Below the pieces are notes generated by a model. The model saw nothing but the letters and a program-made list of their open reading frames with translations. It was not told the origin of the DNA and did no database searches. DNA of 64,000 nucleotides from a virus: positions 1 through 64,000 of the IMG/VR virus record IMGVR_UViG_3300032304_000650. One strand, written 5' to 3'. Both the position numbers and the translations under genes were made by a program. Shown in pieces: positions 1 through 64,000 of the stretch (within the stretch, counting starts at the first letter, position 1; each line of letters starts with the position of its first letter).

Positions 1-1
1 A

Positions 2-331
2 GTAAATGGAATTAAAGTAGCTGAAGTATATGTAACAAACGTATACTCAAAAGGATTAGAACACAATTTTGACATCCTTCACAGCCACACAGATGGAACT
101 ATTTTAAGCTATTCAGACAACGAATATTGGAATGAAAAGATACAAGGAGAGTATGCTGGAAGCGTAAATGACCAAGGCGACGCTGTCACCATAGAGATAG
201 ACGACATATCATTCTCGCTAGACTATGACCAAATGGAGCGCCTAACAGCTTTAATATTAGCATGTAGCGACTCTATTATAGAGATAAGAGAAAGCAAGGT
301 AGTAGCTTCTTTAAATACTAATAAAAAATAA
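2..331 (+). CDS. 3' part of an unrecognised early protein (truncated by window edge)
   Basis: An open frame enters from the left edge and ends at a TAA at 329-331, giving 109 visible residues with no start in view. The visible part is acidic and beta-rich (segments such as KVAEVYVTNVYSKG and AVTIEIDDISFSLD) and ends in a polar, lysine-containing tail. It lies on the plus strand like the small genes at the right end of the window, so it is probably the last member of that early cluster if the genome is circular. I do not recognise a family. A promoter starts two bases after its stop. Confidence 0.75.
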   Translation, partial: VNGIKVAEVYVTNVYSKGLEHNFDILHSHTDGTILSYSDNEYWNEKIQGEYAGSVNDQGDAVTIEIDDISFSLDYDQMERLTALILACSDSIIEIRESKVVASLNTNKK

Positions 332-332
332 A

Positions 333-364
333 TTTGGTAATTCAAAACAGCCTACGTAATTTTG
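333..364 (+). promoter_or_regulatory. Bacteroidota-type promoter for a small RNA
   Basis: TTTG at 333-336 is followed after 20 bp by TAATTTTG at 357-364. This matches the Bacteroidota primary sigma pattern (TTTG, about 19-20 bp, TAnnTTTG). Transcription should begin near 371. The only thing downstream before a strong terminator is a roughly 100-nt non-coding stretch. Confidence 0.75.
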
Positions 365-370
365 CTGTGC

Positions 371-470
371 AAATCCGATAAGGTAGGTCAAGTACGTTAT
401 CGGGTATGTTTCAAGAACTAACCCTTCTTCAGATATGCCCATCAACTTGACCTTGGTGGGCTTTTTGTTT
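371..470 (+). ncRNA. Two-hairpin small RNA with complementary loops (kissing-loop candidate)
   Basis: The stretch between the promoter at 333-364 and the terminator at 437-470 has no open frame of note. Hairpin 1 pairs 373-381 with 397-405 (core CCGATAA with TTATCGG, plus one G-U and one A-U) around a 15-nt loop. Hairpin 2 is the terminator, pairing 437-445 with 453-461 around the 7-nt loop CTTGACC. The whole terminator loop is the reverse complement of GGTCAAG at 386-392 inside loop 1, so the loops could kiss or the RNA could dimerise. No known RNA family is recognised. Confidence 0.6.
437..470 (+). terminator. Rho-independent terminator of the small RNA
   Basis: A nine-base-pair stem (437-445 with 453-461, one G-U) with a seven-base loop is followed by TTTTTGTTT. 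The stem is GC-rich at its base (GCCC with GGGC). Confidence 0.85.
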
Positions 471-509
471 CCACCCCCTATCGGTTAGGTTTTAACACGT
501 TTTACCCTA

Positions 510-529
510 CGTATATACAACGATATACG
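510..529 (+). promoter_or_regulatory. Inverted repeat, operator candidate
   Basis: CGTATAT at 510-516 is mirrored by ATATACG at 523-529 with a six-base spacer. It lies ten bases upstream of a TTTG box at 539-542 that begins a possible promoter, a usual place for a repressor or activator site. The binding protein is unknown. Confidence 0.4.
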
Positions 530-538
530 AAATGAAAG

Positions 539-571
539 TTTGCTGTTCTATGTGCTTAACGTCTAGGTTTT
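539..571 (+). promoter_or_regulatory. Possible promoter upstream of a gene-poor stretch
   Basis: TTTG at 539-542 and TAGGTTTT at 564-571 are 21 bp apart. The second box lacks the final G of TAnnTTTG, so this is weaker than the promoters at 333 and 945. It would transcribe the 572-821 region and the small membrane protein gene at 822. Confidence 0.4.
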
Positions 572-821
572 CGGGAGCATACGATTGCCGACCTTTTTCT
601 AGATGGAGATGATATGTATTGGTAAAAGTGGTAGCAATGTCTTACGGGTTGACAACTGCCGACAAGGAAATTTAAGTATTAAAACCAATATACCCCTAGG
701 ATATGGGGCGCACAGTAGGGCTTTGAAGCTACAAGTTGGTCGTAAAGTAGCGGAATATTCACAGGGTACTTTTCCTTGGATATAGAACCCGATATAGGGG
801 TACATCATTAAATCAAATAAC
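572..821 (+). other. Gene-poor stretch, possibly a structured RNA or long leader
   Basis: This 250-bp stretch is less AT-rich than its surroundings. A 60-codon frame at 603-785 exists but its protein looks unlike the neighbours and it lacks an A/T-rich leader, so I do not call it. Several segments can pair: TACCCCTA at 691-698 with TAGGGGTA at 795-802 (8 bp), and CGACC at 589-593 with GGTCG at 738-742. CCCC at 693-696 can instead pair locally with GGGG at 705-708, a mutually exclusive choice typical of switching leaders. TGCCGAC is repeated at 586 and 657. No known riboswitch or ribozyme core is recognised. Confidence 0.35.
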
Positions 822-944
822 ATGAAACAATACGCAATAAACACACTAGCATTCCTAAAATTCTTCCTTATCAGCGTGCCACTAGCAACTATGCTATACA
901 TAGGACTATCGTTAATATCTTTCTTAAAAAATATACGTAAATAA
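822..944 (+). CDS. Small single-pass membrane protein, unrecognised
   Basis: A 40-codon frame starts at an ATG preceded by AAATCAAATAAC, the A-rich kind of leader seen before other early genes here, and ends one base before the TTTG of the next promoter. The product has a short polar start (MKQYAINT), one hydrophobic segment over about residues 9-35, and a basic end (KNIRK), which suggests an inner-membrane protein with a cytoplasmic positive tail. Function is unknown. Confidence 0.55.
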   Translation: MKQYAINTLAFLKFFLISVPLATMLYIGLSLISFLKNIRK

Positions 945-976
945 TTTGGATGTTATAAAGCATCTTTGTAGATTTG
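945..976 (+). promoter_or_regulatory. Early promoter of the recombination operon
   Basis: TTTG at 945-948 and TAGATTTG at 969-976 are separated by 20 bp, a full match to the Bacteroidota promoter pattern. The ERF gene starts at 1000, giving a leader of about 17 nt. Confidence 0.8.
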
Positions 977-999
977 CAAACAATAAAAATAAATAACAC

Positions 1000-1623
1000 A
1001 TGAGTATCGTAAAAATCCAAGAGGAGCTAAAGGCTCCCAAGAACCAACGCAATAGCTTTGGTAACTATAACTACCGCAGTGCGGAAGACATTATAGAGGC
1101 TGTTAAGCCAATCGCACACAAGTATGGTTTCTACCTTAATATTACAGATGAGGTAATAGAAGTAGGTGGTCGTATCTATGTAAAGGCTACAGCTACACTT
1201 ATATCTGATGACAAGAAGACTCTTGTAGGCTCTACGGGATGGGCTAGAGAAGAAGAAACAAAGAAGGGTATGGATGGCGCACAGATTACAGGTGCTGCTT
1301 CATCTTATGCACGTAAGTACGCATTGAATGGCCTATTAGCTATTGATGATACAAAGGATGCAGATGCAACTAATACGCATGATAAAGAGACTCCTGCTGT
1401 AACAGTAAATAGAGTATCAGCTCAGCATGTAACACCACAGCCTCAACAAGTAGCTGCAGTTCCAAAGACTGAAGATAATAAGCCATGGTTGAATAAGAAT
1501 AATCCTAAGTGGTCTCTTATCGTACAAGGATTCAAGGCAGGCAGTATCAACATAGGTGGCCTACGTAATGAGTTCAAGGTATCTAAGGCATTAGAAGCTG
1601 AATTATTATCATTAAGTAATTAA
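1000..1623 (+). CDS. erf: ERF-family single-strand annealing protein
   Basis: This 207-residue protein carries the ERF superfamily signature: an N-terminal helical part with NSFGNYNYRSAEDI (about residues 19-32), a beta region, and the motif GAASSYARKYALNGLLAIDD near residues 99-118. ERF proteins coat single-stranded DNA and anneal complementary strands during phage recombination and repair. A Q/P-rich linker follows, then a small C-terminal domain from about residue 165 beginning WLNKNNPKW. A RecE-like exonuclease lies downstream, so the pair would form a two-component recombinase. It is the first gene after the promoter at 945. Confidence 0.9.
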   Translation: MSIVKIQEELKAPKNQRNSFGNYNYRSAEDIIEAVKPIAHKYGFYLNITDEVIEVGGRIYVKATATLISDDKKTLVGSTGWAREEETKKGMDGAQITGAASSYARKYALNGLLAIDDTKDADATNTHDKETPAVTVNRVSAQHVTPQPQQVAAVPKTEDNKPWLNKNNPKWSLIVQGFKAGSINIGGLRNEFKVSKALEAELLSLSN

Positions 1624-1625
1624 TC

Positions 1626-1781
1626 ATGACGAGAGAAGAAGCAGAAAAAGAGCTGGATATTATTATTCAGTCTCTTACTAAGGCGATAGAGAAGGGCGAT
1701 AATCTACATCTAGGTATAGTATTAGGTCAGTCTTTAGGTGAGCTAAAGATAATCAAACAGAGTCTCGTATTTAAAAAATAA
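1626..1781 (+). CDS. Small helical protein, unrecognised
   Basis: A 51-codon frame begins two bases after the ERF stop and ends three bases before the next start, so it sits tightly inside the operon. The product begins MTREEAEKELDIII and is predicted to be almost wholly helical with a basic end. It has no cysteines and no obvious motif. The spacing and the regular codon use argue that it is a real gene, but I cannot assign a function. Confidence 0.65.
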   Translation: MTREEAEKELDIIIQSLTKAIEKGDNLHLGIVLGQSLGELKIIKQSLVFKK

Positions 1782-1784
1782 CCA

Positions 1785-2147
1785 ATGAAATATTCTGGAA
1801 GCTTTGACTACGACCTTGAGTTCGGTGAATCTGCGGAGGATTGGGTTTCATCCATATTCACAAGCGGAAGTAAGATTGAAGTTAAGTACGATAGGATAGC
1901 TCATGATACGGGTAGGATTTTTATAGAATACGAATCAAGAGGTAAGCCTAGTGGCATAGCTACAACGTCTGCTGACTACTGGATATATAAATTAGAATAC
2001 ACTGGTAGCGCTCTCATACTTGAAATAAAATTCCTTAAAGAAAAACTTAGGGAATACTACAAGGAAAGGAGATACCTTAAAATGGGTGGAGATGAGAATA
2101 CCTCAAAAGGATTTTTAGTACCAATAACAGAAATAATGAAACCATGA
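1785..2147 (+). CDS. Putative PD-(D/E)XK-like phage nuclease-fold protein
   Basis: This 120-residue protein has a central segment VKYDRIAHDTGRIFIEYES followed by RGKPSGIATTSADYWIYKL. An acidic residue, then E-x-E on a strand, then the KPSGI...ADYW block resembles small phage proteins I recall as restriction-endonuclease-like. The key lysine placement is not certain, so catalytic activity is inference. The gene overlaps the exonuclease by four bases (ATGA), and the context is recombination or repair. It could equally be an accessory subunit of the exonuclease. Confidence 0.5.
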   Translation: MKYSGSFDYDLEFGESAEDWVSSIFTSGSKIEVKYDRIAHDTGRIFIEYESRGKPSGIATTSADYWIYKLEYTGSALILEIKFLKEKLREYYKERRYLKMGGDENTSKGFLVPITEIMKP

Positions 2148-2899
2148 TAACAATTGAACAACTACAAGAGCGACCTCTTAGCTACAGCTCTCTAAAAGAA
2201 TTTGCTAAATCCCCTAGACATTACCTAGACTATCTAAACAGAAAAAAAGAAACAACTGCTGCCATGTTATTTGGTAGTATGGTTCACTGTTTATTGTTAG
2301 AACCTTCAAAGTTCAACAATCAATTTGCTGTTATGGGTACAATAGATAAGAGAACAACTGCAGGCAAAGAAGCATACGCTAAGTTTGTAGAAGAGTCTGT
2401 TGGTAAAGATGTAGTAATGGAGAATGACTATAACGAAGCGATGGCATTAGCTGATAATGTATTATCTAATCCTAAATTAGCTTCATGGATACATAACTGT
2501 CATCAATACGAGCAAGAGTTTCGCCACGAAGTTAGAGGACTACCTATACGTGGATTCTTTGATGGTGTAGCTGAAGACTATATCCTAGAAGTAAAGACGA
2601 CTATGGATGCATCCCCTGAAAATTTAATGCGTGATTTTTATAACAGACAATATCACATGCAGGCTGGAATATATAATATAGTTTCAGACAAGCCTATAAA
2701 GTATTTAATTATAGAAACTAAAAGTCCATACGATGCATATATAGCCGACGCTACAGATAACTATTTGAAGAAAGGGCATGAGCTGTTTTCAGATACTATA
2801 GTTAGGTTTCAAAAGTGCATGGAGAACAATGAGTGGTACAAAGGATATGAGTTCAATAATCCACATATTAAGATAGACTTACCATCATGGGTTAAATAA
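2144..2899 (+). CDS. RecE-like PD-(D/E)XK exonuclease
   Basis: This 251-residue protein has the layout of RecE or lambda-exonuclease-like enzymes. It has H48 in GSMVHCLLLEP, D140 in IRGFFDG, E149-x-K151 in ILEVKTT, and the downstream QYHMQAGIY (169-177), equivalent to the Q-x-x-x-Y motif. These residues coordinate the metal and the 5' DNA end. The enzyme would resect double-stranded DNA to give tails for the ERF protein encoded upstream. Length and motif order are normal for the family, and the start overlaps the previous gene by four bases. Confidence 0.85.
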   Translation: MITIEQLQERPLSYSSLKEFAKSPRHYLDYLNRKKETTAAMLFGSMVHCLLLEPSKFNNQFAVMGTIDKRTTAGKEAYAKFVEESVGKDVVMENDYNEAMALADNVLSNPKLASWIHNCHQYEQEFRHEVRGLPIRGFFDGVAEDYILEVKTTMDASPENLMRDFYNRQYHMQAGIYNIVSDKPIKYLIIETKSPYDAYIADATDNYLKKGHELFSDTIVRFQKCMENNEWYKGYEFNNPHIKIDLPSWVK

Positions 2900-2900
2900 T

Positions 2901-2931
2901 TTTGGTAGTTTCGCAAAAGATTGTATATTCG
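2901..2931 (+). promoter_or_regulatory. Internal early promoter
   Basis: TTTG at 2901-2904, immediately after the exonuclease stop, and TATATTCG at 2924-2931 are 19 bp apart. The second box deviates from TAnnTTTG at one position. It would start a transcript near 2938 for the next genes. Confidence 0.65.
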
Positions 2932-2959
2932 CAATATCATTTATTGTGTTAATAGCAAA

Positions 2960-2992
2960 GGAGGGATAATTTCGGGAGATTTTCGTCCCTCC
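2960..2992 (+). promoter_or_regulatory. Stable hairpin in the 5' leader of the gene at 3006
   Basis: GGAGGGA at 2960-2966 pairs perfectly with TCCCTCC at 2986-2992, closing a 19-base loop. It ends 13 bases before the ATG at 3006. There is no T-run after it, so it is not a normal terminator. It may shield the start region or stabilise the 5' end. Confidence 0.5.
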
Positions 2993-3005
2993 AAATTTAT
3001 AAAAT

Positions 3006-3368
3006 ATGGGAAGATTTGATACGCTCAAAATAAATACTAGGTTTCTGCCTATCAATGATGCGCAGGAGTTAGAAGACTTGTCTGACCTAGAATTCCAAAC
3101 AAAGGATTTAGAAAGAGAATTTTTAGAATATGAAGTTGGAGAAGATGGCTATTTATATTATGAAGACTACGAATATGAAATGACCCCAACAGATAATCCA
3201 GAAAAACTTTTCAGCATTGAATTAAAAAAAATTAACCAAAAAATAAAAAAGAGCTACCATACGGGTGATGTAGAATTTTACGGGAAACCTTGGGAACACA
3301 TGTACACATTTAAAGCACAATTCCAAGATGGTAAATTAGTAAGAGTAGACCTTATAACCAAAGAATAG
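3006..3368 (+). CDS. Acidic protein of unknown function
   Basis: This 120-residue protein begins MGRFDTLKI and is strongly acidic through its middle (EDLSDLEFQTKDLEREFLEY and neighbouring tyrosine-rich stretches), with a more basic and beta-rich C-terminal third. Proteins with a similar MGRFD start and acidic body are common in phage early regions, but I cannot name a function. It is the first gene after the promoter at 2901 and its leader hairpin. Confidence 0.75.
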   Translation: MGRFDTLKINTRFLPINDAQELEDLSDLEFQTKDLEREFLEYEVGEDGYLYYEDYEYEMTPTDNPEKLFSIELKKINQKIKKSYHTGDVEFYGKPWEHMYTFKAQFQDGKLVRVDLITKE

Positions 3369-3381
3369 CCATTGAAACCAT

Positions 3382-3621
3382 ATGACCACAAAGACAAAAG
3401 GAATAACCAAAGCAAAACTAACCAAACATTACCCAAAGATTGCGAAGATTGTAGACAGTATATGTGAAGACTATAAGTCTGACAATTATTGGTTCTACGT
3501 AAACTACAGCGGTAAGTATAAAGATAAACAAGGCAACCCTAGAACAGTTTCTATGGGAGCTATATTAGAATTAATTACCAGCTATGGCTACGATGTAGAA
3601 ATTATAGCTAAGAAGAAATAG
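3382..3621 (+). CDS. Small basic protein, unrecognised
   Basis: This 79-residue protein is rich in lysine (MTTKTKGITKAKLTKHYPK at the start and IIAKKK at the end) with a central aromatic segment (DNYWFYVNYSGKYKD). The high positive charge fits nucleic-acid binding, but no family motif is visible. It is 13 bases downstream of the acidic protein and 17 bases before a terminator-like hairpin, so it is probably the last gene of that unit. Confidence 0.65.
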   Translation: MTTKTKGITKAKLTKHYPKIAKIVDSICEDYKSDNYWFYVNYSGKYKDKQGNPRTVSMGAILELITSYGYDVEIIAKKK

Positions 3622-3637
3622 TTTAACGCGACATAGG

Positions 3638-3681
3638 TAACCCCCACCCCCGCTATGTTTCTACATTGGCGGGTTATTTTT
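3638..3681 (+). terminator. Probable terminator
   Basis: TAACCC at 3638-3643 pairs with GGGTTA at 3671-3676. An alternative is CCCGC at 3649-3653 with GCGGG at 3669-3673. A T-rich tract follows. The loop is long, so strength is uncertain. Confidence 0.45.
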
Positions 3682-3708
3682 AAATTTTTAACCAATAAAT
3701 AATATAAC

Positions 3709-3993
3709 ATGCAACAAGAAACACCAAAGAGAACGTCGTATGGCGCTTGGAAAAAGCAAACCCCAAGAGGGGAAGTAATTAACTTCACATTAAATGGACA
3801 GAGGTATAACATGTGGTTTAACTCAAAGAAAACTCAAGAGAAGCAACCAGATTATAATATCTATGAAGATAACTACGTAAGCCCTAGCCAAGTAGTGCAA
3901 ACGCAAGATGTACAAGCTCAAGTTGTACAATCACAACCTGTGAAACAGCCTCAGTCTGGATTCGTTCCAGAAAGCAACGGATTAAATTTCTAG
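3709..3993 (+). CDS. Small protein with Q/V-rich linker, unrecognised
   Basis: This 94-residue protein has a folded-looking N-terminal half (GEVINFTLNGQRYNMWFNS) followed by a disordered tail of Q and V repeats (residues about 63-82) and the short end ESNGLNF. A small domain with a flexible tail and a hydrophobic tip resembles single-strand-binding accessory proteins that recruit partners by their C-terminus. That is a guess from shape only. It lies directly upstream of the primase-helicase, which supports a replication role. Confidence 0.65.
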   Translation: MQQETPKRTSYGAWKKQTPRGEVINFTLNGQRYNMWFNSKKTQEKQPDYNIYEDNYVSPSQVVQTQDVQAQVVQSQPVKQPQSGFVPESNGLNF

Positions 3994-4017
3994 TTTTTCT
4001 TTTTTAATTTTAATTTT

Positions 4018-4051
4018 CCCCTGTGAGTGTAATAACTTGCAGGGGTTTTTT
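4018..4051 (+). terminator. Terminator or attenuator directly before the helicase start
   Basis: CCCCTGTGAG at 4018-4027 pairs with CTTGCAGGGG at 4036-4045 (10 bp including two G-U), followed by six T. The helicase ATG is only six bases after the T-run, so readthrough at this hairpin may set helicase level. Confidence 0.7.
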
Positions 4052-4056
4052 GCCCT

Positions 4057-5877
4057 ATGAAATACGCAGTAACGATATTTGACAATATTAGGAATGTAAC
4101 AAATCCTATAGAGAAAGACCTGAGAGAAGTATTAATGGCCATTAGAGATGGTGCATATAAGGAGCAAGTAGAAGCTATACGAAATTGTAAAGAAGACCAC
4201 AAGATACCATCACTAAAACAAAATCTTCCATGTGTTTTATACGCTGGATTATTTAATAAGGGTATAGAAAAGATTAATGAACGAGGCGAGAAGACAATCT
4301 CTTTTAGAGATGATAAATCCCTTACACTTCATAGCGGATTTGTACCTATTGATATGGATGGTATCAGTGATATAGAGGCAAAGAAGGAGGAGTTAAAAAA
4401 GAATCCGTACATATTTGCACTATGGACATCTGCAAGTGGCAAGGGTATTCATGGTATTATTAAAATAGGTGATACCAATAAGCATGCAGAACATTATAAG
4501 GCTATATTAGATATGATTCAAGGGCTTGACCCAACAGCAAGAAACCCTTCAAGGGTGCTGTTTATGTCATACGACCCTAATATCTATATTAATAGCTCAG
4601 CTAGTATATTCTATAATATTTTAAAAGAAGAAGAGACAGCCCCTGCAAACATAAAATTCGGTGATGGATACACAGACTATAAAAAGATTGATGTAGCATC
4701 TAGAATGATTAGGCTAGCGCCAGACGGAGAGAAGCATCACATCTTATTGAAAGCTGCTCATCTTATGGGAGGGTATGTTGCTACAAAGCATATAGAATAT
4801 AATATAGCTAAGGGCATCCTAGAGCATGAAATATCTAAGAAGGATGTAGATAACATGGAGCTTGCTAAGAAGACTATTGAAGATGGACTTCGCCATGGCA
4901 TGACTATGCCTATATCTGAACTAGAAACTTCATTTAGGGAGGCCACTAGAGAGATTGGTGTAATGGAGGAGGACTTATCTTTCCTTGCATCTAATACAAG
5001 AGACGATGATTTCATATATAAATTCAGGGCTGGATTGATACCTATGGGTCTACCATTTGGATATACCGAGCTAGACGAGCATTTAAGGCTCAAGGAGGGC
5101 GAATTTTACGCTTCCCTAGCACATAGTCACATTGGTAAGACAACGGTCAATTTATGGCTTATATTCCTATCTGCGATTCATTACGATTGGAATTGGATGA
5201 TGTATATGGGAGAGAATCAATCTGCGTCTATTAAGATGAAGCTTATGGAATTCTTTATAGGCAAGAAGATTATACAGATGAATGACCACGAGCATAACGT
5301 AGCGCTTAAGTTTGTTGATGAGCATTTCTTTATTCTGTCTACGGATAATATGTATACATACGGTGAGATACTTGAGCATGCTAAAGTGCTTATGCAATAC
5401 AAGTCTCTTAAAGGTGTATTCATTGACCCGTACAATAGTTTAAAGATGGAGCTAACAGCTGCTAAGAATAAGTATATATACGACTATGAGGCATATAGCG
5501 AGATGCTAAACTTCACTAAAAAGTATAACACAACTATATTCTTATCTGTTCACACTACAACAGCTTCTCAAAGAGAAAGAGACAGCGAGGGTAATCAGAA
5601 GATGCCACACGCTGCTGATACAGAGGGAGGCGCTGCATTGTATAATAGAGTAGATTATTTTATAACACTGCATAGAAAGATTAAGTCTCAAGACGAGTGG
5701 ATGTATACGCAAGTATCTATTGATAAGGTACGTAACGGGGAGACTGGAGGCAAGCCCACTAGGACTGGAAACCCTGTAATGATTAAGATGAACAGAGGTC
5801 TTGAGTTCACGGATATCAATGGAGCATTGCCTTTTGATAGAGAAAAGTTATTAATAAAGTATAAATGTAGATTTTAG
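4057..5877 (+). CDS. Primase-helicase fusion: BT4734-type primase domain plus DnaB-like helicase
   Basis: The 606-residue protein has two parts. Residues about 1-195 resemble the BT4734/VirE N-terminal primase-like domain, with an acidic D-x-D (FVPIDMDG, D99 and D101) and SGKGIHGIIK (127-136), the arrangement of archaeo-eukaryotic-type primases. Residues about 320-600 form a RecA fold: P-loop ASLAHSHIGKTT (352-363, K361), Walker B VFIDPYN (454-460) and SVHTTTASQRERDS. The P-loop is unusual because its usual first glycine is alanine. The protein should unwind the fork and lay down primers. No phage DNA polymerase is visible, so host polymerase is probably recruited. Confidence 0.85.
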   Translation: MKYAVTIFDNIRNVTNPIEKDLREVLMAIRDGAYKEQVEAIRNCKEDHKIPSLKQNLPCVLYAGLFNKGIEKINERGEKTISFRDDKSLTLHSGFVPIDMDGISDIEAKKEELKKNPYIFALWTSASGKGIHGIIKIGDTNKHAEHYKAILDMIQGLDPTARNPSRVLFMSYDPNIYINSSASIFYNILKEEETAPANIKFGDGYTDYKKIDVASRMIRLAPDGEKHHILLKAAHLMGGYVATKHIEYNIAKGILEHEISKKDVDNMELAKKTIEDGLRHGMTMPISELETSFREATREIGVMEEDLSFLASNTRDDDFIYKFRAGLIPMGLPFGYTELDEHLRLKEGEFYASLAHSHIGKTTVNLWLIFLSAIHYDWNWMMYMGENQSASIKMKLMEFFIGKKIIQMNDHEHNVALKFVDEHFFILSTDNMYTYGEILEHAKVLMQYKSLKGVFIDPYNSLKMELTAAKNKYIYDYEAYSEMLNFTKKYNTTIFLSVHTTTASQRERDSEGNQKMPHAADTEGGAALYNRVDYFITLHRKIKSQDEWMYTQVSIDKVRNGETGGKPTRTGNPVMIKMNRGLEFTDINGALPFDREKLLIKYKCRF

Positions 5878-6138
5878 ATGGCGAGCAATTATGTATTTAT
5901 AGATGACCAAAGAATACCTATACTTGCGTATGACGTTAGTATAGCTGATTTAGAATTAAGAAAGAGTAAGGTTATAGAGTTTAAAACATTGAAGATTGCC
6001 GAGCAGAAGCTTGGTGTCGGTCAGAATGTTTTGAAGTTAGCTATCAAGAAAAAGGGCAGGGTTTTTTCTACCTTATATCAAAAAGAGTTTGCAATTAGAT
6101 TTAAACCAAGTAAAAAAAATAAAAATGAAACCAATTAA
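5878..6138 (+). CDS. Small protein with NUMOD-like DNA-binding segment
   Basis: The 86-residue frame begins at the base after the helicase stop. Its second half (FKTLKIAEQKLGVGQNVLK followed by AIKKKGRVFS) resembles the short helical DNA-binding modules found in phage-associated homing enzymes (NUMOD1-like), and the end is very basic (FKPSKKNKN). I infer a DNA-binding accessory of the replication operon. The family match is by eye and uncertain. It overlaps the next gene by 14 bases. Confidence 0.6.
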   Translation: MASNYVFIDDQRIPILAYDVSIADLELRKSKVIEFKTLKIAEQKLGVGQNVLKLAIKKKGRVFSTLYQKEFAIRFKPSKKNKNETN

Positions 6139-6535
6139 CGTAACATTTAATGTAGGCTCTAATGAAGAGCGTCAGTTTGAAGAGTGTAAAGTCATGTATG
6201 ACAAGTTCCAGAAGTTTGTATCAAAACAGATTGACTGTTCTAACCCACAAGAAATTATAGCTCACCTAACAGAGATATCATCCATACTTGGGATGGGGGC
6301 TGTTTGTAAGGCTACCCTTGAATACCTAACAGATAAGCTAGCTGTAAAGGCTATGATGAATATAAAGGACGAGGAGGGTAGTGCAAACGAGCGCAAGGTG
6401 ATGCTGTCTTTTGCTATTGGAGATTGTTCTTTTTACAATAATGTAATGGAGCTGTTAATCAAAGAGGCTCATTATAAAATAGAAATATTAAGAACTTCTT
6501 TGTCATATTGCAAAAGTGAGTTAGCTTTGTCTTAA
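6125..6535 (+). CDS. Helical protein of unknown function
   Basis: I place the start at the ATG at 6125, preceded by a run of A (AAAAATAAAA), giving 136 residues. A longer in-frame version would begin at 6089 inside the previous gene. The product is mostly helical, with four cysteines but no paired metal-binding pattern (segments such as NPQEIIAHLTEISSILGMG and FYNNVMELLIKEAHYKIEIL). No family is recognised. It overlaps the next gene by one base, so all three genes are translated from one message. Confidence 0.7.
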   Translation: MKPINVTFNVGSNEERQFEECKVMYDKFQKFVSKQIDCSNPQEIIAHLTEISSILGMGAVCKATLEYLTDKLAVKAMMNIKDEEGSANERKVMLSFAIGDCSFYNNVMELLIKEAHYKIEILRTSLSYCKSELALS

Positions 6536-6894
6536 TGAAGCAAATAAAAAAGGTTCACAAGCATGGCAAAAAGTTTGATTCTAAACTAGAGTTATACTTC
6601 TATGAGCTTCTTCGTAGTAGCAATATACCATTTGACTTTCAAGTATGCTATGAAATGGTTCCATCGTTTAAGTATAGTGGGAAAACTGTTAGACCAATGA
6701 CGCTTACTGTTGACTTTGATTTTACAGGGTATGGTAAGAATGTTATTGTAGACACAAAAGGGTTCTGGAGAAATGATAATAAACTTAAATGGAAGTTCTT
6801 TCAGTGGGGCATGAGTGACGTACAGCCAAAATTATTTTTTCCAAAATCGCAAAAAGAATGCCTAGAAGTTTTGGAATTGATAAAAAAGTTGTAG
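6535..6894 (+). CDS. Holliday-junction-type endonuclease (T7 endonuclease I/DUF1064-like)
   Basis: This 119-residue protein has the short nuclease layout E19 (FDSKLELYFYELL), D60 (TVDFDF) and D73-x-K75 (VDTKGF), followed by LKWKFFQW. This matches DUF1064 and T7 endonuclease I-like resolvases, which cut branched DNA arising from recombination or replication. The size is normal. It is translationally coupled to the preceding gene (ATG overlaps the stop). Confidence 0.8.
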   Translation: MKQIKKVHKHGKKFDSKLELYFYELLRSSNIPFDFQVCYEMVPSFKYSGKTVRPMTLTVDFDFTGYGKNVIVDTKGFWRNDNKLKWKFFQWGMSDVQPKLFFPKSQKECLEVLELIKKL

Positions 6895-6928
6895 TTTAGC
6901 AAAACCAATTACTAACCCATCTATACAC

Positions 6929-7975
6929 ATGAGCAAAAAAGAATTTAGACCAAGACTCACTCCAGACGAAATGGTCATCCTACAAGACATACGTAGCAAG
7001 CATTCCGCATTAGAAAAAGAATGTAAAGAACAAGGTCTTCCAGTAGAAGATGTAAAACATTACTGGTTCAAAGGAGAACACTTCTCTATCAACTTAAAAG
7101 GGCAAAGCCAAAAGTCTTACGATGATATCAAAGATGATATTATTGCAGAAATGAAAGCACATGCGCCTAAGTATGATAAGCTTAAGAGAGATAAAGAGAA
7201 TCTAAAAATAGACAGTCATTTGTTGATTATTGACCCTGCAGATGTGCATATAGGCAAGTTAGCTGTAGCTTCTGAGACAGGCGACGATTACAATAGTATT
7301 GTTGCTGTTAGACGTGTGATGGAAGGGGTCTATGGTATTGTAGAAAAGGCTTCTGCCTTCAAGACTGATAGAATATTATATATCATTGGTAATGACATTT
7401 TACATATAGATACCCCTAAAAGACAGACTACAAGTGGCACTCCACAGGATACTGATGGCATGTGGTATGATAACTTTTTGATTGCTAGAAAGTTACATGT
7501 TGAAATGATAGAAGTATTAAGAGAGATTGCTGACGTACACGTTCAGTATGACCCATCTAATCACGACTATACTAATGGATTCTTTTTAGCAGATAGCATT
7601 CAGTCTTGGTTTCACAATGACCAACACGTAAGCTTTAACTGTTCTCCTGCGCATAGAAAGTATTTTCACTACCATAATAACCTTATAGGTACTACGCATG
7701 GAGATGGAGCTAAAGAGAATGATTTACCATTGTTAATGGCACACGAAGCAAAGCAAGAGTGGAGTATATCAGACCATAAATACTTCTACACACACCATAT
7801 TCACCACAAACGTTCTAAAGATATTATGGGCGTAACCATTGAATCACTAAGAAGTCCTAGCGGAGCAGATAGTTGGCATCACCGAAATGGTTATGTCCAT
7901 TCACCAAAAGCAATAGAAGGCTTCTTACACCATAAAATACATGGACAGATAGCTAGATTTACGCATCTGTTTTAA
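6929..7975 (+). CDS. Calcineurin-like metallophosphoesterase
   Basis: The 348-residue protein has a helical N-terminal extension of about 95 residues, then the complete dimetal phosphoesterase motif series: D105-x-H107 (ADVHIGK), G154-N155-D156, N211-H212-D213 (SNHD), H257 (THGD), and H289/H290/H292 (THHIHH). Phage members of this family often sit in replication operons and may act as nucleases or nucleotide phosphatases. The substrate here cannot be read from the sequence. It is the last gene before the terminator at 7983-8056. Confidence 0.85.
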   Translation: MSKKEFRPRLTPDEMVILQDIRSKHSALEKECKEQGLPVEDVKHYWFKGEHFSINLKGQSQKSYDDIKDDIIAEMKAHAPKYDKLKRDKENLKIDSHLLIIDPADVHIGKLAVASETGDDYNSIVAVRRVMEGVYGIVEKASAFKTDRILYIIGNDILHIDTPKRQTTSGTPQDTDGMWYDNFLIARKLHVEMIEVLREIADVHVQYDPSNHDYTNGFFLADSIQSWFHNDQHVSFNCSPAHRKYFHYHNNLIGTTHGDGAKENDLPLLMAHEAKQEWSISDHKYFYTHHIHHKRSKDIMGVTIESLRSPSGADSWHHRNGYVHSPKAIEGFLHHKIHGQIARFTHLF

Positions 7976-7982
7976 AGATATT

Positions 7983-8056
7983 CCACCTCAAGTAAATTAA
8001 AATTTAAATATTAATAACCAATATAGTAATTAGGGGAAGCTTGGGGTGGATTTTTT
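7983..8056 (+). terminator. Terminator of the plus-strand replication operon
   Basis: CCACCTCAAG at 7983-7992 pairs with CTTGGGGTGG at 8040-8049 (10 bp, one G-U) and is followed by six T at 8051-8056. The loop is unusually long (47 bases) and AT-rich. Confidence 0.6.
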
Positions 8057-8246
8057 AATTTGCGTATATGTAAGATAATAAGAATGGGTCGTTTATATCA
8101 GTAGTTACACCATTATCATAAGATAAGAAGTCATCTAGATAACCTTCTTCTAATTCTTTTATAATATCTTTACTTGAGCATAAATAAAGTCTTTTAAACT
8201 CTATATCATCAGCATGCTTGTCTATTTGATGGACGGCTATAATCAT
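8055..8246 (-). CDS. Small acidic protein, unrecognised, divergent from the next gene
   Basis: A 63-residue frame (MIIAVHQIDKHADD at the start, acidic centre, end SYIYAN). A longer start at 8294 would run into the divergent gene, so I choose the ATG at 8246. Codon use looks like the rest of the phage. Its stop lies inside the T-run of the plus-strand terminator. No motif is recognised. It may be the outermost gene of the minus-strand late block or an independent unit. Confidence 0.55.
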   Translation of the reverse strand: MIIAVHQIDKHADDIEFKRLYLCSSKDIIKELEEGYLDDFLSYDNGVTTDINDPFLLSYIYAN

Positions 8247-8261
8247 AAAATAAATTGTATC

Positions 8262-8429
8262 ATGAAGGTAATAAAAACAACTGAATCTGCTCAAGATAGA
8301 TTACACATAGCAGACTTAATAAAGGAAAGAGATAAGTATCAAGTTATAGTGAATATACTTAATGATAAGATAAGGGAATTGGTATACAAATACGATAATG
8401 CTAAGATTGATTACAGCAAAAAAGACTAG
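8262..8429 (+). CDS. Small helical protein, unrecognised
   Basis: A 55-residue frame starting at 8262 (leader AAATTGTATC). The product is predicted to be a single long helix or coiled coil (RLHIADLIKERDKYQVIVN) with a lysine-rich end. It lies downstream of the plus-strand terminator and only 15 bases from the start of the divergent gene at 8246, and ends four bases from the stop of a minus-strand gene. A weak promoter (TTTG at 8225-8228, TAAATTG at 8251) would give an almost leaderless message. Confidence 0.55.
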   Translation: MKVIKTTESAQDRLHIADLIKERDKYQVIVNILNDKIRELVYKYDNAKIDYSKKD

Positions 8430-8433
8430 CGTC

Positions 8434-8625
8434 TTATTTTGATTTTTTTAACTCCTTGAGTTTGAGGTAGATATTAATACATAAATATGTAATAGATAAC
8501 CCAGAGATTATTAAGGTTAGAATCATATTTATATTAGATAGATTGAATATTGTCATTAAGTTTAAGGCAACAGCACCTACTGTGCTTGATACTCCTACTT
8601 CGTCTGAAATTTTAAAATGTTCCAT
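8434..8625 (-). CDS. Small membrane protein, unrecognised
   Basis: The 63-residue product has two hydrophobic segments (about residues 13-29 and 33-53, the latter containing MILTLIISGLSITYLCINIYL) and ends with a basic tail (KLKELKKSK). It follows the lysis cassette and has its own TATATTTG box. It could be a second holin or antiholin-type protein, but that is inference from size and position only. Confidence 0.6.
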   Translation of the reverse strand: MEHFKISDEVGVSSTVGAVALNLMTIFNLSNINMILTLIISGLSITYLCINIYLKLKELKKSK

Positions 8626-8645
8626 CTATTGTATTAATTATTGTG

Positions 8646-8653
8646 CAAATATA
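8646..8653 (-). promoter_or_regulatory. Late-type promoter box (TATATTTG)
   Basis: On the minus strand TATATTTGCAC lies 20 bases before the ATG of the gene ending at 8434. It matches the box found before many late genes here. No convincing upstream TTTG is present. Confidence 0.5.
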
Positions 8654-8657
8654 TAAA

Positions 8658-8939
8658 TTATTTCTTACTAGATTTACCATTCCTTCCATTGCGTGCTCTG
8701 TTTGACGATTGACTTTCTAGTGACATTTTGCCATCTTTTTTATGACTCATATCTTTACCATCACCATTGCCATATGTTCCAGCCTTTCTGTTAGCTTGAT
8801 TTAATTCAGCTCTATACTTCTTCTGCTTATCAGTAGAGGCATACTTCTTATCATATGCTCTTTTACGAGCAATAGAACTAGGACTCCATCCTAACTTAAG
8901 ATAACTTGGGTGTTTACCCGCTAATTTATTCTTAGGCAT
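8658..8939 (-). CDS. Small basic HNH-like phage protein
   Basis: The 93-residue protein is very basic. It has the segment YGNGDGKDMSHKKDGKMSLE followed by SSNRARNGRNGKSSKK, which resembles small phage proteins with an HNH-derived core (GDGKDV-HKDG-L-N-R-S-N). Catalytic residues are incomplete (one histidine in SHKK), so it may be a DNA-binding remnant rather than a nuclease. It overlaps a 29-codon frame at its start. Confidence 0.65.
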   Translation of the reverse strand: MPKNKLAGKHPSYLKLGWSPSSIARKRAYDKKYASTDKQKKYRAELNQANRKAGTYGNGDGKDMSHKKDGKMSLESQSSNRARNGRNGKSSKK

Positions 8940-9021
8940 TCTTTACAATGTTTTTAAGGTCATCCAAAGATACTGATTGTATTGCTATACTCGCAGGCTG
9001 TGGTGCTTCGTTATTTGCCAT
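8932..9021 (-). CDS. Possible 29-residue protein
   Basis: A short frame begins MANNEAPQPASIAIQSVSLD and overlaps the spanin-like gene by 11 bases and the HNH-like gene by 8 bases. Such nested overlaps are normal in this late block. It is too short to judge by content, and it has no signal peptide or lipobox, so it is not an obvious outer-membrane spanin partner. Confidence 0.35.
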   Translation of the reverse strand: MANNEAPQPASIAIQSVSLDDLKNIVKNA

Positions 9022-9256
9022 GTATTATTTTTTTTACGTCTGGACAATCTGATTCAGATACTTGTTCAACTATACTTATGTATCTACCTTTCTCAAATAT
9101 TTCTATATCTAACTCGCTTTTAAGAGAATCTATTAAAACAGCATCTGTTTTTTTTATATCATTTAATCTAGCTATTTCTCTTGAGCTTACTATAATTATA
9201 AACACAAGGCATGTAAATATAAATGCAACAAGCATTGAAACAGCATTCTTCTCCAT
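9011..9256 (-). CDS. Spanin-like inner-membrane protein (Rz-type candidate)
   Basis: The 81-residue product has one N-terminal membrane segment (residues about 7-24, LVAFIFTCLVFIIIV) followed by a charged helical periplasmic part (residues 27-81), the topology of an inner-membrane spanin. It follows the endolysin with a one-base overlap, which is the normal lysis-cassette position. Spanins act last in lysis by disrupting the outer membrane. No outer-membrane lipoprotein partner is seen beside it. Confidence 0.55.
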   Translation of the reverse strand: MEKNAVSMLVAFIFTCLVFIIIVSSREIARLNDIKKTDAVLIDSLKSELDIEIFEKGRYISIVEQVSESDCPDVKKIIHGK

Positions 9257-9852
9257 TAGGATAACAGTTGATGATATTCTTTAAAGTGTTTTATCCTGTC
9301 AGCTAATCCAATAGTTCCACCATTTACTTTCTTAGTAACCTTTGTTACAACCTCGTCTGTTGCTCCTTGGTCAGCAACTGCATTCAATCCAGTCTTAGAC
9401 CAAAACCATGCAGCAGATAAAAGTGGGTACTTTGTAGCTACTAAATCAGGATTTGCTTCAATGTTATCTTCAACAGTCTTATCAAATGCTTGGTAGTTAG
9501 TCTTACCAGTTAATTGAATATAACCTCTACCACGAAACTTAAATCCATCTCCACTAGCTTGATTGCCATTACCCATTCTGTTTGCATATACAATGTTAGC
9601 AATCTTCTCAGGCTTACGCTGATACTCAGCAGCACTCTCAGGAGTGAAATACTTTTTAAATATACCTACAAGACCTTTAGCACTATAGTTTAAGTTTTCT
9701 GTAGTAACTCTAAATCCTCCACTCTCGTGTCCTGTTTGAGCTAAAAAATGTGCTAAACGTATTGGTGTATTAACACCAAACTTTTGAGACACTTCAGGAA
9801 TCTGCTTGATAACAGAATCAGGTATATGCCCCTTCAATTTATCTAAATTCAT
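9256..9852 (-). CDS. Endolysin, GH19 chitinase/lysozyme-like
   Basis: This 198-residue protein shows the GH19-type lysozyme layout: LAHFLAQTGHESGGF with the likely catalytic E43, then FKFRGRGYIQLTGKTNYQAF, and AAWFWSKTGLN further on. These enzymes cleave the glycan strands of peptidoglycan. It has no signal peptide, so release through the holin encoded just upstream (two-base gap) is expected. Confidence 0.9.
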   Translation of the reverse strand: MNLDKLKGHIPDSVIKQIPEVSQKFGVNTPIRLAHFLAQTGHESGGFRVTTENLNYSAKGLVGIFKKYFTPESAAEYQRKPEKIANIVYANRMGNGNQASGDGFKFRGRGYIQLTGKTNYQAFDKTVEDNIEANPDLVATKYPLLSAAWFWSKTGLNAVADQGATDEVVTKVTKKVNGGTIGLADRIKHFKEYHQLLS

Positions 9853-9853
9853 T

Positions 9854-10099
9854 TTACTTTTCCTTTATATTTTTATTACCAAATACAGCTTCTACGCCAG
9901 TGATACCACACATAGTTAGTGCTGTATACATAAGGCCGTTAAATACGATAGGTTCAATAACAAATGCAATACCCATTGCACCTGTAACTACATCTGTGAT
10001 AGCATAGATAGCCATTAACAGAAACGATACAAACCCTAATACAGCCTTTTGATTTACGTCAGACTTATCGCTGAACATTCTAAGTAAAAATTCTTTCAT
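9854..10099 (-). CDS. Holin-like small membrane protein
   Basis: The 81-residue protein has a short charged start (MKEFLLRMFSDKSD), two hydrophobic segments (about 19-41 and 45-69, including LGFVSFLLMAIYAI) and a charged end (NKNIKEK). Size, topology and position directly before the endolysin fit a class II holin. A similar shape can occur in other small membrane proteins, so the call rests on context. Confidence 0.65.
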   Translation of the reverse strand: MKEFLLRMFSDKSDVNQKAVLGFVSFLLMAIYAITDVVTGAMGIAFVIEPIVFNGLMYTALTMCGITGVEAVFGNKNIKEK

Positions 10100-10101
10100 G
10101 T

Positions 10102-10704
10102 TTATTTTATTTTCCAGTAAATAGATGCGTTAACAAATGGTGTCTTATTGATGTCAACACCAGCTCCTATGTTATATAACTTATCACATTTGGTATTCAA
10201 TAGTAAGTTAACCTGTATGTTGTTTACAAAGTTAACCTTGTCAAATGAAGCTCCTACACCCCAAAAAATCTTAGTCTTAGGTAGCTCCTTTACAATTGTA
10301 GTCTCTTTGATTGTTCTTTGCTTTACATTAGCTGTAAACATTCTAGACTCAATAGTATTCTTACTAATAGTATCCAATAATATAACATATCCTAAACTAT
10401 CTGGTAGACGTAGGGTATCCTTGTATACGTTCTTAGCAAAATACATTTTAATAATTTCTAATGTGTCTACATTCATTGGAACTTGTACGAAGATTGTCGT
10501 ATCGTGGTAGATATCTTTACCTTGCTTAGTAATGACTTTGGTCTTAATAATGTCAACAGTGTCTATCTCATGCTTTATAACCTCATAAGGTTTGCCTGCA
10601 ACATATTTTATCTTAGGTGAGAATGGGTTCTTTACTCCTGTCATCTTTGAGAACACAAGCAAGACAACTATCACCAAAACTGCTATTTGTAATATCTTTT
10701 TCAT
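10102..10704 (-). CDS. Membrane-anchored periplasmic protein of the lysis region
   Basis: The 200-residue protein begins with a membrane anchor (LQIAVLVIVVLLVFSKM, about residues 5-21). A Thr/Val-rich extended region follows with a PFSPKIKYVAGKPYEVIK motif of the kind seen in phage DUF6808-like proteins. The C-terminus is amphipathic and beta-rich, ending NASIYWKIK like an outer-membrane strand. It could link inner and outer membranes in lysis (spanin function) or belong to the surface module upstream. A TAAATTTG box lies at 10709-10716 but only four bases before the ATG. Confidence 0.55.
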   Translation of the reverse strand: MKKILQIAVLVIVVLLVFSKMTGVKNPFSPKIKYVAGKPYEVIKHEIDTVDIIKTKVITKQGKDIYHDTTIFVQVPMNVDTLEIIKMYFAKNVYKDTLRLPDSLGYVILLDTISKNTIESRMFTANVKQRTIKETTIVKELPKTKIFWGVGASFDKVNFVNNIQVNLLLNTKCDKLYNIGAGVDINKTPFVNASIYWKIK

Positions 10705-10713
10705 ATGGCAAAT

Positions 10714-11976
10714 TTAAAGATTAAATTTCGTACCTACTAATAGGCCTATCATGTTGGTTGGGTACATGTATTTTACGTTAGTGCTTAGTCTAAAACGCTT
10801 AGATATGGCTATATCAAATGATGACCCTATAATATAGGTCATTTGGCTAGTAGCCGCAAAGTCCTTTGACTTACTAGAGTAAGATAAAGGGTTAGACATT
10901 ATAAATAACTCAGGGGTAATGCCTAGTCTTTTGCTGTAAGTAATAGGCTTCATACCAAACAGCACTATAGAAGATGCCCAAAACTGCTGTTTTGCACTCT
11001 CAAATGGAATAGATGTATTGATAAGGCTTAAGGCATAACCATAGACATATGACTTATGCGTCATTACATATGAATTTCCTATAATATGTAGTAAATCTCC
11101 TGCATTATAAGCTAGCGTATATGACATTGTAGAAATACCACATAATTTACCATTCTGTATGTTCATTTTAGAATACCTCGTAGATAGGGCAAATTGCCTT
11201 AAATTTGAGAAGATTGTAAGTGTTGAGCCATAAGATACGTCTCCTGCCATAGATGCCCTAGAAACGCCTAAATTTGCCATTAAATTGAACTCACCTTGAA
11301 TCTGTTGAACCGCACTCATATCAGACGAAAAAATCAATGGCGTTTGGCCTGCTTTTGCGGAAGACTTTTTCTTTTCTTCCTTCTTTTCTTCTTTTTTCTC
11401 TTCCTTTTTCTCCTCGGATTTTTCTTCACTCTTGCTTTCAGATTTGCTTTCAGAAGATTCAGAACTGCTTTCGCTAGAAGATGAGCTACTTTCGCTACTT
11501 GATGATGATTCACTAGAGCTATTCTGACTACTTGACGAGCTAGATGAAGATGATGCTGCTGGTGCAGGTGCTGGAGCAGGTGGAGGTGCTGCACTTGCTG
11601 CCGCAGATGATGCTGCTGATGATGCCGCTGAACTTGCTGCACTTGAAGCTGCCGCACTAGCTGTAGAGGCAATTGTATTAGCTACTGTCTGCTGTGTTAA
11701 TTGCTGTGCTAATTGAGCAACAGGGCATGGCGCTGAATACTCTGCATATACTTGATTTACCCACTGCATTAAAGCCCCTGACTTTACATCATTAGCTGTT
11801 ATATATTTAGACTTACCCATAAAGGTAAGCGTAGTGCCTTGTAGTGGAACTATAAATACAGTTACATTCTTACTGCATGGGTCTACGAATGTACTCGTAA
11901 GTATCTGAGAGTATGAAAATAAAGGTAGTAATACTACTACCAATAGAGATAAAATAAATTTATTTAGGGAATACAT
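10714..11976 (-). CDS. Secreted protein with Ala/Ser/Glu/Lys tract and outer-membrane-barrel-like C-terminus
   Basis: I start at the ATG at 11976, which gives a clear signal peptide (SLNKFILSLLVVVLLPLFSYSQ); an upstream in-frame start would spoil it. The 420-residue product has a small N-terminal domain with two cysteines, a low-complexity region over about residues 99-210 (alanine-serine repeats, proline-alanine, serine-glutamate, then lysine-glutamate repeats), and a C-terminal part of about 205 residues with alternating strands ending in Phe-Asn-Leu, as in outer-membrane barrels. The start overlaps the CsgG-like gene by 17 bases, so the two are co-translated. I infer an outer-membrane partner of the CsgG-like pore. 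Confidence 0.65.
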   Translation of the reverse strand: MYSLNKFILSLLVVVLLPLFSYSQILTSTFVDPCSKNVTVFIVPLQGTTLTFMGKSKYITANDVKSGALMQWVNQVYAEYSAPCPVAQLAQQLTQQTVANTIASTASAAASSAASSAASSAASSAAASAAPPPAPAPAPAASSSSSSSSSQNSSSESSSSSESSSSSSESSSESSESKSESKSEEKSEEKKEEKKEEKKEEKKKSSAKAGQTPLIFSSDMSAVQQIQGEFNLMANLGVSRASMAGDVSYGSTLTIFSNLRQFALSTRYSKMNIQNGKLCGISTMSYTLAYNAGDLLHIIGNSYVMTHKSYVYGYALSLINTSIPFESAKQQFWASSIVLFGMKPITYSKRLGITPELFIMSNPLSYSSKSKDFAATSQMTYIIGSSFDIAISKRFRLSTNVKYMYPTNMIGLLVGTKFNL

Positions 11977-12673
11977 TCTTTTTAACCATTCTTGATAGGA
12001 TGCGAGCACACGCAATATCTAGTGCTTTCTTTGTGGCTGTTCCTATGGTTGATTGGTTAAACTTAACTTCTGACAAATTTTCGTCATTAAGTAAGCTTGC
12101 TTCACGTGTAGTCTTTGCTTCTCCAAGACCAGACGCTGCTATAATTTCTCCTGTCTCTGCATTCGTAAATCGTACTTGTAATCCTATTCTTGTTACAACA
12201 GTTTCCTTGATACCATCCTTTACTCTAATCTCCTCATCTTCTGAAATAGAATAGTCGTAGCATTCAATCTCTACAAAGTAATGGGCTAGTCTAATCTTTC
12301 CTCGTCCATCCAGCTTATCTTGAGAAATTCCTGCTTGCGAGGCTTGGAATTGCTTGACCATACGGTTTTTAATTTCCGTCTTGTCTTCTGTAAAGGTAAA
12401 ACGATTGAGATTTTCAAGGTACTCAAGGGTGATGTTTGCAACACCCAAACCGACACGCTTTTCTTTAAGCTCTGGATACTGTTCATACATTTCATCTGAT
12501 ATTCCGCATTTTAAGATTTGAATTGGTATAGTCGGGCCATCATAATCCATGTATTGACTGATGTCAATCTTAGTCTCAAAGCTAGCCTTATAGTTTTCTG
12601 TCTTAGTTGTAGCCACCTGAGCCACCGCTGTAACAGAAAAAAATAATAGCATAACTGGCAATATATTTCTCAT
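11960..12673 (-). CDS. CsgG-like outer-membrane secretion pore protein
   Basis: The start at 12673 yields a clean signal peptide (MRNILPVMLLFFSVTAVAQ). The 237-residue protein follows CsgG block by block: VGLGVANITLEYLENLNRF, then a region ending HYFVEIECYDY, then TRIGLQVRFTNAETGEIIAA, and a C-terminal helix after FNQSTIGTATKKA. CsgG forms the outer-membrane channel of curli-type secretion. This version has a signal-peptidase I site (AVAQ) and no lipobox cysteine, unlike the E. coli lipoprotein. Its neighbours are secreted, barrel-like or lipoprotein genes, so a surface or lysis-related assembly is likely. Curli subunits (CsgA-like repeats) are not seen. Confidence 0.75.
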   Translation of the reverse strand: MRNILPVMLLFFSVTAVAQVATTKTENYKASFETKIDISQYMDYDGPTIPIQILKCGISDEMYEQYPELKEKRVGLGVANITLEYLENLNRFTFTEDKTEIKNRMVKQFQASQAGISQDKLDGRGKIRLAHYFVEIECYDYSISEDEEIRVKDGIKETVVTRIGLQVRFTNAETGEIIAASGLGEAKTTREASLLNDENLSEVKFNQSTIGTATKKALDIACARILSRMVKKNVFPK

Positions 12674-12743
12674 TTTGCTGTTTTTTGTCCTTTTTATAAC
12701 CACTTATTGCCCAAATGCGCAATATATTTCCAATTTTAATGAT

Positions 12744-13307
12744 TTATTTATCTTTTAGTAAACCACAATTCTGGCACTCTAATTCTCCGTCTCCGTCAGA
12801 ATCTCCCCAAACATGCTCACATTGTCTGTGCGCTTGATATTCAAATTCTAACTTCTCCATCTCTTGCTCATGCTCTTGTTGGTCTCTCTTTAATTCAAAG
12901 TTTTGTCTGTTCTCTGTAACAGCTAAATCTCTAGCAGCTTCAGCACCTTTGATAAACGCATCAGGAATAATCGGTGTTGGAACTTTGTTTGTTTCCTTCA
13001 TGTCGTTAGTATGAGATAGCGTTACACCATCTTCTTCATCCATTTTTTGTACCAACATCTTATCCTTGTCTGCATCAGAATAGTAGTAGTCTATAATCTT
13101 ACCATAGCTACCTATAAATGCACCTAGTAATAATAATAACAGCTCCTTCCACTCAGCACCCATTGCTGTACCTGTAGCGATTGCTGCAAATATTCCTAAT
13201 AAGATTAATACAAATAGTCCTAATACGATGGCTGTTACATACCATCTTTTCTCCATTAAACTAGTTAAAAGGTCTTTAAAACCTGATTGCTGTTGAGGCT
13301 TGTCCAT
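12744..13307 (-). CDS. Two-pass membrane protein with coiled coil and C-terminal zinc-ribbon-like motif
   Basis: This 187-residue protein has two membrane segments (about 24-46 and 53-68, including YVTAIVLGLFVLILLG), a long charged helical region with heptad character (about 115-165), and a C-terminal C-x(14)-C-x2-C cluster (CEHVWGD...ELECQNCG) with nearby histidines that could bind zinc. No family is recognised. It lies in the membrane and surface gene group before the lysis genes, and overlaps the small upstream gene by 43 bases. Confidence 0.6.
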   Translation of the reverse strand: MDKPQQQSGFKDLLTSLMEKRWYVTAIVLGLFVLILLGIFAAIATGTAMGAEWKELLLLLLGAFIGSYGKIIDYYYSDADKDKMLVQKMDEEDGVTLSHTNDMKETNKVPTPIIPDAFIKGAEAARDLAVTENRQNFELKRDQQEHEQEMEKLEFEYQAHRQCEHVWGDSDGDGELECQNCGLLKDK

Positions 13308-13408
13308 ACGTTATAAATTGTTTCTTGATTACTATTGATTAATTGAGCTGTCTTCTTGCCTGAACGTATACTACGTTTTGCTCTAGGCTTTTTTGCTTTA
13401 TTTGCCAT
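13265..13408 (-). CDS. Possible small basic protein
   Basis: A 47-codon frame begins with ATG overlapping the preceding stop (TAATG) and runs 43 bases into the next gene. The first half is very basic (NKAKKPRAKRSIRSGKK) and the rest is polar. The coupled start supports translation, but the long overlap lowers confidence. Similar lysine/arginine-rich mini-proteins occur near the packaging genes of this phage. Confidence 0.45.
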   Translation of the reverse strand: MANKAKKPRAKRSIRSGKKTAQLINSNQETIYNVWTSLNSNQVLKTF

Positions 13409-13713
13409 TACCAAGCTGCTGGTTTTTCTTTGAACTCATCCGCTTCTTTTTTAGGCTTAGCTGGTTGAGGTTTTGCTGCTACTTCTTTTTCTTTGATAAT
13501 AACAGTTTTACTACCACCTGCTGCTTGTTGTTGCGTTTGGTTGTTTTGTATATTAATTACTGGAGCTGCTTGTTGAACAGGTGCTTCTTTTTCATCGCCT
13601 CCTGTTAACTTAGTAGTTATCCATCCACCTACACCTAAAGTAATTGTGCTAACGAATCCTATGATTACATTTTTCATAGAACTACCAGTTGATTGTTCTT
13701 GTTCTTCTGACAT
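13408..13713 (-). CDS. Membrane protein with Q/P/K-rich tail
   Basis: The 101-residue product has a polar start, one membrane segment (MKNVIIGFVSTITLGVGGW, about residues 13-31) and a disordered region with Q/N-rich then proline-lysine-rich stretches ending KPAAW. It looks like a short inner-membrane anchor with a periplasmic or cytoplasmic tether. No family is recognised. It sits between the lipoprotein gene and the two-pass membrane protein gene. Confidence 0.6.
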   Translation of the reverse strand: MSEEQEQSTGSSMKNVIIGFVSTITLGVGGWITTKLTGGDEKEAPVQQAAPVINIQNNQTQQQAAGGSKTVIIKEKEVAAKPQPAKPKKEADEFKEKPAAW

Positions 13714-13719
13714 ATTATA

Positions 13720-14070
13720 TTATTTTATAATTATTGGGGTTCTAGTTTCCTGACCATTTATATTCATCAAAATTAAGTCATAAGTACCACTCTGCAAACC
13801 AGACAGATTCTCTTCCTTAATTAAAAAGCCATCTACAGAAGATAGCCCATAAGATTTATAGACTTTGCCTGACATATCCTTAATTGTTACATTGTACTTT
13901 GCAGAAGGCTGTAAGTTAAAACTCATAGTAATAGGGCCAGTTGTTGGCGTTGGAGCTACATTTACATACCCTTGCTTGTCAGGCTTTGCAGCTTGTGGAG
14001 CAGGATAATATTCTATTTTCTTACAAGCCAAAATAGATGTTAGTGCGAATAATAATGTTACTTTTCTCAT
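13720..14070 (-). CDS. Lipoprotein with a C-terminal domain like a type IX secretion sorting domain
   Basis: The N-terminus is a lipoprotein signal (KVTLLFALTSILAC, lipid attachment expected at C16). The C-terminal part follows the pattern of Bacteroidota type A sorting domains: a strand with YNVTIKDMSGKVYKSYG, then LSGLQSGTYDLILMNINGQ and the end TPIIIK. In the type IX system such domains direct passage across the outer membrane. Having both a lipobox and this domain in a 116-residue phage protein is odd, so the domain may simply be a beta-sandwich of the same shape. The gene overlaps the upstream cohesin/dockerin-like gene by four bases. Confidence 0.6.
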   Translation of the reverse strand: MRKVTLLFALTSILACKKIEYYPAPQAAKPDKQGYVNVAPTPTTGPITMSFNLQPSAKYNVTIKDMSGKVYKSYGLSSVDGFLIKEENLSGLQSGTYDLILMNINGQETRTPIIIK

Positions 14071-15710
14071 TTAAAATTATTTATACCGATTAGACGAATT
14101 AATGCTGTGTTTAGGCTTATTCCTATTTGGTTTCCTTTATTGTCAGATGCATCCATATTATCTGTTACACCTACATAAGTATTTATATCAGTGCCTGCAG
14201 ACTTAGCCTTAAATATAACCGTAAACGGTACAATAGTTCCTTTTATTGGCTCTTTTAATGTCTTGTCTATACCACCAAACTTAACATAGCCATCACCATT
14301 CGTAAAGAAGTTAAGCCAAGATGGATTGGTATTAGCCTTAATTTCTTGCAACTGAAGTTTAGTTGCATCATAGGTAAACTCAAACTGTAGACCGCATACA
14401 GATAATTCATTGGTATTTACAGATATAGGTATAGATATATTATCTGATTCAACTACTGCGTTAGCTAAACTAACAGCGATGGCTTTCTTTTGTATTGGTG
14501 TATTCACTAGTGAAAATGATTGAATTGTTCCGTCCCTAGCTACAACTTGTGAGCTATGGCTTCTGTTGATATCTCCTGCTATAAGGTAGTTTAATTCTAA
14601 GGCCTGATTGGCATTAGTAGTACGAAAATACACAAACTCTTGCGGAGTTAAAGTATCCTTGCTAAACTCATCCCTCTTATAAGTATACACCTTTGGGTCT
14701 ATGTTATTGGTAGCAGCAACTTGTGCAAGTACAAGGTAAGGGTCTGCAGCATCAAATGAGCCATTATAGTTCACATCAGCAGCCAACCAAGCAGCACCTG
14801 ACTTTAAATTAGTCTTATTAAAAGTGCCATCTAAATTAACAGAACCAAACTCATTTAACGCAGCTGTCGCATCTGATACCGTAACAGCTGATTTAGTCGC
14901 ATTTAAGAGGCTATCTATGATAACTGATACTTTATATGTCCTATTGGCTAAAAGCTCCGTAGAAGCCTTAAAAACGCCATTTACATCAGGAGTAAGCGTA
15001 ACAGAATTTGTTGAGGCCGAGTCGGTAAACTTAATGCGAGTCTGAACAGCATTATTTTTATATATATTACCAGTAAGAAGAGTATTTGCATTAGCATCTA
15101 AAGTTATAAATGTGCTCTTAGGAAGAGGCATATAAGTATCAATATAAGTACCATCCGATTTCCAGCCCGACACGAAGTTCATATACAAACTATCATAAGC
15201 TGTACCTGCAGCCACATTATTTACCTTAAGACGTATCTTGATGTATTTCCCATCACGTAGATTGCTATTTGAAGTAACTGTAGTGTAGATTCTCTGGATA
15301 GCATTATTGCCATTTGGTGAATATACATAGTTAGCATAATTGTAATTCTGTGAACCATTTTGTGTTGTGTTTTGAGCTGTTCTAATATATGTAAATCCTG
15401 GATGGAAGCTGTTCTGAATGCTCATTGTAGCACCTGTAGGCATAGCACTGCTATCGCCACTAAAATTAGTTACGCTTAATATAGTATATGTTCTATAGTT
15501 ATACTGAAAGTCAAAATATAGCGTTCTAGTAGAAGATGATTTCTCCTTATACATAACCACCATATCAACAGTATCCCCTTTAAGGATACTCGTATCTTTT
15601 ATATTTCTAGTAATATTAGACTTCTCTAGGTAGATTTCAGGAATTTGAGCTGTTACATTTATACATAAAAACGTAACAAGACTAAGGATTAATTTTTTGA
15701 ATAAGTTCAT
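14067..15710 (-). CDS. Large secreted protein with cohesin-like and dockerin-like segments
   Basis: The start at 15710 (inside the preceding gene, 29-base overlap) gives a signal peptide (NLFKKLILSLVTFLCINVTAQ). The 547-residue protein has an N-terminal beta domain. A middle portion contains the calcium-loop-like DVNYNGSFDAAD and a second GDINRSHSS, as in dockerin repeats. The C-terminal domain starting near ISIPISVNTNELSVCGLQFE resembles cohesin/type I beta-sandwiches. Cohesin and dockerin modules dock to each other outside the cell. This suggests a phage-made protein displayed on or released from the host surface. Confidence 0.65.
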   Translation of the reverse strand: MNLFKKLILSLVTFLCINVTAQIPEIYLEKSNITRNIKDTSILKGDTVDMVVMYKEKSSSTRTLYFDFQYNYRTYTILSVTNFSGDSSAMPTGATMSIQNSFHPGFTYIRTAQNTTQNGSQNYNYANYVYSPNGNNAIQRIYTTVTSNSNLRDGKYIKIRLKVNNVAAGTAYDSLYMNFVSGWKSDGTYIDTYMPLPKSTFITLDANANTLLTGNIYKNNAVQTRIKFTDSASTNSVTLTPDVNGVFKASTELLANRTYKVSVIIDSLLNATKSAVTVSDATAALNEFGSVNLDGTFNKTNLKSGAAWLAADVNYNGSFDAADPYLVLAQVAATNNIDPKVYTYKRDEFSKDTLTPQEFVYFRTTNANQALELNYLIAGDINRSHSSQVVARDGTIQSFSLVNTPIQKKAIAVSLANAVVESDNISIPISVNTNELSVCGLQFEFTYDATKLQLQEIKANTNPSWLNFFTNGDGYVKFGGIDKTLKEPIKGTIVPFTVIFKAKSAGTDINTYVGVTDNMDASDNKGNQIGISLNTALIRLIGINNFK

Positions 15711-16179
15711 AGCATGCTTTTTTAATTGCTGTGCTAAGGTTCTGTTGGTTAAACTTACCGTCTGTGCCGACAAGTATCGTTGAAGTTGACACCTCGGATG
15801 CGCTACCTTCTACCAAGATTGGCTTGGACTTTTTACCATCCTTATCCATATAACCCTTGATTCTAATAACGACATCGGTGTTGTCTTTATGGAATACTGA
15901 TAGGTTGCTTTTAGTCTTCAGTACATCCATATAAATCAACTCCGCAAAGATAATGTTTTTGGATGATGGGTTCAAAGCGTATCCTTTCTCTTGTAATAAC
16001 TCTTCTATAATATTCTTTACACCAAACTCTATTTTTCTATTGCCTGCTAAATCGCCTAGCTTAATGCTGTTCTGAACAGATATAGATACGTCTTGGGCTG
16101 TAACACTTGATACAAATAGCAAAGCCCCCATTAGGAGGCCAAGCTTATATTTACTTACACAATGAGAACTAATTTTCAT
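15682..16179 (-). CDS. Secreted protein, possibly distantly CsgG/FlgO-like
   Basis: The 165-residue product has an N-terminal signal-like segment (LGLLMGALLFVSSVTAQ) after a short basic lead. The mature part alternates helix and strand and ends FNQQNLSTAIKKACYELIQ, which closely echoes FNQSTIGTATKKALDIAC in the CsgG-like protein encoded further along. I infer a periplasmic relative or partner of that protein. It overlaps the genes on both sides (11 and 29 bases), so this surface module is a tightly coupled operon. Confidence 0.6.
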   Translation of the reverse strand: MKISSHCVSKYKLGLLMGALLFVSSVTAQDVSISVQNSIKLGDLAGNRKIEFGVKNIIEELLQEKGYALNPSSKNIIFAELIYMDVLKTKSNLSVFHKDNTDVVIRIKGYMDKDGKKSKPILVEGSASEVSTSTILVGTDGKFNQQNLSTAIKKACYELIQKINP

Positions 16180-16606
16180 CTACCAAAGGTACGATAGTAG
16201 CTTCAATTTTTTCTTTACCTAATACCTTCTCAAGTAATACTGGGAAGTAGTCGTCTGTTTCAATATTGAATAACTCAGCTACATCTAACTTAGGTACTTC
16301 AATATTCTTCTCAATATTTTCTAATTCTTGAATTTTCTTGATTAACTCTTCTTGATTCTCAGGAGCAACAACGTAAGATTCACCTTCTTGCTTACCTAAT
16401 TCCTTAAAGATTTCTAATCTAGCTTCTTCGTAAGACTTAACTTCTTCAGCTACAGCCTTATTCAATTCATTGTTTAATAAATACTTAGCACGGATACTTA
16501 ACTTGTGAGATAGTACACCCTTGCTTCTTTCGCCTGTTTCTCTGTTTAATAATCGTCCGTTTAATTCTTCAAATAAAACTACGATTTCTCCTAATGTTAA
16601 CTTCAT
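16169..16606 (-). CDS. Helical protein of unknown function (DUF1617-like shape)
   Basis: The 145-residue protein is acidic and mostly helical (MKLTLGEIVVLFEELNGR at the start, SHKLSIRAKYLLNNELNK centrally). The layout resembles short phage proteins of the DUF1617 kind often found after tail genes, but this is by impression only. It directly follows the zinc-ribbon gene with a one-base gap. Confidence 0.65.
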   Translation of the reverse strand: MKLTLGEIVVLFEELNGRLLNRETGERSKGVLSHKLSIRAKYLLNNELNKAVAEEVKSYEEARLEIFKELGKQEGESYVVAPENQEELIKKIQELENIEKNIEVPKLDVAELFNIETDDYFPVLLEKVLGKEKIEATIVPLVDEN

Positions 16607-16607
16607 A

Positions 16608-16883
16608 TTATTGGTTTGGTGTTAAAAATTTTTCATCTACTTCAGCCCATTTGCCTGCTGGACAAGCTCCTTTTACTGGAGAGAATACCTTTGCCTTCAA
16701 AGCACAACCGCATAGTCCACAATGGATAAGAGGCTCTGTCTTCTTGTGTTCGCATCCGTTACAAATCTGTATTCTTTCTGTAGCTAGTTCTGCTTGCTCA
16801 TCTGTAGGGTTAAACATTATACCCCATGCAGAGAATATCTCTTTTACTTTTGCCATAGCCTTAAAGGCATCACTTAAATTCAT
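16608..16883 (-). CDS. Small zinc-ribbon protein
   Basis: The start at 16883 is chosen because a TATATTTG promoter box at 16905-16912 would lie inside any longer version. The 91-residue product has cysteines C41-x2-C44 and C55-x2-C58-x-C60 plus C74 in the ending CPAGKW. This is a pattern shared by many small phage and bacterial zinc-ribbon proteins that end with a C-P-x-G-K-W block. The first 40 residues are helical. Function is unknown. Confidence 0.7.
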   Translation of the reverse strand: MNLSDAFKAMAKVKEIFSAWGIMFNPTDEQAELATERIQICNGCEHKKTEPLIHCGLCGCALKAKVFSPVKGACPAGKWAEVDEKFLTPNQ

Positions 16884-16904
16884 GTGGTTTACTTTGTGGT
16901 TAGG

Positions 16905-16912
16905 CAAATATA
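16905..16912 (-). promoter_or_regulatory. Late-type promoter box (TATATTTG)
   Basis: On the minus strand TATATTTGCC lies 21 bases before the ATG at 16883, in the short gap after the gene ending at 16920. It would start a transcript for the accessory, surface and lysis genes. Confidence 0.55.
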
Positions 16913-16919
16913 AGAAATA

Positions 16920-17402
16920 TTAGCAATCAACTACGTTCTCAGCACCGAATAATGTAACTAATTTTTCCTTAAGCTTACCATAAGCAAAAGCAAATATTGT
17001 GCCATCTTCTAAAGCACTTAAATCAGGAACTGTTTTTGTATATTCTTCTTCCACGTCTTGCATTTCCCAAGTAGAGCTTGCAGGAGTTATAACCTCTCCC
17101 TCTGAATCTAAAACAGCGTCTGTTACTACTTCTACATTTCTTTGTACTGTTCTTGTAGCCTCTACTTCTTTAGTCATAGCAACCCATAGGTTATCACCTA
17201 TTTGTTGATTACGAGCTTGTCCACCACTTAGTGGCATAGGGGACATACCGTTGTTAGTTACTGAGTCAGCCTGAGATTGGAATAATTCAATTCTAAAGCT
17301 AGCGCTACCGTACTTAGATACTTGATAGTCTGCGATTCTTACGTAAGCCTCAGATGTGATACCTTTATCTGTACCAATCTGTGTTGTGATTTTTAAAGCC
17401 AT
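16920..17402 (-). CDS. Conserved-looking small phage protein, function unknown
   Basis: The 160-residue protein begins MALKITTQIGTDKGITSEAY, with a beta-rich N-terminal half and a polar middle that includes an acidic stretch, and ends FGAENVVDC. Proteins with this start are common downstream of tail-fibre genes in phages of aquatic Bacteroidota as I recall them, but no function is known to me. The promoter for the next unit lies directly after its stop. Confidence 0.65.
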   Translation of the reverse strand: MALKITTQIGTDKGITSEAYVRIADYQVSKYGSASFRIELFQSQADSVTNNGMSPMPLSGGQARNQQIGDNLWVAMTKEVEATRTVQRNVEVVTDAVLDSEGEVITPASSTWEMQDVEEEYTKTVPDLSALEDGTIFAFAYGKLKEKLVTLFGAENVVDC

Positions 17403-17421
17403 TATTTATTGTTTTTAGTTG

Positions 17422-17778
17422 TTATGATTGAGGTGGCTCATCTTTAGTTAAAAAAGGAGCATTTGTGTATACAAAATTATCTGATTTCTTTTTAAAGGCA
17501 AGCATTCCATCTAGTCTGCTATTAATAAAGTCTTGATTTAATAAAGACTCTAGCCATCCAGAAACTATCTCTGTTGTAAGTTCATTGATTGGAGAAAAGT
17601 TAGCTGGGTTAGGAGGAGGTAATTTAGCTTCACCTACAAAGTCTGCCTCATATTTTTTACCATCAACTTCTTCCACCACTCTTTTAATATAGTGTACTTT
17701 ATATACAATATTCTCCATCCCATCTTTGTTAGGCATGATTGCAGAATCAATAATCCTCCATGTGTATGTTTTGCTCAT
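17422..17778 (-). CDS. DUF7936-like phage protein
   Basis: The 118-residue protein has YTWRIIDSAIMPNKDGMENI, a beta strand region (VYKVHYIKR), a PPPNPANFSPINELT segment and a helix ending around FINSRL. This is the shape of the small DUF7936-type proteins found beside tail fibres in many phages. A structural or assembly accessory role is likely but unproven. It follows the fibre gene with a one-base gap. Confidence 0.65.
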   Translation of the reverse strand: MSKTYTWRIIDSAIMPNKDGMENIVYKVHYIKRVVEEVDGKKYEADFVGEAKLPPPNPANFSPINELTTEIVSGWLESLLNQDFINSRLDGMLAFKKKSDNFVYTNAPFLTKDEPPQS

Positions 17779-17779
17779 A

Positions 17780-20212
17780 TTATGCGTTTAATAGTTGGTT
17801 AAGTTTAGTCTCTAATAACTCTATTCTTGCATTAGCATCTATTAGTTTTTGATTTAACTCTTTAGTGCTCTCTACAAATAGTCCGCTAAGTTCGCTATAA
17901 TTTACACTGTATGTATCAGTCTCTTCGTGATAATTAACAACTTCTGGGCAAACTGCAGCAGTTTCTTGAGCTATAAGACCTATATGCTTTTTATTTTCTG
18001 TATCTATAATCCAGTTGTAGTATACACCTCTTAATTGTAATACTTTATCCAATGCGCTATCTACAGTAATTATATTTTCTTTAAGTCTACCATCAGATAT
18101 GTTAGAGAATGTGTATGCCCAAGATGTAGCATCACACCATGAATCATTTGTAATTCTATGCTTACCATTAGTACAAGCTCTTACCCAGTCGTATGTTTCA
18201 GAGCCAGTTATACCTGTGCAATCATTACCACCAAAATAATATAATTCCCACTTACCTCTATCTTGCATATAGATACCTCCGTTACCACTATTCCACATAA
18301 AAAATGAACGATAGCCTGCATTATCATATGCACCATAACCAGAATAACCATTTTGACCAGTTCCATAAGTATGTACATTACCATATGAACCATATGAATC
18401 AGCAGATGTTAATCCTCTTCCACCTCCACCAAAATAAGCATGATTTGTATTTAATGTTCCTATTGCAATATCTCCATTACCATCTCTTAATACGATATTA
18501 TTACCTGCGTTTCCTGAAGTAGCATTTATAGTCGCTGAGTTTGCTTGACCTGATATAGAGCCTGCTGAATTAGCATAACCGTGAAAATGACCAGATGTAA
18601 ATCTAGCTACCCATCCTACAGCTTGTCTATGAAATCCAAATTCTCCTTCATTCATCATCAAAGTGATTCCAGTTCCACCACCAAAATGCAAACCTCTCCA
18701 TCCATTCTTTTCACCAAGTATTTGTGCAGAACCATAGCTACCATCATTGTTTGGATAAAAATGTAATCCATAATGGTTTGGAAAATAAAGTCCATAGTTA
18801 CCATTAAATTGTATCCAGTTTTGTGGAATGAAATAACCACTTGCATTTCTTGTAGGAATAGTATTAGCATCACCTCCTGTAGAAACAGAATAACCACCAA
18901 CTGTACTTGAGTTGCCTCCATTAGCTGGTGCAGAGCCAGCAGTATCTGCATACCCAGCAGCTGCTTTTGTCCAAGCTCCCCAACTACCTCCTTCTTGATA
19001 TCTTATCCAAATGTATGGATTAGTTGTATTTCTTAACCAATAAAACTGACTTGCATATTGATTAATTGTATAATCATTTCCAAGTCCTAATGTAAATCCA
19101 TAATGTTGACCTCCTTGAGGCCCATTATTACTACCTTGCATGTATCTAACCCCAAAATTTCCTACACTATTAAAGTCTTGGTAAGTGCCATGGTTTTGAC
19201 CCATGTTATTAAACAAACGATGAACATCTGTCATATTACCAATACCAACACTTGTTAAATAAGCACTGTCATTAGTAAAACTAGAAACAGCTGTTGGTCT
19301 GCCACTTACATTTGTCCATGCAACACTTCCTGTACTTTCTGAATACCTTGACCAATCTACTTTAATTCCAAAAGTACTACTACCATTCCATCCCATTAAG
19401 TTTGGATTCACTCCCCATGCATTTCCACCATCTGAAGTAGCCACAGGATTTTGTGGAGTATGTCTACTTATTGTAGTTCCATCTGGAGAAGTACCATTTG
19501 AAGCATCAAATATAGTATGACTATTACCATACTGTTTCCACATTAGTTGACCAGCTACTGCCCCATCTGTTACTCCTTTATAGTTAGTTCTTCCTGTAGA
19601 AAAAGTTGTAGAAGTAGCAGCATTACCAGTAATACTTCCAGCAGAAGTTATATATCCAGCAGGATTAGTGCTGTTATATGGAGTAAATCCTAAAGCATTT
19701 GTTACTAATGTACTTGTAATACCAGTTAGGTATGTAGAGTTATCATAAGTTATTGTAGTACCACTAGCTTTAACAAAACCTGTTCCATTTAATGTAGTTC
19801 CTGCGCTTACTGTATAACTTCTATCAGCTGATAAATCAAAAGTAGTACCATTAATTGTTATTGTTCTAGCGTTTGTTACAGGCGTAAATCCTAGTGCTGT
19901 TGTTACATCACTTGAAGTAAGTGTAACATCTCCAGTTCTTGTATTAAACGAAGAAAGACCTGCAGCTATAGTAAATGTTCTATTAGCGCTTAAATCTAAT
20001 GTTGTACCATTGATTGTTATAGTTCTAGATGTAGGTACATATGAGCTCAATGAAGATGACAATGCATAAGAACTTAAAGCTGTAGTCACATATGCTTGTG
20101 ATGCTACTAACTGATTTGTATGCATAGTAATTCCAGCAGGAACCGTTATGTGGTTTTCTGAATTGTATGCTACTATGTGAGCTAAGTGACCTAAATCTTT
20201 TGTTTTTCCCAT
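17780..20212 (-). CDS. Tail fibre with C-terminal S74 intramolecular chaperone
   Basis: The 810-residue protein is glycine-, serine-, asparagine- and threonine-rich. It contains fibre repeats such as GFTPVTNARTITINGTTFD near residue 110 and LNGTGFVKASGTTITYDN near 145, and a long receptor-binding-like region rich in aromatic residues. The last 105 residues (starting SDGRLKENI at 706) form an S74 peptidase domain, which trimerises the fibre and then cuts itself off; S706 and K711 are the likely dyad. A coiled-coil end (LIDANARIELLETKLNQLL) completes it. It probably binds the host surface. Confidence 0.85.
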   Translation of the reverse strand: MGKTKDLGHLAHIVAYNSENHITVPAGITMHTNQLVASQAYVTTALSSYALSSSLSSYVPTSRTITINGTTLDLSANRTFTIAAGLSSFNTRTGDVTLTSSDVTTALGFTPVTNARTITINGTTFDLSADRSYTVSAGTTLNGTGFVKASGTTITYDNSTYLTGITSTLVTNALGFTPYNSTNPAGYITSAGSITGNAATSTTFSTGRTNYKGVTDGAVAGQLMWKQYGNSHTIFDASNGTSPDGTTISRHTPQNPVATSDGGNAWGVNPNLMGWNGSSTFGIKVDWSRYSESTGSVAWTNVSGRPTAVSSFTNDSAYLTSVGIGNMTDVHRLFNNMGQNHGTYQDFNSVGNFGVRYMQGSNNGPQGGQHYGFTLGLGNDYTINQYASQFYWLRNTTNPYIWIRYQEGGSWGAWTKAAAGYADTAGSAPANGGNSSTVGGYSVSTGGDANTIPTRNASGYFIPQNWIQFNGNYGLYFPNHYGLHFYPNNDGSYGSAQILGEKNGWRGLHFGGGTGITLMMNEGEFGFHRQAVGWVARFTSGHFHGYANSAGSISGQANSATINATSGNAGNNIVLRDGNGDIAIGTLNTNHAYFGGGGRGLTSADSYGSYGNVHTYGTGQNGYSGYGAYDNAGYRSFFMWNSGNGGIYMQDRGKWELYYFGGNDCTGITGSETYDWVRACTNGKHRITNDSWCDATSWAYTFSNISDGRLKENIITVDSALDKVLQLRGVYYNWIIDTENKKHIGLIAQETAAVCPEVVNYHEETDTYSVNYSELSGLFVESTKELNQKLIDANARIELLETKLNQLLNA

Positions 20213-20235
20213 GCTACAAAATTAATTTTTATTAT

Positions 20236-20487
20236 TTATACTATACTATTTTGTTGCATAGCATATTGATAAGCAGTTATCACTTCTTCTGTCCATATTG
20301 CATTAGCTATAGCCTGAACTTTTGTGTTTTCATTTTCTATATTATCACCAGGACACACAATATGCCTATGATAAGACCTTGAAATTTCAATTCCATCTTT
20401 TTCAATAATTGTTGCTGTTCTTACTTGAATAGAATTATTTTCCACAAGCTCTATTTGGTCTACTTTTATTATTTCTTGTAATGCCAT
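20236..20487 (-). CDS. Small fibre-associated protein, possible assembly helper
   Basis: The 83-residue protein contains SRSYHRHIVCPGDNIENENT and ends with a helix holding IANAIWTEEVITAYQYAM. This pattern (R-x-x-H-R-H, P-G-D, then W-T-x-E-V-I-x-A-Y-Q) recurs in short genes next to tail fibre genes in other phages. I infer a minor tail or chaperone-like role. It sits between two fibre genes. Confidence 0.65.
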   Translation of the reverse strand: MALQEIIKVDQIELVENNSIQVRTATIIEKDGIEISRSYHRHIVCPGDNIENENTKVQAIANAIWTEEVITAYQYAMQQNSIV

Positions 20488-20499
20488 TTTATATTAATT

Positions 20500-22356
20500 T
20501 TATATTATTGAATATGTTATTGTTAATGAATAAACTACTCCACTTGAATTAACACTAGGGCCATGGTTATAACCCCCTGATTGAGCATTTTCAATTATAT
20601 ATATAAAAGAAGCGCCAGGGTCAATAGTAAGCCCCAACCATGTGTATCCTGAACTTAGAATAATAGAGTTATTAGCACATATTGTACCAGCAGACCTAGA
20701 AGTTCCACCAGCAGCAAATGGAACTCCATTAACTCTTAATGTTCCACCAGGAGACCCACTAATAGACGACCACTGCAGTTGAAATTGTAAATGCACTAAG
20801 TTTCCTACTCTTACATATCTACCTGAATTTAATCCACCCATTACATAAGTTCCTGAATTCCATGCTAATTGTGGAGTCCAGTTTCCTTCTTCATAATAGT
20901 TAAGAGTACCAGAGCCACTTCCAAATTGAACTCCTGCTGCAAAATATCCTTTACCAGCTCCAGTTACATTAAATTTTGATGCTCCACCTTGGTCACCGTA
21001 AAAATGATAACCAATTGTAGGGCTAGTAGAATAATAATTTGCATCACCAGGGCCACTTGCTGATGCCATATATGCACCATTTGCACTTTGTGTTTGTATA
21101 GAATAGCTTGAAGAAGCAGTTGTTTTATTAACTAATAAACAACCAATTGTACCTGGCCCAGTAGTTGTAAGGCGCATTCGTTCTGCATCATTTGTTGTAA
21201 ATGTTACATCGTGATTGCTTCTTGAACCAATAGTTACAATACCACCAATATTTCCAGCAAATTGTCCAGTTACGCTACCAGATGAAGCTAAAATAAATCC
21301 ATAGGCAGAACCATCAACTTGTAAAACTCTTGCCCCACTAGCAACTGCATTAATGCTACTCGTCCCAATTCCAACATTACCATCATTTGCAAAAGTAATT
21401 AAATCAACACTATCTGCTGCATTTGTAATTCTTAAACTATTTGAATTAGTTCCAATTTTAATATAACTATTTGGCGCACCACTTGAATATCTTCCTATTT
21501 CTAATTTAGCATTATTGTCATTTAATATTGAAATACCGCCAGCTACTGATAATTTTCCATAAGTTCCTGTAGGTGTTGTAGTTCCGATTCCAACATTACC
21601 ACTGCTTGTTATAGCTAATTTTACACTTGCAGAACTACCTCCATAAACATAAAAACTATTAGGTGCTATTGATGCACTACCTCCAAATCCTATATCATAA
21701 CCATAAGCAGTTGTAGTATTAAAAAATGATAAATAACTATAAACATTTGTACCTGTACTTGTTATAGTGGCATTTGTTGAACCGCTTGTTGTTAGACTTA
21801 ATCCAGTTGCCGTTACACTACTTGAGAATGTAGCAGCACCAGTAGAATCTATGCGTAATCTTTCAACAGAATCAGTTATAAATACTAATGGGTATGCTTG
21901 TAAAACTCCAAGATATGCCGTATTATTTGTAACACCAGTAGTAGTTGAACCTGAATTATTAAATCCTAAAACACTATTTGCAACTCCAGATGCCGTTACA
22001 AGTATTCTTGTATTTACAGATGTACCTACAAAGTTTGAACCAGTAGCAGCTTGTAAACTACCACTAAACGTAGCACTTGTACCACTTAGCGCTCCAGTCA
22101 ATGTACCACCACTTAAATTTAATTTTGTGCCTATGCTTGTAGCAACCGTAGTAGCAAAGTTTGCATCATTTCCTAAAGCAGCTGCTAATTCATTTAATGT
22201 ATCTAAAGTAGAAGGAGCAGAAGCCACAAGATTACTTACAGCTGTAGTTACATAGTTCTGAGTAGCTACTAGTTGTCCAGTAGATAATACTACATTACCA
22301 CTACCATCTACTGAGATGTAGTTAATTAAGTCCGCTATGCTTGTATTCTTACTCAT
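20500..22356 (-). CDS. Tail fibre protein without S74 domain
   Basis: The 618-residue protein starts MSKNTSIADLINYISVDGSG and has typical fibre content: GIGTTTPTGTYGKLSVAGG and GNVGIGTSSINAVAS blocks, glycine/serine-rich strands and no cysteine-rich parts. The C-terminal 130 residues from about 490 (YYEEGNWTPQLAWNSGTY onward) are a compact beta domain, but no self-cleaving S74 end is present. It shares near-identical DNA blocks with the next fibre gene, which points to module exchange. Confidence 0.8.
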   Translation of the reverse strand: MSKNTSIADLINYISVDGSGNVVLSTGQLVATQNYVTTAVSNLVASAPSTLDTLNELAAALGNDANFATTVATSIGTKLNLSGGTLTGALSGTSATFSGSLQAATGSNFVGTSVNTRILVTASGVANSVLGFNNSGSTTTGVTNNTAYLGVLQAYPLVFITDSVERLRIDSTGAATFSSSVTATGLSLTTSGSTNATITSTGTNVYSYLSFFNTTTAYGYDIGFGGSASIAPNSFYVYGGSSASVKLAITSSGNVGIGTTTPTGTYGKLSVAGGISILNDNNAKLEIGRYSSGAPNSYIKIGTNSNSLRITNAADSVDLITFANDGNVGIGTSSINAVASGARVLQVDGSAYGFILASSGSVTGQFAGNIGGIVTIGSRSNHDVTFTTNDAERMRLTTTGPGTIGCLLVNKTTASSSYSIQTQSANGAYMASASGPGDANYYSTSPTIGYHFYGDQGGASKFNVTGAGKGYFAAGVQFGSGSGTLNYYEEGNWTPQLAWNSGTYVMGGLNSGRYVRVGNLVHLQFQLQWSSISGSPGGTLRVNGVPFAAGGTSRSAGTICANNSIILSSGYTWLGLTIDPGASFIYIIENAQSGGYNHGPSVNSSGVVYSLTITYSII

Positions 22357-22357
22357 T

Positions 22358-25300
22358 CTATCTTGCTTTTAAAATATCTATTTCCGCTTTAAGTTCTTGA
22401 ATTGCTTTTACCGCTATTGCTAAAATACCATCGTAATCCAATGCATAACCATCTGTATAATTACCATGAACTAAGTTAGGTATTTCATCTTCTAAAATAT
22501 CTTGAGCTATAAAACCAGTATGTGTAAATGTTCCATACTCTTCTTTACCAGGAGATTTTTTTATAAATGATGCTGGCTTAAGTTTTAGTATAGTATCTAA
22601 TTGAGAATTTACTATATAATTAATATCTTTTTTATTTCTTCTATCGGATACGTTTGAGCCAGCAAATGAATAGCTACCATTTCTATCCATAGAAAATAAA
22701 GTAGTACCCCAACCGCCACCATAAGGCCCTTGGTCTCTATTAATTCTAAAATTAGTAGTATCATTATATCCAAACCCTATAGCCCATGTATTTGAATTGT
22801 ATCCTTGAGAGAATAATATAGAAGAACTATCAGTTCCGCCTGATGCCCCTACTCTGAACTCCGCACATATACCCCAAGAGTGATTGCCGTGCGTATTTAA
22901 AAACTGTGCAGTTGGATTATTTCCAGTAGCACTTCCTGTATTTGTAACTCTTAAAACATCAGGGACTCCACTTGTAATATCTAGTTTAAAACCAGGATTA
23001 GTAGTGCCTATTCCAACAAGACCAGACCCTGTAATTGTCATTCTAGTAGTAAGTGAAGCATATGCTCCAAGACCTGTTTTAAATTTAATATCACCAAAAT
23101 ATGGAGCTCCTTCTGTTGTTGAAGATATAGCAGCTCTCATAGTATTAATATCTCCATCAACAAACATTACAGCTTCTTCATTACCAACAGCTGCTCCATT
23201 GTTTCTTAATATAATATGACCACCTAAGCCTCCACTAACAGACCTAAAAATATCAAGAGGGCCTTGAGCAGTTGTTCCAGCTCCTATTAGCACATTACCA
23301 CCGCTTGTAATACTCATTCGTTCAGTATCATTTGTTCCAAGTACTAAAGAAGATGCACCAGCATTTATTATATAAGCGTTATTTTGAGCAAATGTTGCAC
23401 TTACAGAGTTTCCGCCTACACCAATATAGAGTTGTGCAGTTGATGATGTATTTCTCCATCCAGAATTTGAATAAGCAGATGCACCATCATTTTGTATTGA
23501 CAATTTAGTGTTTGGACTAGTCGTCCCAATCCCAACTGAACCACCGCTTGTGATAATTAAAAAATCAGATGAATAATTATTAAAAGCAAGTCCGCCATCG
23601 GTTGTATTATAAATCTGCCAATCAGGAAATTGATATCCAAAAGAAGTTGTTCTACCCGAAAGTTTATAATGTGTGCCTGCTGTTACACTACTTGAGAATG
23701 TAGCAGCACCAGTAGATTTAGATAATTTAAAATTATCATAACCGCTTTCATTATATATTACATAATCATTTGATGATAAATTTTCTCTCATTCCAACAAA
23801 CCATTGTTGAACTGTAGCAGTTTGAAATCCAATTCCATTATAATTTGTTACTGCATCTCTATTTAAAGCTAATCCTCTTATGTTGTTATTTATAGTTATT
23901 ACCCCACTAAACGTAGCACTTGTACCACTTAAAGCACCGCCAAATACTGTACCCATTCCAGTGGCATCAATTGAAACTTTGTCTGATAAATTAATTCCTA
24001 AAATATTAAACGTAGTTGCACCACTAGACTTTTTCGCATATATATATTTGTTATTTTCTAAATTAATATCTTGAGAAAGACTAATACTTGTACCATTCAA
24101 AGCACCAGTAAGCGTACCACCAGCTAAAGGTAAATAGCTACTAAGTGCAGAGCTTGTAATATACCCACTTGGGTTAGTAGCATTGTAAGGAGTAAATCCT
24201 AATGCTGTCGTAACCTGAGAGCTATTAATACTTGTTAAGTAAGTGCTATTGTCATAAGTAACAGTTGTTCCTGATACCTTTACAAAACCAGTACCATTTA
24301 ATTGAGCCTGACCTGAGAATGCGCCTACTTGATAACTATATGCATGCACCTCCAATGTATCGTTTAAGTTACATGGGAAGTTTAATACAATAGTTGTTCC
24401 ATTGCCTGCCGCATACTCTGTAGATAAAAGCTTAGAGCCATTATAAAACACATCTACTAAACCTGAATTATAAGTTACATTAAATGTAGTCTGTCCTGCA
24501 GTTGCAGTAAACTCTGTAACAACTCTTAAAGCATTATTAGCTAAGAAAGCTGTTTGATATCTATATACCTCTATAACGTCATTTACAGACGCACCATTGG
24601 TCAATACTATCGTAGTGCCATTAGTTGCTGTAAAGTCTGTTGTATTGTCTAATTTAACCCCATTTCGGTATACATCTGTAAGCCCTGGCGTATACCCACC
24701 AGATATTGTGAATGTAGTCTGATTTGCAGTAGCTACATATCTTAAAATACTTCTTGCAGAAGCGTCTGTTGTAATAGTCCAAGACCTATCTGCTGATAAG
24801 TCATATGAAGTTCCGTTAATTGTAATTGTTCTTGCATTGGTAACAGGAGTATATCCTAATATTGTAGAAATTGTCTTTGGCTTATACAGGCTAGTTGCAG
24901 ACTCATAAACAATAACTTGATTGTTTTGAACAGAGCCTTCTGCGTAGTTATGAAGCTCATTCATCTCAAACCCATTCTGCACCTTCACAAAGATTTCTCC
25001 ATTGTTAGAATTAGCTCTAGTTACGATACCTATAAATACTAAGTGCGCAGGAGCATAAGGCTTGTTTGTTAATCCAAAGATTAAAGCACCATCCACACCT
25101 AGCCATACTGGGTCTCCAGCTGTAGCTCCATTTGTATTCAATCCAGAAAGTAAACCCTCTGTAATTACATTTCCTTTACCATTAGTAGATAAACTAACCT
25201 CAAGCAATCCCATTGTCTTAGAAGAAGTTCCTTCTGAAACATTAGATGCTTTTGATACAATCATATTAGTGCCATCCGCAGATGATACATAAACAGCTTG

Positions 25301-25531
25301 TCCTTTGCTTATTGCCTGACCAGCTTTTACTTCATGTTTTAAAGTAGAAGTAAAACCTGCAGGTAAAGAACCTATTCCTAAGTCAGCATATAATTCAGCA
25401 GCAGTTCTATATGACACTACATTACTTGAGTCTAATACGAGAAACTTGTCTGTATTAGAACCTGCATCAGCCACCGTATTAAGGGCAGCTGAACCAGTTA
25501 CATTTATTCCACTTAAGAATCTTTTAGACAT
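22358..25531 (-). CDS. Large tail fibre with C-terminal S74 intramolecular chaperone
   Basis: The 1057-residue protein has an N-terminal beta domain, two copies of a strand motif (TANQTTFTISGGYTPGLTDV and TAGQTTFNVTYNSGLVDV, about residues 267 and 342), the shared fibre motif GYTPVTNARTITINGTSYDL, several GIGTTSPNTKLSI-type turns, and an S74 domain over the last 96 residues (SDRRNKKDI at 962, ending in a short coiled coil). It is the largest fibre, so it may be the main adhesin. Confidence 0.85.
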   Translation of the reverse strand: MSKRFLSGINVTGSAALNTVADAGSNTDKFLVLDSSNVVSYRTAAELYADLGIGSLPAGFTSTLKHEVKAGQAISKGQAVYVSSADGTNMIVSKASNVSEGTSSKTMGLLEVSLSTNGKGNVITEGLLSGLNTNGATAGDPVWLGVDGALIFGLTNKPYAPAHLVFIGIVTRANSNNGEIFVKVQNGFEMNELHNYAEGSVQNNQVIVYESATSLYKPKTISTILGYTPVTNARTITINGTSYDLSADRSWTITTDASARSILRYVATANQTTFTISGGYTPGLTDVYRNGVKLDNTTDFTATNGTTIVLTNGASVNDVIEVYRYQTAFLANNALRVVTEFTATAGQTTFNVTYNSGLVDVFYNGSKLLSTEYAAGNGTTIVLNFPCNLNDTLEVHAYSYQVGAFSGQAQLNGTGFVKVSGTTVTYDNSTYLTSINSSQVTTALGFTPYNATNPSGYITSSALSSYLPLAGGTLTGALNGTSISLSQDINLENNKYIYAKKSSGATTFNILGINLSDKVSIDATGMGTVFGGALSGTSATFSGVITINNNIRGLALNRDAVTNYNGIGFQTATVQQWFVGMRENLSSNDYVIYNESGYDNFKLSKSTGAATFSSSVTAGTHYKLSGRTTSFGYQFPDWQIYNTTDGGLAFNNYSSDFLIITSGGSVGIGTTSPNTKLSIQNDGASAYSNSGWRNTSSTAQLYIGVGGNSVSATFAQNNAYIINAGASSLVLGTNDTERMSITSGGNVLIGAGTTAQGPLDIFRSVSGGLGGHIILRNNGAAVGNEEAVMFVDGDINTMRAAISSTTEGAPYFGDIKFKTGLGAYASLTTRMTITGSGLVGIGTTNPGFKLDITSGVPDVLRVTNTGSATGNNPTAQFLNTHGNHSWGICAEFRVGASGGTDSSSILFSQGYNSNTWAIGFGYNDTTNFRINRDQGPYGGGWGTTLFSMDRNGSYSFAGSNVSDRRNKKDINYIVNSQLDTILKLKPASFIKKSPGKEEYGTFTHTGFIAQDILEDEIPNLVHGNYTDGYALDYDGILAIAVKAIQELKAEIDILKAR

Positions 25532-25534
25532 CTA

Positions 25535-26509
25535 TTATTTTTTAATTACTACACGATATGCGTTTGATGAAGGAGCTAATGCAAAAGTAACTGTAACTAC
25601 TGTTGTACTAGTAGCCACTACATCTGCCATAACTTCTTCATATGTTGCATTATCGTAAATCGCTACAATCACATCTCTTGTACCCAAGTTATGAGTCAAA
25701 GCAAAAGTTGTTGCAGAAGCGTTACCTACGTTAGCAGCATAACCTCCAACAGCTGCATCCAAGTAAGTTTTTAACTTAAGAGGAGTTACTATTCTTTGGT
25801 CGTCTGTTCCTGTGTTTACTTCAGTTTGAGTAGCAATTTCTGCTAAACCTAAAGTAGTTTCTGTAGCTTGGTCTCTATTTACTTCTAATTGAATCCAATC
25901 AGCAGCACTTGAAGTAGATGCACTATTGATTTTTGCAATAATAACATCACCTACATTAAATGCTACACCACCTGTAGTACCTGCTACAGATACGTACCAA
26001 TAATCTCCAGCTTTAGTTCCTGCTGTTGGAGCAGAGCCTACTGGGAAAGAGCCACTAGAAGCATTCCATGCACCTTCTAGATTTCCTAATCCACCTATAT
26101 TTGCGTCTACATAAGCCTTAACAGCTGCTGCTGTAGGTACTGCTGTAGAACCATTATTTGTAGTTAAGTCTGTAGATACGTTAGCAAGTTTTGCAGTAGT
26201 AATTCCAGCATCTTTTACTCTAATTGTATCTGTTGCAATCTCTACTGTAGAATTATCTACATTCACATCTAAGGTAATAATACCATTAGAAGTAGCTGCA
26301 GTTAATCCAGCACCACCGATTACGTCACGAATGTCTCCTGACATGTCAATCCATGCTGTGCCATCCCAGAAGTAAATTCTGTTATCTCCAGTATTGTAAT
26401 AAACCTGACCAGCTACAGGTGAGCTAGGTGCAGATGATAAATTCTGAATCGCTGCGTTCAGAATCTGGTTTTTCGCTAGGTCTAAATTGACCAAAAACTT
26501 TTTTGCCAT
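25535..26509 (-). CDS. Tail fibre or fibre-base protein
   Basis: The 324-residue protein begins with MAKKFLVNLDLAKNQILNA and GQVYYNTGDNRIYFWDGTAW, a common phage fibre N-terminal domain that binds the tail. GIITLDVNVDNSTVEI repeats follow, then a neck (LGNLEGAWNASSG) and a C-terminal beta domain (FALTHNLGTRDVIVAIYDN). It is probably the adaptor fibre to which the longer fibres attach. It is four bases upstream of the large fibre. Confidence 0.75.
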   Translation of the reverse strand: MAKKFLVNLDLAKNQILNAAIQNLSSAPSSPVAGQVYYNTGDNRIYFWDGTAWIDMSGDIRDVIGGAGLTAATSNGIITLDVNVDNSTVEIATDTIRVKDAGITTAKLANVSTDLTTNNGSTAVPTAAAVKAYVDANIGGLGNLEGAWNASSGSFPVGSAPTAGTKAGDYWYVSVAGTTGGVAFNVGDVIIAKINSASTSSAADWIQLEVNRDQATETTLGLAEIATQTEVNTGTDDQRIVTPLKLKTYLDAAVGGYAANVGNASATTFALTHNLGTRDVIVAIYDNATYEEVMADVVATSTTVVTVTFALAPSSNAYRVVIKK

Positions 26510-26514
26510 TTTTT

Positions 26515-27129
26515 TTAATTTAAGTATGCTTTTCCACTAAACGCAGCAGTAAAGCTAATTGTGATTTGATTTAAAGAATTATATTTTACATCTCCAGTAA
26601 CTTCGTCATTTGCTGTATCAACGACATTTACTGAAGGGTATTTATTCATATTATGATTTACAGTCCATGTAGTAGAAGCAGTCTGTTGGTCGTGAACATA
26701 GTTCTCTCTTACTTGCGTTTTTATATACGCAAAGTTCAAGTCTATCTCAACAGTAGTTCCTTCAAAATTATTTGAGCCAGTTAATCCAAGTCCAAGGTCT
26801 AATATTGTAGATTTTAAAACATAAGGTGTAGCCTGACTTAAACTATTATTAAATACAATGTCGCTATAAATAGGAGTCAACTTACCATAGTCATAAAGAC
26901 TAACCTTTGTAGACAAGCGCTCAACAACTTGGTCTAATTTCAATGTTCCAACATAGAAGTTATCAGCATATTCTACAGCCTTCTTATATATATAAATGAT
27001 ATCTCTCTCATAATCAAGCGTTTCACTCTCTTCGGAGAACATATCATTGTATGCTACAGCTCCTAGCCTATAAAGCGTCTTATCCGCTTTTAAGAGAATA
27101 TCTGATATTTCGGTTATATTATAACCCAT
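26515..27129 (-). CDS. Tail protein with C-terminal fibre-type beta domain
   Basis: The N-terminal 100 residues of this 204-residue protein are helical (ISDILLKADKTLYRLG) and suit attachment to the tail. The C-terminal part (TTWTVNHNMNKYPSVNVVDT ending SFTAAFSGKAYLN) is the short beta domain seen at the ends of many small phage tail proteins. It overlaps the preceding gene by one base. Confidence 0.65.
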   Translation of the reverse strand: MGYNITEISDILLKADKTLYRLGAVAYNDMFSEESETLDYERDIIYIYKKAVEYADNFYVGTLKLDQVVERLSTKVSLYDYGKLTPIYSDIVFNNSLSQATPYVLKSTILDLGLGLTGSNNFEGTTVEIDLNFAYIKTQVRENYVHDQQTASTTWTVNHNMNKYPSVNVVDTANDEVTGDVKYNSLNQITISFTAAFSGKAYLN

Positions 27130-27686
27130 TAGTACCCTATTTTAAGTGCGTCAGAAACAAATTTACCTCTATCTAAACATGACTGAGATGCACCAATGTC
27201 TCCATCAATACCAGCCTTCTTAGCAGACTCCTGCTCAATAAATAATCTCATGACATCTTTTACAAATCTGTATTCTTTTTCTAAGCTTGGGTTTAAAGCC
27301 ATCTTATTAGAGTTAGAGTAAAATGCACTCATGATATAACACACTAGAACAGCCAATTCTGTCTTAGTATAAATACTGCCAGATTGAGGGCTAGATGATG
27401 TTAATGCAAGTATAATTGTAAAAGCGTAGTCTTTTTCTATAAAAGCCGTATTAGTGACACTATCTGTACCACTTAATAAAATTGTATTACCAGCGCTAAA
27501 AGGCCATACATATTCGTTATATGTAATATTCCCAACCTTTAAATAAGTTCCGTCTGATTTTCTAATAGTCAACTTTCTAGCTGTAAAAGTACCAGTAGCC
27601 TCTACGTTGTATGTAGACGTATCAACTATAGTTAGCTGACTACAGTCTGCACCTTGTGAAACCGTAATTGAGGTAATAAAAGGCAT
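27129..27686 (-). CDS. Minor tail or virion protein, unrecognised
   Basis: I use the ATG at 27686. A longer frame would need a TTG start at 27704 that overlaps the promoter box at 27702-27709. The 185-residue protein begins MPFITSITVSQGADCSQLTI with beta strands, and its second half is helical (KTELAVLVCYIMSAFYSNSN and SLEKEYRFVKDVMRLF). It opens the fibre transcription unit, so a baseplate-type or fibre-attachment role is plausible. Confidence 0.65.
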   Translation of the reverse strand: MPFITSITVSQGADCSQLTIVDTSTYNVEATGTFTARKLTIRKSDGTYLKVGNITYNEYVWPFSAGNTILLSGTDSVTNTAFIEKDYAFTIILALTSSSPQSGSIYTKTELAVLVCYIMSAFYSNSNKMALNPSLEKEYRFVKDVMRLFIEQESAKKAGIDGDIGASQSCLDRGKFVSDALKIGY

Positions 27687-27701
27687 ATTGAAATGTTTAT
27701 G

Positions 27702-27709
27702 CAAATATA
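27702..27709 (-). promoter_or_regulatory. Late-type promoter box for the fibre unit
   Basis: TATATTTGCATAAAC on the minus strand lies 15 bases before the chosen ATG at 27686. The box and its GCATAA extension match those before the scaffold gene and the gene after the capsid gene. Confidence 0.6.
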
Positions 27710-27720
27710 CCTAAAAACAG

Positions 27721-30700
27721 CTATTTATTCTCTGTCTTCAATATCTTCATATATTGTATGCCAGTAGGGTTGTCAGCATTCATGATTCTAAGCTTGTATA
27801 ATATATCAAAGTACTCTTGAGCTTCCTTCTTATCCATCTCTTTAGCCTTATCGTATATATACTTCGCTCTAGTCTTAGGGTCATTTATTCTGTAAGCCTC
27901 ATAAACCTGTTGGTCATAATTTTGTTTGATATACTTATCAGTAGTTGCCTTAGCTACATTTGGAGAAAGGTCGTATTTAAGCCCACCAGCCTTATTTGCA
28001 GATTCTTTTACAAGTCTTTCATATAAGCTAGGGTAATTCTTATTTACTATATTAAGTGTGCCTTGTATCTCTTTATTCTTAGAGGCTATGTCAGCATTGT
28101 ATTTGTCATACATTTTTGTATCCTTGTTCATCAATGCAGCATGCGCCTTTGATTTCAAGAAGTCAATCTCCTCGTAATCCATCATGATTCTAGTCTGGTA
28201 GTAGTTAGGAGTTCCAGCAAATAGTCTCTTCTGTAATGATAAACTATTTAAAATAGCACCTTTCCAGTCTTTTTGAAGACCTTCCTTAAGAGTTACTGGA
28301 GCTCCAGTTGCTAATTCTACAGCTGTTTCAAACGCTATCTTAGGAACATAGATAAGAGGGTTTCTTTCTGGCTGACCATATATCTTCTGACCTGCAGCCT
28401 GTAATCTAGCTGGAGAAGTGCCAGTCAAAGAACCTATCTTTTTATAAACTCCACCAACAGCCTCATCCATAGCGCCTTCATAATCATCTGGAATACCTGC
28501 CTCGTCTGTAACTATTTGCTTCTTAGTAAATATATCTAGGTTATTGTAAGCTAATAAAGCAGCAGCGCCTGGAGGTAGTTTAGCTGGGATTTCTGTTACA
28601 TCTCCAAAAGGATTTGCGTTAGCTATAGCACTTACGTAGTCTGCCTTTGTATATATATTTTTACTACGCTTAGATTCAAATCCCATCATTGCAGCAACCC
28701 AGAAGTTCTTAAAGAAAGGAGGCATTGGAACTTTAATAAATTGTCTTTCTGGAGCATCTCCTCCTACATATATATTTAAGTAGTTTAACTTCTGATATTC
28801 AGATAGTGAATCCCATGCAGCTTTCTTTTTCTTTTTTTCTTCATCGTCTTCCCATGGCATATTCATAATTCCTGCACTATAGGCTGTTAACAAGCCTCCT
28901 ATAGCAAGCATTTCTCCCATCTGATACATCGCTCTTGCTGGATTTTTCTTAATCTGATTGATTACAGAAACTCCAGTTTGAACTGTAGAGTTTAGATATA
29001 TAATAAGTCTAGATGCTGGCTTTACAAGGCTTCCACCTCTAGCAAAATCAGAACTTCTTCTAGCCTCATGTGCGGCCATTGCATATATTGCATCTAACTC
29101 AGCCTTACTTGGCTTTCTTTTATTTTCTTTTTCAAACTTTTCTTCAAATACTTTTCTAGCTCTATCAAATATAATAAGTCTAGTAGCCTTCTCTGTTACG
29201 TCAGAAACTTTACCAAGACCTGTTTTATCAATCAACTTATCTATAAGCTCTATTGGCTTTGAGCTATATTGACTAGCTGTATTTATAAGCTTTTCGTATC
29301 CAGTACCATCTATTATATCTTTTGATAAAAGTGAAGTCTCTAATTCTCTTCCAGCATTCATTTCTGTAAATGCTCCCCACTTAGCTGCAAGTCTATACTT
29401 ATCACCTCTTCCAATTACTTGCTTAATAGAACCTTTCCATCCAACAGTATCAACTCCACCTAATGCAATCTGAGCATAAGCTACAGGTACGGAAGGAGAG
29501 AATACGTCTGTTGCAACAGCAGCTGTTAACGGGTCAAGCGCAATCATCTGGAATATACCAAATCCTGGGTTCTTACCAGTAAGTAACTTCTGTGTTAAAC
29601 TAGCAAATGTTATGTTAGCTAATATGTTTACTTCATCAGACTGACTGTATCTAGCATTCCATTGGTCTGCAATTTCATCTGTGGCAAGAACTGCTTTTCT
29701 TTGTCCATCTTGATAAAAAAATATGTAAGACATTCCTTCAGGAGCTGTTTTGTAAACTGGATTACCATCCTTATCTAAAACAACATCACCATCTTCATCT
29801 ACTACTGGTATAGCTATTTCTACCAAACCATTGTTTGGATTCTGTTCTGCAAAATTAGCAAGCTGAGTAGCTGCTCTATTGTTTGAAACATTCTTATAGT
29901 GGCCCGTAGCAAATACTTGGAATATAGCTTCATAGTCTGTAAGTATATCACCATCAGCGCCACCACTCAAAACAGACTTTCTAAGCTGATTTGGATTCTT
30001 AGACATTACTCTAGCGTAGTCTGGGTCTTGCTCTTTAAGTATTTTATCAATGTATGAAATAGGCACGTAATCGTACTTAATATACATATCATAAGTTTCT
30101 TTTGATACTAATCCGTTATCAAGTTTTTCTTTCATGATATTTCTATAAGTATCAAACATCTTATCTGCACGCTCGTTTAATTTATCAAATTCAGGATAAG
30201 CATTTTCAATAGTCTCTAACTGCTTACTTGCCATACCAGCGTTATATGGAATTTTATTTCCATTTGCATCTACAGTAGAACCAACTTGGTAATTCTGTAA
30301 ATACTCTGTAGTTTCTTTTGTCTGAGGATTATATTTTTTACCTAATACTTTTCTATCTTGTAAGTATTCTACAGCAGCGTCTATTTTAACTTGAAGCGCT
30401 TCTTTCTTAGCATTACTTCTAAGTTTTTTCATCTGAGCACGCATTGCTTGTAGCTCATTAAATTTATCTTGAACCATATTCTGAACAGCAACAACTCTGC
30501 GCATGTTCATGATTTGATTAAGTAAGTCAACCTCGCTGAACTTAATTTTACCTTCACCAAATGATAAATCCTTTTTATCAGAAAGTCCTTTATATACAGC
30601 GTCTATTACATCTTCTGTAGCTAATGCAGCTTGTGCTCCAAATCCTCTAGATGTAGTCAACATTGCATCAGCTAAAGCTCCAGTTGCGCCAGCATCTGTA

Positions 30701-33700
30701 AACAGCTTTCTAACTGAAGTTTGATTCTCAATGCCTAAAAGTTTTATATTCTTATATGCATTTTTTAATTTATTTATAATTCCTGTATTTGATACAGACT
30801 CTTTCGCTCTTGTAGTAGCATTCATGTTATATTCAAAAGAAGAGATTGCATCAGCTTCTGTTCTAGCGTTTTGTTTAGCTGTTTGTTTAGCAGACTTTCT
30901 TGATTTACCAGTATTCCCTACTTGTAATTGCATTCCACTAGGATTCTTTGTAATAACTACACCAGCTTTACCAAATGAGTTATCTTTTTTTACAGTAACA
31001 TTATCTCCAAGTAAATCAGAAACATATTCAACCAACTCGTTACCATCAAAACCTTTCTGATATACATCTGTAATTCCACCAGCTTCTTTTCTTTTAATTA
31101 TAGCAGACTTAGGCTCTGGCCCTTTTTCTGCATTCTTAGCTAGATTAATATCCCCAGTCCATCCTCTAGAAGAAATTATTGCACTTCCTCCTTCATTTAA
31201 TTTATTGTATATATCCTTAACGATAGCATCTCTAGTATCTTTTGGGACTACATTTAATACATTAAGACTAACAACAGCGTCGTATGTTTTATTTATATCT
31301 GAGCTACTTGTAAATGCTGGTTGCTTTTTACCTTTCCATCTATCTATATTTGGTTCAAATGAATCTACATTAGGAATAACATCTGACATTGCATCAGACC
31401 CTAATCCTAATCCAGCTCCATAATCTAATACAGACTTAGCTCCTAAAGACTTTGCTATATTAGCAGCTTTAACATAACTACCAGTTGTGGTAGCTACTTG
31501 AGTTGTGCCACTTGATTTATCTGCCTTAATTGCATTATCTACCTGAAGCGCCATTGAAGAACTTAGTTTAACAATAGGCTGAGCACCCATAGCTGACTTA
31601 GCTGCTTGTGGCTTAGCTCTTTGGCCTAATGGCGTTTGGTTTGCTTCTTTAGAAGCTGGAACAAAATCAGGAGCAACTTTCCTTACATCGTAAAACTCTT
31701 CAAATATTCCTATAGGTTGACCTGTAACGATGAATGGATAAGACGGATGATTCTTAAATCTATCGTCTGTTCTAGTATCTATAATTGGGCTATTCTTGTC
31801 TATTTGTATAGCAGCTACAATATCACCATATTCTGCATTTTTAAGCATTGGCTCATTTGATATTTCAAGCGCTGTTTCTAGTCTTGGTATTCCAAAGTTC
31901 TTTTCAGTAAATGCGCTAAACACCTTCTTTGTAAATCCACCTCTTTGGTCATAACTAAACTTACCAGCTCCTTCTATTGGCATTAATCCATCTAAATCAG
32001 ATAAAGATTCAATGCTTGTCTTTTTCCCCTTATCAGCAAGTAGTTGTCTGAATGTTACTCCAGTTGATACGTTAGTATCCAACTTTGCATCAAGGTATTT
32101 AACTAAGTCTTTTTCTGGTACACCTTTATCTACTGCATTGTAAAACTCTCCCATCATATATCCATAGAAGTCATAGCTCCCTGTAATACCTTCTTCTTTT
32201 TGTGACATGATAAGACCAATGCCATCACTTTGTTTAGCTCTATTTAAAAATTTCTGAGCAGCAGCTTTTGTTGTAAATGCCCATACTCCAGTACCATCTT
32301 GATAAGAGTATGCAACACCACCGTTAAACTCATGAACATATCCACTAGGTGATTTAACAATAGCTGATATAGCCTTGTCTGCAGCAAATATAAATGCGTT
32401 TGCACCATCAAGGTCATTCATTGTTATAAACTTCAAAGACTTCTCGTCAAAGTTTCTTTCCGCTATCTCTAAGTTTAATCCTTCTTTATTTACCTTTCTA
32501 CCATTTGGCTGTATGCCACCTGCATTAATCCTTATTGGGTTAGATGTTAATCCAGCCTCTGTAGCAGAACCACTTGTCTCGCTAACTATCACCACTTCAC
32601 GTCCAGTCTGGAACGCTTCTTTAATCTTAGCAGCAACAGCCTTTAAGTCATCTATAGATTGTATGTCTGAATTGAATCCAATAATTTCTAAGAATCCTTT
32701 AATTACATCAAGGATATTATTCATCACAATAGGCTGGTCTGCTGGTAATTCAATTTGTCCATCAGCAACTCTTGCTATAAATTCTACAATAGCTTCTGAC
32801 TTAACTGTATCATCACCATACTTTGCATACCCATCACCAAAAGCAAGTACATCCATAACACCATCAACAGATTCACTTAGGTTTCTAAGCTGGTCATACA
32901 TTTGACCAACAGCCTCTGAGTTCTGCTGTGCAATCATGTTAATGATAGGATGTGCTCCTTCATGAAATATCGTAGAAGTCTTATTCTTTTTGCCAAGCAC
33001 TTCTCCATTTAGATATATAGTATTATTGACTCTATCAAATGCCCCATTAGAACCCCTATAATCTTTTTCTTTATCCTTACTTACGCTATATCCATTATCA
33101 ATTTCTTGCTGTATTAGTATGTCCCCGTATTGCTGAGCAGATGGGACTACTACTACCTTAACACCTGGATTGATAGACTTAAGAGCAGAAACTACATTTG
33201 ACGCATAGTTTATAATTCTATCTCCAAATGTTTTAGGATTTTCTACTGTAGACGTGTCTGCATTTTGTGCATCTACTACTACTATTTGTCCTTGCGTTTT
33301 GCTGCCGAAATTGCGATAGCGATTATCTGGTTCATTGGTCGCTTGTTCTTGCTGTCCTTCAATTCCCTCACGTTGGATGATATTGCCTTCTGGAGTGATT
33401 TCTTGCTGCTGCTGGCTGCTTTCTTGAGTGGCATATTGTTTATTTTTAATGTTTAATCCTGTTTTATCATCAACCTCTTCGGATAATGGGTCTTCCGATA
33501 CTTGTGCTCTAGCTATACGACCATTAACATCTTGTAACTCTGCATTTAACGCAGCAAGTGCTGGTAGGTCTGTTTCTGGAGTATTAGCTATTTTTTGTTG
33601 TATACCTTCAGCTTTTATAGTTAATCCAGCAACAGTAGGAACAGCATCTTGATTAGATACCATCACCTTGCCTTTTGCTTCTCTAAATTTATCTATGTCT

Positions 33701-35172
33701 TCAACAGACTTCTTAGCAGTACCTTCTGGAACTAAACCCGATTGCTCCATGGCAACCATGTTATTATATATAGTCTGATTATCTAGATTTGATATAGCGT
33801 TATAAGCATATGACTTTACATACTTAGGAACAGCTATAGCACCACCGACAGCAGCAAATCCTAGCTGAGTTAAAAACTCTGCCTTAAACTGCTCTTCAGC
33901 TGATTCATCTGAACCACCTCTAATCTTTTCCATGGAATATGCAACAGCACCATCTAAACTGCCAGATAAGGCTAATTCCTTTCCATTTGCGGCAGCATCT
34001 TTTAAGAATGCCTTAGTTGCTTGTCCAAAAGATTTAAGCTCTCTAGCGGGCTTTATTTGAGAGAATGTCTTTAATACCTTACTACCTAAGTATTGACTAA
34101 CAACACCCTCTGCAGCTCCAGTCATTAAAGACACCTTGCTATTCCAGAAGTTATTAGCAACCTCATATGCATCATCATCGGATAAACCGTTTTGCTTTGC
34201 TTTTTGGAATGCTTGATTCTTGCTATCAAATTGCTGTCTTTTAGCTTGAACCGCACCGACAACTGCTGGAGATAAAAACTGTCCAAGTCCTGGGATTGTA
34301 CTAACAGCTATACCAGTAGTAATATCTGGAACTACTCCACCCATCATACCAGTAGTTTCAGCTCCAAAACCTCTTCTTTCTGTTTGTATTGTACCAAGGT
34401 CTTTATCTCTTGGCATTTCTGTATATCTTACCTTATTAGGTTTCCCAGCTTCTCCTATAGTAGTTAATTGAACTCGTTTATTGCCTTTCATAAAAGCTAT
34501 CTGCTCTTCTCTATCCATCACATCAAATCCTTCTACTTCCTTATTTGTATTAATTGTAGCATTATAACCATCTAAAAAACTAGCTATCTTGCCATCTATT
34601 ACATTCTTAAGTACTGGAAATCCTTTATCATCTTTGCCTATTCTTAATTCTCCAGCTTTAAATCTAGATAAAAAATCTTCTCTCTTCTGTGTAATAAATA
34701 TATCTCTCATTGGCATATCAGCTGATAACTGATTAGCATATATTTTAGCCTGATTATCTACAGCTATAAGAGCATTATCATATGTATTTATGTTTGACTT
34801 AGACTTTTGTAATCCTAGGTCTGCAGGCTTTTCTGTAACTTTTGCATCTTTCTTAACCACTGGAACTGGCTGTCTTTCAGAAACCTGAGCAGTTGTTGGC
34901 ATTGCATTTTTAGCAACATCTTCCATTGTAAAAGAAGTCTTAGGAGCTGGTTGCTTAGCTGCTGCTTTTTGAGCAGGAAGTTGTCCTGCCATGGCTGCTC
35001 TAAATACTGGCTTTAAAGAAGTTGCACCCTTTCTAAGCGTATTCATGTAGTTAGCTTTTAACAGCTCTCCAACACTAGAATACCCTGTTCTTCTATCTTT
35101 TGGATTAGTAGGGCCTTGAGAATTATCTTCGCTATTGAAATTAACGGTTTCGTCTGTAGTATTTTCAGCCAT
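27721..35172 (-). CDS. Giant polyvalent virion protein with zincin-like and methyltransferase-like motifs
   Basis: This single frame encodes 2483 residues, much longer than any other gene here. The first ~500 residues are helical with small hydrophobic patches. A zinc-protease motif HEGAH lies at 737-741 (STIFHEGAHPIINM). A region at about 900-1180 resembles a polyvalent-protein-associated domain. A class I methyltransferase motif (VLDYGAGLGLG, about 1248-1258, D1250) is followed by VVSLNVLNVVPKDTRDAIV. A helical region and a C-terminal part with SRLIIYLNSTVQTGVSVI (about 2055) resemble large polyvalent protein domains. Such proteins are injected with DNA in some phages and protect it from host defences. 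It probably travels in the virion. Confidence 0.75.
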   Translation of the reverse strand: MAENTTDETVNFNSEDNSQGPTNPKDRRTGYSSVGELLKANYMNTLRKGATSLKPVFRAAMAGQLPAQKAAAKQPAPKTSFTMEDVAKNAMPTTAQVSERQPVPVVKKDAKVTEKPADLGLQKSKSNINTYDNALIAVDNQAKIYANQLSADMPMRDIFITQKREDFLSRFKAGELRIGKDDKGFPVLKNVIDGKIASFLDGYNATINTNKEVEGFDVMDREEQIAFMKGNKRVQLTTIGEAGKPNKVRYTEMPRDKDLGTIQTERRGFGAETTGMMGGVVPDITTGIAVSTIPGLGQFLSPAVVGAVQAKRQQFDSKNQAFQKAKQNGLSDDDAYEVANNFWNSKVSLMTGAAEGVVSQYLGSKVLKTFSQIKPARELKSFGQATKAFLKDAAANGKELALSGSLDGAVAYSMEKIRGGSDESAEEQFKAEFLTQLGFAAVGGAIAVPKYVKSYAYNAISNLDNQTIYNNMVAMEQSGLVPEGTAKKSVEDIDKFREAKGKVMVSNQDAVPTVAGLTIKAEGIQQKIANTPETDLPALAALNAELQDVNGRIARAQVSEDPLSEEVDDKTGLNIKNKQYATQESSQQQQEITPEGNIIQREGIEGQQEQATNEPDNRYRNFGSKTQGQIVVVDAQNADTSTVENPKTFGDRIINYASNVVSALKSINPGVKVVVVPSAQQYGDILIQQEIDNGYSVSKDKEKDYRGSNGAFDRVNNTIYLNGEVLGKKNKTSTIFHEGAHPIINMIAQQNSEAVGQMYDQLRNLSESVDGVMDVLAFGDGYAKYGDDTVKSEAIVEFIARVADGQIELPADQPIVMNNILDVIKGFLEIIGFNSDIQSIDDLKAVAAKIKEAFQTGREVVIVSETSGSATEAGLTSNPIRINAGGIQPNGRKVNKEGLNLEIAERNFDEKSLKFITMNDLDGANAFIFAADKAISAIVKSPSGYVHEFNGGVAYSYQDGTGVWAFTTKAAAQKFLNRAKQSDGIGLIMSQKEEGITGSYDFYGYMMGEFYNAVDKGVPEKDLVKYLDAKLDTNVSTGVTFRQLLADKGKKTSIESLSDLDGLMPIEGAGKFSYDQRGGFTKKVFSAFTEKNFGIPRLETALEISNEPMLKNAEYGDIVAAIQIDKNSPIIDTRTDDRFKNHPSYPFIVTGQPIGIFEEFYDVRKVAPDFVPASKEANQTPLGQRAKPQAAKSAMGAQPIVKLSSSMALQVDNAIKADKSSGTTQVATTTGSYVKAANIAKSLGAKSVLDYGAGLGLGSDAMSDVIPNVDSFEPNIDRWKGKKQPAFTSSSDINKTYDAVVSLNVLNVVPKDTRDAIVKDIYNKLNEGGSAIISSRGWTGDINLAKNAEKGPEPKSAIIKRKEAGGITDVYQKGFDGNELVEYVSDLLGDNVTVKKDNSFGKAGVVITKNPSGMQLQVGNTGKSRKSAKQTAKQNARTEADAISSFEYNMNATTRAKESVSNTGIINKLKNAYKNIKLLGIENQTSVRKLFTDAGATGALADAMLTTSRGFGAQAALATEDVIDAVYKGLSDKKDLSFGEGKIKFSEVDLLNQIMNMRRVVAVQNMVQDKFNELQAMRAQMKKLRSNAKKEALQVKIDAAVEYLQDRKVLGKKYNPQTKETTEYLQNYQVGSTVDANGNKIPYNAGMASKQLETIENAYPEFDKLNERADKMFDTYRNIMKEKLDNGLVSKETYDMYIKYDYVPISYIDKILKEQDPDYARVMSKNPNQLRKSVLSGGADGDILTDYEAIFQVFATGHYKNVSNNRAATQLANFAEQNPNNGLVEIAIPVVDEDGDVVLDKDGNPVYKTAPEGMSYIFFYQDGQRKAVLATDEIADQWNARYSQSDEVNILANITFASLTQKLLTGKNPGFGIFQMIALDPLTAAVATDVFSPSVPVAYAQIALGGVDTVGWKGSIKQVIGRGDKYRLAAKWGAFTEMNAGRELETSLLSKDIIDGTGYEKLINTASQYSSKPIELIDKLIDKTGLGKVSDVTEKATRLIIFDRARKVFEEKFEKENKRKPSKAELDAIYAMAAHEARRSSDFARGGSLVKPASRLIIYLNSTVQTGVSVINQIKKNPARAMYQMGEMLAIGGLLTAYSAGIMNMPWEDDEEKKKKKAAWDSLSEYQKLNYLNIYVGGDAPERQFIKVPMPPFFKNFWVAAMMGFESKRSKNIYTKADYVSAIANANPFGDVTEIPAKLPPGAAALLAYNNLDIFTKKQIVTDEAGIPDDYEGAMDEAVGGVYKKIGSLTGTSPARLQAAGQKIYGQPERNPLIYVPKIAFETAVELATGAPVTLKEGLQKDWKGAILNSLSLQKRLFAGTPNYYQTRIMMDYEEIDFLKSKAHAALMNKDTKMYDKYNADIASKNKEIQGTLNIVNKNYPSLYERLVKESANKAGGLKYDLSPNVAKATTDKYIKQNYDQQVYEAYRINDPKTRAKYIYDKAKEMDKKEAQEYFDILYKLRIMNADNPTGIQYMKILKTENK

Positions 35173-35194
35173 ATTAACGTATGAATTATATACG

Positions 35195-35202
35195 CAAATC
35201 TA
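35195..35202 (-). promoter_or_regulatory. Late-type promoter box for the giant protein
   Basis: TAGATTTGCG on the minus strand matches TAnnTTTG and lies 22 bases before the start at 35172. No TTTG box is found at the normal upstream distance. Confidence 0.5.
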
Positions 35203-35223
35203 AGATTTTTTGGCTAGATATTC

Positions 35224-36453
35224 CTATTGAGGAGCCATGATTGTTCCTGGCTGGTAACCTCTTCTCTGATAGAAGCTAATCATTGCATTCTGAGCAGCAG
35301 TTATTTCAGCCTTTGTAAAACCCATATCAGCAAGCTCATCTTCACTGTATAACTCACCACCAGTCTGTACTAGGAAGTTTAACATAGACGCACTAGCTTG
35401 TTTGTTTTTACCTAAAGCCTTCTGTCTTGCAATAGCTAATCTATCTAGAGTAGCTTTATCCTTCATATTAAGGTTAAGGCTTTTAAGTTTAGCGTCAAAC
35501 TCTTTCATAGATACATATGTACCTAAAGTATTTCTATCTAAATAACCTCTAGTTGCAGATATAACCATTGCTGGAGTTGCTTTTGTAATGTCTCCATTAA
35601 GCTCAGGATATGCTGTAATTATTTTATCTGCCGTATTTTGTGCAAGCTTTTTCTTTATCAAAGACTCTTCATCTGTACTTGTACTTTGTATTGATGATAA
35701 TAATTGATTTTTTTGTGCTATAGCTGCATTTTTTATTCTTGCATCAGCTCCTAGTGCTTGATTTATTCTACCTAAAACAGCATAAGGGTCTTTCATTGAA
35801 AACTTTTCTCTTTCTGGAACAGATATCTCTTGATATCCTGGTTTATTAGCTTCTCCTAATGGTATCTTAAATGCTTCAGATTTAGTATACTCACCTTTAT
35901 TATCCTTTATACCAACAAGTGTCCTATCTAATTCTGCTAAATCTCTTTCATTTGCCTCAAATTCATAAGCAGTTGGCGCTTTTAATTCATCAAAATTTAT
36001 CTTATTTATTGGCTGTGTTTTTAGTTTAATGATATCTCTATTCATATCATCTGGAAGCGCATATCCAGTAGCAGTCATTCTATCAGCATATTTAACTAAA
36101 CCATCTAAAACAGAACCAGCCATAGCAGAATCTGAATAAACCTTATTTAATCTTCCTTTAACAGCATCAAGTTCAGCTTTTTTAGCAGCAAGTTCACTAG
36201 GCTTTACTCTACGTCTATTCATTTTAGAATACTCTATAGCAGTGTTTCTGTAGTTATCAAACTCAGTAGCAAACAAAGGAATATCCTTTGACATTATTTT
36301 ATTAGTATCATAAGTGCTTTTAAAGTCATCTATTTCTTTTCTTACGATTTGCTCTTGTTGCATTCTAATGTTTGCAGCCTGCTCTAAACCACGAGCAATA
36401 CCTTGGCCTAATCCAGAAAAATCAATGCCTTGTGTATAAAAATTTAATGCCAT
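35224..36453 (-). CDS. Helical internal virion or ejection-type protein
   Basis: The 409-residue protein is almost wholly helical and highly charged, with an N-terminal GIDFSGLGQGIARGLEQAAN and the central segment LAELDRTLVGIKDNKGEY. It lies between the glycine-rich protein and the giant protein, which is where short-tailed phages encode internal ejection proteins. I infer a capsid-internal protein that leaves with the DNA. No family is recognised by motif. Confidence 0.65.
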   Translation of the reverse strand: MALNFYTQGIDFSGLGQGIARGLEQAANIRMQQEQIVRKEIDDFKSTYDTNKIMSKDIPLFATEFDNYRNTAIEYSKMNRRRVKPSELAAKKAELDAVKGRLNKVYSDSAMAGSVLDGLVKYADRMTATGYALPDDMNRDIIKLKTQPINKINFDELKAPTAYEFEANERDLAELDRTLVGIKDNKGEYTKSEAFKIPLGEANKPGYQEISVPEREKFSMKDPYAVLGRINQALGADARIKNAAIAQKNQLLSSIQSTSTDEESLIKKKLAQNTADKIITAYPELNGDITKATPAMVISATRGYLDRNTLGTYVSMKEFDAKLKSLNLNMKDKATLDRLAIARQKALGKNKQASASMLNFLVQTGGELYSEDELADMGFTKAEITAAQNAMISFYQRRGYQPGTIMAPQ

Positions 36454-36457
36454 TATA

Positions 36458-37093
36458 TTATCTTGGTTTTTTGAAATTTCCGTAATTGCTTCCCATCATC
36501 ATTCCTGGGTCTTGTGATGTAAATAATTTCTCTGTAGCTGCGCTTCCTAAACCTTGAGCAGCACCTCCTGCGGCTGATTTAAACAATCCACCTAAAAAAC
36601 TTCCACCACCTGCAGCTGAAGCTCCACCAGTCAATGCAGCACCAGCTATACCACCTACAGCGCCAATAATTCCACTAAGCATTTGAGCTCTTCTTGCTTT
36701 CTTAGCCGCAAGCTCGTTGTACTGTTGTTCTGCTTTATATCTTTCAAGTTCAGTTTGAGCTTGACCAAATTGCATACCTGTTTGAATTCCTGTCATTGCA
36801 TTTTCTCTTCTAATCATTGCATCTTGTGCAGCAAGTCTTAATGCTGAATCATTAGAGCTGGCTAATAATCCAGGAGCTCCAGCCAATAAAGAACGCTTAC
36901 CTCTTAATGCTCCAAGACCAGCGCTCACCCCTCTTCCGATTTCTTGTATAGCTAATTGTCTTGAAGCGGCATCCATGCCTTGTCTTGACAATGCTTGAGA
37001 TTGCTCGTATGCTGCCCTCATTTCTGGAGACAATGTAAGCCCTTGAATTCTATTCATTGCACCCGAAATCTTTCTATCTAATTTGCTAGCCAT
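36458..37093 (-). CDS. Glycine-rich membrane-active internal virion protein candidate
   Basis: The 211-residue protein has a helical N-terminal two-thirds and then a glycine/alanine-rich hydrophobic stretch (SGIIGAVGGIAGAALTGGAS, about 139-158) followed by GGGSFLGGLFKSAAGGAAQG. This matches the small channel-forming internal proteins of podoviruses that insert into the cell envelope during DNA injection. It is translated just before the helical protein above. Confidence 0.65.
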   Translation of the reverse strand: MASKLDRKISGAMNRIQGLTLSPEMRAAYEQSQALSRQGMDAASRQLAIQEIGRGVSAGLGALRGKRSLLAGAPGLLASSNDSALRLAAQDAMIRRENAMTGIQTGMQFGQAQTELERYKAEQQYNELAAKKARRAQMLSGIIGAVGGIAGAALTGGASAAGGGSFLGGLFKSAAGGAAQGLGSAATEKLFTSQDPGMMMGSNYGNFKKPR

Positions 37094-37094
37094 T

Positions 37095-40000
37095 TTATCT
37101 ATTGTTTAAAGGTTGTAGTATTCCTAATTCTGCGTAATACAAATCTACTAAGTTTTGCGGATTTGTAGCTTTTAAGTTTAATTCAAGCCATGAACCCTTT
37201 AGCACCTTACCGCCATATAAACCACCAGTGCTATTTATATCTCTTTTAAAAGACGCATGATATTTATCATCTTTTATCTTAAAATCGGCACTTAACAGCT
37301 TTGAATTGTTATTCATATTAGTAACAATATCGCTAGTTAAAGGGGCTACCCATGTTGTGTTACCTAGTGTAGTAAGTGTATTATAATGCTTTTTTATATT
37401 CGGGTTTTGATTAAACACTAACTTTATAGAAGGAGTTTGTTGCACTCCATAAAAATTAGCATAAGCTGTAGTGTTATTATGCGCCCATAACTCACCATTT
37501 TTCCATGATACTATAAGGTTCCCAGCAACAGCAATCCACTCTGGATTATAATCATAGAAAGCACTATATGCATTTCTAGGTTCAGAGAATCCAAATGTAT
37601 AGTCTGTTATAGTACTTCCACTTCCCTGCATAACAGTTATAAACTCCTCTTCAAATGCATCATAAACACCTAATACTTTAGCATATCCGCCATTGCCAAA
37701 TTTATCTGCATTATTTGTTTTTTGATACTTTGTAATCTTATCTGTAAGGAAAAAGTGAGCTTTGTATGTTTCACTTATAGAAGTCATACCATCTGCAGCT
37801 AATCTAACTTGACACCCAAGTATTGGGTCTGTAAAATAGTCAGCGCTAGCAGAAGATGCTAATGAGCAATACTGCTCACCAATTCCATAATCACCTTGAT
37901 AATACTGAATGCTATTTAAAATTTCTGAACTTTGAGATACCACGCTTCCTCCATCAGCAGTCTGTAGTACATTCTGCAATACAGGAACAACTCCACAAGC
38001 TCTATTTTGAAATACTTTTAGCTGTTGACCTCTTATTTTAAATCTTTGGATATCACCCTTTTGCCTATCGTATTCGTCAAGATTAGCAGGGTTAAATCTA
38101 TTTGTATTATTTATATTTGTTCCTTGCTCGTATTCGCCTGAATATCTTATAAGGGTAGGATAATACGTTTCTTTTGCATATTCATCTATTACAAAAGGTC
38201 TGCCATTACCATCTACTTTAGATGGATATTTATCAGACACAGACATATCAATTACATAAGCATTATTATTTCTTCTTCTGTTGTATACGTCTCCTCTAAT
38301 AAAGTTATATTTAGCAGGTCTAGAACCTGTTCCTATGATTTGATTTTGCCCAGCTCCTTCATGTACAAGGTTGTTATTAGCATCTTTTATAATATAATAA
38401 TCTTCCCCAAACTCGTAATATAATTGCTGTTCGTCGGTTGAATTAGGAAAGGTGCTATACAGCTCTAAATAGTACCCTGTAGTAGCTGTTTCCCATTGAC
38501 TCATTAAACTAGCGTCATATGTAACTTTTATCCAATAACCTGTTCCAGTTCCATCATTATCTCCAGTAGGATTTTCTAACAAAACATCTAATATTGGTAA
38601 ATCTAGTGCAAGGGTATTAAATCCATATATCTTAACTCTATCCCCTTTTTGGAATGAATATACAGGATATCCATTTTTATTTTTATTATAATTGCTAATA
38701 TCCATATATCCATAAAGAGTATCCTTATGAACTTTATTTGTAGTAGCCCAAACAAAATTAGATGAAGTTAAATTATTAGTTCTTACAAAAGAAAATGTTT
38801 TAGCCCAAGAAGGAGGTGCATGATTTACATCAATTAATATTTTTGGATTATAAAGCAATGAATTTCCTATTGCATTACTACCTACTACTTTTAATGGCAG
38901 TGTTGTAACCTTCATTGAATCACCAGTAACAACACCATTAGTAACTCCAAATTCATCAAAATAAACTATACCAAATTTATATGTAGAGCTATGTTTGTAG
39001 CATGATATATTTACATCTGTAGGAGTCTCTGTTGATACTAAATCAACATAAGCTTCTCCTACTGTATTCCATGTAATTCTATTTCCTGTAGGAGTATATG
39101 ATACTAAAAGGTCATTAGTACTACTACTTGTTCCTGATAATTTTGCTTCTGCGTCTATAACTCCTTTAAAATAGTCTCTTATATTTGTAGCAGTAGTAGT
39201 CCCATTAGGAACTGTGTAATCATATCCAAAAGTCTCTTCAGTAACCTCAACTGGGAAAACATTATCATTAGTAACTGTAACTACTACATCTAATCTAACT
39301 TTATCTCCCATAGCAGGAACACCGCTAAATATAAATCTCCAGTTCCTACCAACATCCTGAGATGTAACACTTAATAAAGCAGTACTAGAAGAAGGTTCTT
39401 GCTCATCTGCTGTTACTGTAACAGATATTGGGTTATTAAAAGTATTTCCTTCTAATATTCCTCCATATGCTAATATATTACCATTAAGTAATTCTTGCGT
39501 ATTAGCTTTCTTAGGTACATAATCAAATAATTGAATACTTTCTGTAACACTTGAAAATGGATAAGCTCCATCATTAAAAAAATTATATACTCTAGTAACA
39601 TTACTTGGCATTGCCAATCTTTGCTTATCTAATACGGTAACTATCATTCTATCCGAAAATGCGGCAGCAACAGTCTCTCTTGTAGATATTTCTATTCTAT
39701 AACAATCTATAGGGCCTGTATTATATGATACGCTTATTACGTTATTTTTTGTAGGGTCTGCGTCTAAGTTTAAATCAGTAATATTAAATGGTGCAAAAAC
39801 TTTACTCCACGGACTCCATGTAGACTTAGTATTATCCTTGTATACCCATCTATAACTAAATTGGAATAACTTACTTCTAAGATTATTTTGAGTATCTGGA
39901 CTATCTCCATAAGAACATACTGGTGCTTTTGTAGGCATCTTCCTAGCAACAGTTAAATATTCCATCTTCCAATTTGTTCCATAAGTTTTACCTGATACTG

Positions 40001-40295
40001 TAGCTTCTTTTATATTAAGCTTCATAGGTTTATTATTCCTATCAGTCCAATGAATCACATCACCTTCGTCTTCTGTTCTATAAAGTATATTAATAGATGC
40101 AATAGGGAACTTAGGGTCAAAATTAAATATATCCTCTTGACTATCTATAAATGATATTAAAAGTGGAGATATAGTATTTGCCTTAACATCATAAGAATAT
40201 ATACCATGATAACCAGCTGAGTTATAGTTAAAGTAAAATACCCTCTGCTTTAACTCGTCGTAATGAGAACCTATACATTGATTTGTAGACGGCAT
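37095..40295 (-). CDS. Large tail protein (tail hub/tubular type)
   Basis: The 1066-residue protein is beta-rich and starts MPSTNQCIGSHYDELKQRVF followed by YFNYNSAGYHGIYSYD. This is the kind of opening seen in the roughly 1000-residue tail proteins of crAss-like and related podoviruses. Many Y/N/D-rich segments, a middle Ig-like stretch (VRLDVVVTVTND) and a C-terminal portion with SADFKIKDDKYHASFKRD suggest a barrel- or propeller-like hub. It is probably part of the short tail. The gene lies directly upstream of the glycine-rich internal protein. Confidence 0.75.
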   Translation of the reverse strand: MPSTNQCIGSHYDELKQRVFYFNYNSAGYHGIYSYDVKANTISPLLISFIDSQEDIFNFDPKFPIASINILYRTEDEGDVIHWTDRNNKPMKLNIKEATVSGKTYGTNWKMEYLTVARKMPTKAPVCSYGDSPDTQNNLRSKLFQFSYRWVYKDNTKSTWSPWSKVFAPFNITDLNLDADPTKNNVISVSYNTGPIDCYRIEISTRETVAAAFSDRMIVTVLDKQRLAMPSNVTRVYNFFNDGAYPFSSVTESIQLFDYVPKKANTQELLNGNILAYGGILEGNTFNNPISVTVTADEQEPSSSTALLSVTSQDVGRNWRFIFSGVPAMGDKVRLDVVVTVTNDNVFPVEVTEETFGYDYTVPNGTTTATNIRDYFKGVIDAEAKLSGTSSSTNDLLVSYTPTGNRITWNTVGEAYVDLVSTETPTDVNISCYKHSSTYKFGIVYFDEFGVTNGVVTGDSMKVTTLPLKVVGSNAIGNSLLYNPKILIDVNHAPPSWAKTFSFVRTNNLTSSNFVWATTNKVHKDTLYGYMDISNYNKNKNGYPVYSFQKGDRVKIYGFNTLALDLPILDVLLENPTGDNDGTGTGYWIKVTYDASLMSQWETATTGYYLELYSTFPNSTDEQQLYYEFGEDYYIIKDANNNLVHEGAGQNQIIGTGSRPAKYNFIRGDVYNRRRNNNAYVIDMSVSDKYPSKVDGNGRPFVIDEYAKETYYPTLIRYSGEYEQGTNINNTNRFNPANLDEYDRQKGDIQRFKIRGQQLKVFQNRACGVVPVLQNVLQTADGGSVVSQSSEILNSIQYYQGDYGIGEQYCSLASSASADYFTDPILGCQVRLAADGMTSISETYKAHFFLTDKITKYQKTNNADKFGNGGYAKVLGVYDAFEEEFITVMQGSGSTITDYTFGFSEPRNAYSAFYDYNPEWIAVAGNLIVSWKNGELWAHNNTTAYANFYGVQQTPSIKLVFNQNPNIKKHYNTLTTLGNTTWVAPLTSDIVTNMNNNSKLLSADFKIKDDKYHASFKRDINSTGGLYGGKVLKGSWLELNLKATNPQNLVDLYYAELGILQPLNNR

Positions 40296-40298
40296 TTA

Positions 40299-40535
40299 TT
40301 ATGTTTTGAATCTTAGTGTAATAGAATTTGTACAATATGTAGTGCTTGACTGAACTTTAATTTGGAAGGCTGTATCAGGCACATCAGTATATCTAATAGC
40401 AGTACCAACCGTGAATGAAACACCTGTTTTAGTCCACCCAGCCACAAGAGCACCTGCTGTGTCCAAAGCTGTTAATGTAAAGTTTCCTGTATCTAAGCCT
40501 TTTGTTGAAAGCGTTACGTCTACTGTTTGAGGCAT
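40299..40535 (-). CDS. Small beta protein of the tail region
   Basis: The 78-residue protein begins MPQTVDVTLSTKGLDTGNFT and is predicted to be a single beta-sandwich, ending TNSITLRFKT. It has no signal peptide and sits between two very large tail proteins, so a minor tail or decoration role is likely. It has its own promoter box at 40556-40563. Confidence 0.65.
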   Translation of the reverse strand: MPQTVDVTLSTKGLDTGNFTLTALDTAGALVAGWTKTGVSFTVGTAIRYTDVPDTAFQIKVQSSTTYCTNSITLRFKT

Positions 40536-40555
40536 TGAAATTCAATTTTATGGTT

Positions 40556-40563
40556 CAAAGATA
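40556..40563 (-). promoter_or_regulatory. Promoter box for the small beta protein and large tail protein
   Basis: TATCTTTG on the minus strand lies 20 bases before the ATG at 40535 and matches TAnnTTTG. It falls in the 33-bp gap after the 870-residue protein gene. Confidence 0.5.
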
Positions 40564-40568
40564 CGAAT

Positions 40569-43181
40569 TTAAGAGCTACAACTTCCTACATTGGTAACAG
40601 AACCACCACCTCCATTTACTGTATCTGCTACTGCACATACATTCATAGTCATGCCAGGCCCTACCGAATCATAAACCGTTGAGCCACCGCACTGCTCGTA
40701 AGATATATAAATGTCATAATTGGCATCTGAATTATAAATATCATAAGATGTGCAAGTGACTGGGTTATAACCACAATATCCAGCAACAATGCCATCTTGA
40801 GCTCCTGTACGAGTTTGACCCGCTGTTGGAGAACATTGATTTATATCCATCTGTCTATAGTATCTTACATTACCCACACACTCATAATAGTCTTCTATTG
40901 GAAGCATATTTATCCAGTTAGCATCTGTACTTGGATATGAATTTGCAGGATTACTTCCAACTCCATAATATAAATAATTACCACCACCTAAGTCAACCCT
41001 AAACTGTGCAGTATTCATCCCGCTATAACAAGCATTTGTATTAGCCATTACCGCTGCAGTATTAACAGTACCACCTGAACAATAATGATAAGTACCTGCA
41101 GGATTTGTATAGCTAGGAGTTGTCGTATTACAAGGAGCAGCTCCTAAAACTCCATCTGAATTTCTAGTAGTATTATAAGTAGAAGAGCATGGATTTACAT
41201 CTCTTTGAGGTTGATATGATGTACAATCTATACATACTCTAGCTCCTTCATTTTGCCAGTTTGCAGTTGTTACACAGTTGCCATTTGAAGGAGCAGTATT
41301 ACCTACATTTATAAAAGTTTGACCAGGAGGCTGATTTAATATATAATTATTAAATGTAGCAGAACATGGTCTAGTATCTCTAAATACAGCCCAGTTAGCA
41401 CACTGATAGCATGTGTTATAGTTTTGAGCTGTTAATATAGGAGTAGTTACGCAGTTACCATTAGTAGGAGCTGTATTGCCTACGTTTACATCATTTACTC
41501 TATAATTATTATAAGTAGGACTACAAGGGTTAGTATCTCTATATACTAGATAATTTGTACAAGATGAACATGTATTATATGCTTGACTTGTCCAAGATGC
41601 AGTTGTATTACAGTTTCCAGCAGGAGGAGTTGTTTGACCTAAGCTAACTGTATCATTTACAAAATATTCATTCCAAGTAGGTGAACATGCATTTTTATCT
41701 CTGAAAACTGGATATGTAACACAATTATAACAATAATTAAATTCTTGATTAACTAATATCCTATCGTCATCTGGATAGTCGTTTACTGGATTAGTGGCAT
41801 ATGTAATAGTGCCATTTGGCCCTCTACTATATTGATTACCAGTAAAACATGCATTACTATTTTGATGTATAGCATATTCGTTAATTTGACCTCCAATACA
41901 AACATAATAAGTGCCAATACTTGTACCACTATAATCAGCTGTTGTAATACAATTGCCAGATGCAGGCTGTATTGTATCTATTACTCCATTTACTTTATAC
42001 TTATTATAGCTTGTTGAGTTAGGATTAATATCCTTATATACGTCATAAGTAACACAATCTATACAGGTATTATAATTTTGGTCTACCCATACAGGTGTAG
42101 TGTCTCCACATTGAAAGCAAGTTGTATTAGTTGTACAAGGAACAACAGGGTCACATCTTGTTATAGTTAATCCTGTAACAGCTGGAGGGGTAGTACCACC
42201 AGCAACGCAAATATATTCAGGAGAATTAGCTTCAACAACTCTTGAAGAAGGATTGCCATTACATGCAAAGAATGTAACATCTAATCTATTTGCAGTTGTA
42301 TTTGTAACAGTAAAGCAAGAGCAATCTCCAGCTAAAACGCAATCTGAAACTATAGAAATAGCTACTTTATTTGCAGTATTAGCTTTATCTCTTAAACCTA
42401 TATAGTATGTTCCATCTACTACGTTAGTGTATTCAGTATTAGGAAGAGTTACATCTACAAATGTACCAGCTAATGCAGCAGCTGCAGTAGTATAAATTGT
42501 ATTAGTTATTTGAAAAGTTCCTCCACCTCCAGTAAAAGTATTAGCTCTTATGGTTGATTGACCAGTAAATTCATCACAAACATGATTTAATACACAGTTT
42601 ACAGGCTCTGGAAGACACGTAACAATAGCAGAAGTGCTACCCTTTAATCCTCCAGTATCCATTATGGCTATATAGTATGTTGCATTACCTAAATTCTGAA
42701 AAGTATAAGACGAAGTAGTCAATGCAAATCTAGTTCCTGATGCATTTAGTCTAGTCAACGCATCTGCTTCTGATACCGTACTTATAGATATAAAACTAAA
42801 AGACTTCCATCCTCCAGCAAAATTATTTACAACTATTTTACCACTTCCTATATATGCAGTACAACTAACTGTAGTTGTCATAGTAATAGGGTCTGGTATC
42901 CAAACAGCAGTTCCAGCTAACTCACACTTAGGCACATAAACAGCAGTCCCTTCTAATGAGCAATTTGGAGTAAATAAGGCGCTTCCTGACAACTTACAGT
43001 CATTGATTGCTAAAGATGCATTATTAACCTTTACATTGCCTCTAATGGCCGTAAAATGCATTTCAGGGGCATTCCCCTTGAATACACCGTTTCTGGCTTC
43101 CTTATGGTTATTTAATGGTAAGACATCATTAGAATCGTCAAGATTCATGACACCATCTAATGTTTTTATTTCTTTGCCCAT
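40569..43181 (-). CDS. Cysteine-rich repeat tail protein with GVMNLDD N-terminal module
   Basis: This 870-residue protein has three parts. Residues 1-55 are a module GVMNLDDSNDVLPLNNHKEA plus RNGVFKGN, also found alone in the 63-residue gene next door. Residues about 60-300 hold Ig-like segments. The rest contains about six repeats of roughly 50 residues with the theme Y-N-T-C-x-x-C, then V-(Y/F)-R-D-x-(N/R)-(P/A)-C-(S)-x-(T), then NGNCVTTA. The spaced cysteines probably form disulfides outside the cell. I infer an exposed tail or receptor-binding protein; the repeats have no family that I recognise. Confidence 0.75.
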   Translation of the reverse strand: MGKEIKTLDGVMNLDDSNDVLPLNNHKEARNGVFKGNAPEMHFTAIRGNVKVNNASLAINDCKLSGSALFTPNCSLEGTAVYVPKCELAGTAVWIPDPITMTTTVSCTAYIGSGKIVVNNFAGGWKSFSFISISTVSEADALTRLNASGTRFALTTSSYTFQNLGNATYYIAIMDTGGLKGSTSAIVTCLPEPVNCVLNHVCDEFTGQSTIRANTFTGGGGTFQITNTIYTTAAAALAGTFVDVTLPNTEYTNVVDGTYYIGLRDKANTANKVAISIVSDCVLAGDCSCFTVTNTTANRLDVTFFACNGNPSSRVVEANSPEYICVAGGTTPPAVTGLTITRCDPVVPCTTNTTCFQCGDTTPVWVDQNYNTCIDCVTYDVYKDINPNSTSYNKYKVNGVIDTIQPASGNCITTADYSGTSIGTYYVCIGGQINEYAIHQNSNACFTGNQYSRGPNGTITYATNPVNDYPDDDRILVNQEFNYCYNCVTYPVFRDKNACSPTWNEYFVNDTVSLGQTTPPAGNCNTTASWTSQAYNTCSSCTNYLVYRDTNPCSPTYNNYRVNDVNVGNTAPTNGNCVTTPILTAQNYNTCYQCANWAVFRDTRPCSATFNNYILNQPPGQTFINVGNTAPSNGNCVTTANWQNEGARVCIDCTSYQPQRDVNPCSSTYNTTRNSDGVLGAAPCNTTTPSYTNPAGTYHYCSGGTVNTAAVMANTNACYSGMNTAQFRVDLGGGNYLYYGVGSNPANSYPSTDANWINMLPIEDYYECVGNVRYYRQMDINQCSPTAGQTRTGAQDGIVAGYCGYNPVTCTSYDIYNSDANYDIYISYEQCGGSTVYDSVGPGMTMNVCAVADTVNGGGGSVTNVGSCSS

Positions 43182-43182
43182 T

Positions 43183-43374
43183 TTAAGGTCTATCGTTTGT
43201 TTTTAAATTACTATTAGTAATCTTTGTATTACCTCTTATTGCCTGAAATTTAATAAGACCTCTATTACCTCTAAATACGCCATTCCTAGCTTCTTTATGA
43301 TGAGAAGAAGGGAAGGTGTCTCTTGGGTCATCAAGATTCATGACACCACTAAATGTCTTTCTTTCAAATCTCAT
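43183..43374 (-). CDS. Stand-alone GVMNLDD module, paralogue of the next gene's N-terminus
   Basis: The 63-residue protein (MRFERKTFSGVMNLDDPRD, then HHKEARNGVFRGN and AIRGNTKITNSNL) matches the first ~60 residues of the 870-residue protein almost position for position. It is probably a tail protein that occupies an equivalent position, made by duplication of the module. It ends directly before the 870-residue gene. Confidence 0.75.
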   Translation of the reverse strand: MRFERKTFSGVMNLDDPRDTFPSSHHKEARNGVFRGNRGLIKFQAIRGNTKITNSNLKTNDRP

Positions 43375-43375
43375 A

Positions 43376-44146
43376 TTATGACTTAGCTACTAATTTAGTA
43401 CCCATTCTGATAACCTCATTTGCATCCCATAATGTTATAGGATTTTCTCTAAGGTTAGCTAATCTCTTTTGGTTGTAATATTCTTTTCTTCTAAGCTGTT
43501 TGTCTCCTAAGCTAGCTTTTCTGCCTAATGGCAAATGCTCCATATCTTTCCATGCTATAAACGCTAAAACAGCTTCCCTAATTTGAATAGGTATTTTATA
43601 GTCAACATCATCTGCTGGAGATGACATATATTCTAATACAACATATTGATAAGCATATTCATTATCTAAGTAAATTAATCCTTGTTCTTCGTCAACATCA
43701 AATTCTCCTGGAGCATTTAATACAGAGCCAACTCCAAATATATTTATATAACTAGCTCCATCAAAATAATTTACGAAAGCCAAATCTTGTAATCTATATG
43801 TATTACCATTGCTACTATCTGTATTGCTAGTAAGTCTATCTGATTGGTTTATTTTGTAAGAACTAAGATTTCTGTTTCTTCTTAAAGTTGCAACTTCTCC
43901 TTTTTGGTTAAATATTCCAATTTTAGAAAAACCTACATAATCAGATGGTAGAGTTACTGTTTTATTTGCATTTACTGCTAACTTAACAGTTTTAGTAGTG
44001 CCATATACATCCATTCCCATTTCCTCTACCCCTCTAACACCAATAGTCCATAGTCTCCTATAGTCTGCATTAGATAGCCTAGCTTGGTCTATATACTGAT
44101 ATATTACCTCTGATAATCCAACCCATTTTGCAGTATCCTTTGCCAT
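43376..44146 (-). CDS. Head-tail connector-like protein
   Basis: The 256-residue protein is one of three consecutive mid-size genes between the capsid and tail genes. It has helical and strand segments (YQYIDQARLSNADYRRLWTI, VKLAVNANKTVTLPSDYVGF) and a basic C-terminus. The position and size fit neck (adaptor or stopper) proteins of podoviruses. No diagnostic motif is visible, so I rely on gene order. Confidence 0.6.
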   Translation of the reverse strand: MAKDTAKWVGLSEVIYQYIDQARLSNADYRRLWTIGVRGVEEMGMDVYGTTKTVKLAVNANKTVTLPSDYVGFSKIGIFNQKGEVATLRRNRNLSSYKINQSDRLTSNTDSSNGNTYRLQDLAFVNYFDGASYINIFGVGSVLNAPGEFDVDEEQGLIYLDNEYAYQYVVLEYMSSPADDVDYKIPIQIREAVLAFIAWKDMEHLPLGRKASLGDKQLRRKEYYNQKRLANLRENPITLWDANEVIRMGTKLVAKS

Positions 44147-44151
44147 ATTAA

Positions 44152-44775
44152 TTATAATTTATCTAAGCCATCATTTGTTGAATCTTGAGGAGTAGCCTTT
44201 CTAGGTCTTAACTGCCCCATTACAAGATTAATAATATCTGTTATGTATTCTTGCGGAACATTTAATTCTGCATCCATATCTGAACTTTCCGTGCTAACCA
44301 TTCTTACTATAGCCAATCTTCCAACTAAATTTGTATAGCTTTTAAACCATAATTTTTTACCTTCTGCCCAATAAAATATTTTACTAGGAGGCTGTTTTAA
44401 GCTATCCATATAATCTAGTTCTCTAACAGAAATAGGTATTGGTGATTTAGCAAGACCTGTTGATGTCGGGAATGTTACAGTAGATATACCATATCCTCTA
44501 GCTAGTCCAAGTGGAACTTGAGGTAGGTCTAATGAATAATATCCTGTATCATTATCTCTTGTTATAGCAAGATTTTTAAATGTCAAATAGAATACATCAC
44601 TAACAGTTTCTATACCATCAAGCTTAATTGATTCTGTATAGTTTACTTTAGCCATATAAGCCAATGCCTCATTGATATACAGATTAATTTCTTTCTCTGT
44701 AATATTTGCGTCGTCAGTAGGCACTCCGCCATACAGCATACGTCTTATTTGTTCTATCAGTACTTTTCTAGTCAT
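44152..44775 (-). CDS. Connector or ring-type neck protein
   Basis: The 207-residue protein starts MTRKVLIEQIRRMLYGGVPT, a helical opening followed by ITEKEINLYINEALAYMAKV. This is similar to small ring proteins of crAss-like phages that stack under the portal. It overlaps the preceding gene by one base and is six bases from the next. Function is inferred from position. Confidence 0.6.
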   Translation of the reverse strand: MTRKVLIEQIRRMLYGGVPTDDANITEKEINLYINEALAYMAKVNYTESIKLDGIETVSDVFYLTFKNLAITRDNDTGYYSLDLPQVPLGLARGYGISTVTFPTSTGLAKSPIPISVRELDYMDSLKQPPSKIFYWAEGKKLWFKSYTNLVGRLAIVRMVSTESSDMDAELNVPQEYITDIINLVMGQLRPRKATPQDSTNDGLDKL

Positions 44776-45470
44776 TATTGACCTTCATTTTTAATTGTTT
44801 GAGCAGCTCTAACTAAATCTACATCTTTTAAATTAATACCTATTAAACCAACTGCTATATAAATAATCTCATTCATATCTGCATCTGACCATTCAGGATT
44901 TACAGAGCCAGTAGAAGGTATAAGTGTTTTACCTGTAGGAACTGTAGCGCCTTGAGGTAAATGGACTAAGTCATCATAATAAGCCCATACCATTTTATTT
45001 GGAGTTCTTATGTATCCTAATATTACGCTATTATTTACTAATGGAAATAGTTTTAATGTACTTCCAACTTCCATATACACTGGGTCTGCGGCTGTTGGTG
45101 CATCTATTGGATTAATTAAATGAGTAGCTAAATTATCATCAAATACTTTTTTAACAGGCCTATTTGCAGTTGTTCTTACTGAAGTTATAGCCCATGCTGT
45201 AGCAGGCTTTGTAACTATTCCTAAAGTAGCACTTAAATTCACCTCTGTATAAAACTTAGAAAGCCTATCAGATACTGAAGAATTTACCATTAATCCAGCT
45301 GGGCTATTTCTGTTATTACTATTAATATTACCAGTGCCATCTACGATAGATTCAATATATTGGTATTGAGCCATATTGATTATCATATTGAAATCATCTG
45401 GTGCGATATATGTACCTTGGTATTTGTCTACCAAGTACGATACTATTTTGTATGATTCATCTATAGTCAT
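44775..45470 (-). CDS. Connector or ring-type neck protein
   Basis: The 231-residue protein opens MTIDESYKIVSYLVDKYQGT, with a helical N-terminus, a beta middle (TSVRTTANRPVKKVFDDN) and a helical end (VGLIGINLKDVDLVRAAQ). It starts the neck and tail transcription unit directly after a TATATTTG box at 45475-45482, and its ATG is only four bases after that box. Gene order suggests a neck protein. Confidence 0.6.
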   Translation of the reverse strand: MTIDESYKIVSYLVDKYQGTYIAPDDFNMIINMAQYQYIESIVDGTGNINSNNRNSPAGLMVNSSVSDRLSKFYTEVNLSATLGIVTKPATAWAITSVRTTANRPVKKVFDDNLATHLINPIDAPTAADPVYMEVGSTLKLFPLVNNSVILGYIRTPNKMVWAYYDDLVHLPQGATVPTGKTLIPSTGSVNPEWSDADMNEIIYIAVGLIGINLKDVDLVRAAQTIKNEGQ

Positions 45471-45474
45471 AATG

Positions 45475-45482
45475 CAAATATA
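45475..45482 (-). promoter_or_regulatory. Late-type promoter box for the neck and tail unit
   Basis: TATATTTGCATTATG on the minus strand runs directly from the end of the previous unit's terminator T-run into the ATG at 45470. The message would be leaderless or nearly so unless the start site is unusual. Confidence 0.6.
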
Positions 45483-45485
45483 AAC

Positions 45486-45514
45486 AAAAAAAGCCCCACC
45501 GAGAACGGCAGGGC
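45486..45514 (-). terminator. Terminator after the capsid-associated gene
   Basis: Read on the minus strand, GCCCTGCCG pairs with CGGTGGGGC (9 bp, with G-U) around a four-base loop, and seven T follow. It ends three bases before the TATATTTG box of the next unit. Confidence 0.85.
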
Positions 45515-45546
45515 GTAACCAATGAAACCATATAACACAAAGCGAC

Positions 45547-46467
45547 TTAATTATTGATTATATGCTTAATCTGAGAGTAAAATTCTTTTCCTTTCTCAGT
45601 CAAGCAAAATTCAGCCAAAAACTGTAACGGCTCTTTACCGTCAGGTATTTGTGCAATATATGATTTACTATCTCCCCAGATAGCTTGCCCTTTTACAGAG
45701 CTGGTATCAACAAGTCCACTAGCCATAGCCTTTTGTACTACGTACTGAATCTTAACCAATGGGTTATTGTATGTCTTAATGAACATGTCAGGATTTTTAT
45801 CGGCAACATTTAGATAGTCAAATCTAATAGCCTTTTCTCCTCTTTCTACGCTTTGAGCATTTACGAATTTAACTCCTAAGTACTTGGCATGAGGAATCAT
45901 CATATCTAAAGGAGCATCCATTGCTATTCTCATAGCATCCATACGAATCTCTGCTTTTTCCATATTCTTTGATTCTTCAGCTTGGAAGTCTAGCATTTTA
46001 TACAAAGGCTTGCTTCCTGCCATTCTGTTCTTTACATCAACATTCATGTTGCTCTTTTTCAAGAACTCCAATAATGAAGGCTTGTTTGATGGAACTCTTA
46101 AGTATCCATTTACAAATCTTACATCAGGTCTTTGACGTTGCTTTTGTTCAGACAGATGCTCTTGGTCTTCAACCCATATACTAGAAACTCCTTCCAAGTA
46201 TCTAATATTTCTTTCTGTACCCGTTTCTTCATCATAAATGATGTCTTCATTCTTAATCAAATAATTCTCAGGATAAGGTAACTTACCTGGAGTAGTTACA
46301 TAGAAAGTTTGAATTAATTGGAATACGTAAAAGTCTGGTTTCTTAGCTTGTTTTTTAGGTGCATCAACTACGATGTCAACGACCTCGCTAATTTGTGTTG
46401 CTGTTGGCTCTATATCAATGATATTGCCTTCAGCATCAATTGTTTGCTTTTTAATTGCTTTTGCCAT
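45547..46467 (-). CDS. Capsid-associated protein in its own transcription unit
   Basis: The 306-residue protein begins MAKAIKKQTIDAEGNIIDIE, with a short disordered start, a middle helical region (KKSNMNVDVKNRMAGSKPLY), and a C-terminal part including KNPDMFIKTYNNPLVKIQYV. It is the next gene after the capsid gene and is enclosed by its own promoter and terminator. That arrangement suggests a high, separately set output such as a head decoration or auxiliary capsid protein. No family is recognised. Confidence 0.6.
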   Translation of the reverse strand: MAKAIKKQTIDAEGNIIDIEPTATQISEVVDIVVDAPKKQAKKPDFYVFQLIQTFYVTTPGKLPYPENYLIKNEDIIYDEETGTERNIRYLEGVSSIWVEDQEHLSEQKQRQRPDVRFVNGYLRVPSNKPSLLEFLKKSNMNVDVKNRMAGSKPLYKMLDFQAEESKNMEKAEIRMDAMRIAMDAPLDMMIPHAKYLGVKFVNAQSVERGEKAIRFDYLNVADKNPDMFIKTYNNPLVKIQYVVQKAMASGLVDTSSVKGQAIWGDSKSYIAQIPDGKEPLQFLAEFCLTEKGKEFYSQIKHIINN

Positions 46468-46487
46468 AATGGTTATTTTGTGTTATG

Positions 46488-46495
46488 CAAATATA
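46488..46495 (-). promoter_or_regulatory. Late-type promoter box for the capsid-associated gene
   Basis: TATATTTGCATAACA on the minus strand lies 20 bases before the ATG at 46467. The first 15 bases of box and leader are nearly the same as those at 49094. It follows the capsid terminator's T-run directly. Confidence 0.65.
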
Positions 46496-46498
46496 GGT

Positions 46499-46531
46499 AA
46501 AAAAGAAAACCCCACCATTACTGGCAGGGTT
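46499..46531 (-). terminator. Terminator after the major capsid gene
   Basis: On the minus strand AACCCTGCC pairs with GGTGGGGTT (9 bp with two G-U) around a six-base loop, followed by TTCTTTTTT. It starts 22 bases after the capsid stop codon. Confidence 0.85.
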
Positions 46532-46553
46532 TCCTATATCTATCTTGTTAAAA

Positions 46554-47897
46554 TTAGCTCTTAACGCTGATGTATTGGTTTGCACCAAACACTTGGATAC
46601 CGCAGTATGCCATGTGGTGTACATTCAATTCCATCTTGTCAGAAGTTGGAACTTTAGCCAAAGCACCAGTTTCCCAAACTTTAACATCTTTTCCTGGCTC
46701 TACTTCGTTAGAAACAATACGTAAAGAAGGAATCTTGTCTCCGTTTGCTGCATCTCTTCCCTCTTTCATTGGGATTAAGATACCGCTGTTCTTGTAGTAC
46801 TCAGTTGTTGGAGCAACACCGTATACAGCTTCAGCATTGAATGGTAAGTACTTCTTCAAGTGGAAAGTTGTACCGTCAATCTTCAATGAATCAAAACCGT
46901 ATTTAACAGCTAATTCTTGAGAACCACCTGCATTAGCCCAAACAATAGCACCATTTTGGTACTTAGTGAATAAAGCGTCATCAACTACAGTTCTTAAGTA
47001 AGAATCCATCAAGAAGTGATACTCTTGAGCACCACCATTGAAGTCAGCTAAACGAGCTAAAGCATGGAAGTCATCAATTGTGAAACCGCTAGAAGAAGCG
47101 TTCCACTGATAAGTTTGACCACCAGCCTCAATTTGAGGAACTAAACCTGTAGCACCAACTGTTCCAGTGATGTTATCTGTAGGCTTACCAAACATTAACT
47201 TGAATTCTTTGTTGTTCATGAAACGACGAACAGCTTCATCTAAACCTTTGTAGGTATAGTAAGCTTGGCCATCTACATTGAAATACAATTCTTCAATCTT
47301 AGCACGGTCAGTGATAGAGAAATCTTCACGGATTTCAGTTGTGTAGAAAGTTTTCTTTTCAGTCAAACCTGTTAAAGTGTTGAATTTGCTAGATGCTTCA
47401 CCAGCTTCTGTGATACCACGGAATAACAAGTGAGCAGTAGAATCAGCACCTAAGTCTGTGTTTGCATCAATTGCAGCGCTTAAAGGCTTGATTGTGCAAG
47501 CAGTAGCAGAAGCTACAGCAGTGATTTTGTACTGAACGCCAGTTGCAGCATTCTCAACAACTTCACCAACACGTAATGGAGACCTTCCGTTATCAACGAA
47601 TGAATTAGAGATTACTACATCAATAGCAGCACCAGCAGCAACATTTGTTAATGTACCACCGTTTAATTGTACTGCAGAATGTAATTTACCCTTAGATTCA
47701 AAGTGGAAGAATTCTCTTGAAGGAACTGTAGCTTTCATTCCTAACGCCTCAAGTAATTGAGTGTAGTTTTGAGAGCCATACTTCTCAATAAACTTATCGT
47801 AGTATTGAGGTTTTAAAATAGACAAATCAGACACGAATTGACGTGTAACTTGTCCGCTGGTAGGTTGTACGCTACCTGGTTGTAATGGAGCTGGCAT
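46554..47897 (-). CDS. Major capsid protein (HK97-type)
   Basis: The 447-residue protein lies in the classical place after a scaffold gene and has its own downstream terminator. The N-terminal arm (SDLSILKPQYYDKFIEKYGS), a beta domain with ITAVASATACTIKPLSAAID and a long helix region (YTYKGLDEAVRRFMNNKEFK) fit the HK97 fold of crAss-like capsid proteins. The end GIQVFGANQYISVKS is typical of an A-domain strand. I judge it by gene order, size and this overall pattern. Confidence 0.85.
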   Translation of the reverse strand: MPAPLQPGSVQPTSGQVTRQFVSDLSILKPQYYDKFIEKYGSQNYTQLLEALGMKATVPSREFFHFESKGKLHSAVQLNGGTLTNVAAGAAIDVVISNSFVDNGRSPLRVGEVVENAATGVQYKITAVASATACTIKPLSAAIDANTDLGADSTAHLLFRGITEAGEASSKFNTLTGLTEKKTFYTTEIREDFSITDRAKIEELYFNVDGQAYYTYKGLDEAVRRFMNNKEFKLMFGKPTDNITGTVGATGLVPQIEAGGQTYQWNASSSGFTIDDFHALARLADFNGGAQEYHFLMDSYLRTVVDDALFTKYQNGAIVWANAGGSQELAVKYGFDSLKIDGTTFHLKKYLPFNAEAVYGVAPTTEYYKNSGILIPMKEGRDAANGDKIPSLRIVSNEVEPGKDVKVWETGALAKVPTSDKMELNVHHMAYCGIQVFGANQYISVKS

Positions 47898-47929
47898 AAT
47901 TAAATGTTTTTATCCTTTTATTAAAATTG

Positions 47930-49072
47930 TTATAAACTAAACATTTTGCTTACCATAGTATCGTAATCATTTGTATCAGACACAGCAGCAGTCCTAGGAG
48001 TGTTACTGTAGTCAATATTTTTCATACCCTTCAACAAATCAGACTTCGCTTTGCTTACCGCTTGGGTAACCATAGAGTTGACTATTTTGTCTCTGTTTTG
48101 TAAGAAGTAGATATCTTCTGCAATTTGCTTGGCATCGTACTTACCATCCTTGTAGTAACGAGGGCCATAAAAAGATTCTAAATCAAAGTCCTTCAAATCA
48201 TTTTGAAGTTTTGCCTTTTCCTCTTGTGACAGAGAATAATTGCCGTCAAACTGAACTTCCTCGTCCTTGTAATTGACTTTAAAACCTTCAAAACTTTTCA
48301 AGCCTTCGTCAATGCTTTTTTCAAACATTTCTCTAGCTTGCTGATAGACCTTTGACTGTTCTTCTTCCTGAGCTTTCAAATACTGACTCACAATTTCATC
48401 CGTGTTAACAGATTGTTGTGACTCTTGAAATTGACTCAAGATATCTGGAAAACTAATGTCCTGTTTTAATGTTTGCAAGTAATCTTTCGCTTCACGCACA
48501 TCCTTCTTCAATTCTCTTGCAAGCGCTTTTTCCTGCTTCTCAATTTGACGCTTTTTACTAGCAATCTCATCTTCTGACATCAAAGACTCATCAAAGTTCT
48601 TATCAATGCCATATTTAGCTTGGAACTCTTCCTCAATTTCTTCTGGGCTTAACTCTGGGTAATCGTAAGCTATCTTAAGCTTAATTACGTCAGACTCTGG
48701 CATAGAATCTAATTCAGAAAGAACTTTTTGTTCATATAAGATATCCGCAACTTCACTAATGTTTCCGCTAGTCAGATTCTCATATATATCTTTGGCTACT
48801 TCATTCTCCCACTCAAAAATCACTTTTTGCGTAGTTTCTGTTTTACCTTCTTCACTATTGCTTTCAGTATTTGTAGGCTCTTGTGAAGTTTGAGCTGGCT
48901 CTGAAGTTCCTTCTGTAGCTGTAGCACCTTCTTCAGTATTTACTTGAGAAGGGTCAGCTTGTGTTGGTTCTGTTTGAGTCGGCTCTGCTTGTGTTTGTTC
49001 TATTTGATTTGACTCGCTTTCCGTATTGGAATAGCTGTTTATATCAAACGGATTTGTTTCGTTTTCTGGCAT
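47930..49072 (-). CDS. Capsid scaffolding protein
   Basis: The 380-residue protein has a disordered N-terminus of Q/T/E repeats (QAEPTQTEPTQADPSQ, about residues 26-41) and a strongly acidic, helical remainder with coiled-coil stretches (DEIASKKRQIEKQEKALARE). It sits directly before the capsid gene in a unit with a promoter at 49094. This is the standard profile of a scaffold that is lost during maturation. Confidence 0.8.
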   Translation of the reverse strand: MPENETNPFDINSYSNTESESNQIEQTQAEPTQTEPTQADPSQVNTEEGATATEGTSEPAQTSQEPTNTESNSEEGKTETTQKVIFEWENEVAKDIYENLTSGNISEVADILYEQKVLSELDSMPESDVIKLKIAYDYPELSPEEIEEEFQAKYGIDKNFDESLMSEDEIASKKRQIEKQEKALARELKKDVREAKDYLQTLKQDISFPDILSQFQESQQSVNTDEIVSQYLKAQEEEQSKVYQQAREMFEKSIDEGLKSFEGFKVNYKDEEVQFDGNYSLSQEEKAKLQNDLKDFDLESFYGPRYYKDGKYDAKQIAEDIYFLQNRDKIVNSMVTQAVSKAKSDLLKGMKNIDYSNTPRTAAVSDTNDYDTMVSKMFSL

Positions 49073-49093
49073 ATTGGTTTATTTTATGTTATG

Positions 49094-49101
49094 CAAATAT
49101 A
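49094..49101 (-). promoter_or_regulatory. Late-type promoter box for scaffold and capsid genes
   Basis: TATATTTGCATAACATAAAA on the minus strand lies 21 bases before the ATG at 49072, in the short gap after the portal gene. It isolates scaffold plus capsid as one unit that ends at the terminator at 46499-46531. Confidence 0.65.
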
Positions 49102-49105
49102 TAAA

Positions 49106-51415
49106 TTATTCAGCTTGGTTCATTTCTTCTTGCTCTTGTACCATTTGTTGCTGCTGTTGTGCAATCTGCATTTCCATCTCTGCTTGCTGTTTCTTTGCAA
49201 AGAATGCATCAACAACCTCTTTCATTTCTACACTAAGAGGTCTTCCTAATTCATATGATTTAAGTAATGCTAGTTGTACAAACTCTTGCTCTGAAAGGTC
49301 TTGCTTCATTTTCATCTCTGTTGTAACAATATTCAGTTTACCTTGAGACTCTAATTGTTGAAGCTGTGCATCAGCTTGAGCTTTTACTTGTATTGATTGT
49401 TGTTGAACTTGCGCATTCATTTCTGAGTTTCTTTGCGCCTTCTCCATTTCTACCTTTTCCTTATTCTTTTTAGCCTTTGCCATGTACATTTCAGCAAGCT
49501 TAGTATTTTTAATACTTCTTATTCTAAATGCATCTTCAAATTCAAGTACTCCAGCAGACAATGAAGTTTGAATCATAGCCTCTAAGAATTGTCTTTCTCT
49601 CTCGTCTGGCATTACTTCAATCTTAACATCAAATTGTCTTCCTTTAACAGCTTCTGGACTTAAGTATTCTTCGTACTGCTTTCCTCCGTATAATACAGAA
49701 TCATAAAGTAATAATGAAATCTTAAATGCTGTTTGTTGATACAAGTTTAAGTATGCATCGTATATAAAGTCAGTAGCATTATTAGATGCTTGAATTTGAG
49801 CCTGTTGCACACCTAGACCTAATTTTGGATTAACTCCAGAACCTTCTCTATACTCATTAACGCCAATCTCATCACGTAGTCTATCTAAATAGTGGTTATA
49901 AACCATTATTAATTGTTGAATCTGACTTACGCTTCCAGAATTAGGCGCTTCTTGAATAGGAAGTCCATTCATTTGGTCTCCGTCTTCTGTCCTACGTCTA
50001 TAGTAGATATTACCAGTTTGGTCATATACAGCTTGAAGCTCAAGTGGACTTAAGGCTTTAGCTTGTCCAATATTAATATCTGATAATGAGTCAATATCTA
50101 TAATTAAACCCGATGGTCTAAGCTTAGCAATTAACTGTTGAATCTTCAAGTGAGCTAAAGTCATCTGGCGAATAGAAGTTTCCATTCTTTCAGGAATAGC
50201 CATATTCTCCAAATCTAAGTTCTCGTGCATGTAAACACTATAGCTAAAATATACATCAGCAATCTCTTTTGCAACAGATGGCTTAATCATATTTTTAGCA
50301 ATACCCCACTCAAGCATAATGTCACTATTCAATACATATACGCCTCTATATATTACGTACATGTCTTTTGCTATAGATTCTTTATTGTCAGCTTGACCAT
50401 TTGGAGTTTTTGTTTTTCTATCTACAGCTACAAGATTGCCATATTTATTTGTCTTAGCTTGATAAACAACGTTATCTATAGTCTTAACCTCATAATCAAG
50501 TACATCAACAGACCAATCATCATATGGTCTATCTATAGTACTTCTAAACATCTCATTCCATTTAACAGCCTGAGTATATTGCTTAGATTTCATTGCGATT
50601 TGCCATATTTTTTCTTCTGGCATATCTGGGTAGTTGTTTCTAATGTCCACTATCTTCATAGATAGTATCTCCCCTATAAATGAAACATCTCTAAAGTCAT
50701 CATATTGAGAAAACCCGTAGAATCCATTTTCTGGAACTACTCTTCTTACATTAATTTTTCCGTTAGGGCCTACTGAAACTTTAGTAGCTCCGTATCCAAC
50801 TTCTGCTATATCTTCTAAAATCTTACGCTTGATAACAGGCCATCCATTTTCATGGAATACATAATCACAGCCTTTTTCAAATAAAATCTCTTCTGGTAAT
50901 TGATATTCTAATCCAAAGTATAATTCTAATTCATCATAATCTGCTGGCGTATACTGGTTTTCTGGAATTAACTTAGTACCAGTCTGTTGCTCCATTTGCT
51001 TAACCTCTTCTCCAAAGTTCATTCTAAACTCAGCATCGTCTCTATCGTATTGTTTTCTTTCTACTGATACTGGGTCTATTGCAGATGCTTTTACCTTCTC
51101 ATCCCTCTTCATAAATCCGCCTATAATAACCTGCATAAACTTAGGAGCTATAGCAGGGGCTTTCATATCAAGATTGACAAAAGCTTCTTTCCCGTCTACG
51201 TTTAACAAATCTAAAAACTCTTGCATAGGCTGTCTACCTCTTGCAAACTTTCTATTTTTATCAAACTTTTTATTACGAGTAGTGTAGTAACCACTATTGT
51301 ATGCTTTTTGCAAGAATTTAGATATTTTCAATCCTTCTTGCATGTCTCTTTTTAGCTTAGAGTTTCCTAAATGGAAATTAAGCAATTCTCTTGATGTTTC
51401 TTTATTGTCGCTCAT
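49106..51415 (-). CDS. Portal protein
   Basis: The 769-residue protein is upstream of the scaffold and follows the terminase, the usual portal slot. A helical clip region, the segment GSGVNPKLGLGVQQAQIQAS followed by NNATDFIYDAYLNLYQQTA (a portal barrel helix), and a very Q/E-rich C-terminus (MEMQIAQQQQQMVQEQEEMN) fit the large portals of crAss-like podoviruses. The product should form the twelve-fold ring at the packaging vertex. Confidence 0.85.
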   Translation of the reverse strand: MSDNKETSRELLNFHLGNSKLKRDMQEGLKISKFLQKAYNSGYYTTRNKKFDKNRKFARGRQPMQEFLDLLNVDGKEAFVNLDMKAPAIAPKFMQVIIGGFMKRDEKVKASAIDPVSVERKQYDRDDAEFRMNFGEEVKQMEQQTGTKLIPENQYTPADYDELELYFGLEYQLPEEILFEKGCDYVFHENGWPVIKRKILEDIAEVGYGATKVSVGPNGKINVRRVVPENGFYGFSQYDDFRDVSFIGEILSMKIVDIRNNYPDMPEEKIWQIAMKSKQYTQAVKWNEMFRSTIDRPYDDWSVDVLDYEVKTIDNVVYQAKTNKYGNLVAVDRKTKTPNGQADNKESIAKDMYVIYRGVYVLNSDIMLEWGIAKNMIKPSVAKEIADVYFSYSVYMHENLDLENMAIPERMETSIRQMTLAHLKIQQLIAKLRPSGLIIDIDSLSDINIGQAKALSPLELQAVYDQTGNIYYRRRTEDGDQMNGLPIQEAPNSGSVSQIQQLIMVYNHYLDRLRDEIGVNEYREGSGVNPKLGLGVQQAQIQASNNATDFIYDAYLNLYQQTAFKISLLLYDSVLYGGKQYEEYLSPEAVKGRQFDVKIEVMPDERERQFLEAMIQTSLSAGVLEFEDAFRIRSIKNTKLAEMYMAKAKKNKEKVEMEKAQRNSEMNAQVQQQSIQVKAQADAQLQQLESQGKLNIVTTEMKMKQDLSEQEFVQLALLKSYELGRPLSVEMKEVVDAFFAKKQQAEMEMQIAQQQQQMVQEQEEMNQAE

Positions 51416-51423
51416 AATTATAG

Positions 51424-51431
51424 CAAAAGTA
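51424..51431 (-). promoter_or_regulatory. Promoter box upstream of the portal gene
   Basis: TACTTTTG on the minus strand lies eight bases before the ATG at 51415, matching TAnnTTTG. The same box with a similarly short leader occurs before the gene ending at 56537. Confidence 0.45.
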
Positions 51432-51441
51432 CAAAAATAGA

Positions 51442-53469
51442 TTACACGGTAATCTTATATGTTTTTAATGGTAAAGAATGAAGTTTTATGTCCTCCTTTT
51501 CGCTTTCCAAAGATACGCCAGAAAGTAGACTAATCATAAATGCCACACTTCGGTCAAATGGTGTACGATTTTCATGGTCATATGCTAGCAACTCCTCCAG
51601 CAAATCCGAAAAGTATATTTTTCTACAATGACTCTCTATATAAGATATACAGGTATCCAATTGCCTAGCCATAGCAAAGCTATCTCCAGAAGCTACCCCA
51701 TATTTTTTAGGGCCACCTTGCCTTCTTTTGTGCCTGTCAACAGCAGCATCTGGCGTTCTTAATAGATAAGACTTGAATCCCTTATTCTGGAAATAGTCAA
51801 CAAAGTCATCACCTACGTCATTCTCGTAACATGCCTTATATCCGTAAAACACGGATGCTTTTAGCATTTCGTCATGAAACAAACTCTTAAGTCTTGGCCT
51901 TCCTACGTACTCAGCTACTGGCATACCTGTATTTTCTGGGTCTTTCATATCTAGCTTCTCAAACACGTAGCATGTTCCCATTGAACCCTTACCGCTAATA
52001 ACAGAGGACTTAAATGGGTCAATCCCGCTTGAGTATATGTGATTATTAGCTGGAGACTTTGAGCCGTTAATTTCAACAGACTTATTTTGCATGTCTTTTG
52101 CAGGAAACTTATGTATCAGCCAAGAACCTTCTTTGTCATCAACCCAGTCTACAGTCCTATTGTCTTTCCAAAAAAACCTTACCCTTCTCATTGGCGCTTT
52201 TTCTTCTTTAAGGAAGTCTAGCTGGTTATATATGTTTTCTGCATTAAAATAGCATTTTTTAGAATCAATCATAAAAGCCTCGTTTTCATCAAACGGGTTC
52301 ATACGAATCTCCTCCGATAACTGCTGTTTATCTGTTATTAGTTTTCTTTGTGATAGCAAATATTCTTTGCTGCCCATTTCAATCTTAATTCCAAACTTCT
52401 CGTATATAAACTTCTTTTGCTTTTCAGTAGGTGCATCTATAATAGATTTACCATACTCATCTATAAATCCTTCGTATCCATCATATGCTGGACAGAAATA
52501 TCTATAAAGACCAGAAGCGGTCATAGCATTTTCAAATTGGTTAGACGAATCGTATAAGCTTTTATAAGGCTCACCTCCAGACTTAGCGTCATTGGCAGTA
52601 GATGGTATAAGGCAGAATCCAACCTTTATAGCACCACGACCCATTGTCTTTTTAACGATAGGCCAGTATTGGTTAACAGATACATCTTTAGGCCACTTAC
52701 CAGCCTCATCCATTAGTAGCGCAGTAACACGCCCAGAATCATACGAGTTAAGGGCAGTGTTTTTGAAATTAATCTTTGACTCAAGGCCAATGTCATCATC
52801 AAATATCTTTCCCTTCTCCCTGCTCTTAGCCTTCTTTTTATCCTTCTTTTTCTTAAATACAAGTTCTGTTTTAGTCTCTTCATCTTCTGCTCTCGGTTTT
52901 AGGAATATCGGTAAATTACGATACCCGTTCATTACCATGTATACGAATGCATCACTAGCATCCTTTCCCGTCTTTGATATAATACCACAGAATGACTTAC
53001 GTTTAGTTATAGCCTTCCATACCAGGTATGCAGTAGCTTGCGATGTAGCACCCTCACGACGCTTCTTAATCCTTACTATACCAAAACAGTATGGCAGTGA
53101 TTCTGCATGCTCTTGGAAATAGAAATACTTTCTATCTACATCTCTATAGTCTGGGTTTGAGCCATCCTCTAGTGTCCAGTAGTTTAAATAAAAATAATGC
53201 AACCCTGTAATATAGGTTGCCTCTCCATCGTTATAAAACCAGTATCCGTTGTATATGCGACCCATTTCCTGAATAACAAAGTCACGTTGCTGGTCGTTGT
53301 ATATAGGTGTGCCCTCTTCATCAAATTCTAGTTCATCAAAATAGTCTGGTATATCAATTTTGTAAAATTTTTGGTCATCCTTATCTAAGTCAAAGTTTTC
53401 TATTAGAGAACTTTCTGGTATTTCTGGAAACTTATATTTAATTCCGTATACTTCTATTGATTTAGCCAT
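51442..53469 (-). CDS. terL: Terminase large subunit
   Basis: The 675-residue protein has an ATPase domain with a Walker A-like RREGATSQ (137-144, no classical glycine-rich loop, as in many phage terminases), Walker B LLMDEAGKW (251-259, D254 E255), and a nuclease domain beginning SSGIDPFKSS (D484) with a later acidic residue in LAYDHENRTPFDRSVA. It packages DNA into proheads through the portal encoded just downstream. The start overlaps the preceding gene by one base. Confidence 0.9.
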   Translation of the reverse strand: MAKSIEVYGIKYKFPEIPESSLIENFDLDKDDQKFYKIDIPDYFDELEFDEEGTPIYNDQQRDFVIQEMGRIYNGYWFYNDGEATYITGLHYFYLNYWTLEDGSNPDYRDVDRKYFYFQEHAESLPYCFGIVRIKKRREGATSQATAYLVWKAITKRKSFCGIISKTGKDASDAFVYMVMNGYRNLPIFLKPRAEDEETKTELVFKKKKDKKKAKSREKGKIFDDDIGLESKINFKNTALNSYDSGRVTALLMDEAGKWPKDVSVNQYWPIVKKTMGRGAIKVGFCLIPSTANDAKSGGEPYKSLYDSSNQFENAMTASGLYRYFCPAYDGYEGFIDEYGKSIIDAPTEKQKKFIYEKFGIKIEMGSKEYLLSQRKLITDKQQLSEEIRMNPFDENEAFMIDSKKCYFNAENIYNQLDFLKEEKAPMRRVRFFWKDNRTVDWVDDKEGSWLIHKFPAKDMQNKSVEINGSKSPANNHIYSSGIDPFKSSVISGKGSMGTCYVFEKLDMKDPENTGMPVAEYVGRPRLKSLFHDEMLKASVFYGYKACYENDVGDDFVDYFQNKGFKSYLLRTPDAAVDRHKRRQGGPKKYGVASGDSFAMARQLDTCISYIESHCRKIYFSDLLEELLAYDHENRTPFDRSVAFMISLLSGVSLESEKEDIKLHSLPLKTYKITV

Positions 53470-54080
53470 TACTCAAATTGTTTTTTAGTAAACTTGTCAA
53501 TTTTTTCAAACATATTTAACCCAGTCCCAGTTAGTGCAAATATCTTTATACTAGCATCTCTATTCTCAAGAGCTACTATATATCCCTTCTTTGCCATCCT
53601 ATTGTTTATAGCATAAAAGTTATATTGCATATCTGCGCAATCCCTTTTAAAGTCTCTCATAGAATAAAAGTTATATGTCCCAGCCCAAAGCAAAAAGGAG
53701 CATTCTACTAAAGATAGCTTAGTTATACTAGAAACTGTATTCATCTTAGCTAAGAATGTATACATATCTATAATTCTGCCATCCCTTTCTTTTACCTTGG
53801 CAAGCGCTTTTTCGTATGCACTGTTTCTAGCTTGTACAACTTTTGTCCTAATATGCCTTTGTAGATTATTTATATGCTTGTCCTTACCGTATACCTTTTG
53901 CTTCTCTTTAAACAGCTTATAACTAAGTTTGTCGTACTTCTCGTTCTTGTTTTTAATTACACGACTTTTAGTGTCTTTAGAGCTTTCGTGCAGTCTTTTT
54001 AATCTAAGAACTTCCTCTTTAGTAGACTTGTACGCTTCGTATAATTCCTTCCAAGTGCTGTTCTTTGTTATGTATTTCAT
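53469..54080 (-). CDS. Coiled-coil protein with winged-helix C-terminus, terminase small subunit candidate
   Basis: The 203-residue protein has a basic coiled-coil N-terminal half (STWKELYEAYKSTKEEVLR to HIRTKVVQARNSA) and a compact C-terminal part that looks like a winged helix (YNFYAINNRMAKKGYIVALE). It overlaps the terminase large subunit by one base. Small subunits bind packaging-start DNA and often have this combination, so I infer terS, but no family signature settles it. Confidence 0.5.
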   Translation of the reverse strand: MKYITKNSTWKELYEAYKSTKEEVLRLKRLHESSKDTKSRVIKNKNEKYDKLSYKLFKEKQKVYGKDKHINNLQRHIRTKVVQARNSAYEKALAKVKERDGRIIDMYTFLAKMNTVSSITKLSLVECSFLLWAGTYNFYSMRDFKRDCADMQYNFYAINNRMAKKGYIVALENRDASIKIFALTGTGLNMFEKIDKFTKKQFE

Positions 54081-54370
54081 TTAACAAGTTGTTCTATTAA
54101 AGGCTTGCTTCTTGATTTATCTTTTTCCTCGTCTCCAGTAAGCGCGTTGTCAATTTTAAGCTTTTTCATAACGTCGTTTATGTCACCTACGCTATTAAAA
54201 AACTTCATAACCCTTTCCATAGTCCCGTCATTCTTATCTGACAGCTCTAATACAGATAGGTCTGTGTTGTTTAGCATGCTGGTTATTTCGTTAAGCTTTC
54301 TATTTAAAGCATAATAAGCTCCTACAATACCATCTTGTTCGTACAGTTTTAGTTTTTCTTTATCGGTCAT
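54077..54370 (-). CDS. Small helical packaging-region protein
   Basis: I start at the ATG at 54370, which overlaps the GroES-like gene's stop (ATGA). The 97-residue protein is charged and helical (KEKLKLYEQDGIVGAYYALN at the start) and ends in a basic stretch. Either this or the next gene could be the terminase small subunit. It overlaps that gene by four bases, so the set is co-translated. Confidence 0.55.
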   Translation of the reverse strand: MTDKEKLKLYEQDGIVGAYYALNRKLNEITSMLNNTDLSVLELSDKNDGTMERVMKFFNSVGDINDVMKKLKIDNALTGDEEKDKSRSKPLIEQLVK

Positions 54371-54960
54371 ACAGTTTCTTTTGCTAAACAATCGGAATAC
54401 CTAAGTCTTATTGCAGTTTCAACAACCCCGTTTACGTTATGGGTCATCTCGTAGTCTGAATGGATGTATGTTATAGCAATATCACCTACTTCAAAGTCAG
54501 TTATTGAGTCAGACTTTGCTAAAATCTTTAATTTGTTGGGTATTTTTACTTTTTCTGCCTCAAATACGCTAGATTGCTCTACATATATCCTTTCTGCGAG
54601 CATAAATCCGTCTATTGGAATTAATTTTCCTTCAATTACGCCAAAGTATACGAATATCCCTTCAACAGAAAAGAGTTTGTAACCGTGTGGGATACGTTTG
54701 TCTGTAAGTTCAGATTCCTCACGCATGCTATTGTGGTGTGCCAGTACATGTGTTCCTGCTTTTAAGTTTTTGTAATCGGTTAATAAGACTCCTTGGGTGA
54801 AATTAGTGACACGGCTATCCCATGAATACTCATTAGCCATGTAAAGTTGACCTTTAGTTCCGTCTTCTTTTGTAAATGAGTGTGTTTCTTTTTCATCAAC
54901 GTCAACTAGTACTATGACGCGATTGCCAACAGGCCGAATTTTGTTGTACAGTTCTTTCAT
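54367..54960 (-). CDS. GroES-like co-chaperonin candidate
   Basis: The 197-residue protein opens IRPVGNRVIVLVDVDEK, similar to the GroES beginning R-P-L-x-D-R-V-x-V. It has a glycine-containing loop region, then LKAGTHVLAHHN, which matches GroES-type strands. It is about twice the usual GroES length, with an added C-terminal part. T4 gp31 and other phage co-chaperonins help host GroEL fold the capsid protein, which would suit its place in the morphogenesis block. The match is by pattern and not certain. Confidence 0.5.
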   Translation of the reverse strand: MKELYNKIRPVGNRVIVLVDVDEKETHSFTKEDGTKGQLYMANEYSWDSRVTNFTQGVLLTDYKNLKAGTHVLAHHNSMREESELTDKRIPHGYKLFSVEGIFVYFGVIEGKLIPIDGFMLAERIYVEQSSVFEAEKVKIPNKLKILAKSDSITDFEVGDIAITYIHSDYEMTHNVNGVVETAIRLRYSDCLAKETV

Positions 54961-54976
54961 TTGCTTTGGTTATTCG

Positions 54977-55002
54977 CAAATATACGCAGATATTCGTATT
55001 TG
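54977..55002 (-). promoter_or_regulatory. Promoter box with inverted repeat
   Basis: TATATTTGCG (minus strand) occupies 54977-54984, 16 bases before the ATG at 54960. CAAATA at 54977-54982 is inverted as TATTTG at 54997-55002, and TATTCG is repeated directly at 54971 and 54991. A regulator may bind here. Confidence 0.5.
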
Positions 55003-55006
55003 TATC

Positions 55007-55312
55007 CTATTTAAATCGTTCTCCTTTGCCAGATGTTCTACCAGAGCGGTATACTTGAGAACTTTTAGACCATAGATGATGATAAGCCCACCATCCTGGA
55101 GTCAACTTAGATGCGTTTGCAGATTTTGCATGACGGCTTCTATAGTTTTTTCTTGCTTCAGCAGAATAATTAGAGGAGTAGCCTTTAGCCCCAAATCTTA
55201 CGATACGAACTTTATCGCCTTCTTTAGCAAGTACAACCTTTTTATGCGTTCCATCGGTAGCATTTTTAGGTTTATTGTACCCAGCAAATTTTTCTCCTCT
55301 ATATTCTACCAT
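55007..55312 (-). CDS. Small basic phage protein (DUF5872-like)
   Basis: This 101-residue protein has the pattern VRIVRFGAKGYSSNYSAEAR, RSRHAKSANASKLTPGWWAY and a basic end. It resembles the small phage proteins with V-x-F-G, R-K-N-Y-R-x-R-H and W-A-Y blocks that are common near packaging genes. Their function is unclear; DNA binding is plausible from the charge. The gene overlaps the upstream mini-gene by seven bases. Confidence 0.65.
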   Translation of the reverse strand: MVEYRGEKFAGYNKPKNATDGTHKKVVLAKEGDKVRIVRFGAKGYSSNYSAEARKNYRSRHAKSANASKLTPGWWAYHHLWSKSSQVYRSGRTSGKGERFK

Positions 55313-55446
55313 TTCCCTGTCTTTAATTTTTTAAAGTCTTTAGCAGACACAGTTGATTTACTTTTAGGCTTAGATGTTCCAGCCTTTTTCTTAGCGTTGA
55401 TGTTATTCACTAAGCTGTTCTTTACTCCTAGTTTATTTACTTTCAT
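55306..55446 (-). CDS. Lysine-rich mini-protein
   Basis: A 46-codon frame starts one base after the previous stop and overlaps the next start. The product (KVNKLGVKNSLVNNINAKKK at the start, later KSKSTVSAKDFKKLK) is strongly basic. It is the middle of three consecutive small basic genes, a pattern that suggests DNA-binding or internal head roles. Confidence 0.55.
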   Translation of the reverse strand: MKVNKLGVKNSLVNNINAKKKAGTSKPKSKSTVSAKDFKKLKTGKW

Positions 55447-55447
55447 A

Positions 55448-55576
55448 TTATCTTCCTTGGCCGCGGTAAGTTTTTGGCTTACCTACGTGTTTATTATAAG
55501 TTTTTTTAGCAGCACCTGTCTTGCGCTTACCAAAAGAAATTTTTACGCTACCTCCAGCTGATTTAAGCTTTGCCAT
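55448..55576 (-). CDS. Lysine/glycine-rich mini-protein
   Basis: A 42-codon frame starts with MAKLKSAGGSVKISFGKRKT and is basic throughout. It starts just after the larger gene above with a one-base gap and its stop lies one base from the next start. No family is recognised. Confidence 0.55.
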   Translation of the reverse strand: MAKLKSAGGSVKISFGKRKTGAAKKTYNKHVGKPKTYRGQGR

Positions 55577-55577
55577 T

Positions 55578-56246
55578 TTATTTATTTGTATTAACAAATG
55601 GGTTGTTTATAAATAGAGCACTTGCTCCTCTTTCTTTTGAACCTTGTCCTGTTTTAGTAGAACGTATAAAACCTCTGTTCTTAAACATTTGTTTTTTTAA
55701 TGCCTCATCATAAGAAGCCTTATCTTTAAAATAGTAAGTATCCTGACCACCTTCTTTATTGTCATCTCTCCATGTAAAACTATATTCAGTCTTTTTGTCT
55801 TCTTGTTTTGGAGGAACTTCTTGCTTAGGTTTTTCTTTTGGCTTTGGCTCTTCTTTAGGTGTAGTGTTTTCTACTGCATTCATTATCTCAAATGTTCTAG
55901 CACCTAATATACCATCTGCAAGCGTACCTGCTTTTGGCATACCATACTTATTCATCATATTTTGAATAACCTTTTTACCCTCTGGAGTTGATTCCAAATA
56001 TGCTATTTGAGCTTTCTGAAAATCTTTATTTGACGTAGTAGGGAAATTATATTTACTTGCATAATCAAGCAATGTTTCTTCTGTAAGTCCAGATTCAGTA
56101 AAGGCGTTACTTCTACCTGTAGGAGTTTTTTCTACACCACCTCCATAAACAGAAAGTCCTGTTCCTTTTACTTTTTTAGATTTAGGAGTTGGCTCTTGTC
56201 TAGCCATTTTATCAACAACGATTTGATGTATTCTAGCTAAATCCAT
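55578..56246 (-). CDS. Virion-type protein with peptidoglycan-binding-like segment
   Basis: This 222-residue protein has a polar N-terminus, then a helical part with the sequence GTLADGILGARTFEIMNAV near residue 112. This echoes the D-G-x-x-G-x-x-T turn of peptidoglycan-binding domains (PG_binding_1). A proline/lysine-rich hinge (PKEEPKPKEKPKQEVPPKQE) and a beta C-terminal part follow. A role in the virion, such as cell-wall attachment during injection, is possible. Confidence 0.5.
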   Translation of the reverse strand: MDLARIHQIVVDKMARQEPTPKSKKVKGTGLSVYGGGVEKTPTGRSNAFTESGLTEETLLDYASKYNFPTTSNKDFQKAQIAYLESTPEGKKVIQNMMNKYGMPKAGTLADGILGARTFEIMNAVENTTPKEEPKPKEKPKQEVPPKQEDKKTEYSFTWRDDNKEGGQDTYYFKDKASYDEALKKQMFKNRGFIRSTKTGQGSKERGASALFINNPFVNTNK

Positions 56247-56247
56247 A

Positions 56248-56535
56248 TTAGTACATGTTTTTTAACTTACTCTTAGACTTATCAAGAGCAGATTTTATTT
56301 TAGCTCTATCAATAGCATTGATTAGACGAGGTCTTCTTGGGTCGTTGATTGTCATCTCTTTCTCAACGTACATTTTACCTTTGCCTCTTTCAGCAGCTTC
56401 TGCTTCAGCTCTTGTCTCTTGTTTTATTCTAGGGCCATTCTTTTTAAAGTCTTCTTGAAATTCTTTATTCATAGCATCGCTATTATCAGGTCTGCCCATT
56501 TCGCCTACTTTCTTTTTCTTTGGAGGTATTTGCAT
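56248..56535 (-). CDS. Charged helical protein, unrecognised
   Basis: The 95-residue protein opens MQIPPKKKKVGEMGRPDNSD and is rich in charged helical segments (KQETRAEAEAAERGKGKM), with a basic end. It is co-oriented and one base from its neighbours, hence part of the same operon. I see no domain. Confidence 0.55.
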   Translation of the reverse strand: MQIPPKKKKVGEMGRPDNSDAMNKEFQEDFKKNGPRIKQETRAEAEAAERGKGKMYVEKEMTINDPRRPRLINAIDRAKIKSALDKSKSKLKNMY

Positions 56536-56536
56536 A

Positions 56537-56785
56537 TTATTTTTTCTTTTTAGCTGTTTTAGTAGCTGGTTTTTTAGTTTCTATTTTCTTAAGTGTTTTG
56601 TTCTTAGTATCTTTTTTCTTTCTAGGCTTCTTAACTTCATCAAGTGCCTTGATTGTACTTTCTGCTATTCTCTCAACTTCCGCTTTTTCCTCGGCAGTTA
56701 AGTTACTCTGCTTTACATAGTCAGTAGGAACGTATTCCCATTTCTTTCCAAACAGATTTTTAAAGAATTCAATTATCTTTTTCAT
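56537..56785 (-). CDS. Lysine-rich protein, DNA-binding-like tail
   Basis: The 82-residue protein has a short amphipathic start (MKKIIEFFKNLFGKKWEYV), a helical middle, and a C-terminal half that is mainly lysine, threonine and proline (VKKPRKKKDTKNKTLKK), like histone-like tails. A TACTTTTG box precedes it. It may coat or condense DNA, but function is unproven. Confidence 0.55.
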   Translation of the reverse strand: MKKIIEFFKNLFGKKWEYVPTDYVKQSNLTAEEKAEVERIAESTIKALDEVKKPRKKKDTKNKTLKKIETKKPATKTAKKKK

Positions 56786-56790
56786 ATGTA

Positions 56791-56798
56791 CAAAAGTA
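56791..56798 (-). promoter_or_regulatory. Promoter box upstream of the lysine-rich gene
   Basis: TACTTTTG on the minus strand matches TAnnTTTG and lies only five bases before the ATG at 56785, so the message would be nearly leaderless. Confidence 0.4.
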
Positions 56799-56799
56799 G

Positions 56800-57420
56800 T
56801 TATTTCTTAGAATAGTTTTCAACTATGTATTTTAATACCCCTTCTGGTAGTTTACGGTATGATTTCTTAAACCCAGTTGGTATCATTTCCATTAGCTTCT
56901 TGTCGTAGTATATCCCAGTAGGAAACCTTTTTATATATGGTATAACAGCGTAACTATACAAATAAGCATTAGCTTTCTGTACATAATCCTGTACGTTTAT
57001 TGGTAAGCCCCACTTCTTTATCTTTTCAACAACCCTCATTTCGCAATCCTTCTCTAGCTCTACCATGTCATCAATGACTTTAGATAGCTGTGTCTTGTTC
57101 ATGATAACAGAACCATCTAGCCAACCCCATAGTTTACCACATGCTATACTCCACTTGTCCCACCTATCGTCAGATTTCCACTGCTCCATATGACAGAACT
57201 CGTGAACCAGTATTTGCATCCAGTCTTCTACTGGCTTGCCGCATGCTACTACCAATACTTTTTCTTCCCCCTCAAAATACCCACTACATTCCTGTACAAA
57301 GTCGTCCGTTAAGACAACTTGTTTAGAAGGAGATAACATTAACTCTACTCCGTATGTTTTACACTGTCTTTTTACAGATGCCATGAATGGCTTAAACTCT
57401 TCTGGTATGTTGTATTTCAT
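56800..57420 (-). CDS. Zincin-like metallopeptidase
   Basis: This 206-residue protein contains HEFCH at 73-77 (ILVHEFCHMEQW), the zinc-binding H-E-x-x-H motif, flanked by helices; the third ligand is probably one of the acidic residues in VELEKDCEMRVVEKI further on. The size is short for a secreted protease and there is no signal peptide, so it should act in the cytoplasm. Possible targets are prohead proteins or host factors. It is the second gene of the late block. Confidence 0.7.
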   Translation of the reverse strand: MKYNIPEEFKPFMASVKRQCKTYGVELMLSPSKQVVLTDDFVQECSGYFEGEEKVLVVACGKPVEDWMQILVHEFCHMEQWKSDDRWDKWSIACGKLWGWLDGSVIMNKTQLSKVIDDMVELEKDCEMRVVEKIKKWGLPINVQDYVQKANAYLYSYAVIPYIKRFPTGIYYDKKLMEMIPTGFKKSYRKLPEGVLKYIVENYSKK

Positions 57421-57427
57421 AGAGACC

Positions 57428-57458
57428 CAAAGTTAAGCTAGTATTGGATTTGAACAAA
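57428..57458 (-). promoter_or_regulatory. Full promoter for the metallopeptidase gene
   Basis: On the minus strand TTTG at 57455-57458 and TAACTTTG at 57428-57435 are 19 bp apart, the best complete match to the Bacteroidota pattern in the late block. The ATG at 57420 is seven bases after the box. Confidence 0.7.
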
Positions 57459-57478
57459 TTCCCGCATCGTAAGGGTAT

Positions 57479-57937
57479 CTATAATAGCCTTAACCTATTT
57501 CCGTTGAAGAATACATTAGGATTCACCCAGAACTCTATATTAGACCCTAGCTTTTGAGCTATTATCTTATTCTCAATTAGGTCTGTTATGCCAGCCTTTA
57601 TAGTATTGGGGGAAGATATACCTGTGGAGACCTGTATGTCTGGAATATGGTATACTACCGTCTGACTGAGTGGGCGTATAGTACATGCACCATAAACCAG
57701 TAGCCTCAACCCAGTACCCGTCAAATTCATTAAATCTTTAAGGTTGTCATTAAACAGCTTTGTATAAGCCGAAGTGTCCGTTAGTGACATCTTGTTCTTA
57801 GGTATCTTCCTGACAGCGTATAGGTCATCCCCATCCTTCATTTGCCATACCTCCTCATCGTGTTTTGTAATATAGTGACGCTCCTCTAGTCCTAGAATCT
57901 TAAATGGACTCTGTATGTACGATTCGTACTTTTTCAT
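57479..57937 (-). CDS. RepL-like winged-helix protein
   Basis: This 152-residue protein has a C-terminal winged helix: a recognition helix in TGISSPNTIKAGITDLIENK (about 105-124), a wing (AQKLGSNIEFWV), and the ending NPNVFFNGNR (139-148). This matches the helix-turn-helix and tail of the RepL family of plasmid replication initiators. It is the first gene of the late block and borders the candidate origin, so it could initiate replication, or regulate the late promoter that overlaps a palindrome upstream. Family assignment is by motif. Confidence 0.65.
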   Translation of the reverse strand: MKKYESYIQSPFKILGLEERHYITKHDEEVWQMKDGDDLYAVRKIPKNKMSLTDTSAYTKLFNDNLKDLMNLTGTGLRLLVYGACTIRPLSQTVVYHIPDIQVSTGISSPNTIKAGITDLIENKIIAQKLGSNIEFWVNPNVFFNGNRLRLL

Positions 57938-57965
57938 ATATTTGCTTTGCGGTTGTTAAGTACCC

Positions 57966-58008
57966 CAAATATACGTCATCTTGAAACTAAAAAATCAATT
58001 TGACGTAT
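57966..58008 (-). promoter_or_regulatory. Main late promoter overlapped by a perfect 8-bp inverted repeat
   Basis: TATATTTG (minus strand) at 57966-57973 lies 28 bases before the RepL-like ATG. ATACGTCA at 57971-57978 is inverted as TGACGTAT at 58001-58008 with a 22-bp spacer, so one arm covers the promoter box and the other lies near the -33 region. This is the arrangement of a repressor or activator site that controls late transcription. Confidence 0.65.
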
Positions 58009-58080
58009 TTTTTTTACAAAAAATTGAAAAACACGTATTGATTCTCAGTTAGTTACAAGGTTTCCTTCTTATATATATTA

Positions 58081-58201
58081 TACAGATGTATTCCATACTC
58101 TGTATCCTGTTTTACAAACAGGTTTATACGTAGATATGGCACTCTATAAAGTAAAGCTGTTACTTTACCGTATCGGCTGTTTAGTCAAGCGTTAACTTGA
58201 C
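58081..58201 (+). repeat. Array of four small hairpins
   Basis: TACAGA...TCTGTA at 58081-58104 (with inner GTAT/ATAC), CCTGTTT-TAC-AAACAGG at 58106-58122, GTAAAG-CTGTTA-CTTTAC at 58151-58168, and GTCAAG-CGTTAA-CTTGAC at 58184-58201. The last two share a 6-bp stem and 6-base loop design and start 33 bp apart, about three helical turns. Confidence 0.65.
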
Positions 58202-58224
58202 GTGCGGCTACCCGTCAGAAAGTA

Positions 58225-58268
58225 TGAGGTATGTGACCATGCAAATAGTGAGGTATGTAACCATGCAA
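58225..58268 (+). repeat. Iteron-like direct repeat
   Basis: TGAGGTATGTGACCATGCAA at 58225-58244 is repeated at 58249-58268 with one base changed (G to A). The period is 24 bp. Short tandem repeats next to a Rep-like gene suggest initiator binding sites. Confidence 0.7.
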
Positions 58269-58516
58269 GGGAACTATATATGCATAGTGGGTATAACGCC
58301 TAGGTGAAATTCAATTTCCTAGCCCGTGTACCCCATAGAAATGATTGAAAATCAGCAAGTTATATCGTAAAAACTAACTAGATAGAAGTGATAACGCATA
58401 GCTATTATACGTATAGATAGGATGCTATAATATAAATAGTTGTCTATGCAACTAACTTAGATTCCCTCCTCATATCAATGTTCAAACATCTAATTCATTC
58501 ACCTATCACGCGCGCA

Positions 58517-58771
58517 CATACGCGCTATATACTAACTAGGATTTTGTACCTAAATTCTCCTAGGGAACTCAGATTTTATGGGTCTAAATGTTAAAATTCC
58601 TTTAACACATTTCCTGCCATTTTAAGGCGATTCTAGCCTATCAAATCGTTTTTGAGGCAATCACCTTAGCCACCCTGAGAAAGTGGAAATTTGGGGAAAT
58701 TAACAGGTCTTTAACATATACACTTTAACTTTTTCTTAACGTATGTTTTCGTATCATACGCGCATACGCGC
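58517..58771 (+). repeat. CATACGCGC repeats
   Basis: CATACGCGC occurs at 58517-58525, 58755-58763 and, sharing one base, 58763-58771. The sites lie in AT-rich DNA and stand out as alternating purine-pyrimidine tracts. The two latter copies are followed by CCCTATATCCTTATAGGG, which forms a hairpin at 58773-58790. Confidence 0.55.
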
Positions 58772-58772
58772 A

Positions 58773-58790
58773 CCCTATATCCTTATAGGG
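58773..58790 (+). other. Perfect hairpin after the CATACGCGC pair
   Basis: CCCTATA at 58773-58779 pairs with TATAGGG at 58784-58790 around TCCT. No T-run follows on either strand, so it is not a terminator; it may be an operator or origin element. Confidence 0.5.
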
Positions 58791-58847
58791 AGGCCATAAA
58801 AAAGCTTTAACAAAGTTTTAACTACCCCATCCATTGCGGTATCAAAA

Positions 58848-58855
58848 TATCTTTG
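58848..58855 (+). promoter_or_regulatory. Promoter box of the ribozyme-containing early operon
   Basis: TATCTTTG matches TAnnTTTG exactly; no TTTG lies at the normal upstream distance, but CTTTAACAAAGTTTTAAC at 58805-58822 resembles a repeated element also found upstream of the gene at 62999. The expected start is near 58863. Confidence 0.55.
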
Positions 58856-58862
58856 CAGTTTT

Positions 58863-59186
58863 ACAATGTCAACGGGGGACACCCCAACGACGCAGTTCTT
58901 TTCAAGGTGGGTCACTCTAGGTAATCATTCCTAGGTAAGCACGACCCGATATCGCGAAAGGTTAGACAATCTGACTAAGTAGCACGAAAGGATATCCGCT
59001 AGGCCAACAAGCACACCACAACAACAAACACCATCACCGCGCTGAGGGTATAAAAAGAGAGCGGGTAAGTAGCTACCACGGACATAGGTAGCGATGACCT
59101 TACAGCAACGGAATCTGATTCTAGATTAATAGAATAGACGAGCTGAGATTGTCTCAGTTGCAGTCGGTTTACTAGGACGATGGCCC
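58863..59186 (+). ncRNA. Long structured 5' leader RNA upstream of the first ribozyme
   Basis: No reading frame of note covers these 320 bases, but perfect short stems are dense. They are GGGG/CCCC near 58874-58885, an outer GGGTC/GACCC enclosing CTAGG/CCTAG at about 58909-58948, GATATC pairs with inner TTAG/CTAA, GCTACC/GGTAGC near 59073-59092, and CTGAGA-TTG-TCTCAG at 59142-59156. The stretch is also less AT-rich than the rest. I infer a folded leader that the downstream hammerhead would release. No known family is recognised; candidates are a regulatory leader or a separate phage ncRNA. Confidence 0.55.
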
Positions 59187-59241
59187 AATGTACGCGGTTA
59201 AAAAAGCACCGCGCTGACGAGTCGCAGAACGACGAAACATT
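59187..59241 (+). ncRNA. Hammerhead ribozyme, type III
   Basis: All core positions fit. Stem III pairs AATGT (59187-59191) with ACATT (59237-59241). Stem I pairs CGCGGT (59193-59198) with ACCGCG (59208-59213) around a nine-base A-rich loop. The core CTGACGA is at 59214-59220. Stem II pairs GTCG (59221-59224) with CGAC (59230-59233) around CAGAA. GAA is at 59234-59236. The cleavage triplet is GTA (59190-59192), so cutting is expected between 59192 and 59193. Stem III is open at its end, which defines type III. It would cut the early transcript 71 bases before the ATG at 59264. Confidence 0.9.
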
Positions 59242-59263
59242 AACAAAAAAAACTATATGTATT

Positions 59264-59497
59264 ATGGAAAGGAATTACAGCGTATCAATTAACACTACAA
59301 GCCATTTTGAACTAGAGTACAAGCAAAGAGCTGTAGCTTTTGAGTTCAAGACTTTTGATGAAGCCTATGAAAAGTACAAGGAATTAGTCGCAGATGAATC
59401 AGCGCACGTATCTACCTTGAACAGCGTGAGGTCTAGCGTGACAATCACCATGGCGCACGAGGACAGAATCCAATACAGAGTAAACATATACAACTAA
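59264..59497 (+). CDS. Small early protein, unrecognised, 71 bases downstream of the ribozyme cut
   Basis: I take the ATG at 59264 (after ATGTATT) as the start. A longer in-frame version from 59180 would read through the ribozyme and is rejected. The 77-residue product is acidic and mixed alpha/beta (SVSINTTSHFELEYKQRAVA, then FKTFDEAYEKYKELVADESA) with a beta end. The fold may be a small ferredoxin-like binder, but no family is recognised. It is the first cistron of the RNA predicted to be cut out by the two hammerheads. Confidence 0.75.
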   Translation: MERNYSVSINTTSHFELEYKQRAVAFEFKTFDEAYEKYKELVADESAHVSTLNSVRSSVTITMAHEDRIQYRVNIYN

Positions 59498-59508
59498 AAT
59501 TTAATACC

Positions 59509-59751
59509 ATGGAACAATTACTAAGCAACAAGTATGAGCAACTATGCGACACGCTGTCAATAGTTGAGGAATTCGTAGGCAGTCTTGCAAGCGAACGCAC
59601 CCAAATGGATATAGCTGTTAAACTATGTCCATACGTAGACAATTTAAAAAAGCTAGTGAGAGACAATCCTAGTATTGTACGTGAGACCATTGCGCACGAC
59701 TACATAGGGTTAAGAGACGAAGACGAGGATTTTTTACCAAGACTAGCATAA
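59509..59751 (+). CDS. Small helical early protein, unrecognised
   Basis: The 80-residue protein is acidic and helical (EQLLSNKYEQLCDTLSIVEE, then DIAVKLCPYVDNLKKLVRDN) and ends in an aspartate/glutamate-rich tail (RDEDEDFLPRLA). It is 12 bases downstream of its neighbour and its TAA ends one base before the type I hammerhead. Regulatory proteins of early phage operons often look like this, but nothing specific can be claimed. Confidence 0.75.
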   Translation: MEQLLSNKYEQLCDTLSIVEEFVGSLASERTQMDIAVKLCPYVDNLKKLVRDNPSIVRETIAHDYIGLRDEDEDFLPRLA

Positions 59752-59752
59752 A

Positions 59753-59808
59753 GGTTAACTGACGAGCTGTTTATCAGCGAAATGCCCGCCCCCACGGGTA
59801 TCTTAACC
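59753..59808 (+). ncRNA. Hammerhead ribozyme, type I
   Basis: Stem I pairs GGTTAA (59753-59758) with TTAACC (59803-59808) and is open at its end. The core CTGACGA is at 59759-59765. Stem II pairs GCTG (59766-59769) with CAGC (59775-59778) around TTTAT. GAA is at 59779-59781. Stem III pairs ATGCCCG (59782-59788) with CGGGTAT (59795-59801, one G-U) around a six-base loop. The cleavage base is C59802, so the cut lies between 59802 and 59803. Every conserved position is met. It would leave the DUF932-like mRNA with a 22-base 5' leader. Confidence 0.95.
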
Positions 59809-59824
59809 AAAAAAAATAAATGTT

Positions 59825-60748
59825 ATGAGAAATCAAACAGCAACAAAAGTATTAGACCAAGAGTCTAGATTCAGCGCAAAAACTACTGATTCAGCAGAGC
59901 GCAAAATTGACACAATCTTAGAGAACAGCAGACAAGACAACGTCTTTGTTGAATCCTCAATTGTGAGTTTATCTGAAATCACAGGTATGGCCACACGTAA
60001 AGGATTAGAGCAGGCTGTTATCTGCGAGAACGAAATCGTTAACGTGGTATCATCTAGCTATGGTCACTTGGATAATCGTAAATTCTACTACGAGGCAGAG
60101 TCTAAGTTGATTGACGCTGACATCTACTACAAACAGCGCTCAGTGAACAAAGATAACCGCTCATTCGCTGTAGACTATGTCCTAGCTGACGATAGATACA
60201 AGATTGAGATTAAAGGTGAACAAGACATCTTACGTCCTATGTTACGATTCGTTAATAGCTACGATGGTAGCTGTAAGACTAGCGGTTCAATCGGATTTTG
60301 GCGCAAGGTATGTGACAATGGTTTACATGTAGCTAATTTCAACATCGGGTTTAGTGTTAAGCACCGCGGTAATATTGCTGAGGTAGTTATGCCTAAGCTA
60401 GACGAAATTGTAGGTCAGTTCATGGACAACGAATTCTTTACACTTAAGCGTAAGTTTGAGGTGCTTGCAGAGCGTCCCGTTACTAATGTAGAAGACTACG
60501 TAAAAGCTACAGCTAAGACCCTAGGGTTATTCAAATACGAGGCATCAGATAAGAATCCCGAGCCTAGTGCAAACGCACGTTTTGTTTTTGACGTAATCAA
60601 CCGCGAGTCTAAGCTATTGAATACACGTCCTAACCAATGGATTGTATACAACGCATTCAACGAGCTGTTACACGGCAAGTTAAAGAAGACGTTTGACCAA
60701 CAAAAGAATCTTGACGAGCAATTGTTTGAGACAATCTATGCGGGTTAA
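59825..60748 (+). CDS. DUF932-like protein
   Basis: This 307-residue protein has the DUF932 features seen in phage/plasmid-like proteins: a central LRFVNSYDGSCKTSGSIGFW followed by RKVCDNGLHVANFNIGFS (about 138-175), then a helical region (TLKRKFEVLAERPVTNVEDY) and an aromatic-rich C-terminal portion (NRESKLLNTRPNQWIVYNAF). The family is widespread in plasmids and phages and its role is unknown. The ATG follows the type I ribozyme by 16 bases, and a strong terminator follows the stop. The ribozyme cut would separate its mRNA from the two upstream cistrons. Confidence 0.75.
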   Translation: MRNQTATKVLDQESRFSAKTTDSAERKIDTILENSRQDNVFVESSIVSLSEITGMATRKGLEQAVICENEIVNVVSSSYGHLDNRKFYYEAESKLIDADIYYKQRSVNKDNRSFAVDYVLADDRYKIEIKGEQDILRPMLRFVNSYDGSCKTSGSIGFWRKVCDNGLHVANFNIGFSVKHRGNIAEVVMPKLDEIVGQFMDNEFFTLKRKFEVLAERPVTNVEDYVKATAKTLGLFKYEASDKNPEPSANARFVFDVINRESKLLNTRPNQWIVYNAFNELLHGKLKKTFDQQKNLDEQLFETIYAG

Positions 60749-60760
60749 GATATCACCACG

Positions 60761-60787
60761 GGAGGGGCGCAATGCTCCTCCTTTTTT
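60761..60787 (+). terminator. Rho-independent terminator after the DUF932-like gene
   Basis: GGAGGGGC at 60761-60768 pairs with GCTCCTCC at 60774-60781 (8 bp, one G-U) with a five-base loop, followed by six T (60782-60787). Confidence 0.85.
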
Positions 60788-60790
60788 ATA

Positions 60791-60806
60791 TTATCTAAAA
60801 TAATAA
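60791..60806 (+). promoter_or_regulatory. Recurring leader element TTATCTAAAMTAATAA
   Basis: TTATCTAAAATAATAA at 60791-60806 and at 62625-62640, TTATCTAAACTAATAT at 63211-63226, and TTATCTAAACTAATAA at 63516-63531 each lie 1-4 bases before an ATG (60811, 62643, 63229, 63533). A second leader style, AAACTATCATC directly before ATG, occurs at 60990 and 62794. These may be shared ribosome-loading or regulatory elements. Confidence 0.65.
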
Positions 60807-60810
60807 TCTT

Positions 60811-60978
60811 ATGCTAGTAGAAATCAAAGAGAAGTCCGTATATGGTGGCACGCTACTATATCCAAATAATCAGACGGCTGTATACCTTACTGAGTTGATG
60901 AATAAAAAAACTTTCAATATCAGAGACCTAGATATACTAACCGACCTAGGGTATACTATTAACATTATTAAATTATAA
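60811..60978 (+). CDS. Small early protein, unrecognised
   Basis: A 55-codon frame begins four bases after the element TTATCTAAAATAATAA. The product starts MLVEIKEKSVYGGTLLYPNN, with mixed beta and helix, and ends LDILTDLGYTINIIKL. It is the first gene after the terminator at 60761-60787, so it must rely on readthrough or an unseen promoter. No family is recognised. Confidence 0.6.
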   Translation: MLVEIKEKSVYGGTLLYPNNQTAVYLTELMNKKTFNIRDLDILTDLGYTINIIKL

Positions 60979-60989
60979 AAACTATCATC

Positions 60990-61175
60990 ATGAAAAATCT
61001 ATTCGCTGTTATTACCTTTTGTTTCTTGACAGCCTGCTTCAGCATCCTTTGGCTAGCTGTATTGATGCAACTAGAACAGCACAATCAATTCGCAAGTTAC
61101 TTTGCAGTAGCATTTGTAGGTGGCTGTTTATCTTTTTTAGGGTATCTGAAATTAGAAAATCGTAAAACAAAATAA
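60990..61175 (+). CDS. Two-pass small membrane protein
   Basis: The 61-residue protein has two hydrophobic segments (about 3-26 and 35-54, including FAVITFCFLTACFSILWLAV) and ends in a basic tail (LKLENRKTK). It follows the AAACTATCATC leader style. Inner-membrane location is likely; function is unknown. Confidence 0.65.
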   Translation: MKNLFAVITFCFLTACFSILWLAVLMQLEQHNQFASYFAVAFVGGCLSFLGYLKLENRKTK

Positions 61176-61177
61176 TC

Positions 61178-61402
61178 ATGACAAAGCAATTTAAGATTGG
61201 CGAATATGCCATCGGAGGTATTATTAAAGTATCTAAAGCTAAAGGTCACGTGACCATACAAGCGCTAGATTGGGACACTAAAGAGGTATTAATTAACCGC
61301 AGATTTTTTGATTGGGGCGAGGAGGCTATGTCCAATTGTTTAAACGACTTGACTAGCTGTTACCACGCAGATAAAATATTAGATTACATTAAAAATAATT
61401 AA
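61178..61402 (+). CDS. Small early protein, unrecognised
   Basis: The 74-residue protein is beta-rich at the start (MTKQFKIGEYAIGGIIKVSK) and helical at the end (LNDLTSCYHADKILDYIKNN). It starts two bases after the previous stop and ends one base before the next start. No motif is recognised. Confidence 0.65.
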   Translation: MTKQFKIGEYAIGGIIKVSKAKGHVTIQALDWDTKEVLINRRFFDWGEEAMSNCLNDLTSCYHADKILDYIKNN

Positions 61403-61403
61403 A

Positions 61404-61760
61404 ATGGAAAAAATTATCATGAAGAACGTATTCTACGATACACCACAAGACAAAGTAGAAGAGCCTAAAAGACCCGTATTCGCTACTATTGAACACGAAG
61501 ACGAGGCTATTATATTATCTAATCTATTAGACGATGTATACGTACACGACTACAGCTATGTAATGTCTGACGATGCCAAGGTTTACGAGCGAGGCAGAAG
61601 GCATGAGGATAGAATCAAGAAGGGTATTGATATCTTATTGTTTCACCTTAAGAATGACCCTACAACGCTATTAAAACAGCTGTTAGAATGTAGGTCAGAG
61701 CAATTCATTGACGGCCTAACACATAGGACAATCAAGTCTTGGTTCCCTTTATACATGTAA
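61404..61760 (+). CDS. Small early protein, unrecognised
   Basis: The 118-residue frame may start at the first ATG or at a second ATG at 61419, which is preceded by AAAATTATC like other early leaders here. The body is acidic and helical (FATIEHEDEAIILSNLLDDV and KGIDILLFHLKNDPTTLLKQ). No family is recognised. Confidence 0.65.
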   Translation: MEKIIMKNVFYDTPQDKVEEPKRPVFATIEHEDEAIILSNLLDDVYVHDYSYVMSDDAKVYERGRRHEDRIKKGIDILLFHLKNDPTTLLKQLLECRSEQFIDGLTHRTIKSWFPLYM

Positions 61761-61778
61761 ACTATTAAATTAAATAAA

Positions 61779-61964
61779 ATGACACAAGATTTATTTGAAA
61801 CACCCGAATTGCTACCAACAGCAGTTCAAATTATTTTAAAGCAATTCAGTGAGCTAGAAAATAGCTACGACAATTGCATTGCATTGGTGGATGAATTAAA
61901 TATGATTGGATGGGGATGCGATTATGGTTTAGATGGCATACCATACGATTTACAAAAATTATAA
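61779..61964 (+). CDS. Small acidic early protein, unrecognised
   Basis: The 61-residue protein begins MTQDLFETPELLPTAVQIIL and is acidic with several aromatic residues toward its end. It sits in the run of small early genes with an A/T-rich leader (AAACTATTAAATTAAATAAA). No function is assigned. Confidence 0.6.
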   Translation: MTQDLFETPELLPTAVQIILKQFSELENSYDNCIALVDELNMIGWGCDYGLDGIPYDLQKL

Positions 61965-61985
61965 ACTTATTAAACTATTAACACA

Positions 61986-62402
61986 ATGAACTATTCATTT
62001 TATCTATTCGTACAATTACGAACACTAATCCTAGGCCAAGGTATTGAGTATGATATCCAATTCGGTATTGACCAAGACTTATTTGCTATGTATGAGAAGT
62101 CTGCCTACAATGTAGGTGAATTACCCGAGTACGAATGTATGGTCAGTTTCCTGCAAGCTTACAAAAATAATGAGATAGCTATTATTATGGACAGCTTTAA
62201 CAATTACTTAGCTAAGCATGATTGGGTAGTATTACTTGATGAAAGTGGTATCAGTCATGACTTTATCAAGCCAAGGAGAGGAGACATATTACAATTCATT
62301 AGAGTTAACGACAACGACTCTACCATTGGAGAATTCTTACACCTTCCCAGCAATCAACCGCTAAACATATTTGCAGACCGCACACTTAAATTAAATAAAT
62401 AA
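61986..62402 (+). CDS. Early protein of unknown function
   Basis: The 138-residue protein starts MNYSFYLFVQLRTLILGQGI and is acidic with mixed alpha/beta character; it has no signal peptide cut site and no obvious motif. The leader is TTAAACTATTAACACA. It is the largest gene in this part of the early cluster. Confidence 0.65.
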   Translation: MNYSFYLFVQLRTLILGQGIEYDIQFGIDQDLFAMYEKSAYNVGELPEYECMVSFLQAYKNNEIAIIMDSFNNYLAKHDWVVLLDESGISHDFIKPRRGDILQFIRVNDNDSTIGEFLHLPSNQPLNIFADRTLKLNK

Positions 62403-62404
62403 TT

Positions 62405-62623
62405 ATGAAACAACAAATAACAGCAAAATGGTTACTAACCGAATTGCAAAACATGGAGGCACTAGGTGATGACCTATCTAAAATTAAATTAAGCTACCGA
62501 TACGACCCTGACTCAGATGTAGAGCCAATAACCTATGTAAGCGAGGGTCTCTTTGATGCTGAAACTAATAATATTCTAGAAGAACTAATATTCTTGACTG
62601 ACGCGTCAGAGTATGAAGATTAA
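62405..62623 (+). CDS. Small acidic early protein, unrecognised
   Basis: The 72-residue protein (MKQQITAKWLLTELQNMEAL at the start, FLTDASEYED at the end) is acidic and mostly helical in its first half. It follows the previous gene by two bases. No family is recognised. Confidence 0.6.
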   Translation: MKQQITAKWLLTELQNMEALGDDLSKIKLSYRYDPDSDVEPITYVSEGLFDAETNNILEELIFLTDASEYED

Positions 62624-62642
62624 ATTATCTAAAATAATAACT

Positions 62643-62783
62643 ATGGCAAACAATCAAGATAGGTGGTATTACAATCACTATTGGATATATCTAGTAGGAG
62701 ACAAGTACTACCCAAGCATAGACGGCTCAGAGTGGACAACCCTAGAGGGTGCAAAGGCTCACATAGATTATCTAGCTAAATAA
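62643..62783 (+). CDS. Aromatic-rich mini-protein
   Basis: A 46-codon frame with ATG two bases after TTATCTAAAATAATAA. The product is aromatic-rich (RWYYNHYWIYLVGDKYYPSI) and looks like a single small beta domain with a helical end (GAKAHIDYLAK). No family is recognised. Confidence 0.6.
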   Translation: MANNQDRWYYNHYWIYLVGDKYYPSIDGSEWTTLEGAKAHIDYLAK

Positions 62784-62793
62784 AACTATCATC

Positions 62794-62916
62794 ATGGCGC
62801 AAAATAAAAAATATAAACTTACAGCACAAGGACACAAACACATGCCATTTTTAATAGCAGAAACTATTATTGAGCTGTCTTGGACTCCAAATTTGCTGTA
62901 TTGGGAAGAAATTTAA
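62794..62916 (+). CDS. Mini-protein, unrecognised
   Basis: A 40-codon frame with ATG directly after AAACTATCATC. The product is MAQNKKYKLTAQGHKHMPF followed by a helical end (LIAETIIELSWTPNLLYWEEI). Its stop overlaps the first copy of a repeated TTTAACAAAA element. Confidence 0.5.
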   Translation: MAQNKKYKLTAQGHKHMPFLIAETIIELSWTPNLLYWEEI

Positions 62917-62969
62917 CAAAACTTTATGAGTCCTTTAACAAAATTTTTAGAAATCGGGTCGGAACTTTG
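62913..62969 (+). promoter_or_regulatory. TTTAACAAAA repeats plus weak promoter box
   Basis: TTTAACAAAACTTT at 62913 and TTTAACAAAATTTT at 62934 are 21 bp apart, two helical turns, and a related TTTAACAAAGTTTT lies at 58806. GAACTTTG at 62962-62969 is a near match to a TAnnTTTG box for the gene at 62999. The shared element may be a regulator site or a -33-like feature. Confidence 0.45.
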
Positions 62970-62998
62970 CTGTATCAAATAATTAAAAACTATTTATT

Positions 62999-63169
62999 AT
63001 GAAAAAGAAAATTTTATCGCATCCTGCTGTTGAAGAGTTTTATGAAGACTCTGACGGCTATTGGGTTAACCTCAAAGACAACTATAGATGGTATGGCTGT
63101 GTTGCTATACATCAAGCTACATTGTCTAGAATATTAAACTCATTAAAGTACGAGTTAGAAAATATTTAG
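62999..63169 (+). CDS. Small early protein, unrecognised
   Basis: A 56-codon frame begins MKKKILSHPAVEEFYEDSDG, then YWVNLKDNYRWYGC, then a helical end with ATLSRILNSLKYELENI. It lies after the TTTAACAAAA repeats and probably starts a new transcript. No family is recognised. Confidence 0.6.
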   Translation: MKKKILSHPAVEEFYEDSDGYWVNLKDNYRWYGCVAIHQATLSRILNSLKYELENI

Positions 63170-63180
63170 GTTAACGTGGG

Positions 63181-63208
63181 ATGCGACACGTACAACGCAT
63201 ACTTTTTA
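63181..63208 (+). terminator. Possible weak terminator
   Basis: ATGCG at 63181-63185 pairs with CGCAT at 63196-63200 and is followed by ACTTTTT. The stem is only five bases, so this is tentative. Confidence 0.3.
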
Positions 63209-63228
63209 AATTATCTAAACTAATATTT

Positions 63229-63528
63229 ATGAACAGCTTTATTGTAGACTATGACAAACAAACGCTCCAATTAAATTACAATGGAGAGCAGTTTGACTTT
63301 GATTTAAAAAAAGGAGACAAGCGCGACTTTTGGCATGGATTCAGAACGAGTGACCCATACGAAATGGATGTCAATCTAGTTATAGACGAATACGACGACA
63401 AGCCATACGTAAACGTATTCTTATGCAGACTAGACATGAAAGATGGCTACTACTATGTAGACTCTGACACATGCGAGCTAATTGAAGAACATACAACTAA
63501 AGGGAATATATTAAATTATCTAAACTAA
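63229..63528 (+). CDS. Small early protein, unrecognised
   Basis: The ATG at 63229 is chosen because TTATCTAAACTAATAT stands two bases upstream. A longer frame from 63181 would overlap the weak hairpin. The 99-residue product begins MNSFIVDYDKQTLQLNYNGE and is beta-rich and acidic, with a C-terminal region (YYYVDSDTCELIEEHTTKGN). No family is recognised. Confidence 0.65.
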   Translation: MNSFIVDYDKQTLQLNYNGEQFDFDLKKGDKRDFWHGFRTSDPYEMDVNLVIDEYDDKPYVNVFLCRLDMKDGYYYVDSDTCELIEEHTTKGNILNYLN

Positions 63529-63532
63529 TAAT

Positions 63533-63745
63533 ATGGCAAAAGAAATGAGGGTCTATATTATAGACACATCTAGAATGAGCGATGAGGATTTATTCCGCAA
63601 GCCCGTATACACATCTGACAATGAATCGTTTATGGATATGGCAGAGACCTTTGGCGATGTCTATTCCTTAAAAGGCTTTGAGGATGCTGTATCACTACGC
63701 TCCATGGATTTAAGCAACTGCTATTTAAGATTTATTAAAATATAA
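63533..63745 (+). CDS. Small early protein, unrecognised
   Basis: The 70-residue protein starts MAKEMRVYIIDTSRMSDEDL and is acidic with mixed structure. Its ATG follows TTATCTAAACTAATAA by one base. No family is recognised. Confidence 0.6.
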   Translation: MAKEMRVYIIDTSRMSDEDLFRKPVYTSDNESFMDMAETFGDVYSLKGFEDAVSLRSMDLSNCYLRFIKI

Positions 63746-63756
63746 AAAAACAAATC

Positions 63757-64000
63757 ATGTTATCAAACGAATCAAAAAAACAATTAGAAGAAATGTGCGA
63801 CGATGTTGCACCATACTACATCCTAGATGTAATCAAAGATGCATACAGCTGTACTAGAAAGCGCGACTTAATAGACGAGATGATTGAATACCTGCAGGAC
63901 GAGGGGTATATTACTATTAAGCCATCTAGCATATTAGAACAGCAGAAGGTAGAAGACTTCGTGGTAGAGCTAAAACCATACCACAATGACCGCCAATATT
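63757..64000 (+). CDS. 5' part of an early protein, cut by the window end
   Basis: The frame begins MLSNESKKQLEEMCDDVAPY and runs open to the window end (81 full codons). The product is helical at first and then mixed, with a cysteine-containing KDAYSCTRKRDLI segment. It is in line with the other early genes and follows an AAACAAATC leader. The rest lies outside the window. Confidence 0.65.
   Translation, partial: MLSNESKKQLEEMCDDVAPYYILDVIKDAYSCTRKRDLIDEMIEYLQDEGYITIKPSSILEQQKVEDFVVELKPYHNDRQY

Follow-up and report, generated by a model that had tools for sequence, protein, structure and literature searches.

Type III and type I hammerhead ribozymes in an ordered layout probably dice an early polycistronic phage mRNA

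We describe a phage operon in which two hammerhead ribozymes, one of type III and one of type I, bound a block of two short genes, and comparison of sequences makes it probable that these ribozymes dice its early polycistronic transcript, releasing a leader RNA and separate mRNAs whose ends are defined by the cuts. The two ribozymes are conserved among phages, as are their order and spacing. The cutting itself would occur in infected cells, presumably to provide each cistron with its own ends, stability and translation.

The DNA stretch analysed (64 kb, hereafter called the window) is part of a 66.75-kb phage record encoding a terminase, a tail fibre, an Erf-like annealing protein and a primase/helicase. 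The unit lies on the + strand, separated by ~0.9 kb of non-coding sequence from divergent genes that lie upstream. It consists of a promoter-like element, a GC-richer non-coding leader, the type III ribozyme, ORF1, ORF2, the type I ribozyme, a DUF932 gene and a terminator-like hairpin, in this order:

58848..58855, + strand: TATCTTTG, promoter-like element of the TAnnTTTG form, identified by sequence; transcription probably starts shortly downstream
58862..59192, + strand: probable structured non-coding leader RNA, approximate start (fold z score, alignment); its 3' end would come from the type III cut
59187..59241, + strand: type III hammerhead ribozyme, predicted cut 59192/59193 (scanner, RF00008, covariance model R2)
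59264..59497, + strand: ORF1, 77 aa, first cistron of the 610-nt piece, conserved in the near-twin locus L001
59509..59751, + strand: ORF2, 80 aa, second cistron, 77/80 residues identical in L001
59753..59808, + strand: type I hammerhead ribozyme, predicted cut 59802/59803, after C59802 (scanner, covariance model R1)
59825..60748, + strand: DUF932 protein gene, 307 aa (PF06067, E 9.7e-16; PHROG 21518, E 1.4e-105)
60760..60782, + strand: intrinsic terminator-like hairpin and T run at the end of the unit (10 pairs, 6 G-C, TTTTTATATT tail); the terminator search of the region found 3 sites, with 2.1 expected by chance

We take TAnnTTTG to be the Bacteroidota -7 element. An earlier note on this DNA had proposed a type III hammerhead upstream and a type I hammerhead downstream of a bicistronic piece. 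A descriptor scan recovered both in those places, complete and on the + strand, and the predicted sites coincide exactly with the proposed cuts, 59192/59193 and 59802/59803. The piece thus delimited, 59193-59802, has precisely the 610 nt announced and contains two short ORFs, in agreement with its supposed bicistronic content. The division of the unit into three parts (leader, 610-nt bicistron and DUF932 mRNA) is also supported by the sequence, with a terminator right behind DUF932 and a layout that recurs in many phages. The two ribozymes are the sole hammerhead matches in the whole 66.75-kb record, and they form a phage hammerhead cluster, i.e. several hammerheads on one strand that bound genes, with two in the window and a maximum of seven per locus.

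The type III ribozyme has a CTGACGA and GAAA core, with A59192 as H17, and its stems are AATGT/ACATT (III), CGCGGT/ACCGCG (I) and GTCG/CGAC (II, 4 bp), the latter closed by a CAGAA loop. It displays the features of its type, namely the CUGANGA...GAAA core, the U16.1-A15.1 pair, an H17 other than G and an open stem III, and its stems covary among relatives. Its score against Rfam RF00008 (42.7 bits, E 2.4e-7) is under the gathering cut-off of 48.5, and the default Rfam scan is therefore silent on it; the shortfall reflects how the cut-off is calibrated for divergent members, no structural feature being absent. It scores 63.2 bits with R2, a covariance model built from relatives, the training sets of R2 and of the corresponding type I model R1 both including the window's own ribozyme sequences. 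In L001, a compensatory change replaces a G-C pair of stem II (59224/59230) with A-U. We also used a type III pattern without pairing requirement, which leaves six stem II bases free. This test is not biased towards pairing: of 80 unique matches, 79 form all three free stem II pairs, against 5% expected, and 77 extend to an entire type III ribozyme.

The type I ribozyme is composed of the core CTGACGA and GAAA, stem I (GGTTAA/TTAACC), stem II (GCTG/CAGC) and stem III (ATGCCCG/CGGGTAT). As in other hammerheads of this type, stem I is open and H17 is not G, and the stems covary among relatives. No Rfam family matched it even at E 10, which reflects the sensitivity of the library and not a structural feature of the family; with R1 it scores 57.7 bits (E 9.5e-12, window sequence in the training set). 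Stem I reads GGTTAA/TTAACC in 171 of the 199 unique type I copies among the matches listed, which were partly chosen by that pattern, and in 28/46 copies from loci fetched without it. An A flanks each side of stem I in nearly all copies (192 on one side and 194 on the other, out of 199 among the matches listed), and loop II, when 5 nt long, reads TNANT, which suggests a tertiary contact. Pairing of loop II with either flank as a pseudoknot was considered and discarded, as it showed no excess over permuted pairs.

Several variants of type I were found. One extra nucleotide, often U, lies between A9 and stem II in 30/199 listed unique copies, including those of L005-L008 and others (e.g. CTGATGATGG...CCGAAA), and represents a recurrent core-edge form. 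A conserved internal loop of stem III (TTCACGA/G), a possible ligand- or protein-binding insert, is present in type I copies of L005 (3090-3157) and L006 (1001-1068 and 2856-2924). In L005-L008, a short conserved hairpin, TGTGGAGTCACCACA, is found between type I and the DUF932 start (e.g. L008 3363-3379). It sits in the post-cut leader and is missing from the window, and a similar element is located near L008 4361-4376 behind another type I copy.

Across phages the ribozymes follow a recurrent layout, in which a promoter and a structured non-coding leader are followed by type III, one or several short genes, and then at least one type I placed exactly between genes. Our counts cover 290 unique ribozymes in the fetched loci, among the matches listed, and the scan patterns fixed part of each ribozyme sequence. 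Adjacent same-strand pairs among these matches are III>I in 45 cases, I>I in 69, III>III in 9 and I>III in 2; since many loci are related, ribozyme counts overstate independence. By independent locus clusters, III>I occurs in 12 and I>III in 1 among the matches listed. Taking the nearest ATG with an open frame as the start codon, the distance from the type I cut to the next ATG has a median of 22 nt (middle half 20-24, among the matches listed), and in the window the predicted cut leaves 22 nt ahead of the DUF932 ATG. On the other side, the upstream stop codon overlaps type I as the TAA of GGTTAA (46 copies), as a TAG at the first G (28) or as the TGA of the CTGA core (23, all among the matches listed), and the ORF2 stop ends 1 nt upstream of the ribozyme. 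The type III cut is placed differently, a median of ~61 nt before the first ATG and far past any previous stop (median 273 nt).

A search with DUF932 as a query yielded 16 viral loci. Type I directly precedes DUF932 in 7/8 of the closest loci (8/9 counting the window), with different stems II and III. L002 has no type I core before DUF932, and the gene is kept. At positions 4940-5005, this natural core loss leaves a short C/G-rich hairpin instead, with the TTAACC end and the A-rich leader retained. Five type I copies each are present in L007 and L008, the latter with one type III as well. Scans of viral contigs collected at least 120 stretches with GGTTAA type I and 90 with CAGAA type III, and ~85,000 genomes gave only 14 stretches, several of them non-ribozyme, indicating that the hammerhead system is essentially viral. 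A contig of a Candidatus Taylorbacteria metagenome-assembled genome (L227) bears type III and type I like those of phages and probably represents phage sequence that binning assigned to this genome. BLAST with single-ribozyme queries was too weak for use.

No phage in culture was found to be nearly identical to the window in DNA or to resemble its leader. The ribozymes are nevertheless represented in culture, as 68 Flavobacterium phage records (host BAL314) match an Elemovirus region bearing both of them. In elemoE_6-9C (NC_055854) they occupy the minus strand, type III at 18098-18152 and type I at 16304-16361. Stem II of type I is GACT/AGTC in one cultured Elemovirus isolate and GGTT/AACC in others. 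In elemoF_6-3D (L242, NC_055853.1), the type I copy located on the minus strand before AAACTTTAAAAACAATACTAAGATG has a mismatched stem II. It looks like a recombinant of two intact alleles of sister isolates and may represent a natural low-activity control. Together, the core loss in L002 and the broken stem II of elemoF_6-3D indicate that cutting is not indispensable at every site.

Short genes, with a median length of 74 aa, are found behind the ribozymes; most of them show no relationship to each other, and those between ribozymes vary while the ribozymes persist. ORF1 has the same length in L001, with 26/45 changes at third codon positions; its Pfam matches are all sub-threshold, and it has no PHROG match. 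ORF2 similarly gave sub-threshold family matches only in Pfam and PHROG searches. DUF932 was considered as a constant partner of the ribozymes and rejected, as no hammerhead lies near the 55% DUF932 of Flavobacterium psychrophilum phages, and the downstream genes fall into 129 clusters out of 193 for type I (among the matches listed) and 63 out of 90 for type III.

Upstream of type III, the window leader folds moderately better than its shuffles (z -2.06), with a long-range closing helix, and its alignment with the leader of L004 shows compensatory differences, as judged by eye. No Rfam family matched it at E 10. In a separate, larger set of type III leaders, we obtained a consensus structure in which 12/19 pairs have two-sided changes, from ten sequences. 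TAnnTTTG motifs are present within -450..-60 of 40/79 type III leaders, compared with 14.2 in shuffles (maximum 21). The fold, the compensatory changes, the consensus pairs and the enrichment in TAnnTTTG make it probable that cutting by type III has the further effect of defining the 3' terminus of a structured non-coding RNA. Leaders of type III loci, for example those of the window (58862-59192), L163, L196 and L212, appear to be unnamed structured non-coding RNAs of several families, with an early promoter-like element on one side and the type III ribozyme on the other.

We propose that the 58.86-60.79 kb region is transcribed as a single early polycistronic RNA. Cleavage by type III at 59192/59193 would release the structured leader RNA with a 2',3'-cyclic-phosphate 3' end, and cleavage by type I at 59802/59803 would part the 610-nt two-gene mRNA from the DUF932 mRNA. 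After the cuts, the catalytic fold would stay with the downstream product for type III and with the upstream product for type I, so that III followed by I, the one order that would place ribozyme remnants on both ends of the first coding piece, would leave a folded remnant at each end of the middle mRNA. RNA ends left by ribozymes generally withstand 5'-monophosphate-dependent decay and 3' exonucleases, and the middle mRNA, with its 5'-hydroxyl and cyclic-phosphate termini and its remnants, should resist exonucleases as well as 5'-monophosphate-dependent decay. The DUF932 mRNA would begin with an A-rich, unstructured leader of only 22 nt. In longer arrays the later pieces would also open with a short A-rich leader, and they would end in a ribozyme fold if another type I comes next. 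Different lifetimes for the three parts of the unit are a reasonable prediction from such cutting.

Because the stop codon lies in or adjoins the type I ribozyme, cutting might also be coupled to translation. A terminating ribosome would cover the ribozyme, and the RNA would be cut only while no ribosome is translating the upstream gene, which would be an addition to dicing and not an alternative to it. Most listed copies have a stop inside or edging type I, and in the window the stop is 1 nt away; however, this geometry is also what close packing of genes would produce by itself, and we consider this coupling a tentative proposal that is rather doubtful at present.

It is also conceivable that the diced pieces are re-joined, because most type I copies share the stem I GGUUAA/UUAACC. 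For ribozyme-driven closure, the 5' end of a piece must supply the strand that completes stem I of the core at its 3' end. All 6 of the 6 stem I pairs can form at their own junction in 51/59 I-to-I pieces but in 0/39 III-to-I pieces, among the matches listed. Ligation of I-to-I pieces by the ribozymes, yielding circles or gene-skipping joints, would be in line with these numbers and with the frequency of the common stem I (171/199 listed copies, 28/46 in pattern-independent loci). However, stem I may be kept for tertiary docking, as the flanking A residues and the TNANT loop II would suggest, ligation is usually unfavourable in small hammerheads, and the window has a single type I copy, to which the scheme is inapplicable; we consequently regard such ligation as unlikely. 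A broader reading would make the ribozymes intercistronic punctuation, with type III maturing a structured regulatory RNA and opening the coding part, type I with its interchangeable stem I ending each cistron, and the shared stem I enabling ribozyme re-joining or circularising that re-assorts phage mRNAs. We regard this combination as quite improbable.

As for the 610-nt piece itself, the earlier note had speculated that it is circularised, and this part of its proposal is not supported. Closure by its own ribozymes is rejected, as the 59802-59193 junction gives 2/6 stem I pairs and re-forms neither ribozyme, in contrast with viroid-like RNAs and retrozymes, whose junction re-forms a hammerhead. 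A host ligase of the RtcB type might join the ends after both cuts, and RtcB is indeed encoded in 27/120 genomes of the family of one Flavobacterium, a plausible host family. Nevertheless, most sampled genomes of that family are devoid of it, no RtcB was found in the six phage records searched and no PF09414 (RNA_ligase) member in the window's record, and Perreault et al. in 2011 examined phage hammerhead clusters for products that had been spliced or circularised and saw none (PMC3088659), making circularisation of this piece very improbable.

Finally, that the two motifs are inactive, as decayed hammerheads or chance resemblances, a reading to which their failure to reach the curated Rfam thresholds lends some credit, is extremely unlikely given their invariant cores with covarying stems, the compensatory changes between near-identical phages (the window and L001; the elemoE and elemoC isolates) and the near absence of hammerheads in shuffled sequence. 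For the latter, the window was dinucleotide-shuffled 100 times for one scanner and 60 times for the other, and they returned 0.01 and 0 hammerheads per 64 kb, respectively. Covariation is seen in all stems, and pairing among family members reaches 99-100%, a figure that is partly built in because members were picked for paired stems.

Prophage hammerhead clusters were described in 2011, together with the proposal that they split transcripts (Perreault et al., PMC3088659), and phage clusters other than ours were shown to cut in vitro and, for one set, also in E. coli (PMC3088659). Those prophage clusters (the Agrobacterium ardA triple array, Azorhizobium and Clostridium scindens) resemble the window in having several hammerhead types around genes or short blocks, and the phages studied here in the proposed splitting of long transcripts and in their variable gene identities. 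They differ from the present phages, which have a near-strict III-then-I order, type I copies running from stop to start, a 22-nt leader, a structured leader RNA before type III, and a recurrence across contigs and cultured phages. The window type III shares its full core, three stems and short loop II with Rfam Hammerhead_3 (RF00008), but it has a sub-gathering score, a CAGAA loop II and a 4-bp stem II. Retrozymes and viroid-like circular RNAs (PMC7761336, PMC4918200) also involve hammerhead-released pieces with 5'-OH and cyclic-phosphate ends, as predicted here. They have repeated copies of one hammerhead type, and for this reason their circle junction re-forms a ribozyme, whereas the window combines two types around a protein-coding piece. 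As with glmS and other ribozyme-controlled mRNAs, self-cutting of a bacterial-type mRNA is predicted to alter its fate; unlike glmS, the window ribozymes would cut between cistrons, and no ligand dependence was seen in their sequences. Our literature search found no earlier statement of the ordered III-then-I layout, part of which may be described in bacterial-hammerhead papers beyond that search. The ordered layout, the stop/start geometry, the leader RNAs and the culturable Elemovirus system thus apparently extend beyond the literature searched.

What role hammerheads play in bacteria and phages has been described as unsettled (PMC6155905). The ordered layout and the fixed stop-ribozyme-start spacing, kept as the genes change, point to a definite job, the splitting of early transcripts, and the Elemovirus phages of Flavobacterium sp. 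BAL314, with their natural intact and broken ribozymes, provide a culturable system in which it can be tested directly.
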